Positions 1-64,000 of a DNA stretch of 64,000 nucleotides are shown here, one piece after another. The stretch is from positions 31,894,427 to 31,958,426 of the forward strand of contig OX442315.1 of the NCBI GenBank assembly GCA_949358305.1. The letters are read 5' to 3'. Position numbers and translations under genes: made by a program. Under the pieces are notes generated by a model, which saw nothing but the letters and a program-made list of their open reading frames with translations, was not told the DNA's origin and searched no databases. The DNA comes from Strigamia acuminata. Taxonomy: Eukaryota > Arthropoda > Chilopoda > Geophilomorpha > Linotaeniidae. Numbering within the stretch: the stretch's first letter is position 1; each line of letters begins with the position of its first letter.

Positions 1-70
1 ATTATTTTTACGGCTTTCTAAAACTGTTTTTATATTATTTTATTTTTTGAATTAATTATTTGAATTGTAG

Positions 71-3000
71 TTGCAGGAAGCGAGATCCAGGATTAATTCT
101 ATGACAGACTTACCACACGACGCAGTGTCGTTAGTCTCAAAGGTTTCAGTTGGTAAAAACAAGTCGGAAGATAGTATACAATTATTGGTTCACGGAATTA
201 CAGAAGCAGGTATTTTTATATTACAAAAAGGTTACAAAAATGGAGTTTTTACACAAAATATTACAAATTAAGAGCAAAAATGTAATTTTAGTCAGAAAAA
301 ATTAAATTTTAGGCAGAAAAAATGAAATTTTAGGCAGAAAAATGAAATTTTAGGCAGAAAAATGAAATTTTAGGCAGAAAAATGAAATTTTAGGCAGAAA
401 AATGAAATTTTAGGCAGAAAAATGAAATTTTAGGCAGAAAAATGAAATTTTAGGCAGAAAAATGAAATTTTAGGCAGAAAAATGAAATTTTAGGCAGAAA
501 AATGAAATTTTAGGCAGAAAAATGAAATTTTAGGCAGAAAAATGAAATTTTAGGCAGAAAAATTCACATTTAAGAAAAAAATGGGATCTTTTTACCAAAA
601 ACTGAAAATCAATGTGCAAAAACGATACTTTTAGGTATAAAAAGCTCTATTTTTCCGTTTGCTTTCGTGGCGACACCGGCCTGGTAATCACTAATATTAC
701 TTTCGGTGTACTCAATTTTTTTTATCGTTATTTTTCAGGTGTTGAAATAAAGGAAGATCTTGTTCAAGTTCTTCAAAATCGTCTGGACGAGGCTGTTTTA
801 GATGTAATTGCAGTCACGTTGAGTAGAAATCCAATGTGCAAATTGACTGCCGAAGACGTTCAGTTCATTCAGAAGCCAAACGAGCCGCCAAAAGCCGTCA
901 TGCAGTTCACCATTTGTTCCCACGCGCAACAATATCTACAAGCGCTAAGCTGTTACTTGAAGCAGAATTTGCTGCAATTCCTCAACATGCCGAAATACAT
1001 CGATGCGAAACCCGAGTCTCATTTCCAAGACTACAATCCCAGCTGTTCGGAGAGCGAGGCACTCAAGGAAGGCGATGCATTCCTGTACAATCGACCACAA
1101 GGCTCGGGAAACAAAGGTCGAACATAAAACAAAATAAAAGAGAGAAAAATTAATTTTTGTTGTTTTAAATTAGGAATTGCTTTGATTGCGCTGTCGCTCG
1201 TCGATGGTCGTCAAGGAAATCCTGTTCAACATTTTTCTAGTCCCTCTCCGATCCCGCTCGATCATTTAGAAGCGCTTACGAAAAACGATTTCGAGTCGTT
1301 GACGTTCAGCCAATTGTACGTCGCGTCAAAGGAACCAACGAAATTACCAGGCAAGTTTTAAAAAAAAATTAAAAGTGTTTTTAATTTTTTAATATTTGTT
1401 TTCTTTGTAGGGCCGTGGAATTTGATTCAGTTACGGATTTGGCAGCGGGGGAAAATAGATTTAGAACACCTGACAAGCCGACTTTTAAGCGCCGTTCGTC
1501 ACGCATTGTGGGATGTCGTTATGGAATACCGTGTTCTCGTGGCTCCGTTAAACGAATGTCAGTTCACGGAAGGCCCGTCGTTTTGTTCGGAGCCAGTGAC
1601 CCCGATTAAAGGTTCTTTTAATCTCTTTCTTATTATTTTCTAATTTGTTAATCGTTTATTTTAACACGACGCAATTACTAGGTATATTAAATGAATAAAT
1701 AGTTGAAAGGTGATGGGAAAAATAGTACGGATTTATTAACAAGTGAGCAATTCCTTTGTGATTGTCAATTCCAGAACTACGATCGAAATCTTTGGGTGGC
1801 GCTGGTTGGTTGTATCCAAGATTCCCTCTTTCTTCCGATAGTAAGTTTAACCACGTAACTACACGCCCACATCGGGTTTTATTTTAAAATAATTTTCTTT
1901 TTTCTCTTCTGACTTCAAACGTAACTACGTAGTCTTTGTGTGCGTGTTTGGTGTTATTTTCGTGTCTTGTCTTGTCATGTTGTGTGCACAATTTTCGATT
2001 TACGGCAGCATCCGTCGGCCATTTTGGTTCTTACCACGACTCTAATGTAGTTTCTAATGGGTTTTATTTTCTCTAAACAGTTAGAGCAGACTTCTAGCTG
2101 CAGTAATAACACTATAATCGTTGCTATATCTAATGTTTTGGTAATGGTTCATGGGATAGATGATAGATGATAGATATAGCGTAATTATCCGGACGCCATT
2201 AGATTTGTGTTTACTTCCGGTGTCAATAATAATAATTTTTTTCTTCCAGTTTTTATAGTTTTAAAATCTCACAGTTGAGGCATCAATTGAAGTTTTTAAA
2301 AGAGAAATCCGTTAAACCAGCAATAAATTCTAATTAAACAATTTATGCCTTAATGATATAGATATACGTAGCACAGAATATTTGTAATTTGTTTTAAGTG
2401 TGTTATAACTTCTTTCCAACTTTGTCATAAGTTTATCACCGGAGCGTGAGGAAAATATTGGAAAAAATTAAAAATCAACGCAAATAATTTATTTATTTTT
2501 ATTTATTTAGACAAGAAATCATTCGCGACTCAAGCCTTAAATAAAAAGGACAGAGCGCCGTCGCCACTAACATTGGTCCAGGTATTAATTGTTCTAATGT
2601 ATTATCACGCCATTTTGTTTGTCTATTTCATGATTACGTAGCGGTAGTGCCTCATAATTCAATATCCTCTTACATCGTGCGCTCGTTTTTAAATGTTTTT
2701 TATTGTTTTTACTTAATACAAATCCTCCGTGCTTGAGCTAAATCATTGTGTATGTAAACAGGTTAAATTTCGAGAGTTTTCTTCCTCTGTGCCTGATCTC
2801 ATCATCAAAACTCGTTCGCCCGTGGCCTCCCCCAAGGAACCCGTCTCTGCTTTTAAGGTGAAATGTCGCTGCCCTGCATAACTTATCATAAGTCATCTTG
2901 CAAAGCGAACGTTTATAGTATTTCATAACCTAATTAGCAATGGAATCGTTTTGTATCGTTCATAATCGAATTTTAAAAACTAATTTATTTATTTTAAAGT

Positions 3001-6000
3001 TTGTTTTAATTTTTGAATGTTTAAGTCGGTGGGATCTCCGAGCACTTCCGCTCATAAAGGATCTGAAACGGAACTACCGAATGCTGATACTACTGACAGA
3101 GAAAAACTACATCCGATTTTTGCTACAACTATTGTGGATTGGATGGAATTTGCCATTGATCTTGGTATTTTTATTTTAAATTTAAATGTTTTATTTTTAT
3201 TTTAGATATTTAATTTTTTTTTTTTTAGGTGTGCCAACAGTTTGGAAGCATTCTTTGCGTCTTGATTCGCGTTATTCCGTCGATTTTGTGCTTGCGGAGT
3301 TGCACTCGGTGCTAAATACGAATGCAAACGATACAACTTTAAAGGCGTTTAGAAAAGTTAAAATACAAGGAGAAGATGTTTTTCTACCGCATGCTATTTC
3401 ATTGAGTGTTTTGAAGGTCATTACACTTATTTTTCATATTTTTCTCATTTTTTTTCACAAATTTTTCTTTTATTTTTACGAATTTCATTATTTTCCCGTA
3501 TTTTCAATACAGCAAAAAGAAAAACGAGCAGACCACAGCTCAGACAGTGCAAAGAAAGCATCCGGAAGAACTAACGATTTTATATTAATTGGCCGTGACA
3601 CTAAACAGTGGAGAGCTAGCATTAACTACTTGTACGAAGACTCCTGGTCTGAAACTCCATCACTGCTTAATGCTATTAGTAAAAACAAATTCCCCTTTTT
3701 TTTATTTTTATTTTATTTAAATTAATTTAATTTTTTTTAACTTAATTTAGTGCACAGAAACGATCAAAGATTTCCATCAATAGTCGTAAACAATGATCAA
3801 TCGGACCGTGGAGAGAGTACAAGCTGTCCAGCAACAGCCGTTCCTCCAAACGCAGTAGTTACGCCGGGTGCAGTGAGTTTTAGTGGTGTGTCTTTAGCAG
3901 GGGGAGCATCGACCGATGGAAATCTTTTCGTGTTTATACCGCGACAAAAGTTACTCTTAGTTGCAGTTTACGATAAAGTGGTAAGTTTTCATCCGTAAAA
4001 TATTAATTCATAAATTTAATTATTGTTTTTGTGTTCCAGATTGATATTTACGGTTACAACTGGTCTTCCGAACTTGTAAATAAGTTACAGAAACAAACTT
4101 CGCGCTTGGTGCAATGGAATAACGCCAGATCGAAACTGTTGACGAACATTGTGTTGCAAAAAATGGGTCTGTTTCATGAAACTGCCGCCAGGAAATCTGA
4201 TAAGGAAACTTTCGTAATGATTCACTACAAATTAACTGCGAATTTATTCATCATTTCATTTTATTTTGTTTAGAAAGCATCCGAAATCGATTTATTCAAA
4301 TTGACTTCACCGCCGACTCGAGATACGCAACCGGCTTTTCCTTTGCGGCGCCAATCTTCGTCCCAATCGAATTTAAACATAGAAAATGTTTTCCGTGACA
4401 ACCAGCCATCTCGTCCGGTGCATAAGACTCCGTACAACCACATTAAAGATCCGGTTTTAAAACATAGTCAACAAGTTCAGGAATTACGTAACGCTGGGAA
4501 AAAAGGTCTGATCAATTGTAATTAATTAATTGATCTAAAACTAATTTTATTTTATTTTTTATCATAAACTAGAGCAACAAAAAAAATTGAGTAATCTGTT
4601 CCTAAATAGTCCGACACACAGCAACGCGTGCTTAAAGGAGGAAACCTTACAGCTTTTGAAGCAGAGTTCGAGGATCGAGCATTATTGCTTAACGCCACTT
4701 CTGTTTTTACCTCAGTGGAGATTAAAAGTGGCCGGTGCTAGAGATTACACGATTCCTTCGTTCTCACAAGCGGGAATTGTAGAGTCTGTGAGTTAATTAC
4801 AATTATTTTGAAAAGAAAACGTTCAATTTTTAGGTCTAATTTCTTAAAATGTTTTGACAGAGACCTCGCATGGAATCGGAAATACCGACCAAGTTCTTCG
4901 ATCGTCGGAAAAGCATCACGTTACCCATCGGAAACTCGGCTCAAAACTCTCCAATTCTCAAATCGTACAGACCGTCCAACGACGAATATTGGCACGCGCC
5001 ACTTTCCGTCAGTTATATTCATGAATTCACTCAATATTTACAAAATCTTGGATTCGTTCCGCTTCAGCTACGCTCGAACGAAAAGAAAAAGTAAAAAAAA
5101 ATGTTGTTGGAAATTGTGGATTTATGAATTTGATGTTTGAAAATTGTAATTTCAGTGGCGGTGCCGAGGAATCGCAGCAACCGGTCGGCTTGAATTTAAA
5201 AAACAACATGTGTCACGTGCAGAAATCCTTAATCGGCGGCTCCATCATCATACTCGAACTGAGTATCAGCGAGCCCTATTTTTCCGTACGGATGTACTGC
5301 TTGGAAGCGGGACGGATTTATCCCGACCGTACGAAAAATCTCCAAGTAAGTGCGAAATCCGCGAAATGAAAATATTTTTGTTAATAAAATTTTCAATTTT
5401 TTTTTCAGTTTACATCGACGTTTGTCGACGAATGTGACAAGCTGAAGACATTAATTCATCTTCATTCTTTCACTTACGATTACCACTTACGGAGCATTCA
5501 TTCGTACATTTCCGGACGTCAATTGATCTTCCGCCAAGGATATCACCTGACAAGTTTTCTGGAAGATTTTGTGCGATATTACCAAAAATCGCCCAACTTT
5601 GCGTGGAATTTGGTGTCCCAAGGTGAGAAAAATTAATTTAGAAGCTAAAAGTTGTATCAAATGCGAATTTCATCGTTCCAGATATCCTCACCAGCGATAA
5701 CGCGACAACTCCGGCGTGTCTTCTCTACGACCATTTACTCAACCACGACAAATTATACGGAATGCGCGTTCTACGAATGGTGCCGTTCGTCCAGGACCAC
5801 GAGCAAGAGGTCGACAACGAGTACGTGTTGGTTCAAATCAGCAACAAAAAGGTGTCATACAAAGACGGGAACGAAATGCGAAGAACCGACGATTTCGACA
5901 TTAGTTTACTCATTTCCCACGACAAAACACCGCACGACGGCGGCTCCGAGCAATACACACTTGTGTTGAAATACTTCATCATTCTTACGAGTCGACGAGA

Positions 6001-7087
6001 ATTGTACCCACGAGCCGTCGTGGATAAGAAACTGGGAAAATTCCGCACCGTGGCCACGGCGTCGCCGATTCCGTCGCGGAAAGTGAGCACTACCAGTTTC
6101 GACAAGTTCGATTTCACCAAACTGGACAACGCACCGTCGAGGAAAGTGAGTTCGACGGATTCGGTGAAAATCGAAGAAGTTTTCGCCGATAACGAGGCTC
6201 TGGAGTGCATGGAGGACGTCCCGGTCGATCTGACCGATAAATCGCGCACCGACAGCTTGACCGACTCGGAGAATTGCAGCGTGGCCCAAAGTCCGACATT
6301 TAATCATCGGTTCGGACGAAGTCAAACGAGCATTCGGCAAGAATCGGTCAATTATTTGGGCTATTTTAGCACGAACGAGGAACTGATGAACCAAATAATG
6401 CAAGAACAAATCGAAACTGCCAAGTCGAACCTCACGAAGATTTTGGACTCGGCGATAATTCATTGTCGGAGGGATTCCTTGTGGAAGAGGCTCTTGATCG
6501 GTGTGAGGGACAATGACGACAGAAAAAAGAGGGAGGATCGTAGGGAGTTGATGAATTTAGGCTTGAATTTTAATGAATTTACCGAGTTACTCACGCTCGT
6601 TGTTGTCCAACGGTTGAATGACATCGATGCGAATTTAAATCAGTTGTTCAATATGCACATAACGTGGTATCAAGGATTGGCTAAAGTCTTGGTTAATAAG
6701 TATCCTGAAATGCATCGATTGTTTATTGATTCTGACGCCGCGATTCAACATGTGGTATGTTTAATTTTGTGTATATTTTAGGGATTTTAATGGATTTTTG
6801 TTTTTTTGAAGGTGATTCTTAATCCAAATTATCAAGGTGATATGTGTATTTTGCTGTCTGTGGAATCGCAAACGAATAAGGCGGTAATTTTTAGTAATTT
6901 TGGTGTTGGTTTTTATTTATTTTTGACATTTATATTTTGATAGAGTTTGAATGTGATTCATCGGGTGTCGGTGCCGCAATTTGAACACACACCGGAAAAG
7001 CCCAGCTATCATGTTTTGGCTGTTCAGACGTTGGTTGAAGATTTCGTTAATGCTTGTTGTTATCATTTGTGGACTGGCATACTGTGA
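71..7087 (+). CDS. SZT2: SZT2 (KICSTOR complex subunit), C-terminal part, 20 exons
   Basis: SZT2 is the scaffold of KICSTOR, which holds GATOR1 at the lysosome and restrains TORC1 when amino acids are scarce. Exons read by hand, with every splice phase agreeing: 71-209, 739-1116, 1174-1350, 1411-1611, 1775-1840, 2511-2581, 2762-2857, 3026-3164, 3229-3416, 3513-3678, 3751-3980, 4040-4213, 4274-4505, 4573-4787, 4861-5090, 5156-5345, 5409-5622, 5682-6754, 6812-6883, 6944-7087. They give about 1,464 residues; family members exceed 3,000, so the start lies left of the window. Recognition rests on family-like blocks such as AFLYNRPQGSGNKG, HYCLTPLLFLPQW, DECDKLKTLIHLHSFTYDYH and the C-terminal HLWTGIL. 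The linker at about 6060-6330 is serine-rich and low in conservation. The intron after 1350 starts with GC rather than GT. AATAAA at 7272 fits the 3' end. The identity is from remembered family features, not a search. Confidence 0.88.
296..565 (+). repeat. 20-bp minisatellite in an SZT2 intron
   Basis: About 12 perfect tandem copies of a 20-bp unit (AATGAAATTTTAGGCAGAAA) occupy 321-560, with degenerate copies at both edges. The array fills the intron between the exons ending at 209 and starting at 739. The near-identity of copies suggests recent expansion or ongoing homogenisation. The rest of the intron shows no gene. Confidence 0.97.
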
Positions 7088-8994
7088 TGTTATTAATTTT
7101 TTTTAGAAAAAGTACAATTTCTGGTTTTTAATTTTTTTTTTTATATATATTGTATCAAATTATGTTGCTCAATTTTCTTGAAATACTTGATCATTGCTCG
7201 TGATAATTAAATATTTTGATTGATTTTATTTTAGTATATACGTGAAAGGAGTCGTAAATTAGTATGAAAGAAATAAAATGATGTATTTTTCTCAGTAAAT
7301 TAATTTTTGCTTCGTATTTATTTATTTATTTAGTTATTTATCGGTATTTAAATTTATAACGCGCGGTCATTTTACCTTTCGTCGATAGATGGCGTTAAAT
7401 CGAAACTTTAGTTACGTCACAAAGAGGGAAGTTTGTCTACGTTGTACGGAACTACCCATCAATAAACCTAGAACTTTTTCACCTCATTTTGTTTTCGCAG
7501 CATTGTGATTTATAAGCGATACAATAGACGTGCAAATTTGTTTCATTCTTGGACGAAAAAAGAATGCGAATCGGAGAAGAAAAACACAAGTGAAACGAAG
7601 ATTGAGATTCCATCTGATGTCTTTGTGCTCATTGGACCATCGCTTAGACCTACATTTAAAGAGGAACGATAAAACCCACAAAGATAAACTCAATTTTCTC
7701 ATTTAAAACTGACAAAGGTTTGACTCACATCTGTTTCAAGTGACTGCAAAAATAACAGCTCGTTTTTCTCATAACAGGAAACAAAATGGATTCGTAAAAT
7801 CAAAATTAGGCCCAAAAATGGCTGACGAAATGGACCTGGTTTCAAACATTGAGGTAAAACTATTCATTGAATCATTTACCGGACAAATATTGATGCACAG
7901 AGAGGTTGTTGTAGTGGTTTTTCAATAATTGTTTCAATTATGAGTCATGGAATGGATTGTTTCATGTAAATGTTTTAGTTTTGTATTTCAATATGGATGA
8001 TGGAAGGTAAATAACTAAATATTAGGTGAACGATCCTCAAATTTCACGTTTGAATGAGTGGCAGGAAATTGTCGGATGGTGATAAAAGGAATTTTAATTA
8101 AGCGCACATCACACTCTGGCTTTTGGTTTATTTTATTTGGTTTTATTCATTATTTTGAAACCAAAAAAGACAGAATTACTGGAAATAGTAAACACGCTTG
8201 GAATATTTTTTTTTCAGACATTTAAAATATTGTAGTAGGTGGTATAACAATTTGAGTTTGAAATTTAAGATATACTGATAAGGCCAACTTCATTGAGATT
8301 TTAGGTTAATGTCTATTGAATCAGGATATTGGCTCGATTTGTTGCGAATTGCGATCTATACCATACAAAGAAAGGGAAAAAAATAGTATAGAAATATATA
8401 GGTCGTAAGAAAAAGATTTAAATACGCTAATGACTAGGTATGCGTGAGTTATTGAGTCGTAATCGCAAGTACTGCTAGTTGATATTTGGTTTTACCAGTT
8501 TAGGGACTCGAGTACGGAAGCGTATTGCCACCATACACTTTTTTCTTAGTAAATTCTTGATGTTTTAATTTTTTTTTTACAAAAAAAAAAATTGTGGTGT
8601 AAAATGAGTGGGAAATGTAAATAAAAACATCTCTCCGTTGCTATCTAAAAGTGATCTGAGGGAACCACGGATTAGATAAATGAATTGAATGTTCGAATTA
8701 AACCAGTGAACCGAATCTAATCATAACTCATAAAATTGATTTGAATCTTTATTTATTTTTTTATAATAAAAAAAAAAATTAACCGACACTGATTTTATTT
8801 TATCGTTATTTATGTTTATTTATTTTTCTAAAAATTTCTAAAATTATTTTTTATCCCCCCTAGTGGGGATTAACGGAAAGAAAAAAAAGTACCCAACCCT
8901 AGTGTGTTATTACTCTTAGTTTTGGGGGTTTTGAGGGGTGCAGAGTGCCACAGACAAGGTTATTGAGGTTCAGTGAAAACACAGGTGCAAAAGT
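7088..8994. other. SZT2 3' UTR and intergenic stretch
   Basis: After the SZT2 stop there is an AT-rich 3' UTR with an AATAAA at 7272-7277. The rest, to 8994, has only short unsupported reading frames. A GC-richer patch at 7360-7450, including GATAGATGGCG, could be regulatory. A- and T-runs at 8570-8595 and 8755-8780 look like degraded repeats. I see no gene here. Confidence 0.5.
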
Positions 8995-9075
8995 ATGTCG
9001 GGTTTTAACCCGGAAAATGATGGGAGAAAAATATGGAAAACACCGCCGAAATATTTCATTTTAGGGATGGAAATG
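8995..9075 (+). CDS. Candidate first coding exon of the AKAP2-like gene
   Basis: An ATG at 8995 opens 27 codons (MSGFNPENDGRKIWK...) ending at a possible donor ATG|gtcagt at 9075 in phase 0. Both the exon-like block at 9604 and the one at 11098 begin in phase 0, so this could feed either. The donor match is moderate, and no homology is recognised. Beyond 9075 the frame runs into a hydrophobic AT-rich stretch, as expected for read-through into an intron. Confidence 0.3.
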
Positions 9076-9603
9076 GTCAGTTCGTTTATCTATTTTTATC
9101 TTATATTAATTATTGTTGTTCTTTATATTTTTTTTTGGGTAAAAATTCGGTGCAATAGAATTTATAATATTTTTAGGAATGCGTGAGGCACGCGCTTGAG
9201 GGGTTTGACTCACTGAGGTTCCCCTTTTCCCTGACCTGACCTTGTTTGATTGAAACTCAGGTTTAAAAGAGCAAGTAAATTTATTTACAAAACGACTTCC
9301 CTACTTTATTATTATTTATTATTATTATTGTTATTATAAAAAAAAATTTTCTCGACATTTTTATGTATGTTTTAAAAATGGCGTCAAAATTACAAACCCA
9401 ATTGAAGAAGTGTGTTATTAACTTGACCCTGAATTCTGTCTCATTAACTGGTTTAAGCAGACACATTAACCAGAAAATAATTTTTTTTAACCAGAACGTG
9501 AAATATATTAAAAAATCGTATCCAAAATTTAAAAAAATTGTTCAGAAAAATTTTTTTTTTTAAAATTTAAATTAAAAAAAAAAAATTCTTTTTGTTAAAA
9601 TAG

Positions 9604-10009
9604 TTGTTTGGCTGGTTAAGGTCGATCATTGAGTTTAACCTTTTTGTAAAACCCTTTGAAGAGGTGCAATGGAACGCAACACAGAGCGGCGGGAAATGGC
9701 GCGTGACGTCGGACGCGCGCCTAATTTTAAAAAAAGCGGCCGAAGTCAAGGAACTGAAACCAAGTTTAATTCCTCCATTGACCGAATCTGATATTCCGAG
9801 TCGAGTCAAGAGCATTTGTCCGCGTTTGTTGCACTTGCACCTTCGCGTCTGCGAGTCCGCTTCCGAGTATCTTATCAACTTGTCTCTTGCAAGTGGTGCC
9901 AACGAACAAAAAAGTCGCTCACACCTTCCCGCTAATCCCCATGATAGTAACTGCAGCTTCGCGTGTTTACTGGGCAGTCACGTGGTTTTGGATCTCAGTA
10001 TGGAAATTG
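9604..10009 (+). CDS. Candidate alternative exon upstream of the AKAP2-like body
   Basis: A 406-nt stretch, GC-richer than its surroundings, is open in one frame with no stop. It is preceded by an acceptor-like T-rich tract ending TTAAAATAG and ends at a good donor (attg|gtaggt). It starts in phase 0 and ends in phase 1 with a single g, exactly what the shared exon at 21173 (starting ct) needs to make a GCT codon. The 135 residues match nothing I know. The only in-frame ATG is the second-last codon, so it needs an upstream coding exon such as 8995-9075, or is non-coding. The opposite strand is also open over much of the block, which lowers confidence. Confidence 0.35.
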
Positions 10010-11097
10010 GTAGGTAACAAAAGGGGTCAAAGTCAAATGCTAATTACCTTTTAGAGATTTAGTTTAATGGGAGGAGATCAGGAGAATTTCATATTTTTTA
10101 TTTTGGTTTTTTTTTTTGGTTTGTTGTCGTGGCAACGAATGTTATCTCGCAATTCGTTATCTTAAGCAAGGCCATTTGTCATAAAAATGGCTGATTTTAG
10201 TCATTTTACAGCCCTCAAATTGTATTATGGGCTTTATGAGGGATAAGCACTACCCTTGGGTCGTAAATTCCTCAACACCAGTTGGTCTCGACGTTTGTGT
10301 CACTCACAAAACAAATGTCACGAGTTTGGTTTTTATCTTGGGTTCAACAGACCACAGGTAAACGAGGTGCCGGTGCTAAAGTTGAAGTGAAAATGAGACG
10401 TTTTGTGCAGTGAATTGAATACACGGTAAGGTTTGCAATATTTGACGTTTGTTTAATGTCGAAACGTTAATTATTGGCTGCTGACAATTTAATTTCATAA
10501 TTTTTTACCTCTAAGTCATTAGGTAAGTTCAAATTGGTTGAGAAAATACTTAAGTGTGCTAAATAAACGAATATTCAAAGCGAAATCGACTAAAAGATGG
10601 CAACTTGATCGCAAATCGCGTCATTTTTGAGCAAAATAACGTTAAAAAAAGCACCGACTGTCTAAATTCACAGTAAACTGGTTTCTAAAATTTGACACCG
10701 CTTAACCTTGTAATAATGGCCCAGTGTTTGTCAACCTTATCAGTGCTGGAATTTCGAAATTGGACATGGTTTGCATCGTGTAAAGAAATAAAATATAAAT
10801 ATTCAGCAGTTTGGAATGCCATTAAGCTACTTAACGTGTCGAATGCAAATTTTTAAGATATGATAAAGTGACCAGTAGTAGAACTGCATCCCCTTTTAAA
10901 GAAATAAGATTAATTTCGGCGAGTAACGTTAATTTGTATTCAACTTTGTATTCGTCCTGTCAATTTGCTTAACGAGGCATCACATCCTCATGAACTAAAA
11001 TCTGCCGGTTTGAGGTGAACGACATTTTCTTATTGAATTCTCATCATTATTCATCTTCTTTTTTTTTCTTCTTCTTTTATTTCTTTTCTTCTTCTAG
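10010..11097. other. Intron or alternative promoter region
   Basis: No coding region is seen. A donor-like site (acacg|gtaagg) at about 10424, in a GC-richer patch from about 10340, could end a 5' UTR exon that joins the acceptor before 11098; the patch has only a short upstream reading frame (ATG then TGA). The stretch ends in a strong polypyrimidine tract at 11058-11097. Confidence 0.35.
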
Positions 11098-11494
11098 ATA
11101 ACTCCGCCGCAGAAATCCATCACCGATTCGCATACGTGCGTGGACGGACCGAGGGATTTCTCCGAGGCCATCGCTGCCAGTTTCGAGGTCCTGGGCGACC
11201 CCGCAGCTGTAAACGCCTGCATCTCATTGATAAAAACTGAGTGTCACGCGCAGGAAATGAAAAAATCGAGGGTCGTGGAGTTGTCTAGGGTTTGTGACAG
11301 CATTTCGAAGTGTGGCGACGAGGAAATGGCCAAGGAAATGAATAACTCTTACGTGTTGCGCATCGACACCGATCAGCCGGCCGATGGCGTGTATGTGGCG
11401 GCGTGCGTCAATTTAACCGAATCGGATGAGGATGCTAATGGGGGCTCGAAGGAGTTAGAAAGCGGGGGAAAATTTGGATGGAATGGTGAAACAG
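11098..11494 (+). CDS. Alternative 5' coding exon of the AKAP2-like gene
   Basis: A 397-nt exon follows a long T/C-rich tract ending CTTCTTCTAG and ends at aacag|gtattt. It is open throughout, and encodes 132 residues plus one base with the character of real protein: DGPRDFSEAIAASFEVLGD, several cysteines and an acidic end. Its phase-1 end joins exactly to 21173 (g+ct, alanine). The first in-frame ATG is at 11257, so either translation starts there or an upstream phase-0 exon such as 8995-9075 supplies the start. I do not recognise a domain. Polypyrimidine tract, phase match and composition together make it a likely exon. Confidence 0.6.
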
Positions 11495-12299
11495 GTATTT
11501 GTGATTTTTATTTATTTATTTATTGGTTTTGAATTGAGTTTTTGGTCGATTTTTGGTGCCCTCTTGTGGCGTTGTTGCGGTACTTCGAGCGGAAATGAGT
11601 AGAAACTGAGAAAAAAAATTCTGAGGGAGAATGCGAGGAATTTGTGGTGTTTAGCGATGATGCGTGAATTTAAATGTGGATAAAAACGCTGCGGTGATTT
11701 CTGTTTTTATTTTTTGTTATTTTACGGTCATTATCACTCGTCAGGTTCTGAAATGCTTGGGTGAATGTCTGCGTGTTGGTTGTGTCGTCCAAGAGTTTCA
11801 TTTAACATTGTGTTTGCGACGAAATTCATTCTTCGTTATTGAGTTTTCTGCACTGTGTCCTTAATTAACTGTGTCTACGGCCTGTGGTGAGACGAATTGA
11901 AATTGAGAGGCCACCTTGCGAGGCTTGTGCAGGGTCTCGTCAAATGTGGATTGAGGAACGTCGGTACAAAATGTCACTAACTTGAGTACAACTATGAATT
12001 GTTCTCATTCTCAGTCCCAAAATAAAGCGATAAGTTTTAGCTGATTTCTTCATAAAAAAGAGTTTAGTTTTAATGGATGTTTAAGGACTGAATTTGAAAC
12101 AATTTTCACTCCACACCCCATACCGTTACCGACACCTGGTGCCAAATATTGCTAGCTGGGGCTTTATGGTCAGTGGTCACTGGTCATACACTGTTTGGAT
12201 AGGGATTTGGGAGTACCAATTTTAAAACATTTGGAGGCAGCAAAATATCTTTTCGGCTTGGGGCACTGGAAGGCCTTAATTTAGCCCTGGTTATTTGAT

Positions 12300-12557
12300 T
12301 ACCGTATTTTAGCGATTGAGAGTTGCCCTCGAATAGTAGCCGCCGCTGAGACGCCAAGAATACCGTATTTTTGCAAAAGTACCGTATTGTTTTCGCATTT
12401 AACCTCACGAACGATGAACGTACGCTTCGTTCGTGACGTTCAGACTTCGTTAGTTACATTAAACAAATGTAACAAACGAAAAACCGAAATTGTAATTGCT
12501 AACAAAAATGGCAGTTTTGAATAAGAGCCGTGGCTCTTAATCGATAAAATACGGTAG
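12300..12557. mobile_element. Small non-autonomous DNA element with inverted ends
   Basis: The left end begins TACCGTATTTTAGCGATT and the right end, read on the other strand, begins CTACCGTATTTTATCGATTA. The terminal arms also share an AGAGnnnnnGCTCTT-type core (CTCTTAATCGATAAAATACG on the right). The inside contains two further copies of ACCGTATTTT. No protein is encoded, so this is MITE-like; the superfamily is undetermined. Confidence 0.65.
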
Positions 12558-12948
12558 TTTTTGCTCAATTATAAAATTGTTGGATATTGATAACCCCTTA
12601 AAAACACAAACGGCAAATATTGAAAGTTATTGAATGAGCGTGTAATTTAATCACAGCATCACACATGAAAAATTGAGATTTGGATTTGCAGTATGTGACA
12701 AAAGTAATGCACCTGGTTCCAACTTTCCATCTTTCATAGTTTAAACATCAAGTCACCTCACTCAGATATCAAATAGATGGAAATTTATAGTAACTTGTCG
12801 CCTTCTTCCAATTCAAATTAAAAGGATGTTTTAATTGATAATTTTCTCTTCGTTTGAAAACCACTTTCTCATAAACGCATTGGACAAAAGGAATGCTAAC
12901 TCCAATAAAATTTTACAGTTTTTGTGCAAATTTACTGCTCTACTGCAG

Positions 12949-13330
12949 CATAGTATATGAGTGGCCTTTTTCCTATTGGCTGAGCCATTTTACTGGTGTA
13001 GTGATACCAAAAAATAGATCAAAACACCAGAATTGCACTTGATGTACAGACGTAATCGAAAAAAAAATCAAAAATTGTTTGCTTTCCTCACAAAGCAACC
13101 AATAAACTGAACAAACATGAATATTGAAATATAAACAGCATAATACTTGATTTTGTGAATGGGAACAACATTTTATTATAAAATACAAATAAAAATACAT
13201 TATTTTAATCATTATAATAATCAAAAAAATTAAGAAAAAAGTAAACTACTTTTCCCGATGAGAAGACACAGTCTACAGTTAGGAGTAATGAGGTTGGGCC
13301 AATGGGAGAAAGGTCACTCTTATACTATGC
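12949..13330. mobile_element. MITE-like element, copy 1 of a tandem pair
   Basis: The two ends are inverted copies: CATAGTATATGAGTGGCC on the left against GGCATAGTATAAGAGTGACC read from the right. Both continue into TCCTATTGG/TCCCATTGG and an ACTGGTGTAG-type block. The A/T-rich centre carries no gene. A second related element lies 200 bp downstream. Confidence 0.7.
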
Positions 13331-13535
13331 CAGAGTATAGTACTTTTTGTTTGCTACGTTGCAAAATTGCCCCTAAAACTAGCAAAAAAAAATTGATGGT
13401 CGCATACCGTATTCACCAATTGGCTGTTGCAAAAGCCCATTTCAAGTGGCATTTTGAGCTTAAAAGAAATTTGTATTGCTTTACAAATCAAACTTTAATT
13501 TGATGGTATCTGATGGAAATCAGCTGATTTATATC

Positions 13536-13958
13536 TATACTCGAGTTGCACTCAAAAAGGCAATGTGTACTCCCATTGGTCGAGCCAGTTTACTGGTGTA
13601 GTGATCCGGAAAAGTAGACCCAAACACCAAAATTGCATTACAATGTACAGACATTGTAATCGATTGCCTAGGCAACGGCCTAAAATTCAAACTTCCAGAC
13701 GATGTAAGCAATAAACACAACAAACATGAGTTTGACATTTTTTAATGTGTAAAACTTCATTCTAATGATGGAAATAACATTTTTTATTAAATAAAATCAA
13801 AATAACATTAACTAAACTAGTCATAACAATCACAACAATAATTAAAAATCAAAACTACTTCTCCTAGTAGTAGTATACAGTCTGGAGTTAGTAGTAAACT
13901 GGCTCGACCAATGGGAGTACACATTGTGAGGTGCCTTTTTGAGTGCAACTCGAGTATA
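13536..13958. mobile_element. MITE-like element, copy 2 of the pair
   Basis: Near-perfect terminal inverted repeats start TATACTCGAGTTGCACTC and continue through TACTCCCATTGGTCGAGCC for about 60 bp. The interior resembles that of the 12949-13330 element (ACTGGTGTAGTGAT, then a run to ACAATGTACAGAC). The higher arm identity suggests it is younger. The interior contains ATTGCCTAGGCAAC, an RFX X-box-like palindrome. Confidence 0.8.
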
Positions 13959-16572
13959 GTAAATTATTTTCAAATGTTAGACCGTGACAGGACAAGTCAG
14001 AGGTCCTATTTTGATATATTTCTCTCAATGAAAACAATCTAAAATATTCATTTAAAATCATGAGTGAATATTTTAGAAACACAAAATTCATGTTCTGGAT
14101 TTTAACAACATGAAAAAGGCATGGGAGATTGATTGTAAATGGGCAACTGACTGAAATCCTAAGAGTATGTAAAACTGTGAAATTTGTGGGACATGATTTG
14201 ATTCATAAAGAATCATTCTGATTTGACTGATTGTTTTATGTTTTATAGTAAGCAGATGCAATTTGTTTATTGGGGCAAGGAAATTTGGTTACATAATAGC
14301 CATACTCCAACGCGACCATAATAAAAAAAACTGCACCTCCAAGAAAAACACCAAAAAAGGAAGGAAAAGAACCAATAGTTTGTGGCAAAACGTTTTGTTT
14401 GATATCTGGCTGAGGTCACGAAAAAATGGAACCTATGCAGTTGCATTTATTTTGTCACATACTTTAGTTACTTTTATTTTAGAGATAAATGATGATGATG
14501 ATAATAATAATAAGCAATTTAGTTGGGTACTGGGACTTTTTAAGGCAGAACACACACTGATTTTCATAATTATTTATTTCCGCTTGGTAGAAGTTAAAAC
14601 AAATGGCTTTTTTTCTTCTTTTCTTTTCTTTTTCTTTTAATTTCGTGTTCACAGAGTTAGTGCTGTGATTTCCAGTTTTTTTGTTTTGTTTGTTGTTGCT
14701 GCAGTTAGTCATGAATTTGATAAACGAGGGAAAGAAAACGAAACGTGAAGTTCACTTCCTTCAATTTATAAATCATAACTGTATTGTTTTACGATGAGTA
14801 GGTAGTCCAAACAACTCGATATATATTTTTCGAACTACGGAGTAAATTAATACTCACTGAATTACCTGCACCAATGCACTCGATTGGCTCTTTTTTGGTT
14901 GCACGAGCGTGACAAATGAGGTGTTACACGAGATACCAAGTATCGATTAGTGGAATTATTTCATTACTCGACTCGTGATGTGCTATTAATGAGCTAAATC
15001 AGCCATTTACGATAACTAATTTGGTTAAAATTAAAAGATAACGCCACGTTGGAAATATTTGCGTTTGATTTCCCAACTGCGCTTATCTGCAACGTTTATG
15101 AACTGATTTCCGTTATGGATCTCGAAGATAAAAAAAATAAAAATAAAAACATTGAAATCATGAAGGAGACTCATTGTTCCTTCAATTTATTAAAGGTTTG
15201 GCTTTCCAAACGGCTTAACCTGAATTTCTTATCGACATACTCCGGGGTTAGTCAGCAAAAATTCTATTTCACGGTCAAATCCGTTACCAACCGATCTCCT
15301 CCTTTCTAGATTTGCTGTTAATCAAGGCGAGATATCGAGGTTAAAGAAGCGCACACTTGAGATGAACATTTAATTCTTTAATCTCTTTAAATGTAAAACA
15401 GCGAGCAAGTAAAAAGCGTGCTTTTAATCGCTCTAGTTACCAACTGGTGTTAACTGTCCACAATTAAATTACTAGGCCAATGTCACAATTTTTTTCTCTG
15501 TACAACGGAATTGTTTATTTTCTGATATTTGGCTGTATCTTTAGCTTGGGTTACTGGTTCTACTAGTGGGCGGGGAATGAATGGTCATTATAGTTCATGG
15601 CCTCACTTCACGCATACCTCTTTTTCCTCGAAGAAATTCATTTATCATAGGGAAAAATTAAGAAACATTTAGCATTTTTTTGAGTAATTAAACTGTTACA
15701 ATTGACGATTTGCAGGGTAAATTAGTGTTTCGTGATTGCAATGAATGTATAATTTGTTCTAGGTCATTTTTTTAAAGGTTGGGAATGTAATTTGAGGTTT
15801 TTCGTGAAATTAAGTGTGAAATTTGTGGATTTCTAAAAAAAGCTTTGGAATTTGGTGGTGAAAAGTGAGGTGAAGTATTTGAAAGAAAAATGGAAATGTT
15901 TGGCATTTTTTTTACTAGAAAATTTGATATTTTCTCAAATGTTGGACCGTGGGAGTCGTTAATTGAAGGCTAATGAACTATTTTATGCTTTTTCTCTTCT
16001 ATTTTTGATTAAAAGAATGTTTACTTTGAGTGGTGAGGATTAAATATCAAATTTATGAGCGCTTTTTACACGGTAAGTGGATAGTTGGTATATCATTTAA
16101 CCAAACATAAACATCAAGAAAATGATGTCATTTTTTATATTTAAAAAAAAAAAACTATTTTTAAATTTTTTCTTCTTCTAAATTTCCTAACAAAGCAAAC
16201 TCTAATTACAAACCAAATTGACCTTCCATAAAAATTTTCCCTCAATTATGTAATTTTATTTCATTTTTTTTTCTAATTTGGAAAATTAATTTTAATTTTT
16301 TTTATCTTTTCGCTGCAAATAAAAAAAAAATCCAATTATTTCACCGTTGCATGGTGAAGAATAGTTTTATTACCGGCTGACCGAATTTGAAAAAAAAAGA
16401 AATTCAGGAAAAAAAACGACAGAAACCATGAATTTATTAAGTAATGGGAGGATGTAGAGAGGGCGCTTGTGTAGGTTATAGGGTCGCTGAAGCTCATGCA
16501 AGGCGGAAGCGGGCAGCCACAGGGCACTTTGACGTTGCCTTCGAGTCCAGTTTTAGTCTGTGGGCGGGTGGA

Positions 16573-16648
16573 ATGGCTGTTGTGTGCTCACCGAGTTTCT
16601 GCAGCAGTGCCAGCATTGTCTTTAAGATGACAAAGCACTTGGAACTTG
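16573..16648 (+). CDS. Alternative first coding exon of the AKAP2-like gene
   Basis: ATG at 16573 opens 25 codons plus one base (MAVVCSPSFCSSASIVF...LEL) that end at a consensus donor (cttg|gtaagt). The leftover g joins the ct at 21173 to give GCT, so the join to the shared body is in frame. The surrounding 16440-16640 patch is GC-richer than the intron, as expected for a promoter-proximal exon. The resulting protein would be about 578 residues. No domain is recognised in the short N terminus. Confidence 0.55.
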
Positions 16649-19600
16649 GTAAGTCGCTACCACATGTTTTATTTACTTCTTTTACTAGTTCGGTTGTTGG
16701 CTGTTGGGATTTTTGTTGGATTTTGCAATCTCTTGTGGGGATTTAGTTTCTGTGATGCAATTTCAGGAATTTATTTAGATATTTTGAGTTTGTTTTACGA
16801 TTTTTCGCGTTAAACTCGTGTTTGTCTTGGAAATACGAGTGTGAAACGAGTTTCTATTGTTAGTGCGGGGTTTTACGCGAGTTTTGCTCTGATTATTCGA
16901 GAAATATGAGCTGAGTCGGTGGTTTTCCAGTCCGTGTTTGGATTTAAGTTGCTATCGAAACGGTGGAACGTAATTATAAAAATGACTTTAGTAGGATTTA
17001 AAGGTTTGAGATTCGGACCTTGAAATTGTCGTTTAGTCACACTGTGGCTCACTGTTAGATCGGTGTTATTCAATTTATACCTGTGGTAAAAATAGTTTAT
17101 TTTAATTCTACGACTAGTTTTATGGCCATTAGTCACTGTAATTGTTTCTTTTAATTTAATTATATAAATAATTATTTATATAAAATTGAGAACTTGATGT
17201 GGGCAGACAATAGGTTTCACTCCAAATCCTAGTTAAGAATTAGATTTTAGGATCAATGCATGTATTGACAGGCTCGGTGATGTCATTTATAAGGATGTTT
17301 ATTGTCAACAACAAGAAAGGTAAAACGGCTAAATGTATTCAATGTTGACGTTGTAAAATATTCTCAACTGCAACGTGTTTCTCGAAAGAAAAACACGATG
17401 TGATGCGCAAGTTAATGAAGTGACTGACCTGCAGAAAACCAGGATTTACCCGATTATTTATCTAGAAAACATAAAATATTCCAAAAAAATTACCCAAAAA
17501 AAAACTAGATAAGATGAGGTACCCTAAGAGCGCCCTAATTGCTTCTTTGAAACAATATTCGAGAAATTGGGTTTTTCGCTAATGGACAAATTTCTTATTT
17601 AAATATTTTTATTGTCTTGTTTTGCAAAGATTTGACCTTATTCCCAGAAAATGTTACTGTAATCAACACCTTGAGCCCAAGGTGTGTGTATTAGGTCTAT
17701 GTACTTGGCTTTTAATAAGCCTAATAAGTTTTTATCATAAACCAAAGGTTATAAAAAGGGAGAAATTAAGTGCAAATTGTGTCGTTGTTTGTCCACCTCA
17801 AAGTTCTGTCAAAGGGTAATAAAAAGGAGGAAATAATGTTAGGGTTGGATGTAAATAAGTAGGGGAAAGTTGAAAGGGCTTCCTGTAGGTGGAGTGTGTG
17901 AAAGAATTTATTTTTTGAAGGGTTTGGTTGGACTCCAATTGAGATTTAAATTTATGAAAAAGTTAATGACGTTTTAAAAAGCCAGGAGGAAAATAGACCT
18001 AATAGGCCTATTAATGAAACCTTGACTTTGGTTGGAGCAAGTTCCTTTACTTTTCTTTTTCCTTTTTTGTTTGATAAGTAGAACTCGTTTTGTTTGGTGC
18101 TATCTGTTTTGATTTTTTGTTTCTTTTTGTTGGTCAATTATTATTGCAATTTGTTTGTGGATGTGGGTTAGAATTGGGTATTTACCTGGCCTTGACACGA
18201 TCTCGAAATGAGGCCTAATAGAAGCGCTTCCCGAATAGGAAATGGGGAGCAGATGTGGCAATTAATCATTCGCTTCTTCCTCGGTTTTGTTTTTGTGTTT
18301 TGTCTGTGGGGAATTGAAGGGTAACTTCGAGAATTGAAGCGCCATTGTCGAATCGAGACAGTTAATTATGGGAATGTTTTAATCTGGGAGTTGATCTCAT
18401 AATTGGTTATTGCCTCGAGTATTTACAGTACAGTTTGGCTTTTTCCTTCTGTCTTTTTTCTTTTGTAGTTCTGGTCTTGAACTTTAAAGTGTGTTAACAA
18501 ATTCTGGAAAATTCTGCAAGATAGGGATCTTCGATGTTCTATGCAGAAATATGTAAAATCCGTGTAAACAAAGATCTCGCTTTGTTGATGCAATATGCCA
18601 ATTACATTTAGAAGATTAAATTCTTTAATGTAAACTTTTGCGTGACTGGGAATGTTGCCATTACCTTTCATGGTCAACCAAAAGTTTAAAGGTTAGAAAA
18701 TTAAAAATACAATTTTTTTTTTATGTTACATTAAAAAAAATCAATATTTTATATATATATTTTTTTTAAATTAAATTCTTCAATAAAAAAAAATGAATAA
18801 AAGTGATCTGTGAGATGAATATTTAAAACACGACTAAGAATAAATAATGGTTGGTCGTGGGAAAGACAATTGTTTGATGACCTGGTTGGTTAACCAGTCA
18901 GCTCATCTTCATTGCCCCTCCTACCTGCATCCGAGGCCCATGACCTCGGTCGGACATGATGCGCTCGGCGGCTCGGCGCTCACCATCTGTTGAGCTTTGT
19001 GTGTTTGTCGTGCGCTCAAGTCGAGTGAGGTGCGCAGTAAAAATAATTTAATAAAAAAAAATGTTTTAATTCAATTGGGAATAAAATGAAGAAACTTTGA
19101 AATTACGACACCTTGGTGTTTAAAATGTATTTTTAATTAATTTAGTTTTGTTTTTGACGTGGGAGTTACGCAATGAGTGATAAATAGCAAACCGAATAAA
19201 TCTGATGCGTTTGCACTTCTCTATTTTCATTGTGGTAATTGGATCGCGCTTAAAAATGATAGAAAAATTGTGAAAACTCGTTCACTCAACCTCCCTTAGA
19301 CTCGAGATAGACGTGTCCCTTTTTTTATGTACCTCAGTGAGTCGCTTCGACAGGTGAGAGGAAACACGAGGGTGAGTTGAACTGGGAAACAAGACGGGTA
19401 TAACCTTTGTGCTGGCTGCGATTCAAAAGTTGTAGACTGGAATTTTTCTTTTATTTTCCACGTATAATGGAGTAAAACGTGAAATTCGAGTGTGAAAGGT
19501 AAGACGTAAGATTTTTAGCAACTTATAAGTTTTTATTTGGCTTAATATACGGTTATAATCGGTACAAACCGAACCCGGGGAGCAAACTTAATGGGATTTG

Positions 19601-20746
19601 ACGGTTGATAAGCATTAATAATCCCGCAGATAATTTTTTTAAAAACATAATAAAAAGTCGTTGAGTAAAAAGTCGTAGTAAAAACTTTTTATCTAATCTT
19701 CGACTCGAAATGTGATTTATTGATTTTTGATTATATTCGTATTAAAATTTTAAATTCGGTCCTGTGGTCCGTAAATATGGCGGATTGTTTGTTTGTTTGT
19801 TGCGCAACTTGGGTGAACAATTCGAAGCTTACTCGAGTGTACCGCACGTTATTTATTACACAAATAAAAATTGAGATCATTTTTTATTTCTAAAAATTCT
19901 AAGGTAAATTGTAGCATTTGACCGGAAGGTTGGGTAACAGGTGGCCACAAATAGTTTGGTTTTGTGTTGTTATTGCATGATTTGCATATTTTGTAGCCTC
20001 GTGACCATTTTCGGGCAAAATTACAATTAGATTATTAGTTTTATTGGGAATAAAAAGGTTAATGTTTTTGTTTTCTAATCGACCTAGTTTTTTTTTTGTT
20101 TTTTTTTAGTTTTTTTTATTAATGTAATGGCATTTACGAGTACACAATCGATTCGATGATATTACAAAATGAAATTTGCAATTCAAGGCTGATCCAAATC
20201 TGATTTTCAAAGTCTTAAAAGTTGCACCCACTTCTTTTGAAAACACTTTTTCCTCCTCGCCTAACCTTGACTCGGTTATCTCTCTTTTTTTATTGGTATT
20301 TTTTGTTCTAATAAGGAACTTATTCGTGTGCTTTATTGTTACGCGTTTTCCGAGACAGGTGGTGACAACAAAGTAAATTTATAAAAACAAAAATAGAAAT
20401 TGGAAATAAATAGAATTTATTTATTTGCGAAGACAATGTAATTGGCGGCTTTTCTCCAAGGCCCTCTAGTCTCTACCCATCCCATACAATGATACATGTT
20501 TATAATGATAATCGCGTGAGATCGAGGTCGTTAACAACTTCTCAAAAAAGAAAAAATAATCATTTCTTCAAGTGCTTATTCAGGGGTCGAAGGGGCTCGA
20601 GTGCGATGCGAGTGGGTGGATTTGCGTACGAAACACGTTTTATTGGTGTGCGTGTTGCCAGGTGCGCTTCAGGTGTTGATTAGAGAAAGGAAATAAGTTA
20701 AATTAAGTCAAATTTGATTACCGGTGTTTATTTCCGAAGGAACACT
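16649..20746. other. Large intron with possible promoter patches
   Basis: No coding exon is supported. GC-richer patches at 18900-19035 and 19300-19500 end in donor-like sites (gcgca|gtaaaa near 19037; gaaag|gtaaga near 19498) and could be untranslated first exons. The rest is A/T-rich intron. Confidence 0.4.
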
Positions 20747-23049
20747 ATGGGATTGGGAGATATTTTGTCGGGTTTTTCCATGATTTGGAGGAATTGGGAT
20801 TGGGAAGTGCTATCTTCGAGCGAAAATTCGGAAAATGAAGGTAATTTTATTTTTTTCTGCGTTAATTTTGCAATTTTACGAGAAGTTTGGTGGAAAATGA
20901 TTTTTGGCGCAGGTTTGGGTCGTCGGGACTTGGGAGGGAGAAAACTAAACACTCGCGAAATGGCATTGTATTTAAAGGACACGCCAGGTTGAGTTGGTGT
21001 TAAATATTTCCCAAGGGAGGAGAGAAAGAAAAATGAGGATGTACGAAAGAAACACTTGGTCATGTGCATTTAGCGATTAGGAAAAATGATAAAAGCGAAA
21101 ATTGTTGAGGATGTAATTTTTAAAGTTTAATTAAAACTAAATTACATTTTTCTTTTTTTTCATTCGTAACAGCTGAGGTCGATCACCCCGAGGAGGACTC
21201 ACAAATGGCCAACTTGATCTCACAAGACACAATTGCAACTAATGGATTTTTGAGTAATGGCCACCACCTTCATCCGACCGAAGACACGGACGAGGATTTG
21301 TCCTCCGCCAGCGAAGTGGATTCGCTGGAATTGAACAAGAGCGTGAGTCAACAGGCGGCGTTTTTCAAGTCGCTTTCGATGACGGATGTGAAGGTGAACG
21401 GAATCGAAGCGGTGATAACGGAGAAGACACTCACGCAGAGAGAAACCGTTATCGAGAGAGAGATCCGTCTGCAGAAAGAGCGCGAGGAAGCCGTTGCTGC
21501 AGAGCGGAAGAATGCGCAGATGGCGGCCATCTTGCAAAAGCAAAACGGGCGGGAGAACTCGATTTCGGGCGATTCGGTCGACTCGCAGCACGATTCGGAT
21601 ATTTGCGACAAGGAATTGAACGGTTTCGACTCGTTGGATCGCGAATCGGTCGGCTCGGACATCGTTTTGGCGCCAAAAAAATACGTTAAGGTTCGACCGG
21701 TCGTCGAGAGCGACGAGGACGTTCCAGTGTATCGTGTGTTGAAGGAATCTCCGGTGGAAAGGGAAATTAGACTGTCGTTGGAGAGGGAAGCCGAGTTGAA
21801 GAGGGAGAAGGGGTTAGTTTTGGCCGAAGGAACGCCACCGCAGACACCGGAAGCTCCGATGTCTCCGCACCCGCAGCCGTTGATTATGGACGATACTTCG
21901 AAAAGCTATTCGACTTTTGCGTCTATTAAATCACGAACGTTGGATCTGTTGACTCCGAAGTCGGAAAGAAGTGTTCAGAAGAAGTTGGCCACTTCGAGGA
22001 TCCAACAGGAGATCGAGGAACAAACGCAGCGGGAGTTGACGTTGCGAGCGGAAGGAGCCATTAAAAATACATCGGAAGATTTCGTCGACGGTTGGGTGCT
22101 CGGACGAATCAATCCGCTCGTAGTGGACGTTTCGCCGGTCGAAAATATGCTCGTCGTTTCGTCGCCGTCGTTGCCTTCGACTCCGGATTCGGAATTGACG
22201 GATGGGGCCTTTTCCTCGCCCGCTACGACGCCGTCGCCGGTCACCGCCAATGGAGTCGCGAAGACCAACGGCGTCAAGTTGTTCGTGAAGAAAACTAACG
22301 GCGTTACTAGTTTGCCAAGACCGAGTGGTGTGAAGGGAGTTATGCAGAAATTTCTGTCTTCGAGAGGCAAGATTGTGCCAACTGGTAATCGACAGAAGTC
22401 GGGCTCAATTACGTCGTTCGATGGAGATGTGGTAATTATTTCGTGATTATTTCGTGATTATGAAATTGATGTACGGAGTATTTATTATTATTTTGTTATT
22501 TTAGTTTATAAGGGAACAGTTGATGGATGAAATCCGGAAACCACCGCCGAAGGGTTTCAGACGTTCATACTGTTCGGCCGAAAGTAAAATTCAAGCGGAG
22601 TTGCAGCAAATGAAGGCGAGGGAGGAAGAATTGAGGTGCGGAGGGAAAAATTGGAGTGTTTGGAAGTAGTTTTGGTTGTTTGTAATTTACGGTTTTGATT
22701 TTTGTTGGTAGATTGGTTCGTGCGAAGCAGATGGCATTGTCTCAACCTAATTTATGTAATATCGGCATTGATGATGAGAACGAGGTGAACTACGAAGCTG
22801 AAATGAATAATTTGAACGGATTCAAGGAAATGTTAAGGGCAAACAGCAATCCTAATTTGTTGGATGACACTTCTGAATCGTCGGAAGAACAGGTAAATTT
22901 CAAATAAGATTAATTGTTGTTGGCCGAGTCGTTTTCTAACGTGTTCATTTTGATGTTAGGTAATGAAAACTAAAGTTGCTCGCCGACGAACACCGTTAAT
23001 CGACCAGTGGGAGAGATTAGCATTAGCGCAACAAAATAACGACAATTGA
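20747..23049 (+). CDS. PALM2-AKAP2 / MISP-like protein, shared body with proximal first exon
   Basis: Exons 20747-20840, 21173-22431, 22505-22635, 22712-22892 and 22960-23049 have consistent phases and give 584 residues. The body carries repeated charged helices of the type seen in the AKAP2 C-terminal family: TVIEREIRLQKEREEAV, SPVEREIRLSLEREAELK with REKGL, and EIEEQTQRELTLRAEGAI. A phenylalanine/proline-rich KPPPKGFRRSYCSAE region and SQPNL follow. The tail RRRTPLIDQWERLALAQQ resembles the family's conserved C terminus. Vertebrate members anchor PKA or organise cortical actin; that role here is inference. The proximal first exon (MGLGDILSGFSMIWRNWDWE...) ends in phase 1, like the distal alternatives at 16573 and 11098. 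A candidate poly(A) signal AATAAA lies at 23436. No obvious PKA RII-binding helix could be fixed by eye. Confidence 0.75.
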
Positions 23050-23585
23050 GAATATTCTTTATTATATTATTTTTAATTTAATTCCGACTGGCGAAGTCAG
23101 AAGTTATGGCACACGATTGATGACTGATGAAGCGTAATCATTCATACTAATTAATTGAATTCACCGTGAATTTTTCGAATTTTGACTTTACAAGGAACCT
23201 TTTTCTACTTAACAGAATATTTTGTGCTTTGTTGTTTGTTAATAATACTTTGTGATGTATTTTTTATGTTTTCGGTTAGCCTTTGATTTAAGGGCTAAGT
23301 GATATAATATAGCATATCTTTATTACGAAGGGTTGGTAGATTTTCTCGTTCTTGTTCTTCCAGTAAGTTAAAATCTATGACTTATTAGAGGTTATGGTTG
23401 ATATTTTTGTATTGACTGTACAGTTTATTTGGATAAATAAAATAGTTATCTATGAAAATATTTGCTTGTTAGTAAAAAAAAATAAGTACTCTACTAGTGT
23501 TGCGGTAAAAATATTTTCATCACTGACTAACCCGAATTGCAGTCACATCAGGAACCTTGATACTCGTACTGGTATACTCGAACAT
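23050..23585. other. 3' UTR of the AKAP2-like gene and spacer
   Basis: AT-rich sequence follows the stop at 23049. An AATAAA at 23436-23441 is the best poly(A) signal. No gene is seen. Confidence 0.6.
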
Positions 23586-23847
23586 GGTGATATCTGTTAC
23601 ACAAACTAAACATATCGCCACCAGATGGCGCAACGAATTGTTTTTAGCACCATCTGGTGGCGGTGTCACGAACTAAAATATCGCCACCAGATGGCGCTGC
23701 TAAAAAAGTTTGAACGAATGTAATGAATATTTCGTTGCGCCATCTGGTGGCGATATTTTAGTTCGTGACACCGCCACCAGATGGTGCTAAAACAATTCGT
23801 TGCTCCATCTAATGGCGATATTTTTAGTTTGTGTAACAGATATCACT
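23586..23847. mobile_element. Palindromic element with six CTCF-like motifs
   Basis: The 262-bp segment folds back on itself: GGTGATATCTGTTACACAAA at the left is mirrored by TTTGTGTAACAGATATCACT at the right. It is flanked by AACAT at 23581-23585 and 23848-23852, a likely 5-bp target duplication. Inside are six copies of a CGCCACCAGATGGCGC-type sequence at 23616, 23647, 23682, 23737, 23772 and 23803 (the last degenerate). This matches the CTCF core consensus (CCAC-AG-GGCGC). No protein is encoded. Confidence 0.8.
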
Positions 23848-23890
23848 AACATAAGCTGTCTTCTTATTCAAAAAATAAATTCCGTTTTCC

Positions 23891-24165
23891 GACCATATCT
23901 CTGCAACCGTAACAGATAGGCATATGCATGTGATGTTTAATCGCTTTTCCAGCTAATTTCCGATTGATTTAGTTCATTTCTGGCACTTTTTCAATTTTGG
24001 ACCAATTTTGGTCATTTCTCCATAGGTTAGCCTTTGTGTTTTTGCCAAAATTGGCAAAAATTAAAAAAGTCCCAGAAATGAGCTCAATCAATCGGAAATG
24101 AGCTAGAAAAGCGATTAAACATCACATGCATATGCCTAACTCCTACAGTTGTTGAGATATCTGCA
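23891..24165. mobile_element. Foldback (hairpin) element 1
   Basis: Two roughly 110-bp arms are inverted copies with few mismatches, both containing GGCATATGCATGTGATGTTT and AATCGCTTTTC. They flank a short centre that includes TTTCTCCATAGGTTAGCC. No reading frame is carried. A partial third arm copy occurs at 24218-24262. Confidence 0.85.
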
Positions 24166-24217
24166 ATAAACCAAGTTTTCCAACCACTTTTTCTCTTGTA
24201 AAATTCCGTGTTTTTTT

Positions 24218-24544
24218 ATCATAACTGCAACCGTAACAGTTAGGCATATGCATGTGATGTTTTTCGCCCGTAGCTCCGCAATGGAGCCAGATAGGCATAC
24301 TCAGGGATAATTAAATGATCTTTTACGTCATTTCACGTCAATTGGACCTATTTCCATCAATTTTCAATTTTTGGCCGATTTTGGCCATTTCTCCATAGGT
24401 TAGCCTTTGGATTTTTGCTAAAATCGTCTAAAATTGAAAAATTGCCGGAAATAGGCCCAATCGACGTGAAATGACGGAAAAGATCGTTTAATTATCTCTG
24501 AGTATGCCTATCTGGCTCCATTGCGGAGCTATGGGCGAAAAACC
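24218..24544. mobile_element. Foldback element 2, inserted beside or in an element-1 arm
   Basis: A partial copy of the element-1 arm (24218-24262, ACTGCAACCGTAACAGTTAG) is followed directly by a second palindrome, 24261-24544, with arms starting TTTTCGCCCGTAGCTCCGCA and ending in its mirror. The loop shares TTTCTCCATAGGTTAGCCTT with element 1, so both belong to one family with diverged arms. Confidence 0.8.
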
Positions 24545-25080
24545 GGAAGAAAAGTCTTTGGAGAAGTCTGTTTTTGGCCAATAACTCGGCAAAGGAGAAG
24601 ATAAACAGAACTACTTTTTGACTTTTCGCCATCCACCAATTGAGAACAGTGAGAGAAAACTTAAATTAAATTTTAATGCACTTGGATAAATTTACAATTA
24701 CGTGCTCGAATTTTCCAAAACAAAATATTAACCTGCTTCGCAATTTTCTGGTACATTCCCAGTGCCGTGTAATGCTGCAATCCGTGACATATTCCAACCT
24801 GACGCACGGGAAAATCTGATACGTAATTTCTGGAATTGGATTGCCGCATAGTCGCCGTCAATTCTATGCAGCGATTCAATGATCCAACGTCTGCCACAGG
24901 TTATCAGATTTTTGCCACCACCACCACCCATTGCCCAGTTAAACTAATTAAAATAAATTCAAAATCACTGGTTTAATTAGCAATAACCAAAAAAGGAAAG
25001 AAAAAAACAACTTCCAGGGACCTCGCACTTTATCAAAATCAAGAGATAAACGTTCCAAGAATTGCAAATGAATACAAGAC
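24545..25080. other. Upstream region of the fibrinogen-related gene
   Basis: No supported gene. Overlapping minus-strand frames at 24673-24931 are short and mutually exclusive. The segment leads into the TATA box at 25081. Confidence 0.5.
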
Positions 25081-25087
25081 TATATAA
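25081..25087 (+). promoter_or_regulatory. TATA box of the fibrinogen-related gene
   Basis: TATATAAA-type motif (CTATATAAACG) lies 64 bp before the ATG at 25145, leaving room for a start site near 25110 and a short 5' UTR. This suits a tightly regulated secreted-protein gene. Confidence 0.7.
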
Positions 25088-25144
25088 ACGCGATCCAATG
25101 CACGAAGAATTACAAGCAGAATTTCCGCTCGCAAAATTGCAGCA

Positions 25145-26010
25145 ATGTCCTCCGTTCTCACCGTAATCGCATTTTTTGCTACAATAACCACTTGCGTCTC
25201 CGATTTCGAGTTCGGACCACCCTCGAGTTGCGCGGAGCTCCTCCTTCAAGGAAAAACTCAATCTGGCATTTACACCATCTATCCACGGCCATGGTACAAG
25301 CCTATTCCTTTCCGGGTGCTTTGCGACATGGAAACCGACGGCGGCGGTTGGACGGTAACGCAAAAACTCAAATGGCTAAATTAAACCATTTTATTTAATC
25401 AATTAATACTTCAGGTATTCCAAAGGAGAGACGACTACAACGTGCGCATAAATTTCACACGAAACTGGCACGAATATAAATTGGGATTCGGGGATTTGAA
25501 CGAGGAGTTTTGGTCGGGTAATGAGCACATCTACATTCTCACTAACCAAGATTACGTAACAATGCGAGTCGACTTGGAGGATTTTGAAGGGAACAAACGG
25601 TGGGCCGCTTATTCACAATTTCAAATCGCGGACGAGAAAAATGACTATAAACTATCCATCTCAGGCTACAGCGGAGATGCTGGTTAGTATCGTGATTTGA
25701 TTTTTTGCTTTGATTATACTTATTGAATTATATTTTAGGTGATGGTTTAAGTGGCGTAAACGATAAACTTTTCACGACTTACGACAAAAATGATGTGAAT
25801 AACTGTTCAAAAATGTACAGAGGAGGTTGGTGGTACAGGAAATGCCACAGTGCTAATCTCAACGGACTGTATTTGAAAGGAAACCACACGAGTTATGCTA
25901 ACGGAGTTAATTGGCGGTTTTGGCTCGGTTACCATTACTCGCTCAAAGTTAGCGAAATGAAAGTCCGGCCTACTAATTTCTTATACAGTTCCACCATTAA
26001 TTTAGAATAA
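25145..26010 (+). CDS. Secreted fibrinogen-related protein (FREP)
   Basis: Three exons (25145-25354, 25415-25682, 25739-26010) with matching phases give 249 residues. The first 18 form a signal peptide ([18 protein letters not shown]). Almost all the rest is one fibrinogen C-terminal globe: [66 protein letters not shown], the calcium-site region [10 protein letters not shown] and [15 protein letters not shown], ending with [20 protein letters not shown]. Four cysteines sit where the two family disulfides form. There is no coiled coil or collagen stem, so it is short for the family. Arthropod FREPs act as lectin-like recognition proteins in immunity; the ligand here is unknown. The calcium loop is shorter than the usual DxDND type. 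TATA box at 25081 and AATAAA at 26279 bracket the gene. Confidence 0.92.
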
Positions 26011-26629
26011 TTGGTGTTTGTTGGAAATGTAAATCCATGATATTTATGAATTTATTATTTTGTGTGTATTTCGAATATTATAAGTGTTTTGACAATGTCT
26101 CGTATACGCGCCTTGTCATGTTCATGTCTGCAATTAATTAATTCATCATTCACGTCGTGATGTCATGTGTTTGTTTTATTTTTGCGGTTGATGATGCGAT
26201 ATATCATGTGTTCACTTGTTGTATGTACGACGGTGTAATGGCAAGTCGCTATGCATCGTCGTTGATGTTTAAATTACAAATAAACTTGTTTGTTCTGTTT
26301 ATTTTCACCAAATTGGTATTTATTTGATGTCTCCACCATCCCAAACCTCTACAGTGTATATGGTACCTAGTATATAGCTTATCATTTAAACAATTACCTT
26401 TAGAGGATCATCAGCAGGATTATCCATTGTGTCAGTCATTAATTCGGTACAATAAACGATTTTTTATCGCAATGAACACCTAATTGGAAGAAAAACAAGT
26501 TAATATAGACCAATTAATGATAATTTGAAATTGTGCACCTCCTGCTAAATTTATTAAATAAATTTTAAGTCAGTCAAGTCCTTCTTTCGCGAAAAATAAG
26601 ACAACCGAGTCTACGTCAGTTACGTCAGA
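26011..26629. other. FREP 3' UTR and spacer
   Basis: The 3' UTR ends with AATAAA at 26279-26284 followed by a TG/T-rich element. The remaining 340 bp show no gene. Confidence 0.6.
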
Positions 26630-29389
26630 TACAGGATGAGCCAAATAAACCTGAAGCTTTTGAAAGTATAATTACTCTGTAACTAATTCAAATTTTCATT
26701 TGAAACTAAAACCATTGTACAGAGTTTGAAATGCTATTTTTATATCTGGAAAATTGTATCACTCGGATGCTTTCCTCGTGTGCCACCATTTTGACTAGAG
26801 TAGCCATTGTTGGGGGAAGCAATACCTCATCCAACACCATTTCAGTGGCCATGGAGCAATTGACGGAGCAAAGGAACGCATCTGAGGGAACCGGGCTGAA
26901 GTTGGCACCACATTCACATTCGCCTGAAACTACAGATAGAACAAATCCCATTTTTTTTTTTACCACGGATTTCAATGATTTTTACACCGAAAAATAGAGG
27001 ACTTTCTCCTTAACAAACCCTGAAAAGCACAACTCTCTACCCCTCTTGGTTATCGAGCGGCGACCGTTTCAATATGGCGCAAAAAAAGACTTGTCCTAAA
27101 TTTCCGAATGTGGTGCCACAACTTCAAACTGGAATATTTCGAAAACCTGACGACGGATTTCTTTTTTTGAAAAACCAAATGAAAGAAGACATTCTCCTCT
27201 ACAAACCCTGAAAAGCACAACACTGCAGCCCTCTTAGTTTTCGAGCGGTGACCGTTTCAATATGGCGCCCCAAAAAAAGACTTGTCCTAAATTTTCGAAT
27301 GTCGTGCCACAACTTCAAATTAAAATATTTCAAAAACGTGACGACGGATTTTTTTTCTTGAAAAAGCAAATGAAAGAGGACATTCTCCTCTACAAACCCT
27401 GAAAAGGACAACTATGCAGCCCTCTTAGTTTTCGAGCGGTGACCGTTTCAATATGGCGCAAAAAAAGACTTGTCCTAAATTTTCGAATGTCGTGCCACAA
27501 CTTCAAATTAAAATATTTCGAAAACGTGACGACGGATTTTTTTTCTTGAAAAAGCAAATGAAAGAGGACATTCTCCTCTACAAACCCTGAAAAGGACAAC
27601 TATGCAGCCCTCTTAGTTTTCGAGCGGTGACCGTTTCAATATGGCGCAAAAAAAGACTTGTCCTTAATTTTCGAATGTCGTGCCACAACTTCAAATTAAG
27701 ATATTTCGAAAACCTGACGACGGATTTTTTTTCTTGAAAAAGCAAATGAAAGAGGACATTCTCCTCTACAAACCCTGAAAAGGACAACTATGCAGCCCTC
27801 TTAGTGTCTGATAATTTCTTAGCTTCAGCACTTACACAAATTAACATACTGTTAGATAAAAAAGAATTTGTGCAAGCAAGGTTGCATTGGTTAACAGAAG
27901 CTCTGAAATTATCAATTCCACCTTCTAAGATTATCGATTGCTTTGGAAGTGAGGAAAGCAGGTTTGTCACAGTATTTCAAAAAGAATTTCAAGTGAGAAA
28001 CATAATTACAACATGTTCTGCAGATAGTTCACACCAAAAAACAGATTCAGATGATGGCTTCTTACAACTTTTACAGTTGGGATCAAATAAAATGTGGATT
28101 GGGGAAAGTGATGAGGGTCATTGCAAAACAAGCAACTGCCATGGAATTCGAAAACGCAATATGCAATTCAGAACAATCCCACCAGTTTTGATATTTCGTT
28201 ACTTGGTATTTAGTACTAAAATAAGTGATATACCATCTTCATATAAAATTGGTAATGCTAATTACAAAATTCTGGCAATAGCATTCAATCAACCAAATCG
28301 AAATCACTTTGTAGCGATTGTAAAAATAGGAGGCGTATGGTTTTTGTACGACGGCATGGATCCAGAATTAAAAGAATTTAAAGTAGATATTATTCCAGAA
28401 AATTTTATCATAAATCATGTAATTTTAATTAAATGAACTCGCTCAATCGTCAACTTGTTGAAATATTCCACTTTGAAGCTGGGCCACCACAGTTGCGCCA
28501 TATTGAAACAATCGCCGCTCGAAAACTAACAGGGCTGCAGTGTTGTGCTTTTCAGGGTTTGTAGAGGAGAATGTCCTCTTTCATTTGGTTTTTCAAAAAA
28601 AGAAATCCGTCGTCAGGTTTTCGAAATATCTTAATTTGAAGTTGTGGCACGACATTCAAAAATTAAGGACAAGTCTTTTTTTGCGCCATATTGAAACGGT
28701 CACCACTCGAAAACTAAGAGGGCTGCATAGTTGTCCTTTTCAGGGTTAGTAGAGGAGAATGTCCTCTTTCATTTGCTTTTTCAAGAAAAAAAATCCGTCG
28801 TCACGTTTTCGAAATATTTTAATTTGAAGTTGTGGCACGACATTCGAAAATTTAGGACAAGTCTTTTTTTGGGGCGCCATATTGAAACGGTCACCGCTCG
28901 AAAACTAAGAGGGCTGCATAGTTGTCCTTTTCAGGGTTTGTAAAGGAGAATGTCTTCTTTAATTTGGTTTTTCAAAAAAAGAAATCCGTCGTCAGGTTTT
29001 CGAAATATTCCAGTTTGAAGTTGTGGCACCACATTCGGAAATTTAGGACAAGTCTTTTTTTGCGCCATATTGAAACGGTCGCCGCTCGATAACCAAGAGG
29101 GGTAGAGAGTTGTGCTTTTCAGGGTTTGTTAAGGAGAAAGTCCTCTATTTTTTGGTGTAAAAATCATTGAAATCCGTGGTAAAAAAAAAATTGGGATTTG
29201 TTCTATCTGTAGTTTGGGCGAATGTGAATGTGGTGCCAACTTCAGCCCGGTTCTGAGGGATATAATTTTCCAGACTAAAAATGGCATTTCGCACTCTGAG
29301 CAACGGTTTTAGTTTCAAATAAAAATGTTAATTAATTACAGAGTAATTACATTTTTACAATTATCAAGTCAGTCTGGCTCACTCTGTAT
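26630..29389. mobile_element. 2.8-kb foldback transposable element carrying a USP-like fragment
   Basis: The outer ends are inverted copies: ACAGGATGAGCCAAA at the left and ACAGAGTGAGCCAGA read from the right, followed on both sides by AATTACTCTGTAA and TTTGAAACTAAAACC. Each arm is about 1 kb. The inner parts are tandem arrays of a roughly 188-bp unit (starting ACAAACCCTGAAAAG) with four to five copies on the left (27015-27800) and three to four on the right (28540-29130), in opposite orientation. The unique centre (27801-28440) holds the reading frame described next. No transposase is visible, so it is non-autonomous. A TA or ATA flanks each end. Confidence 0.85.
27804..28436 (+). pseudogene. 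Ubiquitin-specific-protease-like (UCH/C19) C-terminal fragment inside the foldback element
   Basis: A 210-residue open frame with no ATG at its start (it opens at a GTG abutting the repeat array; the first internal ATG is near 28091). The C-terminal half looks like the end of a USP catalytic domain. There is a CKTSNC pair like the zinc-binding fingers, then TIPPVLIFRYLVF in place of the LPPVLILHLKRF-type strand. NRNHFVAIVKIGGVWFLYDG follows, carrying the catalytic-type histidine and the W-x-x-YD block. The catalytic cysteine box is absent, so as it stands it should not be an active protease. It could be a captured host exon or the 3' exon of a spliced element gene. The fold assignment is by eye. 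Confidence 0.55.
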
Positions 29390-29700
29390 ATTCAACAAAT
29401 TGCGCTTTGCAGTGTTCGCCTCGATTGTTCTCTTTTTACGAAATAAAAGTTTTGTCTTCCGTTGATCATCGTCCGCGTTTCTATTAACAAAACAAAGAAA
29501 CAAAAAATTATTCTCACGAAAAATTATTATTACTATTACTATTATTATTATTTTTTTTTACATTATTGCTTTTGTTGAGAAATCTGACTCAACGCTGTTC
29601 TAACATTTATAAACATCCATAATAGTATTAAGAATCTGAAAAGCAGTAAATAAAATATAATTAATACTTTTTTATGTATGATCTATGGACATTCAGCCTA
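29390..29700. other. Spacer right of the foldback element
   Basis: Includes an (ATT/ACT)n microsatellite at 29522-29560. No gene is seen. Confidence 0.6.
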
Positions 29701-31146
29701 CGTGATTTCTCCAATCAAAATAAGGAAAAAAATTAAAACTTATTCGTCTGCCGGAAATGATTTTGAATTTGTACATTCGCAGGATGGAGCGAACCTGTGA
29801 TAAATTAACAGTTTAAATAAAACAATTAAATAATTTAAAATGTCTGCATCACTGAATTTCTGATTCGACAAATATCCCCCGCACGAAACGGAATTCCAAA
29901 GAACGGGTAGACACAGCATCGGTAAATTGTTGGCCAACAAAGCAAACGTTCTTTCAGTAATTCTGCGAACTCAGATATGTTTCTAAAGTCCTTTAAGAAC
30001 ACATCTGAATAATTCTTCTCCTAAAAAATAGCAGTTGCAATTTACATTTTAAGCATTAAGTACTTACAACTTACCATCTAAATCTCAGTATTAAGTTTCC
30101 GTGCAATTTGTATTTACAAATCTCAACATGATTATTTTTTTTCGGTTCAAAAGATACAATTTGTGATGTAATCGCCTAAAAATAAAAATACATCAAATTG
30201 AATACACAAACATTCAAATTTCATTACAGTAATATTACCTTCAAAAATATTTTTCTTTGGTCGTTAACAAATTACACTCAATAAATATGTTAACAAATGT
30301 CAAGACCCTGCAAACATTAAAACTATTAATTAAAACCAATTAAAATTAAATCGAAATTAATTTACATGTGCATTAACATCTTCTAAAATGTTAGTTATCG
30401 GGTGATAATTCTCCTTTTGGTGGGCGCATTCAATGGCGTAAACAAAAATTTGTAAATTCCGTTCCAAATTACTATCAGAAAATATTTGCAAGATGACTTC
30501 CAAGTTGCTCCAGTTCCCCTCAGCAGCAAACCCGAATTCAACATTGTGTCATGTTTGAAAAACAAGTTATGATGCTGACTCAATGACTTGAATGCTATAC
30601 TGGTATTCTACAAAATAAATTAAAAAATAATTAAGAAATGAATGAACAGCCGTGTGCAATCTAAAAATACCATATAGTGTTGACGGCTACATCGGTAAAT
30701 GAGAGTATTTTTGTTTGTATTTGTACACAATTTACATACCGTATTCGTTCAATTTTGTTTTTTCATCCTCATTCTCTGGTGATATTGATTCTTCATTAAT
30801 TATCTCCGATGAGAAATACTGTAATATGTGATGCTAATTTTTCGCCCGTTTGATAGAATCGAACTGAAATAAATAATTTTAAATAATTTTAAAAGAAGTG
30901 GTATCTTGTCAATATTAAATTTGAACTCACTTTGAAGTTTGAACGTGTGCACATTTTCTTTTCTGCACGAAGTGCAGTTAAATTCAGCCGCCCTTGCGTA
31001 GCACTGAAAAGGTGATAAATACTAAACATGTGTCAACCGGAATTGAAAAAAATAACAAAATCTACAACAAACTATTTATCTGTTTAAAATTTTTTTAAAT
31101 ATATGTTTTCTCGTCCTGTGCAATACCTTAATAATGTCGTAAACAT
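29700..31146 (-). pseudogene. Unrecognised minus-strand multi-exon gene, apparently frameshifted
   Basis: Reading right to left, ATG at 31146 starts exons 31127-31146, 30931-31003 and 30740-30818, joined in frame with good splice sites. The N terminus (MFTTLLSATQGRLNLTALRA...) is basic and lacks acids, like a mitochondrial presequence. Further exon-like blocks follow: 30360-30615, 30235-30310, 30065-30180, 29860-30020 and a last one joined at about 29797 and ending near 29700. They have coding character (for example LEVILQIFSDSNLERNLQIF and FRNISEFAELLKERLLCW), but their frames do not connect. The 30360-30615 block switches between all three frames, and stops lie at the joins before 30310 and 30020. 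This suggests decay by small indels, or wrong exon choice on my part. No family is recognised. Confidence 0.4.
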
Positions 31147-31795
31147 TTATTTGCTCGTTCGGATAACCGGAAGTATAAGAAAACGTGAAGAAACAAGGCG
31201 GAAACGAGAAAAATAGTCGATTGAGAATTCAGCGTAGTCGCCACCAGGTGGTATTGGGGATGACTCACGGTGGGATGACTACAAAATATGCCTTTCATAG
31301 TCCTTGATCATAGTCAAGATAATTTAGTTTCTATGCAAAATAAAAAGAAGATTGATGTTTCCTTCTGTGGTTTTAATTTATTCCTTCCCGCTCTTTTCTG
31401 CGTAAATTAAGTTTCGATCAAGGCATGGATTTGGAATGCCAAATCACCTGCTACCGTACCGGTACTCAACTAAAACGAACATAGAAAACTACTACCGGTA
31501 GTTCACAAAAGCAAAAGAAAAGAAAAAATTAAAGCAAAAAAAAATTTTAAAAAATAAATTTGGAAATATGTAACGTAAGCGAATTGAACACCAGTAAGCA
31601 TTGCTGCAGCTGCAGAGTTGCCAAATTTATGAAAATCAACAAACAATTGCATTCAGGCCTCTAGTGAGCAAAAGATGAACAAAACAATTTGATTTGGTAG
31701 TGTTAAATAATCAGAATAATTTTGGACGTTTAAATTAAAAGTAATAAGCTACAAAATATCATTAAAACTCATTACAAAAAAAGGGATTCAACAAT

Positions 31796-32227
31796 ATGCC
31801 AAAGCATGTTAAACATGTTGATGCTGACATTTCATTCCCTGCACCATATGAAATCGATCCCGATGATGATATTGATTATGATGCTGACGATCCGTGGGCG
31901 GTACGATTCGTTACAAAATAAATAAATAAATAAATTTAATATACTTATTTTAATTTTTTGTGAAAATCTAAATACGTATAGATATGTGCAGCCCATTGTT
32001 ATGGCCAAAGAGTGAGAAATGGAGTAGCAATGTATGGTATGGCTCTAGCAACCATTTATCTGATGCACATTCGCGGTCGCCGGCCTAAAAGAATAGATGC
32101 CTTTAACCCGCACAGACTTTTATTTGTATGGCCAATGGCTGCTGCATCTGTCGCCGATTATATATTAGCCGCACAGTGTCATCGAGAATGTGGAAATTAT
32201 TCACGACCCAAAGGCAAAGAGTTGTAG
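31796..32227 (+). CDS. Small twin-CX3C membrane protein, paralogue A
   Basis: Exons 31796-31900 and 31982-32227 give 116 residues. An acidic N-terminal segment (EIDPDDDIDYDADD) precedes a CAAHC motif, a hydrophobic segment (about residues 47-63), a basic loop GRRPKRIDAFNP, a second hydrophobic segment (about residues 78-95) and a CHREC motif near the C terminus. The layout CX3C - membrane helix - loop - membrane helix - CX3C matches the next gene. It is faintly like the TMEM141 family in size and topology, but I would not name it so without a search. Divergent promoter space is shared with the minus-strand gene starting at 31146. Confidence 0.75.
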
Positions 32228-32692
32228 AGATTCACATCGACAAACATCAGATGTTTTTATTTTATTTTGGACAACATTTCATAGAAATAATTTAATCTAA
32301 TTAAATACATAAATTCAACAATTTCAACTATATAGTTGCCAATGACAATAGTCAATAGCACCACCAAATCATCCTGCAGTTACAAAAGACAGTTCGAAGT
32401 TCACAATCACAATTTTTCCCAATCTCTCGAGCTATATTTGTCAAAATATAAAGCGGATCCTGTAAACTACCGTACAGTAGTGGCTTGATTTGTGTGTTGT
32501 ATCGCAGCGCCACACTCTTAGCGGCAAAATTAAACAACAAAAGAAAAGCGCCGTCAAAAATCCAAAACAAATGTAGCGGTCCTGTCAAACATTAATCTCG
32601 ATCTGTTATAGAACATCTGAATCATTTGAATTCCAAATTTTCAAGCTCAAACACACATTACCATAATTAAAAATATAAAAAAAAAATAGAAA

Positions 32693-33180
32693 ATGTGGAC
32701 AGTTGGTGCACAACAAAATGATCTTCAACGAATTAGGAAGCCGCTGAAGAGAGTAAAGCCTGTCGATGCAATCGAATCTGAAGGACCGCCAGTATGCATA
32801 ACGAACCAACCAATTTCATAATTTATAATTTTTCAAATTTCACGTAGAAATGCGATGCCGAATGTTACGTGAGGAGTATTCTCCCAGGAGTAGGAATGTT
32901 TGGAATAAGTAAAAAAAAAAATTTATGAAAATAATTGATTTTTTTTAAATTATTAATTTAAAATAATTTTTTTTTTTAATTTATAGCTTTTTCGGTCATC
33001 TACTTCATGCAGAAACCATTTATTAAACAATTGTATCCATACACAAGGTTTAATAACCGATCACTATTTCTGCTGCCATTCCTCGTGGCTTCTGCTTGTG
33101 ACTATTCAGTTACAAGTTTTTGCATCGACAACTGCCCACACAAACGACCTCCGACCAAAATGATGCATTTTAATGATTAA
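32693..33180 (+). CDS. Small twin-CX3C membrane protein, paralogue B
   Basis: Exons 32693-32791, 32848-32908 and 32987-33180 give 117 residues. A basic N-terminal segment (RIRKPLKRVKPV) is followed by CDAEC, a hydrophobic stretch (GVGMFGITFSVIYFM), a loop with KQLYPYTRFNNRS, a second hydrophobic stretch (LFLLPFLVASACDY) and CIDNC. It aligns position by position with the gene 470 bp upstream, sharing the first intron site just before the CX3C motif. It has one extra intron. The charge of the N terminus is reversed between the two copies. An AATAAA at 33353 may end the transcript. Paired CX3C motifs recall intermembrane-space oxidative folding, but the location is only inferred. Confidence 0.75.
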
Positions 33181-34840
33181 ATTGCCATCAATTAATCATA
33201 GTTTTTTCTAGCTCCATGTTAGAAAGAACGTATGACTTACTGGACTGATTTAATGTATCAATTTAGAAATGAAATTCTTGATTTGTTGTCATGGCCCAAA
33301 ATGGCTCATTTTGAAAATAATAAATTTTTTTCTTGCCTTTTTTTCTTGCAAAAATAAAGAAAACACAAACGCAATGAAAACTTCTATTTTTTGTGATCAA
33401 TTTGAATAAAACATAATATGATTTGAGGTTTCGTGTTTTAATACGACAAAATCGATTTGTCAACAGTCAAACAGATCGGCGCCACATTTTCTGTCGCCAT
33501 AACAAATTGATCCGAGTTGCGGTCGATTTTGCTCCAATTCCGAATTATTTTTTACTTTTTCCTTCCTAATCCTGCATTTCTTTATTTTATTCATATGCCA
33601 TTTGAATTCGACAGCTCGACCCGCCCTTTACCCGCAATAAAATCATGAAAAGAGAGTAAAAAACGACCTAGTTTTCCATAGATTAAGGTAGCGAGTCGAC
33701 ACCTCGCTCATTCATTCATTCGTACTCACGAGCGCGAGCAAACCACTTATTAGTCATCGCACAATTTGATAACAAATATCAATCGAGACCGGAACTCAAA
33801 GTGCACCAACTTTATTTTATCACCAAAGTACTTGACTTTGTGCAATGTGAAATAAAATAGTTACAACATGACGACAATCTGACTAATTTATTTAATAAAA
33901 GACGTTCAACTTCAGTGTCTCAAACATTGCTCATCATCGTGGCGCAACTAAAACCCGAACAAATAAAAAAACGAAATTTCGAAAGACCATTTTTAAATTT
34001 TTATTCGTAAATTAATACTCTAAAAGAAAATAATAATGTGGGTGGTTAAATGAGCCAAAGAGAGTTTTTATAACGTCAAGTTTTAAGCGAAACATGCTCG
34101 TTAGTCACGGCCGAGGTCACGAGGTTGTTTATTCCGGGCTTTTTTCAGTTCCACCTCTTACGAGTCTCGCCGTCTGTTGACACTGAGCAGAAATTAAAGA
34201 TATCAACATCCCTGAAAATCGATGCAGCATCCCACATAGACGTGTTGTTTACGCCGTAAACACAACTACCCTGGCCCTTTTTTACCTCGAAATACATTTC
34301 ATTACTCATAACAATCTTTTACCCCCAAAAAGATGTCGTAAAATCACAACTGACTAGTTGAAAAGTATGTCTATAAATAATTTATTCTCGCACCTAATAA
34401 ATCATTCTGAAGATGAAAGTAGGAGGGAAAAATAAATGATTTAAATAAATAAAATGTCAATGTTCTAAAAAATGGTTTTGGTGTTGGTGTGAACGAACAA
34501 AAAGAGGGAATTTTTCTTTGTAATTATGTTGGGTGGGCGAATCTATTTCTTGAGGTTCACGACTTCGAGGTTGGTTGGCATTTCCGAAAGGATCAAGTGT
34601 TGACTTGTCATCAATTATAACAGCAACAATACACCGATACAAAGACACTCAAGGTTTCCAGTAATGCGAAGCTCCAGCAAACATTCCACATGCCAAAACG
34701 CATTTTTTAAAATTATAAACAATACTCAAAAAAAATTTCACAAAACATTATTTGTTTTTAATTTCTATTTCACCCAAAACAACCGAAAAAAAAATAATTT
34801 TTCATTAAAAAAAAAAAAATTAAAGCCACGAATACCATAA
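33181..34840. other. Intergenic stretch before fax
   Basis: The first 180 bp are likely the 3' UTR of paralogue B. The rest has no convincing gene. A GC-richer patch near 33690-33760 (GGTAGCGAGTCGACACCTCG) could be regulatory. Confidence 0.5.
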
Positions 34841-35101
34841 TAAAATATCAAGTCGCACATTCCTTCACAAGAGGGCGCGCACTTCCGTTTTAAAGGCCTT
34901 ATCACATTTTGGTCGAGTGTGGTGCTGCTGATTGGAGCCCCATTGCAGTTGCAGCCAGACAGTGACAGTCAGACGACGGGGTGCGGACCAGTGCGCGTGC
35001 ACGTGTAGAATCGCCCTCTTTTAAAACCCACTGACTACTTTTATTTTCCACCGTCAAAAAAAACCAAAACAACCACCAAGAAGAAGGAAAAAAACAGCGC
35101 A
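34841..35101 (+). promoter_or_regulatory. fax promoter and 5' UTR region
   Basis: The GC content rises sharply before the ATG at 35102. GTGCGCGTGCACGTG (E-box-like palindrome) and CAGTGACAGTCAGACGAC (initiator-like) occur at about 34960-35005. No TATA box is seen at a fitting distance. An A-rich leader (AAAAAACAGCGCA) directly precedes the ATG. Confidence 0.5.
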
Positions 35102-38100
35102 ATGGCCAGCGAGAAAGAAGATCCGCAACAAACGGAGCAGCAGCAGACGGAACAAGCCGCGGCCAACAATCAGCAACCCGCTCAACAGGCGGCCGACGAC
35201 GCCAACAATCAAGCGCCCGCTTCCCCGCAACAAACACAGCGTCCACGGCCCAACGTACGCAAGACAGATTACGAGCAGGATGTGGTGTACCTGTACCAGT
35301 TCACCCGCAACCCTATCGTCGGCCCGTCCTTATCCCCATTTTGTGTCAAGGTGGAGACTTGGCTAAGGGCTGTTGGTCTTCGTTACGAGGTAGGTCACCC
35401 CCAAAAATTAACCTTTACGGCTTTAAACTCCACAAATCTTCACGTTAAAGCCCAAAAACTCGACGCGAGCCATCAATTTATCGCATATCTCATTGTTTTT
35501 ACCTCGTTTTATCTCCCTCGTCCCTTCCCCACCCCCAGCACGACCTTTTCACACCCATTTCGCGGACCCAATCGTGTTTTCGGATTGCTTCGAATAACAT
35601 TTATTGCTCGGAGAACCATTTTGAGTGTCCGAAATGCTCCCTGATCCATAAATCACGCCCGAAAAAGCAAGAAAAAGCAAGAAAAAACGACGAAAAAGCA
35701 ACAAAATCGCCAAAATTTAACCGGAAAAAATTCTCTCCACTTATTCCGCACGAAAAAAAAGAGATTTGTAAACGTTTGTTGCCATGGAAACGAGCGCAAA
35801 GACTAGAAATTTCGATCTATAAACAACTGTCCAGTCATGTCAGCGTCAACCCCCACTTCATGACCCTCACCAACCCCTCACTTTAAATCCCGCCAATCCA
35901 GTTTTTTTTTTTCCTCTTCTTTTTCCTTTCTTTCACCCACTCCCTCATCCTCATGTAGCGTCCTCTCGAGTGATTCAAACGCATGGAATGTGCGAACGCC
36001 CCCGGGCAACGCGTTTCGTCGGGACAGCTGCACCGAGAAGTCCGCAACCTCCCGACCCCCTCCCTTCCCTTTCCTCTTTGCCCAGCAGATAAACAACACC
36101 CCGATCCTAGTAAAGGGCCAAACGGCCTTGGGAGATGGAATCTGGAATGTTGGTCTTCCAGCACCACCCCGCCCCACCCCCCCCACCCCACCTCCGAACC
36201 AGCCCCTCATTCTCTACCCAACATTCACGTTGCAACTCGACGAGGGGGTTCAATGAACCAATAATCCTCTTGGGTTCTGCCTTTATCACATTGTGTCGTT
36301 GCAGTGGAGCATTCAAATAGTTTACATTTGAATTGTGCATTGCATTAATTAAGTCAATAATTCGGCTGTTGCTATGGCGATGAATAAATAGTAAATACCG
36401 ACGCAAAAAATTAATTTTGGAATTTTTTTTTTTTTTTTTTTTTTTTATAATAGGAAGGAAATTTGATAATTATATTATATTTTTTTTGTGGTGGAAATGA
36501 TTAGTTTGATTTGATTTGACAGTTTCGAGTGTTTGTTTCTCGAATGAGGGAAAAAGTGTTTAAATCATGCAGGAACTTAAACCGAAATTTCGGTTTAAAT
36601 TGTTTGATTTATCGTACAGCTGTTAGATATTTAGTTTTTAATCTTTGCTATCGAATCGTAGGATGTCTTGAGTAGTTTCTTCAATTTATTTATCAATTTA
36701 TCGTTTTAAATTCTGATTATTTGGTCATGCGTTCGTGTTAGAGAGAGATTTTGAAAATATAGAAGAAATTCGAGCCCACGGAGCAACATTCGTGGAAAAT
36801 GTTGCTAATTTGTAATAACTTGGTTGTGATTCATCTAAACACGGAAAGAAAAAATAAACACTTACAGTTTCAATTGCTTTTTTCGGAAATGCGTTTTAAG
36901 CGTTTCGTTTTAGCATGTTGGTGTCAATTTTGTTTTTATTGAAGTAATTAACAACTTTCCTGCAGTGTTCTACTGCTAATTTGTGATAATTAGTGCAAAT
37001 CAAAAGCTAATTCATGCTAATTTGATGCTAATTCGATCTGAATTATAGATGCAAACAGGAAATAAGACATTAGCACCCAATATTTACTCGCAATTCCCAA
37101 TAAAAACTCGTCTTAAACGTGTAAAACACACTTGACACGCCAATATTATGTAATCACAACACAATGGCTCCATCTCACATTCAAAACACACGCTGAAAAC
37201 CAACATCAAGTTGCATGGAACCGAACCAACACCGAACACCATTCAAATATTCAGTATCATCATCCAAAAAAATCCCTCCCGTAGTGAATCGATGGATCAA
37301 TTGCATTTGCCGTCAACCTTTTCATATATGACAATGGCTGGGATAGATTGAAGTACAGAAGAACCGACCGAGAGAGTCGGGGAGAGGTCGACAAACCTCA
37401 TCTCAAGACGATATTCTTGCAGATGGATGAGAAGTTGATCCGGATATTGAAATATCCTTTTCCCTTTCCCCGGTGCAACACCCAGACTTGTACTTCCGGT
37501 GAAGTGTTTGCAACCCGATCAAATCTCATTGCTCATTCCACGACCATCGACGACAGTCCCCGAAATGTCCCACGAGAGAGAGAAAAAGAAAGAAAGAAAG
37601 TGAGACGTTTGGTTTTCTGATGAAATGGTTTTCACGTGTGACCTTCAAATAGCAAAAGTCGGAATTTATTTGTGCATTAAAGGCTTGCAGTTTCGAAATA
37701 AATGATGACAATTTGAAGCTTTTATGCTTCGGCTCGGGTGGAGATGGATTAGTTTTATAGAAATTTAATTTGCGCGATGGATTCTCTCATGCATTTCAAA
37801 TGAGAATTAGGCTTAACTGTCATCATATCATATCTAGATGAACAGAAAAGCTAAATTAATCGTCGTTACTTAAAATCACTCAGGACGTCGCCATCTTGGT
37901 TTACCTATTTTTACCGCCACCAGATAGCGCTAATTTCGTCCTCCATCTTTGTTGGTGTTTGTTAAATTCTTTTCATCCTGGGTAGTTAAACTGGGAATGT
38001 GTTTACAAATGTTTATTGGAGTAGGAATGTTTGTCTATGACAAATGGCGTTGGAATGTGCAATGCTGGACTTTAGTTAACACGTCTAATGTTTACATTGC

Positions 38101-41100
38101 AGAATGTCGACCATCGAATGAAATACAAATCCAAGAAAGGCCAATTGCCCTTCATAGAACTCAACGGGGATGAAATTGCAGATTCAGATTTGATCATCAA
38201 ACAATTGGGCCAACATTTCAACAAGGATTTAGACGAGGGTTTGACCACTGCCGAAAGAAGTGTGAGCCATGCCTACATGTGCATGTTGGATCATCATACA
38301 GGATGGTAAGATTTAGACTTTTATTAGGAATTAATTCGTTTTCTTCTCTCGCAAATATTTGTTTTGTAATTTTGGGCAATTGAGTACTGAAATGTCACAG
38401 TGTGGTGCTAAATCAATGAGATTCCAATTCCTACTAAAATGTTTTTCACGGTTGCTAAGCAACGGGATGATGTTAAAGAAACTGCTTAGCAACAGCTTTA
38501 TAGCTCAAGATGAATGTTTTTTTCCTTTTTTTCTTTTTCCTTTCTTCTTCTTTTTTCTGATAAAAATTGAGTCAAATGGAAAATTTTAGATCCAAAGGAC
38601 TGAAAATTGCATTTGGTATAAAAAATAAAACAAATTTCAAAGAAAATATTGAGAGAAATAAAGCCCCAAAATGTCTAAGATGTTGGAAAAATCCAGACAT
38701 TGTCTAAAATGTTGAAAAAAAGTCAAAAAATTGTCTAAAATGTTGAAAAAAAGCCAAAAAATTGTCTAAGATGTTGGAAAAATTCAGAAATTGTCTAAAA
38801 TGGTGAAAAAAATCCAGATATTGTCTAAAATGTTGAAAAAAAAGCCAAAAAATTGTCTAAAATGTTGAAAAAAAGCCAAAAAATTGTCTAAATTGTTGGA
38901 AAAAAGCCAAAAAATTGTCTAAAATGTTGAAAAAAAGCCAAAAAATTGTCTAAAATGTTGAAAAAAAGCCAAAAAATTGTCTAAAATGTTGAAAAAAAGC
39001 CAAAAAATTGTCTAAAATGTTGAAAAAAGCCAAAAAATTGTCTAAAATGTTTAAAAAAAAATCCATAAACATAGTCCAAAATTAGCACTACAATAAGAAC
39101 AAACTGCACCAGCATAAACAATGTGGCAAATGCTTTTTCCATTACATCTTCATGTTTCTTTGTTGGATGCTGAACATAACGAGGAATATTTCATTCTGGC
39201 GAGGGGAGAACTCCGAGAGGGAGAAAAAGATATATAGGGAAAACGGTCAACTAAATAACCCTAAAATATTCTCTTGATTACAATCGCATCTCCATCTCCG
39301 CTCTACAAACCTAGTGGAACAAGGGTCATTTTTTCCTCTCTGATTCTTTGTCGCTTACGTACAAAGGGCGTGCATGAAATATAGGGTGAAAAGGGGTTGC
39401 AACAAAAAAAATAATTTGCAATTTTTGACCAGCTGTTGGTAGTTACCCCCGAACCATCAAAAGACGTGTGACACAAGGCACGTGCCTTTTGACTCGTTAC
39501 ACACTCGGCACTTGCATTTCAACCATTTTCCCCCTCCGCGCTCAATTTTCCCACACCCGAGGACCCGAGTTTTGTGTCGTGTCTGCCATTTTCTTCTCCA
39601 CTGGCTGTTTGTGGAGCTTTTAGTTCGCCAAGGTCATGCAAGGGCAATAGGAAATATTCGATTCGAGTCAACAAAATGTGAAAATAAAGCGAAAGATTTA
39701 TTTTTTTTAGAATTTTTGTTTGATTTACTCGTAGATGTTGAGTATCAAGTGGATAATGCGTGGGAGGGTGACGATGTTTTTGTAATGGGGCATTGAAAGG
39801 ATGAATGTTTGGATTTTGTTGATTTTAAATGCTAAGCTGGGAATAAACAAGTTGGATTTTTTGCAGAGAAACAAGGCTTATTTTGAGAATGTATTTCTTT
39901 TTGTGTGAGAGTGTTTGTTTGAACAAGGATTTTCAATAATGAATAGAAAGATAATAGGTCATTACCAAGCCGCGAGAATTTTTCTTTTTTTCTTTCTTTC
40001 ACGACAATGTTGAACAATGCTGTCAAAATGTAAAAAGAATTTTTAAAAAAAAAAATATATATTTTGTATTCATTGAAAAATCCTTTGTTTCAATATATTG
40101 AACAATGTTAACTGTGCCGAGACGCTTTCACCGAATTTTCCGACATTTTAACCGAAAATTAATGACTGAAACAGTGAAACACAAATTAGAATGGAATGGG
40201 GATAAAATAAAAAATAAAAAAAAGTAAATGGGTTGTAATTATTTCCAGCAGATACAGTTGAAGAGTCCGCTGGTTGAATAAATGATGAAATTAATAAAAA
40301 GATTGAAATTTCAAACTATTCACGCAGAACTATTCGCTTTAAAACAAATTACTGTTGAGAAATGAAACTCCAGAAGGGGCAGCGACCACATAATTTACTC
40401 GTTTGTCTCGGATTTCTCATTCAAGCATCGTCACCAATATTTCATGGTCAGAAATAAGAGACATGAAAGGATATTGGTCGAACAGAAGTTTCGTGTTGTG
40501 TGTGTCTCTATGTTGCTATTGTTCTCGTCTCAAAGATTCGCTTCAATGATCGCAGTTTGGCAATAAATTGCAAGTCATGTGGGACGAGATCCATAAAGAA
40601 AGGAAACTTGGAGAAGAGAAGAGAAAAAGAGAAAAGAAATATTCAATACACTGACTCGTATTTTATCCCTGTTTTGTAATCAAAGAAGTACATCTGCATT
40701 TCTTAGAATCAGTTCAATTTAGAAGAAAAATAGCATTTTTTTAATGGACTTATTAAAGATGAAATCCAGAGACTTGGTGAGAAAAAAACGAGATAATAAT
40801 AGCATTGTTCTGGTTAGCAGTGCAGAAAAGCGAACCACAATTACCAATTCTCAAAACAGCCCGATTTGATGCAATTAAATGCAAGTTTGTAATGGAATAA
40901 TTGAGGGGTCTTGAAGATAAAATTCGAAAAATTGTGCAGAATAAGGTTAAATGGTATTAAGTAGTAATCATTTGCCATTTTATCAAAGTGGTAACGACAA
41001 AACTGACTTACAGTATCAACACTTCTTATTTTCTAAATGATCATGTGCACTCAACACTAATGACTACGGGCTAATGCAGTGAAAATGAGCCATGAACTAA

Positions 41101-44100
41101 CTATCTTTTCTCTTTAATTTTCTTTTTTTTTTATCAAATTATTATTTCAAGACTAGCCTTAAGGGTTGGCAAAGATGAGTGCCATTTTGTTTTTTTATAA
41201 AAAAATAAATATCTGAAATTTGAATGCATAAAATGACAAACAAACTTGAACTCGCTCTGCTAAATTAATCAAAACACTTTAACTCAATTCGCTTTAACGT
41301 CTAAGCCTTTCATCATTCATCAACCAATGTGAAGAGCACAGAAATGGAAAAACAACACTGAACTTAATCAATTTTACAATCCAACGAGACAAAATCCCTT
41401 TCTCCCTATTTTTCCTACACGAATCGAATTATTAAATCATGTACTCAAGTTGGCGCTGTCAAATAGAAAAAAAAAGAAACAAGTAAACACACTTTTCAAA
41501 AGAAGAAAAAAAATTGAAAATGATTCCTGTATGATTCATCTTGTGTGCACTAAAGAGTCATAGTAAAGGAAGTGTTTCCACCTTTTTCCTCTTTCTTTCT
41601 CTCTATCCGTGACCTGAATGGTCCATGTTTCAAAGTGAGGTAGCAAAGCAAAACCGTCACACTACTCAAGGCCAACTTACTACTGCAATTTACATTTAAA
41701 TTATTCAATTTACTTGTTATTCTTTGCATTTTAGTTAGTCATTTATACACAAAAACACACCATTAAAAAAAAAACCATTTCCTCATTGTAATACACTGCA
41801 ACTTTCTAGCCCAACTTTGAAATCTGTGTAGTATTGCCTTCAAAATAAGCCTAAAACTATAAAATGGATATTAAATTAGCTGAAAATATACCTAAACCCT
41901 TTTAATAGTGCTTGAAATTATGCGAACACAAACAACTATTAAATAACTAATAAATGTGCTCTTTAAAATAGTCAATACTACGAAATATTGCAATTTCTAC
42001 TCGAAAATACTCGAATGTTTCAAATGGTCAAAACAGGTTTTATTTACTAAAAAAAAAGAAGCCAGGAATAGTCATCTGGTTATGTAACACATTTCTATTC
42101 TTTGCACCAGCGTTGTAACCTTGACTGAGGTGCATTCTATTTCTTTCAACGTCGCCATCTTGTTCCCATCGATCGTCTCCTGGCCAGAGTAACAACGGTT
42201 TCCTAGCAACTGCAAGCAGGGCAGAGTTAGAATAAACGAAGCGAGAGGCTGGTTACCATGGCAACCAGTTGCTGCCGAACCTAGCCTCACACCGCATTCG
42301 TCTCTATGGGTTTAGCAATTGCTGCAACTGGGAGGCAAAGGGCAAAATGACTCTTAGAAAGAAAGAAAAAAAGAATCCTCCACTCTCCGCAGTGCAATAA
42401 AGATGTTTTTTCTGTCCTTCGCTTTCCATTTGCACCTTCTTCACTTTCCTATCATTGCCAAAAATCGTAGAGATGGAAGATGAAGATACGTTAGCGCCAC
42501 CCTCGCACATCCCCCTCAGGTTGTTGTTATGGAAGGACGAAAAGATGGTACCAAAGGGTTAGGAAGTCCCACGAGAATATTTGCACTTGTGTAGCGTCAG
42601 CATGAATAAGCAATTACTTGTTCGTTTATTCACATCATCTTCTTTAATCTTGCTTTGCGAGTAAACATGGCTCGGGATCGTTAATGGAACCGATGAGTGC
42701 GGGCAAAAAGAAATCTTTTTCATTATTAAAATGTATTTTTCTCTGAAATTTCAATTTTTTAATTAAATTTTTCTTTTTTTTTAAATTTTTAAATTTTTTT
42801 ACTTTTCAGGATTTACCGCTGGTGGCGTTACAATTATCCAGCGAAATTTCTCAAGTCCACCAAGCTGAGTGTTCAGCATATGATGAATTCAAAGTTCCCA
42901 GCGGCGATTTTGAATTTCTTTTTCAAGCTAAAGTTTAAAGGGGTAAGTGATTTTGCTTTTCGTCGTGTGTTGTCCGGGTGACGCGTAAGCGAAGTGCGAT
43001 TTGCTCGGCAACTCGACAAATAGAGATGCATTTTTCACTCCCACTGCCAGAGTTGTTCTTTTTTCAAACCACATGTTGGTGGGATTTCTCTCGGCTTACA
43101 TCTATATTGCTTTATAATTTGCTCTTCGCGTGCTGCTGATGTGTTGCAGTTCAAATTACAAGTGATTTCTTTTCTTCTTTTCTTTATTATAATAATGAAA
43201 GAAGAAGGAGGAGGAGGAGGAGGAGAAAAAGCTATTTTCATGCTTCATGGTTTCCTTTGTTCGTTTTGGGCGATATTGCGAGTGATTATTTGATTTTTAT
43301 CCATCAATAGATGTTAGATCGCCATAATCGCTTAATTTAAAAAAAATCTACTGTCAGATTGTGGTTGAGCATTAATGATGACTTGTGGGTGAGAGTAGGA
43401 ATGAGAATGAAGCGATTTGCATGTTTTTCACGTAGAGAAAAATCAGGGTTTAAATTGGTTCGTGTATAGACTCGTATGAAACTTTAGAATTGGAGATTAT
43501 AGTTAGTATTGTTTGTACCCAAAGTTTCGTCGTTTGTATTGAACAAAGATTGTCTGACGTTCTGTCAACTATACTCCAAACTGATACAACGTTGTCCAAA
43601 CTCCTATTGGTTGAGCCGGATTACGCCTAACTGTGGACTGTGCTCTACTACGCGGAAAAGTAGTTCTGTTTATTTTCCATGAATTTCAGTGTAAAAAGTG
43701 ATTTGAATGATAAATTTTATTCTGCGCATGCACTAGAAAACAGTTTCAAATATACGTAATTAGCTTAAACCGTTAACCAGCTGTTTTTGAAATTTGAATA
43801 AATAAATAAGTGGTTCCCAGAAGCTTAATTTCCCTGTAAAGTATGATTATAAATTTTTTACACAACAAAAAAAAATGAATAAAGTAATTGGAATTAAATT
43901 AATAGTCATTAAAACAATTGACATTGCTTCATTGTCAATTGTGACCATAATTATGGTATTGGTGCAAGTTCCAAGTTCTCTGAACTCAATTTCATTGACA
44001 CATTAAGTTAGAATTGAAAGAAAAAACAACCAAAAAAAAAAGTGAAGTTCAACCATATTTTATTAGTGTCATCCACAACACTAAAAACACTACATTCGCT

Positions 44101-46599
44101 TTAATAAGTTCAATGTCTCCTTGTGATTTCAAGTTGATCTGATACAGTGATTTCAAGCTGCATTTCAATCTATCAATGCAGACATATCGACACAACTTAA
44201 CATTAGGTGCACTCAAAGTTTCTGGATTTTTGCGTTTCTATCAACAACAAAAACAGAAGACAAAAAAATTCCTCCATTTTTACCCAATCAATAAATTTTG
44301 GCCCACTTCTTTCAACACATTCTCTCATCATTTTTAGACCAATTGTAAGTTCAGCCCCAAACTAATTTGTGTGGAAGTCACAAAGAATTTGGTTATAAAA
44401 ACCAAAACCAGGCATAAACCACTTCAAAACCCACTCTTTTAGTTGTGGTTTTCGTTTTTGCAGAGTTTTCTGATGGTTTACGGCATTTTCCCGTGTCCAT
44501 TCTGTTTATAGAAGCACTAAAAACAACAAAAACAGAAACTATTGTCGGTTACATTTACACAAACCATAAATCACTGGCAAAAATATAATTTCAACAAAGT
44601 ACTGGTCTCTGATTCAAGCAAAACTCTTGCAATCTTTTATGATATGAATGCAGGTGCACTTCTCGGTGTTTGCCATACCCATTGGAACAAGCTGCCAAAC
44701 CCCAAAGCCCACAAAAAAGACAACCGCGAAGCTGGCATAAAAAGCTCGACTTTGTTGCCTCTTTTTGGTACAAAAGAGCTTCCCAAAAAAAAGCTTATAC
44801 AAGTACCAGCAATTGCAATAAAAAGAAGCACAAACCATGTCATTAAATTAGATTAACTTGATGCATTGCATGTTTTACAAGGTCCACAGAAAACAAAATA
44901 GATTACACTTACTGTAATATGCCAATTGCCGAGATTGCTATTTGCTAACAACATGCCACCAACACACACACACGCATTACCCAGTAGTTCAATAGAATGA
45001 TAAGTCAGTCAAACACTTAGAGGCCAAAATCTGCCGAATACAAACGACCTTATTTGCACGGATTTGTACAAATCGATCGAGTAATTGAGTATTTATTGCA
45101 CTTCTGCTCACTAACAACCGCATGTTGATCCCGAGTGTAGATTTGCGCCAATTTGCGTCAAATATTTATTTTATTTTAAACCAAATCTTGATTTGTTTTG
45201 CAGAAAAAGAAGGCCGCGATTGGCCAAGGCATCGGCGTGCATTCCGAAGAGGAAATCTATGATTTTGGCAAAAAGGATTTACTCGCACTCAACGAGCTGC
45301 TTGGAGACAAGCAATTTTTCTTCGGAGATGAGCCTACTCTGGTAAGCATCAGTATTCAACTTAAGCCTCTTTTTGCAATAACTCGCAGCAATGATGAACT
45401 ATTTCTCTTTTTTTTATTATTTTATTTATTTATTTATGTTTTAAATGAAGCAATTGCTTCTTCCTTACTTTAATTTAGTCTCATCTGAGTGATGAATGTG
45501 TCGTTTTTTCCCATCTGCACTGGCATTTCATGAGGGAATTATTACAGTCTTCTTTTGACTCCACAAAATGTCATAGGTTAAGACAAGTTATGAGAAGCCA
45601 GGCTAAAAAAAAAAGCCAAAACACATTTGCAAAGCTCCTTATGAATATAATTCCATGTGGTAACAGACTTGTAGGATGATTATAAAGTCCTATGAGACGT
45701 ATAAATACACTTAATGCTCGTCTGGAAGAGATTGTGCAAGTTTCTAGTTAGCAAAGAAATGAAACAAAAATGTGTTGAGTAAATGAGATTATTTTTGGTG
45801 TAATTTCTTTCTTATTAAAAAAATTCATTACGTGTAGTTAATTTTCGGTTTTAGAAAACAAAAGTAGAAAATGCATTAAAGGATTAAAATTAGACCATTT
45901 AGGACTGCAAGTAATAGCTTAAATGGCTTGGAAAAACGTGGCGAGCAGTCGAAAATAGAAATATTTCAGCCATAAAACATCGAAAACGAGACAAAAACAG
46001 TGATGGATTACCCATGAGGCAAATTGGGGCCCCTAGAGGCCCGGGATTTTCCATCTTTATGTCAGAAATTAATTTTTTCACTTAAAAAACAGGTTTTTTT
46101 TTCAATTTCCCCAAATTTTTCGTCTAATGTTCCATTTTATAAACTTGTGCGTTTACATTGTTTACATTATGCCCAATAATCATTTTTCTTGGTTTATTTC
46201 CTGTAATTGCAGTTGGACTGTGTCGCATTTGCGCATTTAGTACAATTTTTACTCCTTGTTGACGTGGAGTTCCCTCCCAAGACATTCCTCGAAACCGAAT
46301 GTCGACAATTGGTGGCATTGGTGGAACGCATGAAAGACCGTTATTGGGAAGATTGGGATGAAATTCTCCAGTCGTTGGACCTCAACACGCACCTACCCAA
46401 GAAACAACCCGAGGAAGAGGAAAAGAAAGATAAGGAAGCAGATCAGGAGAAGACCGGGAGCACAGCTGATGAAAAGGACCGCGATTCCGAACCCGAGAAG
46501 GAAAAAGTGGAGAAAGATGAGAAGGAGAAAGAGAAAGATAAAAAGGAATTAGATGAAGGCGACAACAAGCAAGCACAAGAGGAGAACAAAAAAGAGTAA
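35102..46599 (+). CDS. fax: Failed axon connections (Fax), GST/metaxin-like protein
   Basis: Exons 35102-35389, 38103-38305, 42810-42942, 45204-45341 and 46213-46599 join in frame to 382 residues. The first 60 residues are Q/A/N-rich and probably disordered. Residues about 60-135 form a thioredoxin-like GST-N fold (VYLYQFTRNPIVGPSLSPFC, then KGQLPFIELNGDEIADSD). The middle is the family-specific block with WIYRWWRYNYPAKFLK. Residues about 245-310 are GST-C-like (FFFGDEPTLLDCVAFAHLV). The last 60 residues are almost all K, E and D. The fly protein is a neuronal axon-guidance factor found as an enhancer of abl mutants; its biochemical activity is unknown. Long introns (2.7, 4.5, 2.3 and 0.9 kb) contain X-box-like motifs and a minisatellite. 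A 3' UTR of about 1.6 kb is likely, ending at AATAAA 48192. Confidence 0.93.
35390..38102. other. fax intron 1
   Basis: No exon is supported. Contents are a CCCCACCCC-rich patch at 36050-36200 open in several frames, a T22 run at 36422, an X-box-like GTTGCCATGGAAAC at 35778 and a CTCF-like CGCCACCAGATAGCGC at 37915. The open frames at 35878-36264 occur on both strands and reflect GC-rich low-complexity sequence. Confidence 0.6.
38669..39062 (+). repeat. 31-bp minisatellite in fax intron 2
   Basis: About 12 tandem copies of a 31-bp unit (ATTGTCTAAAATGTTGAAAA plus AAAGCCAAAAA), with single-base length changes in the A-runs. The left copies are more divergent (CCAGACATTG in place of CCAAAAAATTG), so the array seems to have grown from the right. 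Confidence 0.95.
42252..42265. promoter_or_regulatory. RFX X-box palindrome in fax intron 2
   Basis: GTTACCATGGCAAC is a perfect match to the X-box bound by RFX factors (two GTTGCC-type half-sites in inverted orientation). A second weaker copy, GTTTCCTAGCAAC, lies 54 bp upstream at 42198. The local patch is GC-richer than the intron. Confidence 0.5.
42943..45203. other. fax intron 3
   Basis: No supported exon. Contains (GAG)n at 43205-43226 and, at about 43571-43670, a fragment related to the 12949/13536 MITEs (TCCTATTGGTTGAGCC). A frame at 44542-44856 is open on both strands and not credible. Confidence 0.55.
45342..46212. other. fax intron 4
   Basis: AT-rich intron without visible features beyond normal splice sites (ctctg|gtaagc and gtaattgcag). 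Confidence 0.6.
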
Positions 46600-48200
46600 A
46601 CAAATGGATTCAAATAACCATCTTGATGGATTTTGATTATTTGACAGCCATTAAGCCGAAAGAAAATCCTAGTATGGACGCTGTGACAAACTAGAAGAGA
46701 ATAGACATTTAAAAAGGGTCAAAGTTAAAGTTTTAATGGTAAAATTTAATTTAAAAATAATTAATTGTACCCTGGATTATTAAAAATGAGATTTTTTTTA
46801 AATTTTTTTTTTTTATTATTATTATTATTAAAAAAGGGAATAAATGTAAGAATTTGTGGACGAAAAATTTTCAAAGTCCCCTCATCGACGAGCCCTGTGA
46901 TAGTCTTTCTGTGTTTGTGCTCACATTTTGTGCTTTCTTGTCTATCACACAGCCCACAAAAATTGTAAAAAATAAAAATAATAAAAAAATTTAAAAAAAA
47001 AAAAAATTAAAATTAAATTTAAAAAAAAATAATTAAATATTTGATGTTTCTTCTTATCCTTATATTTAAGGGGAACTAACTTAAATGATGGATCAATGTG
47101 ACCAAATTTTTAAATTTTTTGTTATTTTCCTTTTAAAAAATGACGGAAAGTTGGCTCCCATTAAATAATTACTAATAAGTGAAAAGAAAATCACCAAAGT
47201 TTTACTATCACTGACTTTTTATTCCTTTTTAGAAACAAAACTGAATTTTGAGTACTGAAAAAAAGAAAAATACAAAAAAAAAAAAAAAAAAAAAAAAAAT
47301 GGAGTTTTTTGAAATAATTACAGCTTACACCCAAAGAGTCCATTGACAATGTTAGTAAAACATTTTTTAAACACTGAAAAATTTAAAAATTTATGTTAAA
47401 AATATCTTTTTTGTGTGTGCGTGTTTTTTTAATTGTAAAAAAAAAAAAAATTTAGAAGAAGAAATAATAACAAAAAAAAAATTATACTAACTTTACATTA
47501 GAAAGGAGAGCTTGTGTGAATGTATAGTTACTAGTTTTAAACAACAATATCATGTTTTTCCAATAACTTTTAGACAGAAATTGAATTAAATGTGGAGTTT
47601 ACAACTCAATAAAAATTCCCACACCGCCCATTCGTTGACCTTTTATACATTTTTATTTGTAATTCAATAGCAAATCATGCGAAATTCATATCTTTTCTAC
47701 AGCCATCTTGTTTATTTGTATCAAATATGACACTTAACTGTAAATGATATTTCAAATATTGAAATTTAAGGATGAAAAATAAGTGTCAAAATGGGTGTAA
47801 CATGTTTTTTACAAATAACAAACGAAATAATAATTCAAAAAATGGTGGTTTCTTGTTTCTTCTTATAAGATAACTAGAAGAAAAATGATATTAAAAATCT
47901 GTATTTAACTTTTTTATATTTTTATTACTTTGATGCTGTTTCTAATGTTTTTATCCAATCAGCGCACAACAAATTGACCAAAAACAAAATTTTTTCTTTT
48001 TTTTTTTAATTAAAAATAAAAAAATATTTAAAAAAAAAAAATAATGAAAATAAGCAAAATGTTTGTAATTCATTTTTCTTTATATATTTGCGCTCCAGCT
48101 CTTTGTAATCTTGTACACATTGAGAATAGTGTTTGTAATAATAACAGGAGGTTCATGTTGACTGCTTTGTAGACTTATTATGAATGAATCGAATAAATTT
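46600..48200 (+). other. fax 3' UTR, A/T-rich
   Basis: A/T-rich sequence with (ATT)n at 46812-46832, a run of about 26 A at 47272-47300 and poly(A) signals at 47609 and 48192. No reading frame is credible. The internal A-run could prime artefactual cDNAs. Confidence 0.55.
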
Positions 48201-49630
48201 TAAAAAATATTTCTCGCTTTTTCTAAATTCCCCGCCACACACCGATTATAATATACAAAAAATGATTGTCAGTTTGATTCTGGACTGATTTGACAGCTGC
48301 AAACGTGACGAGCAATCGACAACCGCAATTTCCTATTCACGTTTTCAATGACTTGTTAAAATGAAAGTGAAATGGTGGATAGAGCATTCATAATTTATGA
48401 GGATATCACATGACACGCTAGGAAATCTCCTAATCCTACTTTAGCTTTATCAATTCCACCGATTTTTTGCACAAATTACACGGAACGGGAACAACGACCA
48501 ACTACAAGGATTACCACAAAATTGACCATCAATATTTCTGTTTGTATGGTTTTTGCTGTTTCTACAAACGGCAAAAATACAAGACAAAAATATAATTACT
48601 GCGCATCCCATTCTGCGCACTTGTTTCCTAATTCCCATCGTTATTTAGCAATATTAAACCTAATTTTAGATCCAATAATGCTAAAATAAAGTAAATAAAC
48701 ATCAATAAACTCATTAACAAAAGCAATTTACAGCATGATACCAGAATATTTTGCTTTACAATCGCCTTGTTAAAATTTGGCATCATGATACTGATAACGG
48801 GCGTAAACTTTAGTAAATGTACAGTACTATTCACTGTACTGTTGCAACTAATACTGTGCATTATTCTACTTTTTGCTTTGTTATAATTTCCCATTCTACA
48901 ACGGTCGAACAGGTATTTATTTTCTTCTGTCTACTTCTCTCTACTTTGTATCATGTTACTGCAGCACTCTGCTTTAATGCTTGGTTGTTTCACCTGGAAG
49001 TTCACATTTGTATTTACATTAACAGTAACGCATTGGAGAAGGAAAGGAAGTAAAGGAAATGTAATAACAAGTCAACAACAAGCAGCGTACAGGGGTTCAA
49101 AATCCCTAAAAATGGAGCTAAAAATAGTATTTTTAAAACCTGCTCAAGTATTAATGCGTGAATAACGAACATGTGTATAAAACGTGTAGTACGTGATTGC
49201 TTACAGTTAGCTGGGCAAGACGCGAAGTATTGCAAAAATGTTGCAATTATTGTGCATACTATAGTTTCAACGTGTCGTCTGGTGTTGTAATTAGGCATTT
49301 GTTTATACTTTATCTGAAATATCGTAACAATTCAATCTGGCTGTTAGGAAACCCAGCACTGTCACGACGTTTCTGACAAACGTTTCGGCCGTAAACCTTT
49401 CGTTACACACGAATCCATCATTTCTGATCTCTGGCAGCTCTGGAATCTTTTATCTATCTTTTATCTTTGGATAAGTTTTTTCCCTCTGACAATTTTTATG
49501 TAAGATATATGTAGGTAGAGATGTTGGCTAAACAAACAGTTAAAGGTTAAGTGCACTGAGTGTTAATCTTGTCAGTTGTCACCAATTAAAATAAGGCAAT
49601 AAAAAAATATAGAAAAAAATTAATACTCAC
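48201..49630. other. Region between fax and the minus-strand start exon
   Basis: A minus-strand frame at 48450-48638 encodes a basic start, a hydrophobic stretch (CAVIIFLSCIFAV) and a cysteine-containing tail. It can be joined in frame to the exon at 49631-49668 through an acceptor near 48627, but it also contains a plausible 45-bp intron, so the product is unclear. No family is recognised. Confidence 0.3.
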
Positions 49631-49668
49631 TCCAAATAATTAGTTGTGCATGGCCGTCGCGAAGACAT
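49631..49668 (-). CDS. Candidate first coding exon of an unidentified minus-strand gene
   Basis: On the minus strand, ATG at 49668 opens 12 codons plus two bases (MSSRRPCTTNYL...) that stop at a consensus donor (ttgga|gtgagt) at 49631. Upstream on the same strand is a GC-richer stretch with an NRF1-type palindrome at 49799-49810, typical of a housekeeping promoter. The downstream exons could not be fixed. Confidence 0.45.
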
Positions 49669-49798
49669 GGTCGAGGAACTGTGACGTTTTCAAAGTTGCC
49701 GGTTGTTGATTTTCAATTCTAATTCATCAGATCCACATCCACGGTTCGGCAAATGGCGGTCTCGGGTTCCATAAAATCATTTGTTGTAAAATTGGATT

Positions 49799-49810
49799 TG
49801 CGCATGCGCT
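49799..49810. promoter_or_regulatory. NRF1/EWG-type palindrome
   Basis: TGCGCATGCGCT matches the NRF1 (insect Erect wing) consensus YGCGCAYGCGCR in all but the last base. It lies 131 bp upstream of the candidate ATG at 49668 on the minus strand. A weaker CGCATGCGCG occurs at 55277. Confidence 0.55.
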
Positions 49811-50199
49811 TTGAAAACACGGAAACGGCCATAATGAATCGGCATCGCATCCTAGGAATCCTAAGACCGCACCAAACATCGAATAATTAATATTTTAATA
49901 AGCTCGAAATATTCATATTTTATAAATATAACAATAAAATACCAATATTCTCAGATTTAATTAATTATTTTTGTAAAGTCAATTTGATTTTTCTTCATAA
50001 AAATAGAACAAAATAACCCAATGTAAAATTACGTCACAAGGGGATGGATCTTCATCTCAGTATTGTGTTTACAAAACAAAATAAACGGAGACTGTAATTT
50101 ATGCAACGTTTTGTGGTTTATTTAATGGACCCTTCTGTAATATTTTTTGTCAACTACGATATTTCTTGACGATATGGAAAACATTGGAAATCGAAAACA

Positions 50200-52217
50200 C
50201 ACACATCTACTTGAATCTCAGCATTTATTATTTAAACACTTTATTTCATATGTCTATACACAACTCACCAAAATATTAAACTAAAAAAAAAATTTCCAGT
50301 TAGTTTACAAAACCAAACAATTATACAGAAAATTAACAATTAATAATAATTATAATAATCAGGAATCTTAAATTAGACTAATAAACACACAACTGAATAC
50401 ATAAAAATTAAAAATTAAACAAATTACAATATGTAGACACAAAACAATACATCAAAATCTCATTATTCACAACACAATCAAAAACAAAAGAAAACAAAAA
50501 GAAAAAAAGAAAAAAGTAAACCTGTTCTGACTAAACTGTCTCTCTGCTAACAAACAAAACCAACTTCTGGGAAACTGGGAAACATAAAATCAAAAATTGT
50601 AGAGAGGAAAAGGTAAGATTGAAGACTAAATTTCCTATTCTTATGGTAATGAGAATATCAGAAGAGAAAAAAATGCAACACTCAAAGCCACAGCCTTCAC
50701 TGCAGTGTAATTATATGTCAGATTAATACCAGGCTATCAGATCCATGTTGGAATCATGTCTTAAAAAAATAAAGAGAACAATAATAATGAAAATCAAGAC
50801 TTGGGTGTACTGTATTAAAGAAGCACTGAAAATCCCACCAAGTTATAGTTAAAGCGCTTTCAAAATTTGTCATTTTCAGTTGACTTTTTTGTCATTTTTA
50901 ATCAGATTTTGTGACTACTTTTGTTTGTAACTTTTTTCCACAAAAATTTTAATTGAATTTCTGGATTTTTCTCTCGTTGCTAATTCACAACATCATCAAA
51001 AATTCACAACATTGTCGCCTTTGGGTGAAGAAATGACTTCACATAGTGGGCACTGAGCATTATCAAGTGTTTCCTTAATTAAAAATTAATCTTATCATTC
51101 AAAATTGTATCAAACCTTAAGTTAGCGTTATATATTATTTATAATAAATGCAATTTAAAATTACATTAAGTGCATGCTATATATATATATTTCATAATAT
51201 TAATCATATTAATAATTATTGTTATTACATTTTACAATCCACATATACATAAATGATAAATTATTAATCACATTAAAAAATCTTGCACCTTATTGATCAC
51301 AAACCTAGTCTCGTAAAATGCACTTTAAAATGGAAAAAAGAGAAAATTCTCTATTCATATTTTTAAAAAATATTAAATTGAAGCAATTAACCTTCCTTCC
51401 CTCAGCATGTGTCCGGAAAAGGAAATTAGGCATAAAACTGTAAGCTTTAATCTGGAACGAGTGGCCAATAACTTGATGAAAATCCAATTTAATAAAACAA
51501 AACACAACCAATTTCAAAAGCATCTACTCGAGAGCAGGTGCAAAAGTAAAATTTATCTAAAAAAAAAATAAATTATTAAATAAAATTAAATGCTAAATGC
51601 ACAAACAGGTGCAGTAAAGTAATATAAATATATAAAAAAAAAATTTTTTTGTTCTTTTATTAAATTAAAAAATATTGTTCAAGGACAATGAAATGACAGA
51701 ACTGAAATAAAAAAAAAATAAAAATGAAATCTACGCAAAATCCACAACATTTGTCAGTTACATATATGATTCAAAGCTATTAATTTATTATTATTAATTT
51801 ATTTTGTGTAAATGCTTTAAATGACTAAATTTATGCCTTAACTACAACATTTGATCATTATGCAAAACGTCTTTTCTATTATTTTTTACACAACAAAATT
51901 TAATTATTTCAACTCAATATACAAAATAAAAATTTAAAAAAATTCATCAAATTCCGTCTTTTTCAATTAAAAACATTAAAAAAACAAAAAATCAAATTAA
52001 ATAATTCATCAAAATAGTTTTCTTTTAATTTTAAATTTCACAGATCAATCGAAAAAAAAAATATATATTTAAAAAAAAAGCTGCCAAAATATCCAATTGT
52101 GAAAAAGTCTCAATCCACTAGGACTAATCTCTACGCAGCTACAAATCTATTTGAGATTAAAACGTTGCATATCCGCACCTACTACATGTCGACAATTGAA
52201 TGCAAAGTGGTCCGTCT
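50200..52217 (-). other. Probable 3' UTR of the minus-strand WD40 gene
   Basis: Very A/T-rich sequence downstream (on the minus strand) of the WD40 stop at 52218, with TTTATT (AATAAA on the minus strand) near 50223 and 50240. No credible coding frame is seen. The extent is inferred from base composition only. Confidence 0.4.
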
Positions 52218-56640
<4,423 letters not shown>

Positions 56641-56680
56641 TGGCCATTTTGATTCAATTTTTCACAAACAAAAATTGGAT

Positions 56681-57240
56681 GTTTTTGGTCGAAAATGTCG
56701 AAAATTGGATGTTTTTGGTCAAAAATGTCGAAAATTGGATGTTTTTGGTCAAAAATGTCGAAAATTGGATGTTTTGGTCAAAAATGTCGAAAATTGGATG
56801 TTTTTGGTCAAAAATGTCGAAAATTGTATGTTTTTGGTCAAAAATGTCGAAAATTGTATGTTTTTGGTCAAAAATGTCGAAAATTGGATGTTTTTGGTCA
56901 AAAATGTCGAAAATTGGATGTTTTTGGTCAAAAATGTCGAAAATTGGATGTTTTTGGTCAAAAATGTCGAAAATTGGATGTTTTTGGTCAAAAATGTCGA
57001 AAATTGGATGTTTTTGGTCAAAAATGTCGAAAATTGGATGATTTTGGTCAAAAATGTCGAAAATTGGATGTTTTTGGTCGAAAATTGGATGTTTTGAGTC
57101 GAAAATTGAATGTTTTTGTTCGAAAATTGGATGTTTTTGGTCGAAAATTGTATATTTTTAGTCGAAAATTAGATGTTTTTAATCGAAAATTGAATGTTTT
57201 TGGTCGAAAATTAGATGTTTTTCGTCTAATTGTGATTGTT
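56681..57240 (+). repeat. 30-bp minisatellite grading into 21-bp units
   Basis: About 12 copies of a 30-bp unit (TCGAAAATTGGATGTTTTTG plus GTCAAAAATG) run to about 57070. After that, shorter 21-22-bp units lacking the second part continue to 57240. The array is open in several frames on both strands, giving long spurious repetitive proteins; I do not regard them as genes. Confidence 0.95.
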
Positions 57241-60200
57241 TTGGCCCAAATATGAATTTTTTCTTTAAAAAATAAATTTTTGGTTTAAAAACAACAAGAA
57301 GAATGGGCATGGTTCATTTTTAGCCTATTTCAGACTGGCTTCACTGCTTGGTTGGATCAAATTTGATGTTTACTTCAAAACTAATTAATATTTTCCATCA
57401 AATCACTATCAAATTTAACATTTGCTGCATCAAGGTAATTTAATATGGCCACTTCACAAGGCTTACAACAGCTGACAACTTCACCCCCACTGTCAACCAT
57501 TATTCACCCTCCTATTCACTTTTCACAATTTCTTTTGCACTTCTCACTAGACCAGTGGCCCTGCAGGCTTAATTTTTTTCCTTTCTTTCAAAACTCAACC
57601 CAAACCAGTTCGAGAGACACGATTGTGCGACACTTGACAAGACAATCAACGCCATATGGAAGCGCTTGTACGAAGATACCATAGCAACTCGCACCCGGCA
57701 ATTAGAGGGGAATGAGAAGAAAATGGCAACAGGCCCCTACCCCACCCTACAAGAACTGATTCAAAGGCAGACATTTTCTAAAAATAACTTCCATTCCGCC
57801 TCACTTATCTCCATTCAAAGAAATTTAAAAAAAAAATTCAAATCTGGATCCAGATTACCAACTTTTTACGATTAAATGAGCATAAAACCCCACTTAAAGC
57901 CTGGCAGGAGGCGCCATTTAAGAATTAGGGTTAAAAAAAGTTAAAAAATTAGACTTTAGTCTCGAAAATAAGTCATGACAGTGTACAGTGAATCATCGTG
58001 CGTCAAATTATGTTTCTGTGCCAATTATGCTAATGATTTTAACCCCTTAGACCAAACTTACATAAATAAAATTCCAATCATAGTTGGAAATTAATTAAAA
58101 ATAAAAAAAGTCCAAATTTGCAGCCTTCATTCAACTCACCTGATTACGAGCCGTTTACGACTACACCTGGGAAGTGAGTAATTTCTGGTTTAAAAGATTT
58201 AAGATTTTTTTTTTTAAAAAAATTAAAATAATTAAATAAATACATAAATTACGGGCCAGTTTTATTGTAATGAGCATTACCATAAACATGATTGTTGTGG
58301 CCTATTTTCTTCCAAGGGCCATTTAATTTCATTTAATTGTCTTTATCTCACCATGAAAAAAAATAACTCAATTTATATCTCGCATTAAAACTTGAAAACC
58401 CTTTTTTTCCACTCCCAGCGCCATTATATCGGCCATTTTTTTTTCTTCATTGTTCCATTTCGTTTTTTTATGGCTCGGGCGATTTACTTCACTCAGGTGT
58501 GCGGGCTTGTCTTGTCAGAGACGTGAAAGGCGTATATTTTTTTCCTTTCGTCTTTTTTCGGACTTTTGTTAAGTCCATGGAAGACCGGGACGCATATTGG
58601 CAGAACATACCCGATTTCGGCAACAACAATGCACCAGGAGTGACTCAATAACTTGAAAATCAAAATTCTGCTTTGAAATTTTGAATTTATTGTCTGTTTG
58701 CTTGCTATTTTGATCTGTTTTGCTTTGTTTTGCTTTGTGTGACTCAGGTAGGTTAGATTAGGTTAGGTTGGATGGTGATTTTCAAGTTATTTAGTCATTA
58801 GTCATTGTAAAAATTTTAAAAATCCACATATTTATGTTTTGCAGCAGCCATTGCCGAAACAATTAATTTATTTTAGGTATTCTCATCAGAAATGGCACAA
58901 AAACAAATCCAAACTTGTTATTCTGACAACATAGTCACATGGCAACTGGCTACAGCGCACCAACTCCCATCTGACGTCAAAATTTTAAAATAGCAAATTC
59001 AAAAACTCATCTAAGGTGCGTTTAATTCCAAATTGAAAATCCGATTTTCTCGATCGTCTAATTTAAACCAGCCTACGTGCATATTTTAGACAGCCATTTA
59101 AACAAGTTGCGTAAAGAAAAATATTTAAACACGCCAAAAAGCAGACTATATGTCATTAGATGACAAAATAAAGAAAAGTCCTGTTGTCGTGTGATTACAT
59201 GCCAGTAATTGAACCTCATTAACCAGCAAGAGAAGTCTGTTGCAACTTCCTTGTTCTCGACTTCATTCCTCCTAGCTTCACTTCATTGCATCTTAGGATT
59301 GCATTACTTCTGCTGCTTCCACCAGCACCTGAATGAACCTACGCTTTAATGCGAGATACCACACTAAATCACTCCCATGTTTATGAATAGCAATCCCAAA
59401 GCTTAGTTTCCAAGCAAACCAGTAAATGTGGACATTTTTTTATACATTTGCTCAACATTGTTTATCTTTTGCCCCTGGAGCTTCGCTGCATTGCCCAACA
59501 AAGTAAATAAATATATACTGGCAGGAAATTTAATGACATATCAACATTTCCAATTCCCTAAGAAAACAATTTTTAAAAAAATATATTTTTCAACATTTCG
59601 ATTCATTTTTGTAAAATTTTTAAATTCTCGCCAGAAATATTGACAAGCTGACCAGTGTTATTGAATTTCTGTCACGTTATCCAACTAATCATGACTATAT
59701 CCCCATCCAGAGAATTGACCTCAACATTTCCATTTGCTAGTGATGGATATACATCACTAAATCTAAAGTATACATTTACAAATAAAATGAAGTGCAAATT
59801 AGCAATTTGGCATGCAACCACTTGCTAATTTGAATATTTACCTACAAATTTTTTTCCTAACAAATAACAACCAATGCTGCCCACAATCTGTTATTTTTAG
59901 ACACTATTGTTCCTAAAAGCATTCTCACGTCTCTCATAGATGAGATCAAACCCACATCAACTTGTTTATTCAAATGCTCTAACGCAAACAGCTTTTCAGC
60001 TTGTTCATGGAATGGATTCCAAATGGGCAGCAAAACCAACCACTAAATATAACTTTGATTCATCAATAAAACAAATAGGCAGATTGCGCATAAATCTTTC
60101 CAACCAAGATCCCGTGACTTGGAAAAAACATAGCGGAAGTCAGTAGACGCGTTCAATTCCAAACTATCAAAACCCGTTTACAAAAACTTCATTATAGAAA

Positions 60201-61600
60201 TTGTTGAAATCGGGTCGAAATCCAAAGAATCCATCCCACACGTGGCTTATGAGAATCGGTTTTGACACGTTTTGCATGATTTCCGCCAGGGGAAAATACA
60301 GATAATCCAGAGAATCGGTTTTCCGATTTGAAATTGAACGCGTTTAGTGATTCAACTTTGTAATTGTTTTTGGTTTTGAATTTTACCACATACTAAATTC
60401 CAATTTCATTTATTGAGTATTTTGTGTTGCCAACCAAACACTGGAACTATCTTTCACTCTAACCAAATTGGTTTTCCCCCCAAGTTGTCTAAGATAAATA
60501 TTTTGGAAGTCCCCAGCCCATGTCATTTCCTGTTGCACTGATAATGGCTACACTGTAGTATCCAAATAAACGAGCCTGTGCCACAGAGAAAACTGTTAAA
60601 ACAACTCTTATCATGTCTGCAGCCCTTGCTACATTCATTCTTTTTATTTCTGCACCAACGAAACAAATGAATTAAAAAGAAATTCACATCAACTCTTCCC
60701 TGCCTTACCAATTACCAAGGCCACATCAGATTATATGTCTATGACAATGACCTAAATTCCATTCAAAGTTTACACAACAAATTTCTTTTTGGTATATACA
60801 TTTCTTCTCTCACACAATTAAAGACTTTATATAATAATAATCATACCATACATGTTTATATTTCTTTAAATCTCAGCGGAAATTGAAAAATATCCTTAAA
60901 CAGAAAAATTATTGCATCACCACGAGGAAAACTTAGTCTGATTCAGACTCAAGAAATGATGTCATGCGTCAATCAGTGGTCAAAAAAATAATAATTTCAC
61001 ACATTGGTGAATCACATTGTATACCTTAATAGGCAAATACGAATTAAACCAAATGGTTTGAAAGGAACTAAGAAATGCGAAATGATTTCCGCATTTCAAG
61101 TACAAATTCAATCTGCTGATGAGCAACGAAACAAACTCACATCCCGTCAAGTTTAAACACAATTAGTTCCTACTAGACGCTCAAAACAAATTAATTTACA
61201 CATATCGAATTCTCAACTAGTCAGTCTTTCATTACAAACATAACTTCATTCCTTCTGCTTGTTTTTATGTCAACACGACCGTGGTCAATGGGCGCCACAC
61301 GCGATAAGCCTAAAAATATCCTATCGCTTAATTAAATCTCTTTTCCATTTATGTCATCAACACTCATGGTATGTGAAAATACGAGACGATTTGCACAAAA
61401 CTCCTTCCGAGATTGCAACTTCAACCGATGATATTTAATACAATCTATCAAACTCGTTTATTATGAATTAAAAATAAAAATCGCACGACATCACGCTGGT
61501 TGCAGAAGTGTGAGAAGAGCAATCCGAAAAACCCGTTCAATTTATAAAGGGAATAAATGACTAGGAATAAATAAAACGAGGAAAATCGCTCGCAACCCGT
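57241..61600. other. Intron or intergenic stretch
   Basis: No supported gene. A promoter-like patch at 58430-58660 includes a 24-codon frame starting at 58577 (MEDRDAYWQNIPDFGNNNAP). A MITE-like element lies at 60147-60343. The other frames are short and overlap A/T-rich sequence. Confidence 0.45.
60147..60343. mobile_element. Small inverted-repeat element
   Basis: The left end ACGCGTTCAATTCCAAACTA is mirrored at the right by ACGCGTTCAATTTCAAATCG. The interior repeats AAAACC/GAATCGGTTTT blocks. A diverged related end occurs near 59017 (GCGTTTAATTCCAAATTGAA). It encodes nothing. Confidence 0.65.
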
Positions 61601-61619
61601 AAGAATTACAAGTGAAACA

Positions 61620-61910
61620 AAAATCCCTTTAAACCGCGGCCTTCGATCGATCGTGTCGGCGGCGGATGAGACGACGAGAGCTTGCCAGGCTTCTCAAATC
61701 ACCCGCTGACGAACGACCGAGTCGGTCAACATCCGTAAAGGGCAACATTTGCATCGAATCACGTTTAATCCGACGCATTTGCACCGGTGCACGAACCAAA
61801 CCTCAATACGTTTGTTAACACTAATTCAATTTTAATTAATTGATTTTATAGAAACCAATTAAACGGTAATCGTTTTTTTCGTCGACCAAACATGGCGCCG
61901 CCTTCATTTT
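61620..61910. promoter_or_regulatory. GC-rich promoter-like block
   Basis: A sharp local rise in GC and CpG (CGCGGCCTTCGATCGATCG, GGCGGCGGATGAGACGACG, ACGAACGACCGAGTCGGTCA) in an otherwise A/T-rich 10 kb. It could be the start region of the minus-strand WD40 gene or of another transcript. No start codon with a long frame follows on either strand. Confidence 0.35.
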
Positions 61911-62550
61911 CAAAAATCTAATAAAACGTTTGATTGATTAGCCAAGTTAGGACGAAACTTCCCATTTTCCACTCCCACTTAGATCAGGTTTAATTTAGAA
62001 GAGGAAAAATTGAATTTTAGAGTTCAATTCCAGCTTTCCCATTCTCTTCCTTAGTCTAAATTGCTCAAATCATGTGGGAGAATGAATAAAAACAATTTCA
62101 CTTTTGTGCAATGTCATTTCCCTTTTTTTTTTCATGCTGACACTTTCATTTTCAAACATTACTCATTCCAAACAACTAAATTTCAATTTCTCTGACAAAC
62201 CCTCAATGAAAATAGTATGTAAAACAAAACCAAACCTCTATAACAACAATCCTGACATTTCAATACTGATTGCGTACATAATATATTCCAAATCTTACAA
62301 AATGTTGAATATTCAATCCTTTACACAGGCAAGCAGTCATCCCTCAGTGACAACTAGTGATGAAATTAAACATTAAATTCTACCACTCTCTAAATTCTTC
62401 AATAAATGTTTCCCTAAACTAGATTACTGCAATCTAATTGAATTGACTGTTAATTGATAGCAGTTTCAAATAGTTGTTTTGCCAAAGTCATGTTGCAGTC
62501 ACTTTTCATTAAGCTAACAATGTTGAATGCCAACACCATGTCGCAGGCAT

Positions 62551-62730
62551 GGTCCCAGGTCAACCTTGTTTTATTTTTTTAAAGCTCCTCTAAATAGTAT
62601 GTAGTATTAAACATTAGTTGCTTGGCAACTGCACAGAGATACACGTTTATTGACATTTAAAAAGAGAGAAGATGCAGCAAACGTGCTTTATCCTGTGGCT
62701 AAAAACAACCCTGGTTGACCTGGGACTACA
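62551..62730. repeat. Inverted repeat (MITE-like) with X-box-like core
   Basis: GGTCCCAGGTCAACCTTGTTTT at the left pairs with AAAACAACCCTGGTTGACCT plus GGGAC at the right, giving arms of about 22 bp. Between them lies GTTGCTTGGCAAC (62628). No gene. Confidence 0.6.
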
Positions 62731-63039
62731 ACCTAATGCAATTTTTCAGATTTGCCCAGTTGCTTCAATTCGTAGCTACTGGAGTTGCAAATTGAGTTTC
62801 TCGAGAGATGAGAGTGCTATCACCAGGAGTAAATAAGCACAAATAGCTGCGCGCCAAATTTTCTACAGTCTGCGAGTGGTATTGAGAAAGAAATATTTAT
62901 ATTCCAAGAACAATGGTCGAGATAACCTACATTAAGTTGGGATGATTTTACGTACAAAATAATTAGGCTAATTTATCTTCACACCATAAATTTAAAAAAA
63001 AAACACCACATACCGGTATCCCTAACTACCATCTAGCTA

Positions 63040-63075
63040 CAGTGGTTCCCAAACTTTTTGGTTCACGGCTCACGT
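63040..63075. mobile_element. hAT-like terminal sequence
   Basis: CAGTGGTTCCCAAACTTTTT followed by GGTTCACGG matches the end sequence of many hAT-family elements in animals. A related CTCAAACTTTTTGGTGCG lies at 63200. The opposite end was not found, so this is a remnant. Confidence 0.45.
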
Positions 63076-63602
63076 AAAGTTTCAAGATGTTTCCAGACTT
63101 TGCACTATCTGGTAAACATTTTTAAACTGGATAATTTTGGGCTAAATGCAATCACACCAATACTGTATTCATAACTAGATTCAAATGTTAGGCTACCTCA
63201 AACTTTTTGGTGCGAACAGAGTATTAAGGTTCCTCGAAGAATAATCAGTTCTTATATTCTGCGCGCAGGAGGTCCAGACGTGTTTTTGCGCCGTGGGCTT
63301 GAAAACATCTAATTGCAGACTTACAGTATTGAGCAGTGGGGAGCTACTGTAGAAAACTACATTTTAGTAGCTTTGTAATGCAGGAAAAACTCCCATTGGT
63401 TGGGCATATAACAAGCTCAAGAATAACACCTCAACAATAAACAAGAAAGTTCAAGTTCAAGATGAAGTCACTGCAAAGGCGTACCACCACTATGTTTAGG
63501 GTGTGCAAGAAACACAGGCGCAAAACCTTTAGCATGTAATTCTGAGGTACCAAAAGTAATCTCTTTAACCAGGATGGAAAGAACAGATGAATAATTAGGA
63601 TG

Positions 63603-63945
63603 AATAAAATTTGTAAATTCATTCTGCTTAATTAGTTTCCCACTTCTGGATTCTAAGGAATGTCGAAAGAGAGGAGATCGTTGCGTGCTAACACGGCGTT
63701 ACAAGTACTATAACACACACTTGCAATACATTTATGCACAAAACAATTCTTTTGAGGGCAAATCGATGACTAAGAAACTCGGTGACATCATCGCCATGTC
63801 GTCGAGTGACTTAAGAATTAAGAACAAAGAACATGAAGGGAATAAAATGGATAAAGGCGTCCGCAAATTGAACAATTCATATCAATTTAAATGCGGATCA
63901 ATAGCTGGTAAAGTAAATAAAGAAGCCATCCAGAGGCAACCATAA
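63603..63945 (+). CDS. Doubtful reading frame at the right edge
   Basis: A frame open from about 63640 to TAA at 63945 includes CRKRGDRCVLTRRYKYYN and KSMTKKLGDIIAMSSSDLR. The first in-frame ATG is at 63766. It is lysine-rich, not recognised and in an A/T-rich context. It may be an exon fragment or chance. Confidence 0.2.
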
Positions 63946-64000
63946 AATCATTTCAGTCAAATGGTCAATTCTAGTTCGTGTTGTTACCTTGTCAACAGCA

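Follow-up and report, generated by a model that had tools for sequence, protein, structure and literature searches.

An internally deleted foldback transposon within a MITE of Strigamia acuminata and the USP-like tail of its parent transposase

The element described here lies within a window of 64,000 nucleotides of Strigamia acuminata DNA (assembly GCA_949358305.1, contig OX442315.1, positions 31,894,427 to 31,958,426), which is the whole stretch that was analyzed. As a foldback transposon that has lost most of its inside and sits within a MITE, it is of an ordinary sort. We regard it as very probably a non-autonomous, internally deleted cut-and-paste DNA transposon, Rehavkus/NOF-like in its described features. 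The center of the element had been taken, in a sequence-only reading, for a captured fragment of a host deubiquitinase gene. As judged from its matches in the genome, this center is instead the closing part of the transposase ORF that belongs to the element. In place of host-gene capture stands a transposase equipped with a ubiquitin-protease-like domain of its own. The parent architecture, a USP-like tail on a DNA transposase here and in fish, looks new among known protease-tailed transposases.

Comparison of the termini places the bounds of the foldback element at 26890 and 29251, with the same 9-bp duplication at both flanks (Table 1). The termini are inverted: ACCGGGCTGAAGTTGG starts at 26890 and again, on the opposite strand, at 29251. 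The inverted arms extend over 723 nt with 97% complementarity, in addition to outer pieces, and together with their tandem units of about 188 bp they bear out the foldback structure with tandem-repeat arms that had been proposed from the sequence.

Table 1. Layout of the nested elements (window coordinates).
Feature	Position	Strand	Evidence
Older MITE, left portion (site of insertion, outside the foldback element)	26629..26880	.	55 of 67 genomic matches end at the junction; empty site in 3 of 3 paralogues examined
Left target-site duplication TCTGAGGGA	26881..26889	.	Flank comparison, empty sites
Left arm: terminus ACCGGGCTGAAGTTGG followed by a tandem array of 188-bp units, about 4.3 in number	26890..27803	+	Inverted-repeat and TRF analysis
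Transposase ORF remnant: last 210 codons and stop; USP-like domain without Cys box	27804..28436	+	Differs from the C5 copy at 27804 only
Right arm with the element's 3′ end: degenerate unit 28447-28491, about 3.5 tandem units, terminus	28437..29251	-	Inverted-repeat and TRF analysis
Right target-site duplication TCTGAGGGA	29252..29260	.	Flank comparison, empty sites
Right part of the older MITE	29261..29389	.	Inverted repeats, genomic matches, empty sites

The flanks of the element have a history of their own. A query of positions 26600-27000 gave at least 67 genomic matches, of which 55 lie inside query bases 27-290 and end at the junction, 11 fall in bases 289-401 (the foldback arm), and one is the window itself; these counts are lower bounds, with 40 of 350 candidates scored. 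When the two flanks are joined, they correspond to an uninterrupted MITE in all three paralogues examined, each of which has one somewhat diverged copy of the 9 bases. The foldback element is nested within an older, unrelated MITE. The span 26630..29389 given in the sequence-only reading does contain a foldback element, but it merged two nested elements, since its outer arms belong to the MITE. The outer inverted pieces (26629-26889 and 29261-29389) were rejected as foldback arms because the matches end at the junction and the MITE paralogues have empty sites.

The MITE belongs to a many-copy family and is itself partly an inverted repeat (114 nt, 79%). Just to its left, a fibrinogen C-terminal domain (PF00147, E 3.7e-22) is encoded by an exon at window positions 25738-26007. 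Minisatellites are present in the window at 276-563 (20-bp units), 38655-39059 (31-bp units), and 56671-57226 (30/21-bp units).

The foldback element has many relatives. The 29-base terminus was found, with up to three mismatches, at 161 sites in the genome (82 forward and 79 reverse; the reversed control gave 0 and 0), including 22 exact copies among the sites listed, and the arm unit gave at least 103 genomic matches. These termini dispose of the prospect, raised in the sequence-only reading, of a single copy without relatives. Target duplications, which the same reading had named as a mark to look for, are present, at 9 bp, in five of the six copies for which both ends were recovered: the window copy, L031 (ACAGTTATT), L032 (AATTAAATG), L039 (GTCAGGTTT), and the C8 copy (AGATAATTC). 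The sixth, L033, has identical inverted flanks without a simple duplication; an inverted repeat of 918 nt (99.9%; L033:2362-3279 and 7315-8232) extends past the element ends into these flanks. The C8 copy consists of arms only and the ORF is absent, so arms occur without the transposase ORF. Inside one of its foldback arms (L052:100-560) lies an insert of about 455 bp, running from TG to CA between GGCAC repeats, which in our own reading resembles a solo LTR.

At the center of the window copy, a frame of 228 codons is open from stop to stop (27750-28433), a length reached by 2 of 1000 sequences simulated from the element under a first-order Markov model. It contains a His box, NHF, at 28302-28310 and a YD at 28347-28352, and it begins downstream of the Cys box, which is deleted and absent from the frame. 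Its matches to Pfam are weak and below the cut-offs (Peptidase_C98, E 0.012; UCH, E 0.046), those to PDB sequences are weak matches to USP46/USP12 (best E 0.04), and the predicted structure of the half-domain is poor (pLDDT 43.7). A USP fold was found for the homologous domain of the parent type, at a sequence identity of 10-15% in the rows shown. The description of the center as half a USP-like domain therefore stands as to the boxes present and absent, and as to its likeness to USPs by way of the fold of its relatives, but the fragment itself is below the Pfam cut-offs. USP similarity, in short, was found, in the form of the weak Pfam matches and the fold of the homologous domain.

A translated search of the whole genome with the center gave 37 matches, including the window. 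The best after the window itself were C5:7101784 (100%, in a 433-codon frame) and C13:2298229 (97%), and the genome's best matches are other element copies and longer transposase frames. Positions 27805-29008 are identical to the C5 copy, and the outer 567 nt of the left arm differ from the left arm of that copy at three sites. Upstream of the center in the C5 copy/L031, the frame runs on through the Cys box NTCSLDGLL. The parental ATG of the C5 copy, at 27804, reads GTG in the window, at the deletion junction. By these comparisons the window copy is an internal-deletion derivative, in which everything upstream of the last 210 transposase codons has been lost.

The deletion starts in the left tandem array and ends within the USP-like domain, leaving these last 210 codons, and may have arisen during transposition or gap repair. 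Because 27805-29008 is identical to the C5 copy, the deletion is recent, and the open frame of the window copy therefore says nothing about selection. The window copy differs from L032 by seven nonsynonymous and no synonymous changes, and from L031 by one nonsynonymous and no synonymous change; without a synonymous change against either, selection on the window copy cannot be estimated. The open frame, earlier ascribed to recent capture or selection, is real, but recent internal deletion is its cause. The copy would have entered the MITE by means of a transposase supplied in trans that recognized the repeated arms, and its truncated frame is probably functionless.

To characterize the parent, 20 stretches were fetched, covering 29 of the 36 center matches other than the window. 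L032 contains a 691-codon frame with a PHD finger (PF00628, E 1.1e-5, above the cut-off) and the first part of a DDE core, while L034 contains a single 732-codon frame with LYFDATG, DFSW, and VENW followed by a complete C-terminal USP-like domain. The L032 frame is broken, and the PHD part of L034 is missing or displaced. Among the frames listed for the 20 stretches, none ran unbroken from PHD to USP, and the seven frames scanned gave no Pfam match to DDE or MULE domains. The larger copies encode a PHD finger and a DDE core, and their C-terminus is a USP-like domain that includes the Cys box. A full-length parent with a transposase, as envisaged in the sequence-only reading, is thus represented by its PHD, DDE, and USP-like parts, but not by one uninterrupted frame in the stretches fetched.

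The C-terminal domain is distant from characterized peptidases and keeps their catalytic boxes. The L031 domain scored 17.2 bits against Pfam C98, where the cut-off is 27, and the best Pfam E among nine members of a first alignment (A1) was 1.9e-4, the scores lying below the curated cut-off. In a further alignment (A4), which left out P0007 (Tyr in place of Cys), the Cys is present in nine of nine rows and the His and Asp in all six rows that reach them, the boxes of the parent domain following one another in USP order. Searches of PDB sequences gave weak matches to USP46/USP12 (best E 0.28 with A1 and 0.019 with A4) and no match with P0009. A homologue search with A1 gave none at E 0.001, and two viral contig scans gave no confirmed match.

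Fourteen homologous transposases (P0001-P0014), including fish and unnamed homologues, extend this picture. The D-D spacing is 73-81 in 13 of them (the first D was not found in P0012), the later E was found in 13 (not in P0002), and PHD fingers are present in P0007, P0011, and P0013. Six carry an NTC-type box (P0001, P0005, P0009, P0010, P0012, and P0007, the last as NTY with the Cys lost), and two of these, P0009 and P0012, reach the His box. P0008 and P0013 end in a canonical USP Cys box (UCH, E 0.0077 and 0.0056), in matches that span about 20 residues, where the gene models end; the PDB matches listed for P0013 are confined to its PHD finger. P0014 has a Ulp1-like end (Peptidase_C48, E 0.0022; its 18.3 bits fall short of the 20.7 cut-off), with Ulp1 1euv as its best PDB match (E 0.21). 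None of the three kinds of end was found in P0002, P0003, P0004, P0006, or P0011, the last of which ends at the first residues of the C-terminal domain. Exchange of the C-terminal protease among these homologues is a lead, not proof, as many are automatic gene models that may be misjoined. Residues 649-774 of P0012, from a Melanotaenia fish, match the PWWP3A/B C-terminal domain (PF20886, E 1e-19), either a fusion or a misjoined model.

Omega was computed for 14 pairs. For the 427 codons that make up linker and domain, it was 0.27 (0.17-0.37) between families L031 and L034, where dS, at 1.46, was near saturation; between L032 and L034 it was 0.19 (0.10-0.30) over 220 codons of the DDE part; L031-L035 gave 0.43 (0.26-0.62) and L034-L035 gave 0.45 (0.30-0.62). 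Within families the values were 0.79, 0.80, 0.87, and 1.30, every interval including 1. The pattern in this comparison, of a kind suggested at the outset, fits a transposase that is constrained as it is passed on and copies that are unconstrained once dead, the between-family values being rough, as dS is saturated.

Three solo USP-like frames were also found, at L036:4671-5609 (C1:54838 kb), L045:4513-5241 (C1:49786 kb), and L046:4935-5501 (C1:54815 kb), with no transposase match near them in the 9.9-kb stretches fetched. Both the Cys and the His boxes are present in the L036 frame, and L036 and L045 share sequence at the end of a neighboring C2H2 zinc-finger frame. The pair L031-L036 was saturated; among the solo frames, omega was 0.38 for L036-L045, 0.35 for L036-L046, and 0.45 for L045-L046 (the last interval including 1). 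These frames are candidates for domesticated genes.

Could the center nevertheless be a fragment of a host USP/USPL1 gene, taken up by Pack-type capture? It resembles USP/C98 peptidases, the genome has one C98-type gene above the cut-off (C4:10385 kb), and the domain must long ago have derived from some cellular USP. However, the C4 gene is not among the 37 center matches, the best of which are element copies, and the center equals the end of the transposase ORF in its sister copy on C5, one junction base apart. The domain also closes the DDE frame of L034 and of homologues, those from fish among them, and therefore belonged to the transposase before the window copy existed. Capture was rejected on these grounds, and we consider it extremely improbable. 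It is hardly more credible that the truncated frame gives rise to a trans-acting product, such as a decoy that would hold transposition down. Other families provide a precedent in their repressing deletion derivatives, of which the KP element of P is one, and the 228-codon frame is open; yet no ATG stands at its start, the half-domain models poorly, and the copy is too young for an open frame to count as evidence.

The function of the domain in the parent is a separate matter. It might be a pseudo-enzyme, its USP fold kept for binding or dimerization without cleavage, but the retention of the catalytic residues in alignment A4 (P0007 left out) and the low omega between L031 and L034 over linker and domain argue against this, and we consider it unlikely. 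Rather, the parent domain might be a working isopeptidase that aids transposition, perhaps by stripping the transposase or chromatin of ubiquitin or SUMO; it would adjoin a PHD finger, and such fingers are readers of histone tails. A wider proposal, which we put forward tentatively and regard as doubtful, is that the C-terminal ubiquitin/SUMO isopeptidase of Rehavkus/NOF-type transposases, whether USPL1-like, canonical USP, or Ulp1, is active, exchangeable, and needed for transposition. Combined with the PHD finger, this would make a chromatin-reading, modifier-removing transposase, whose domain may have been released as the solo host genes on C1 (54838, 54815, and 49786 kb).

The features of the element fit those of Rehavkus/NOF-type foldback MULEs. 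FB/NOF of Drosophila has foldback arms with tandem repeats around the NOF gene, and the arms here are alike; the link of the present family to NOF is the name of one fish homologue, P0010, called '120.7 kDa protein in NOF-FB transposable element' in its source. A member of Rehavkus would be marked by a 9-bp TSD, a PHD finger, tandem repeats in or before the TIRs, a DDE core clustering with Rehavkus, and an arthropod or annelid host. As to the host, TCAGG repeats, the telomere unit of beetles, occur at 38 overlapping positions. The 9-bp TSD and PHD finger are listed for Rehavkus in Table 1 of PMC6446971, and Rehavkus-1_TC of Tribolium castaneum has tandem units in its inverted termini, of 164 bp (PMC10218199) versus 188 bp here. 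By description, then, Rehavkus (Rehavkus-1_TC, Rehavkus-1_HR) and the present family have the 9-bp TSD, the PHD finger, and tandem units in inverted termini in common, whereas a USP-like C-terminus, present here, goes unmentioned in the available parts of those descriptions. Searches of an open-access library turned up no description of a USP/C98-like tail on a Rehavkus/NOF-type transposase.

The domain itself is remote from USPL1/Peptidase_C98 and USP/C19, with 10-15% identity in the rows shown and Pfam scores below the cut-off. Helitrons, as far as the accessible text of PMC9741609 describes them, encode VTD deubiquitinases and are likewise transposons with a deubiquitinase of their own, but they are rolling-circle elements. 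A VTD-type deubiquitinase was rejected here, as the catalytic order reported for VTD is Asp-x-His, whereas NHF precedes YD in our family, as in USPs. Proteases are also carried by the Ginger1 transposases, with C-terminal OTU or Ulp1 domains and in some cases a PHD finger, and by the MULEs with Ulp1; an IS5-like transposase of Trichomonas carries a peptidase C19 (all in the available text of PMC2836005). As in the parent described here, a ubiquitin/SUMO protease is C-terminal on the transposase of Ginger1 and of the Ulp1-bearing MULEs. Ginger1 and the IS5-like element belong to other transposase superfamilies, and Ginger1 and the MULEs bear OTU or Ulp1 in place of a USP/C98-like domain. The authors of PMC2836005 already suggested, in the part available, that ubiquitin pathways take part in transposition. 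The parent tail joins the OTU, Ulp1, and C19 domains that have been reported from other superfamilies of transposases. The presence of such domains at the ends of transposases that are unrelated suggests a recurrent need of mobile elements to counter, or to exploit, ubiquitin/SUMO when they move.
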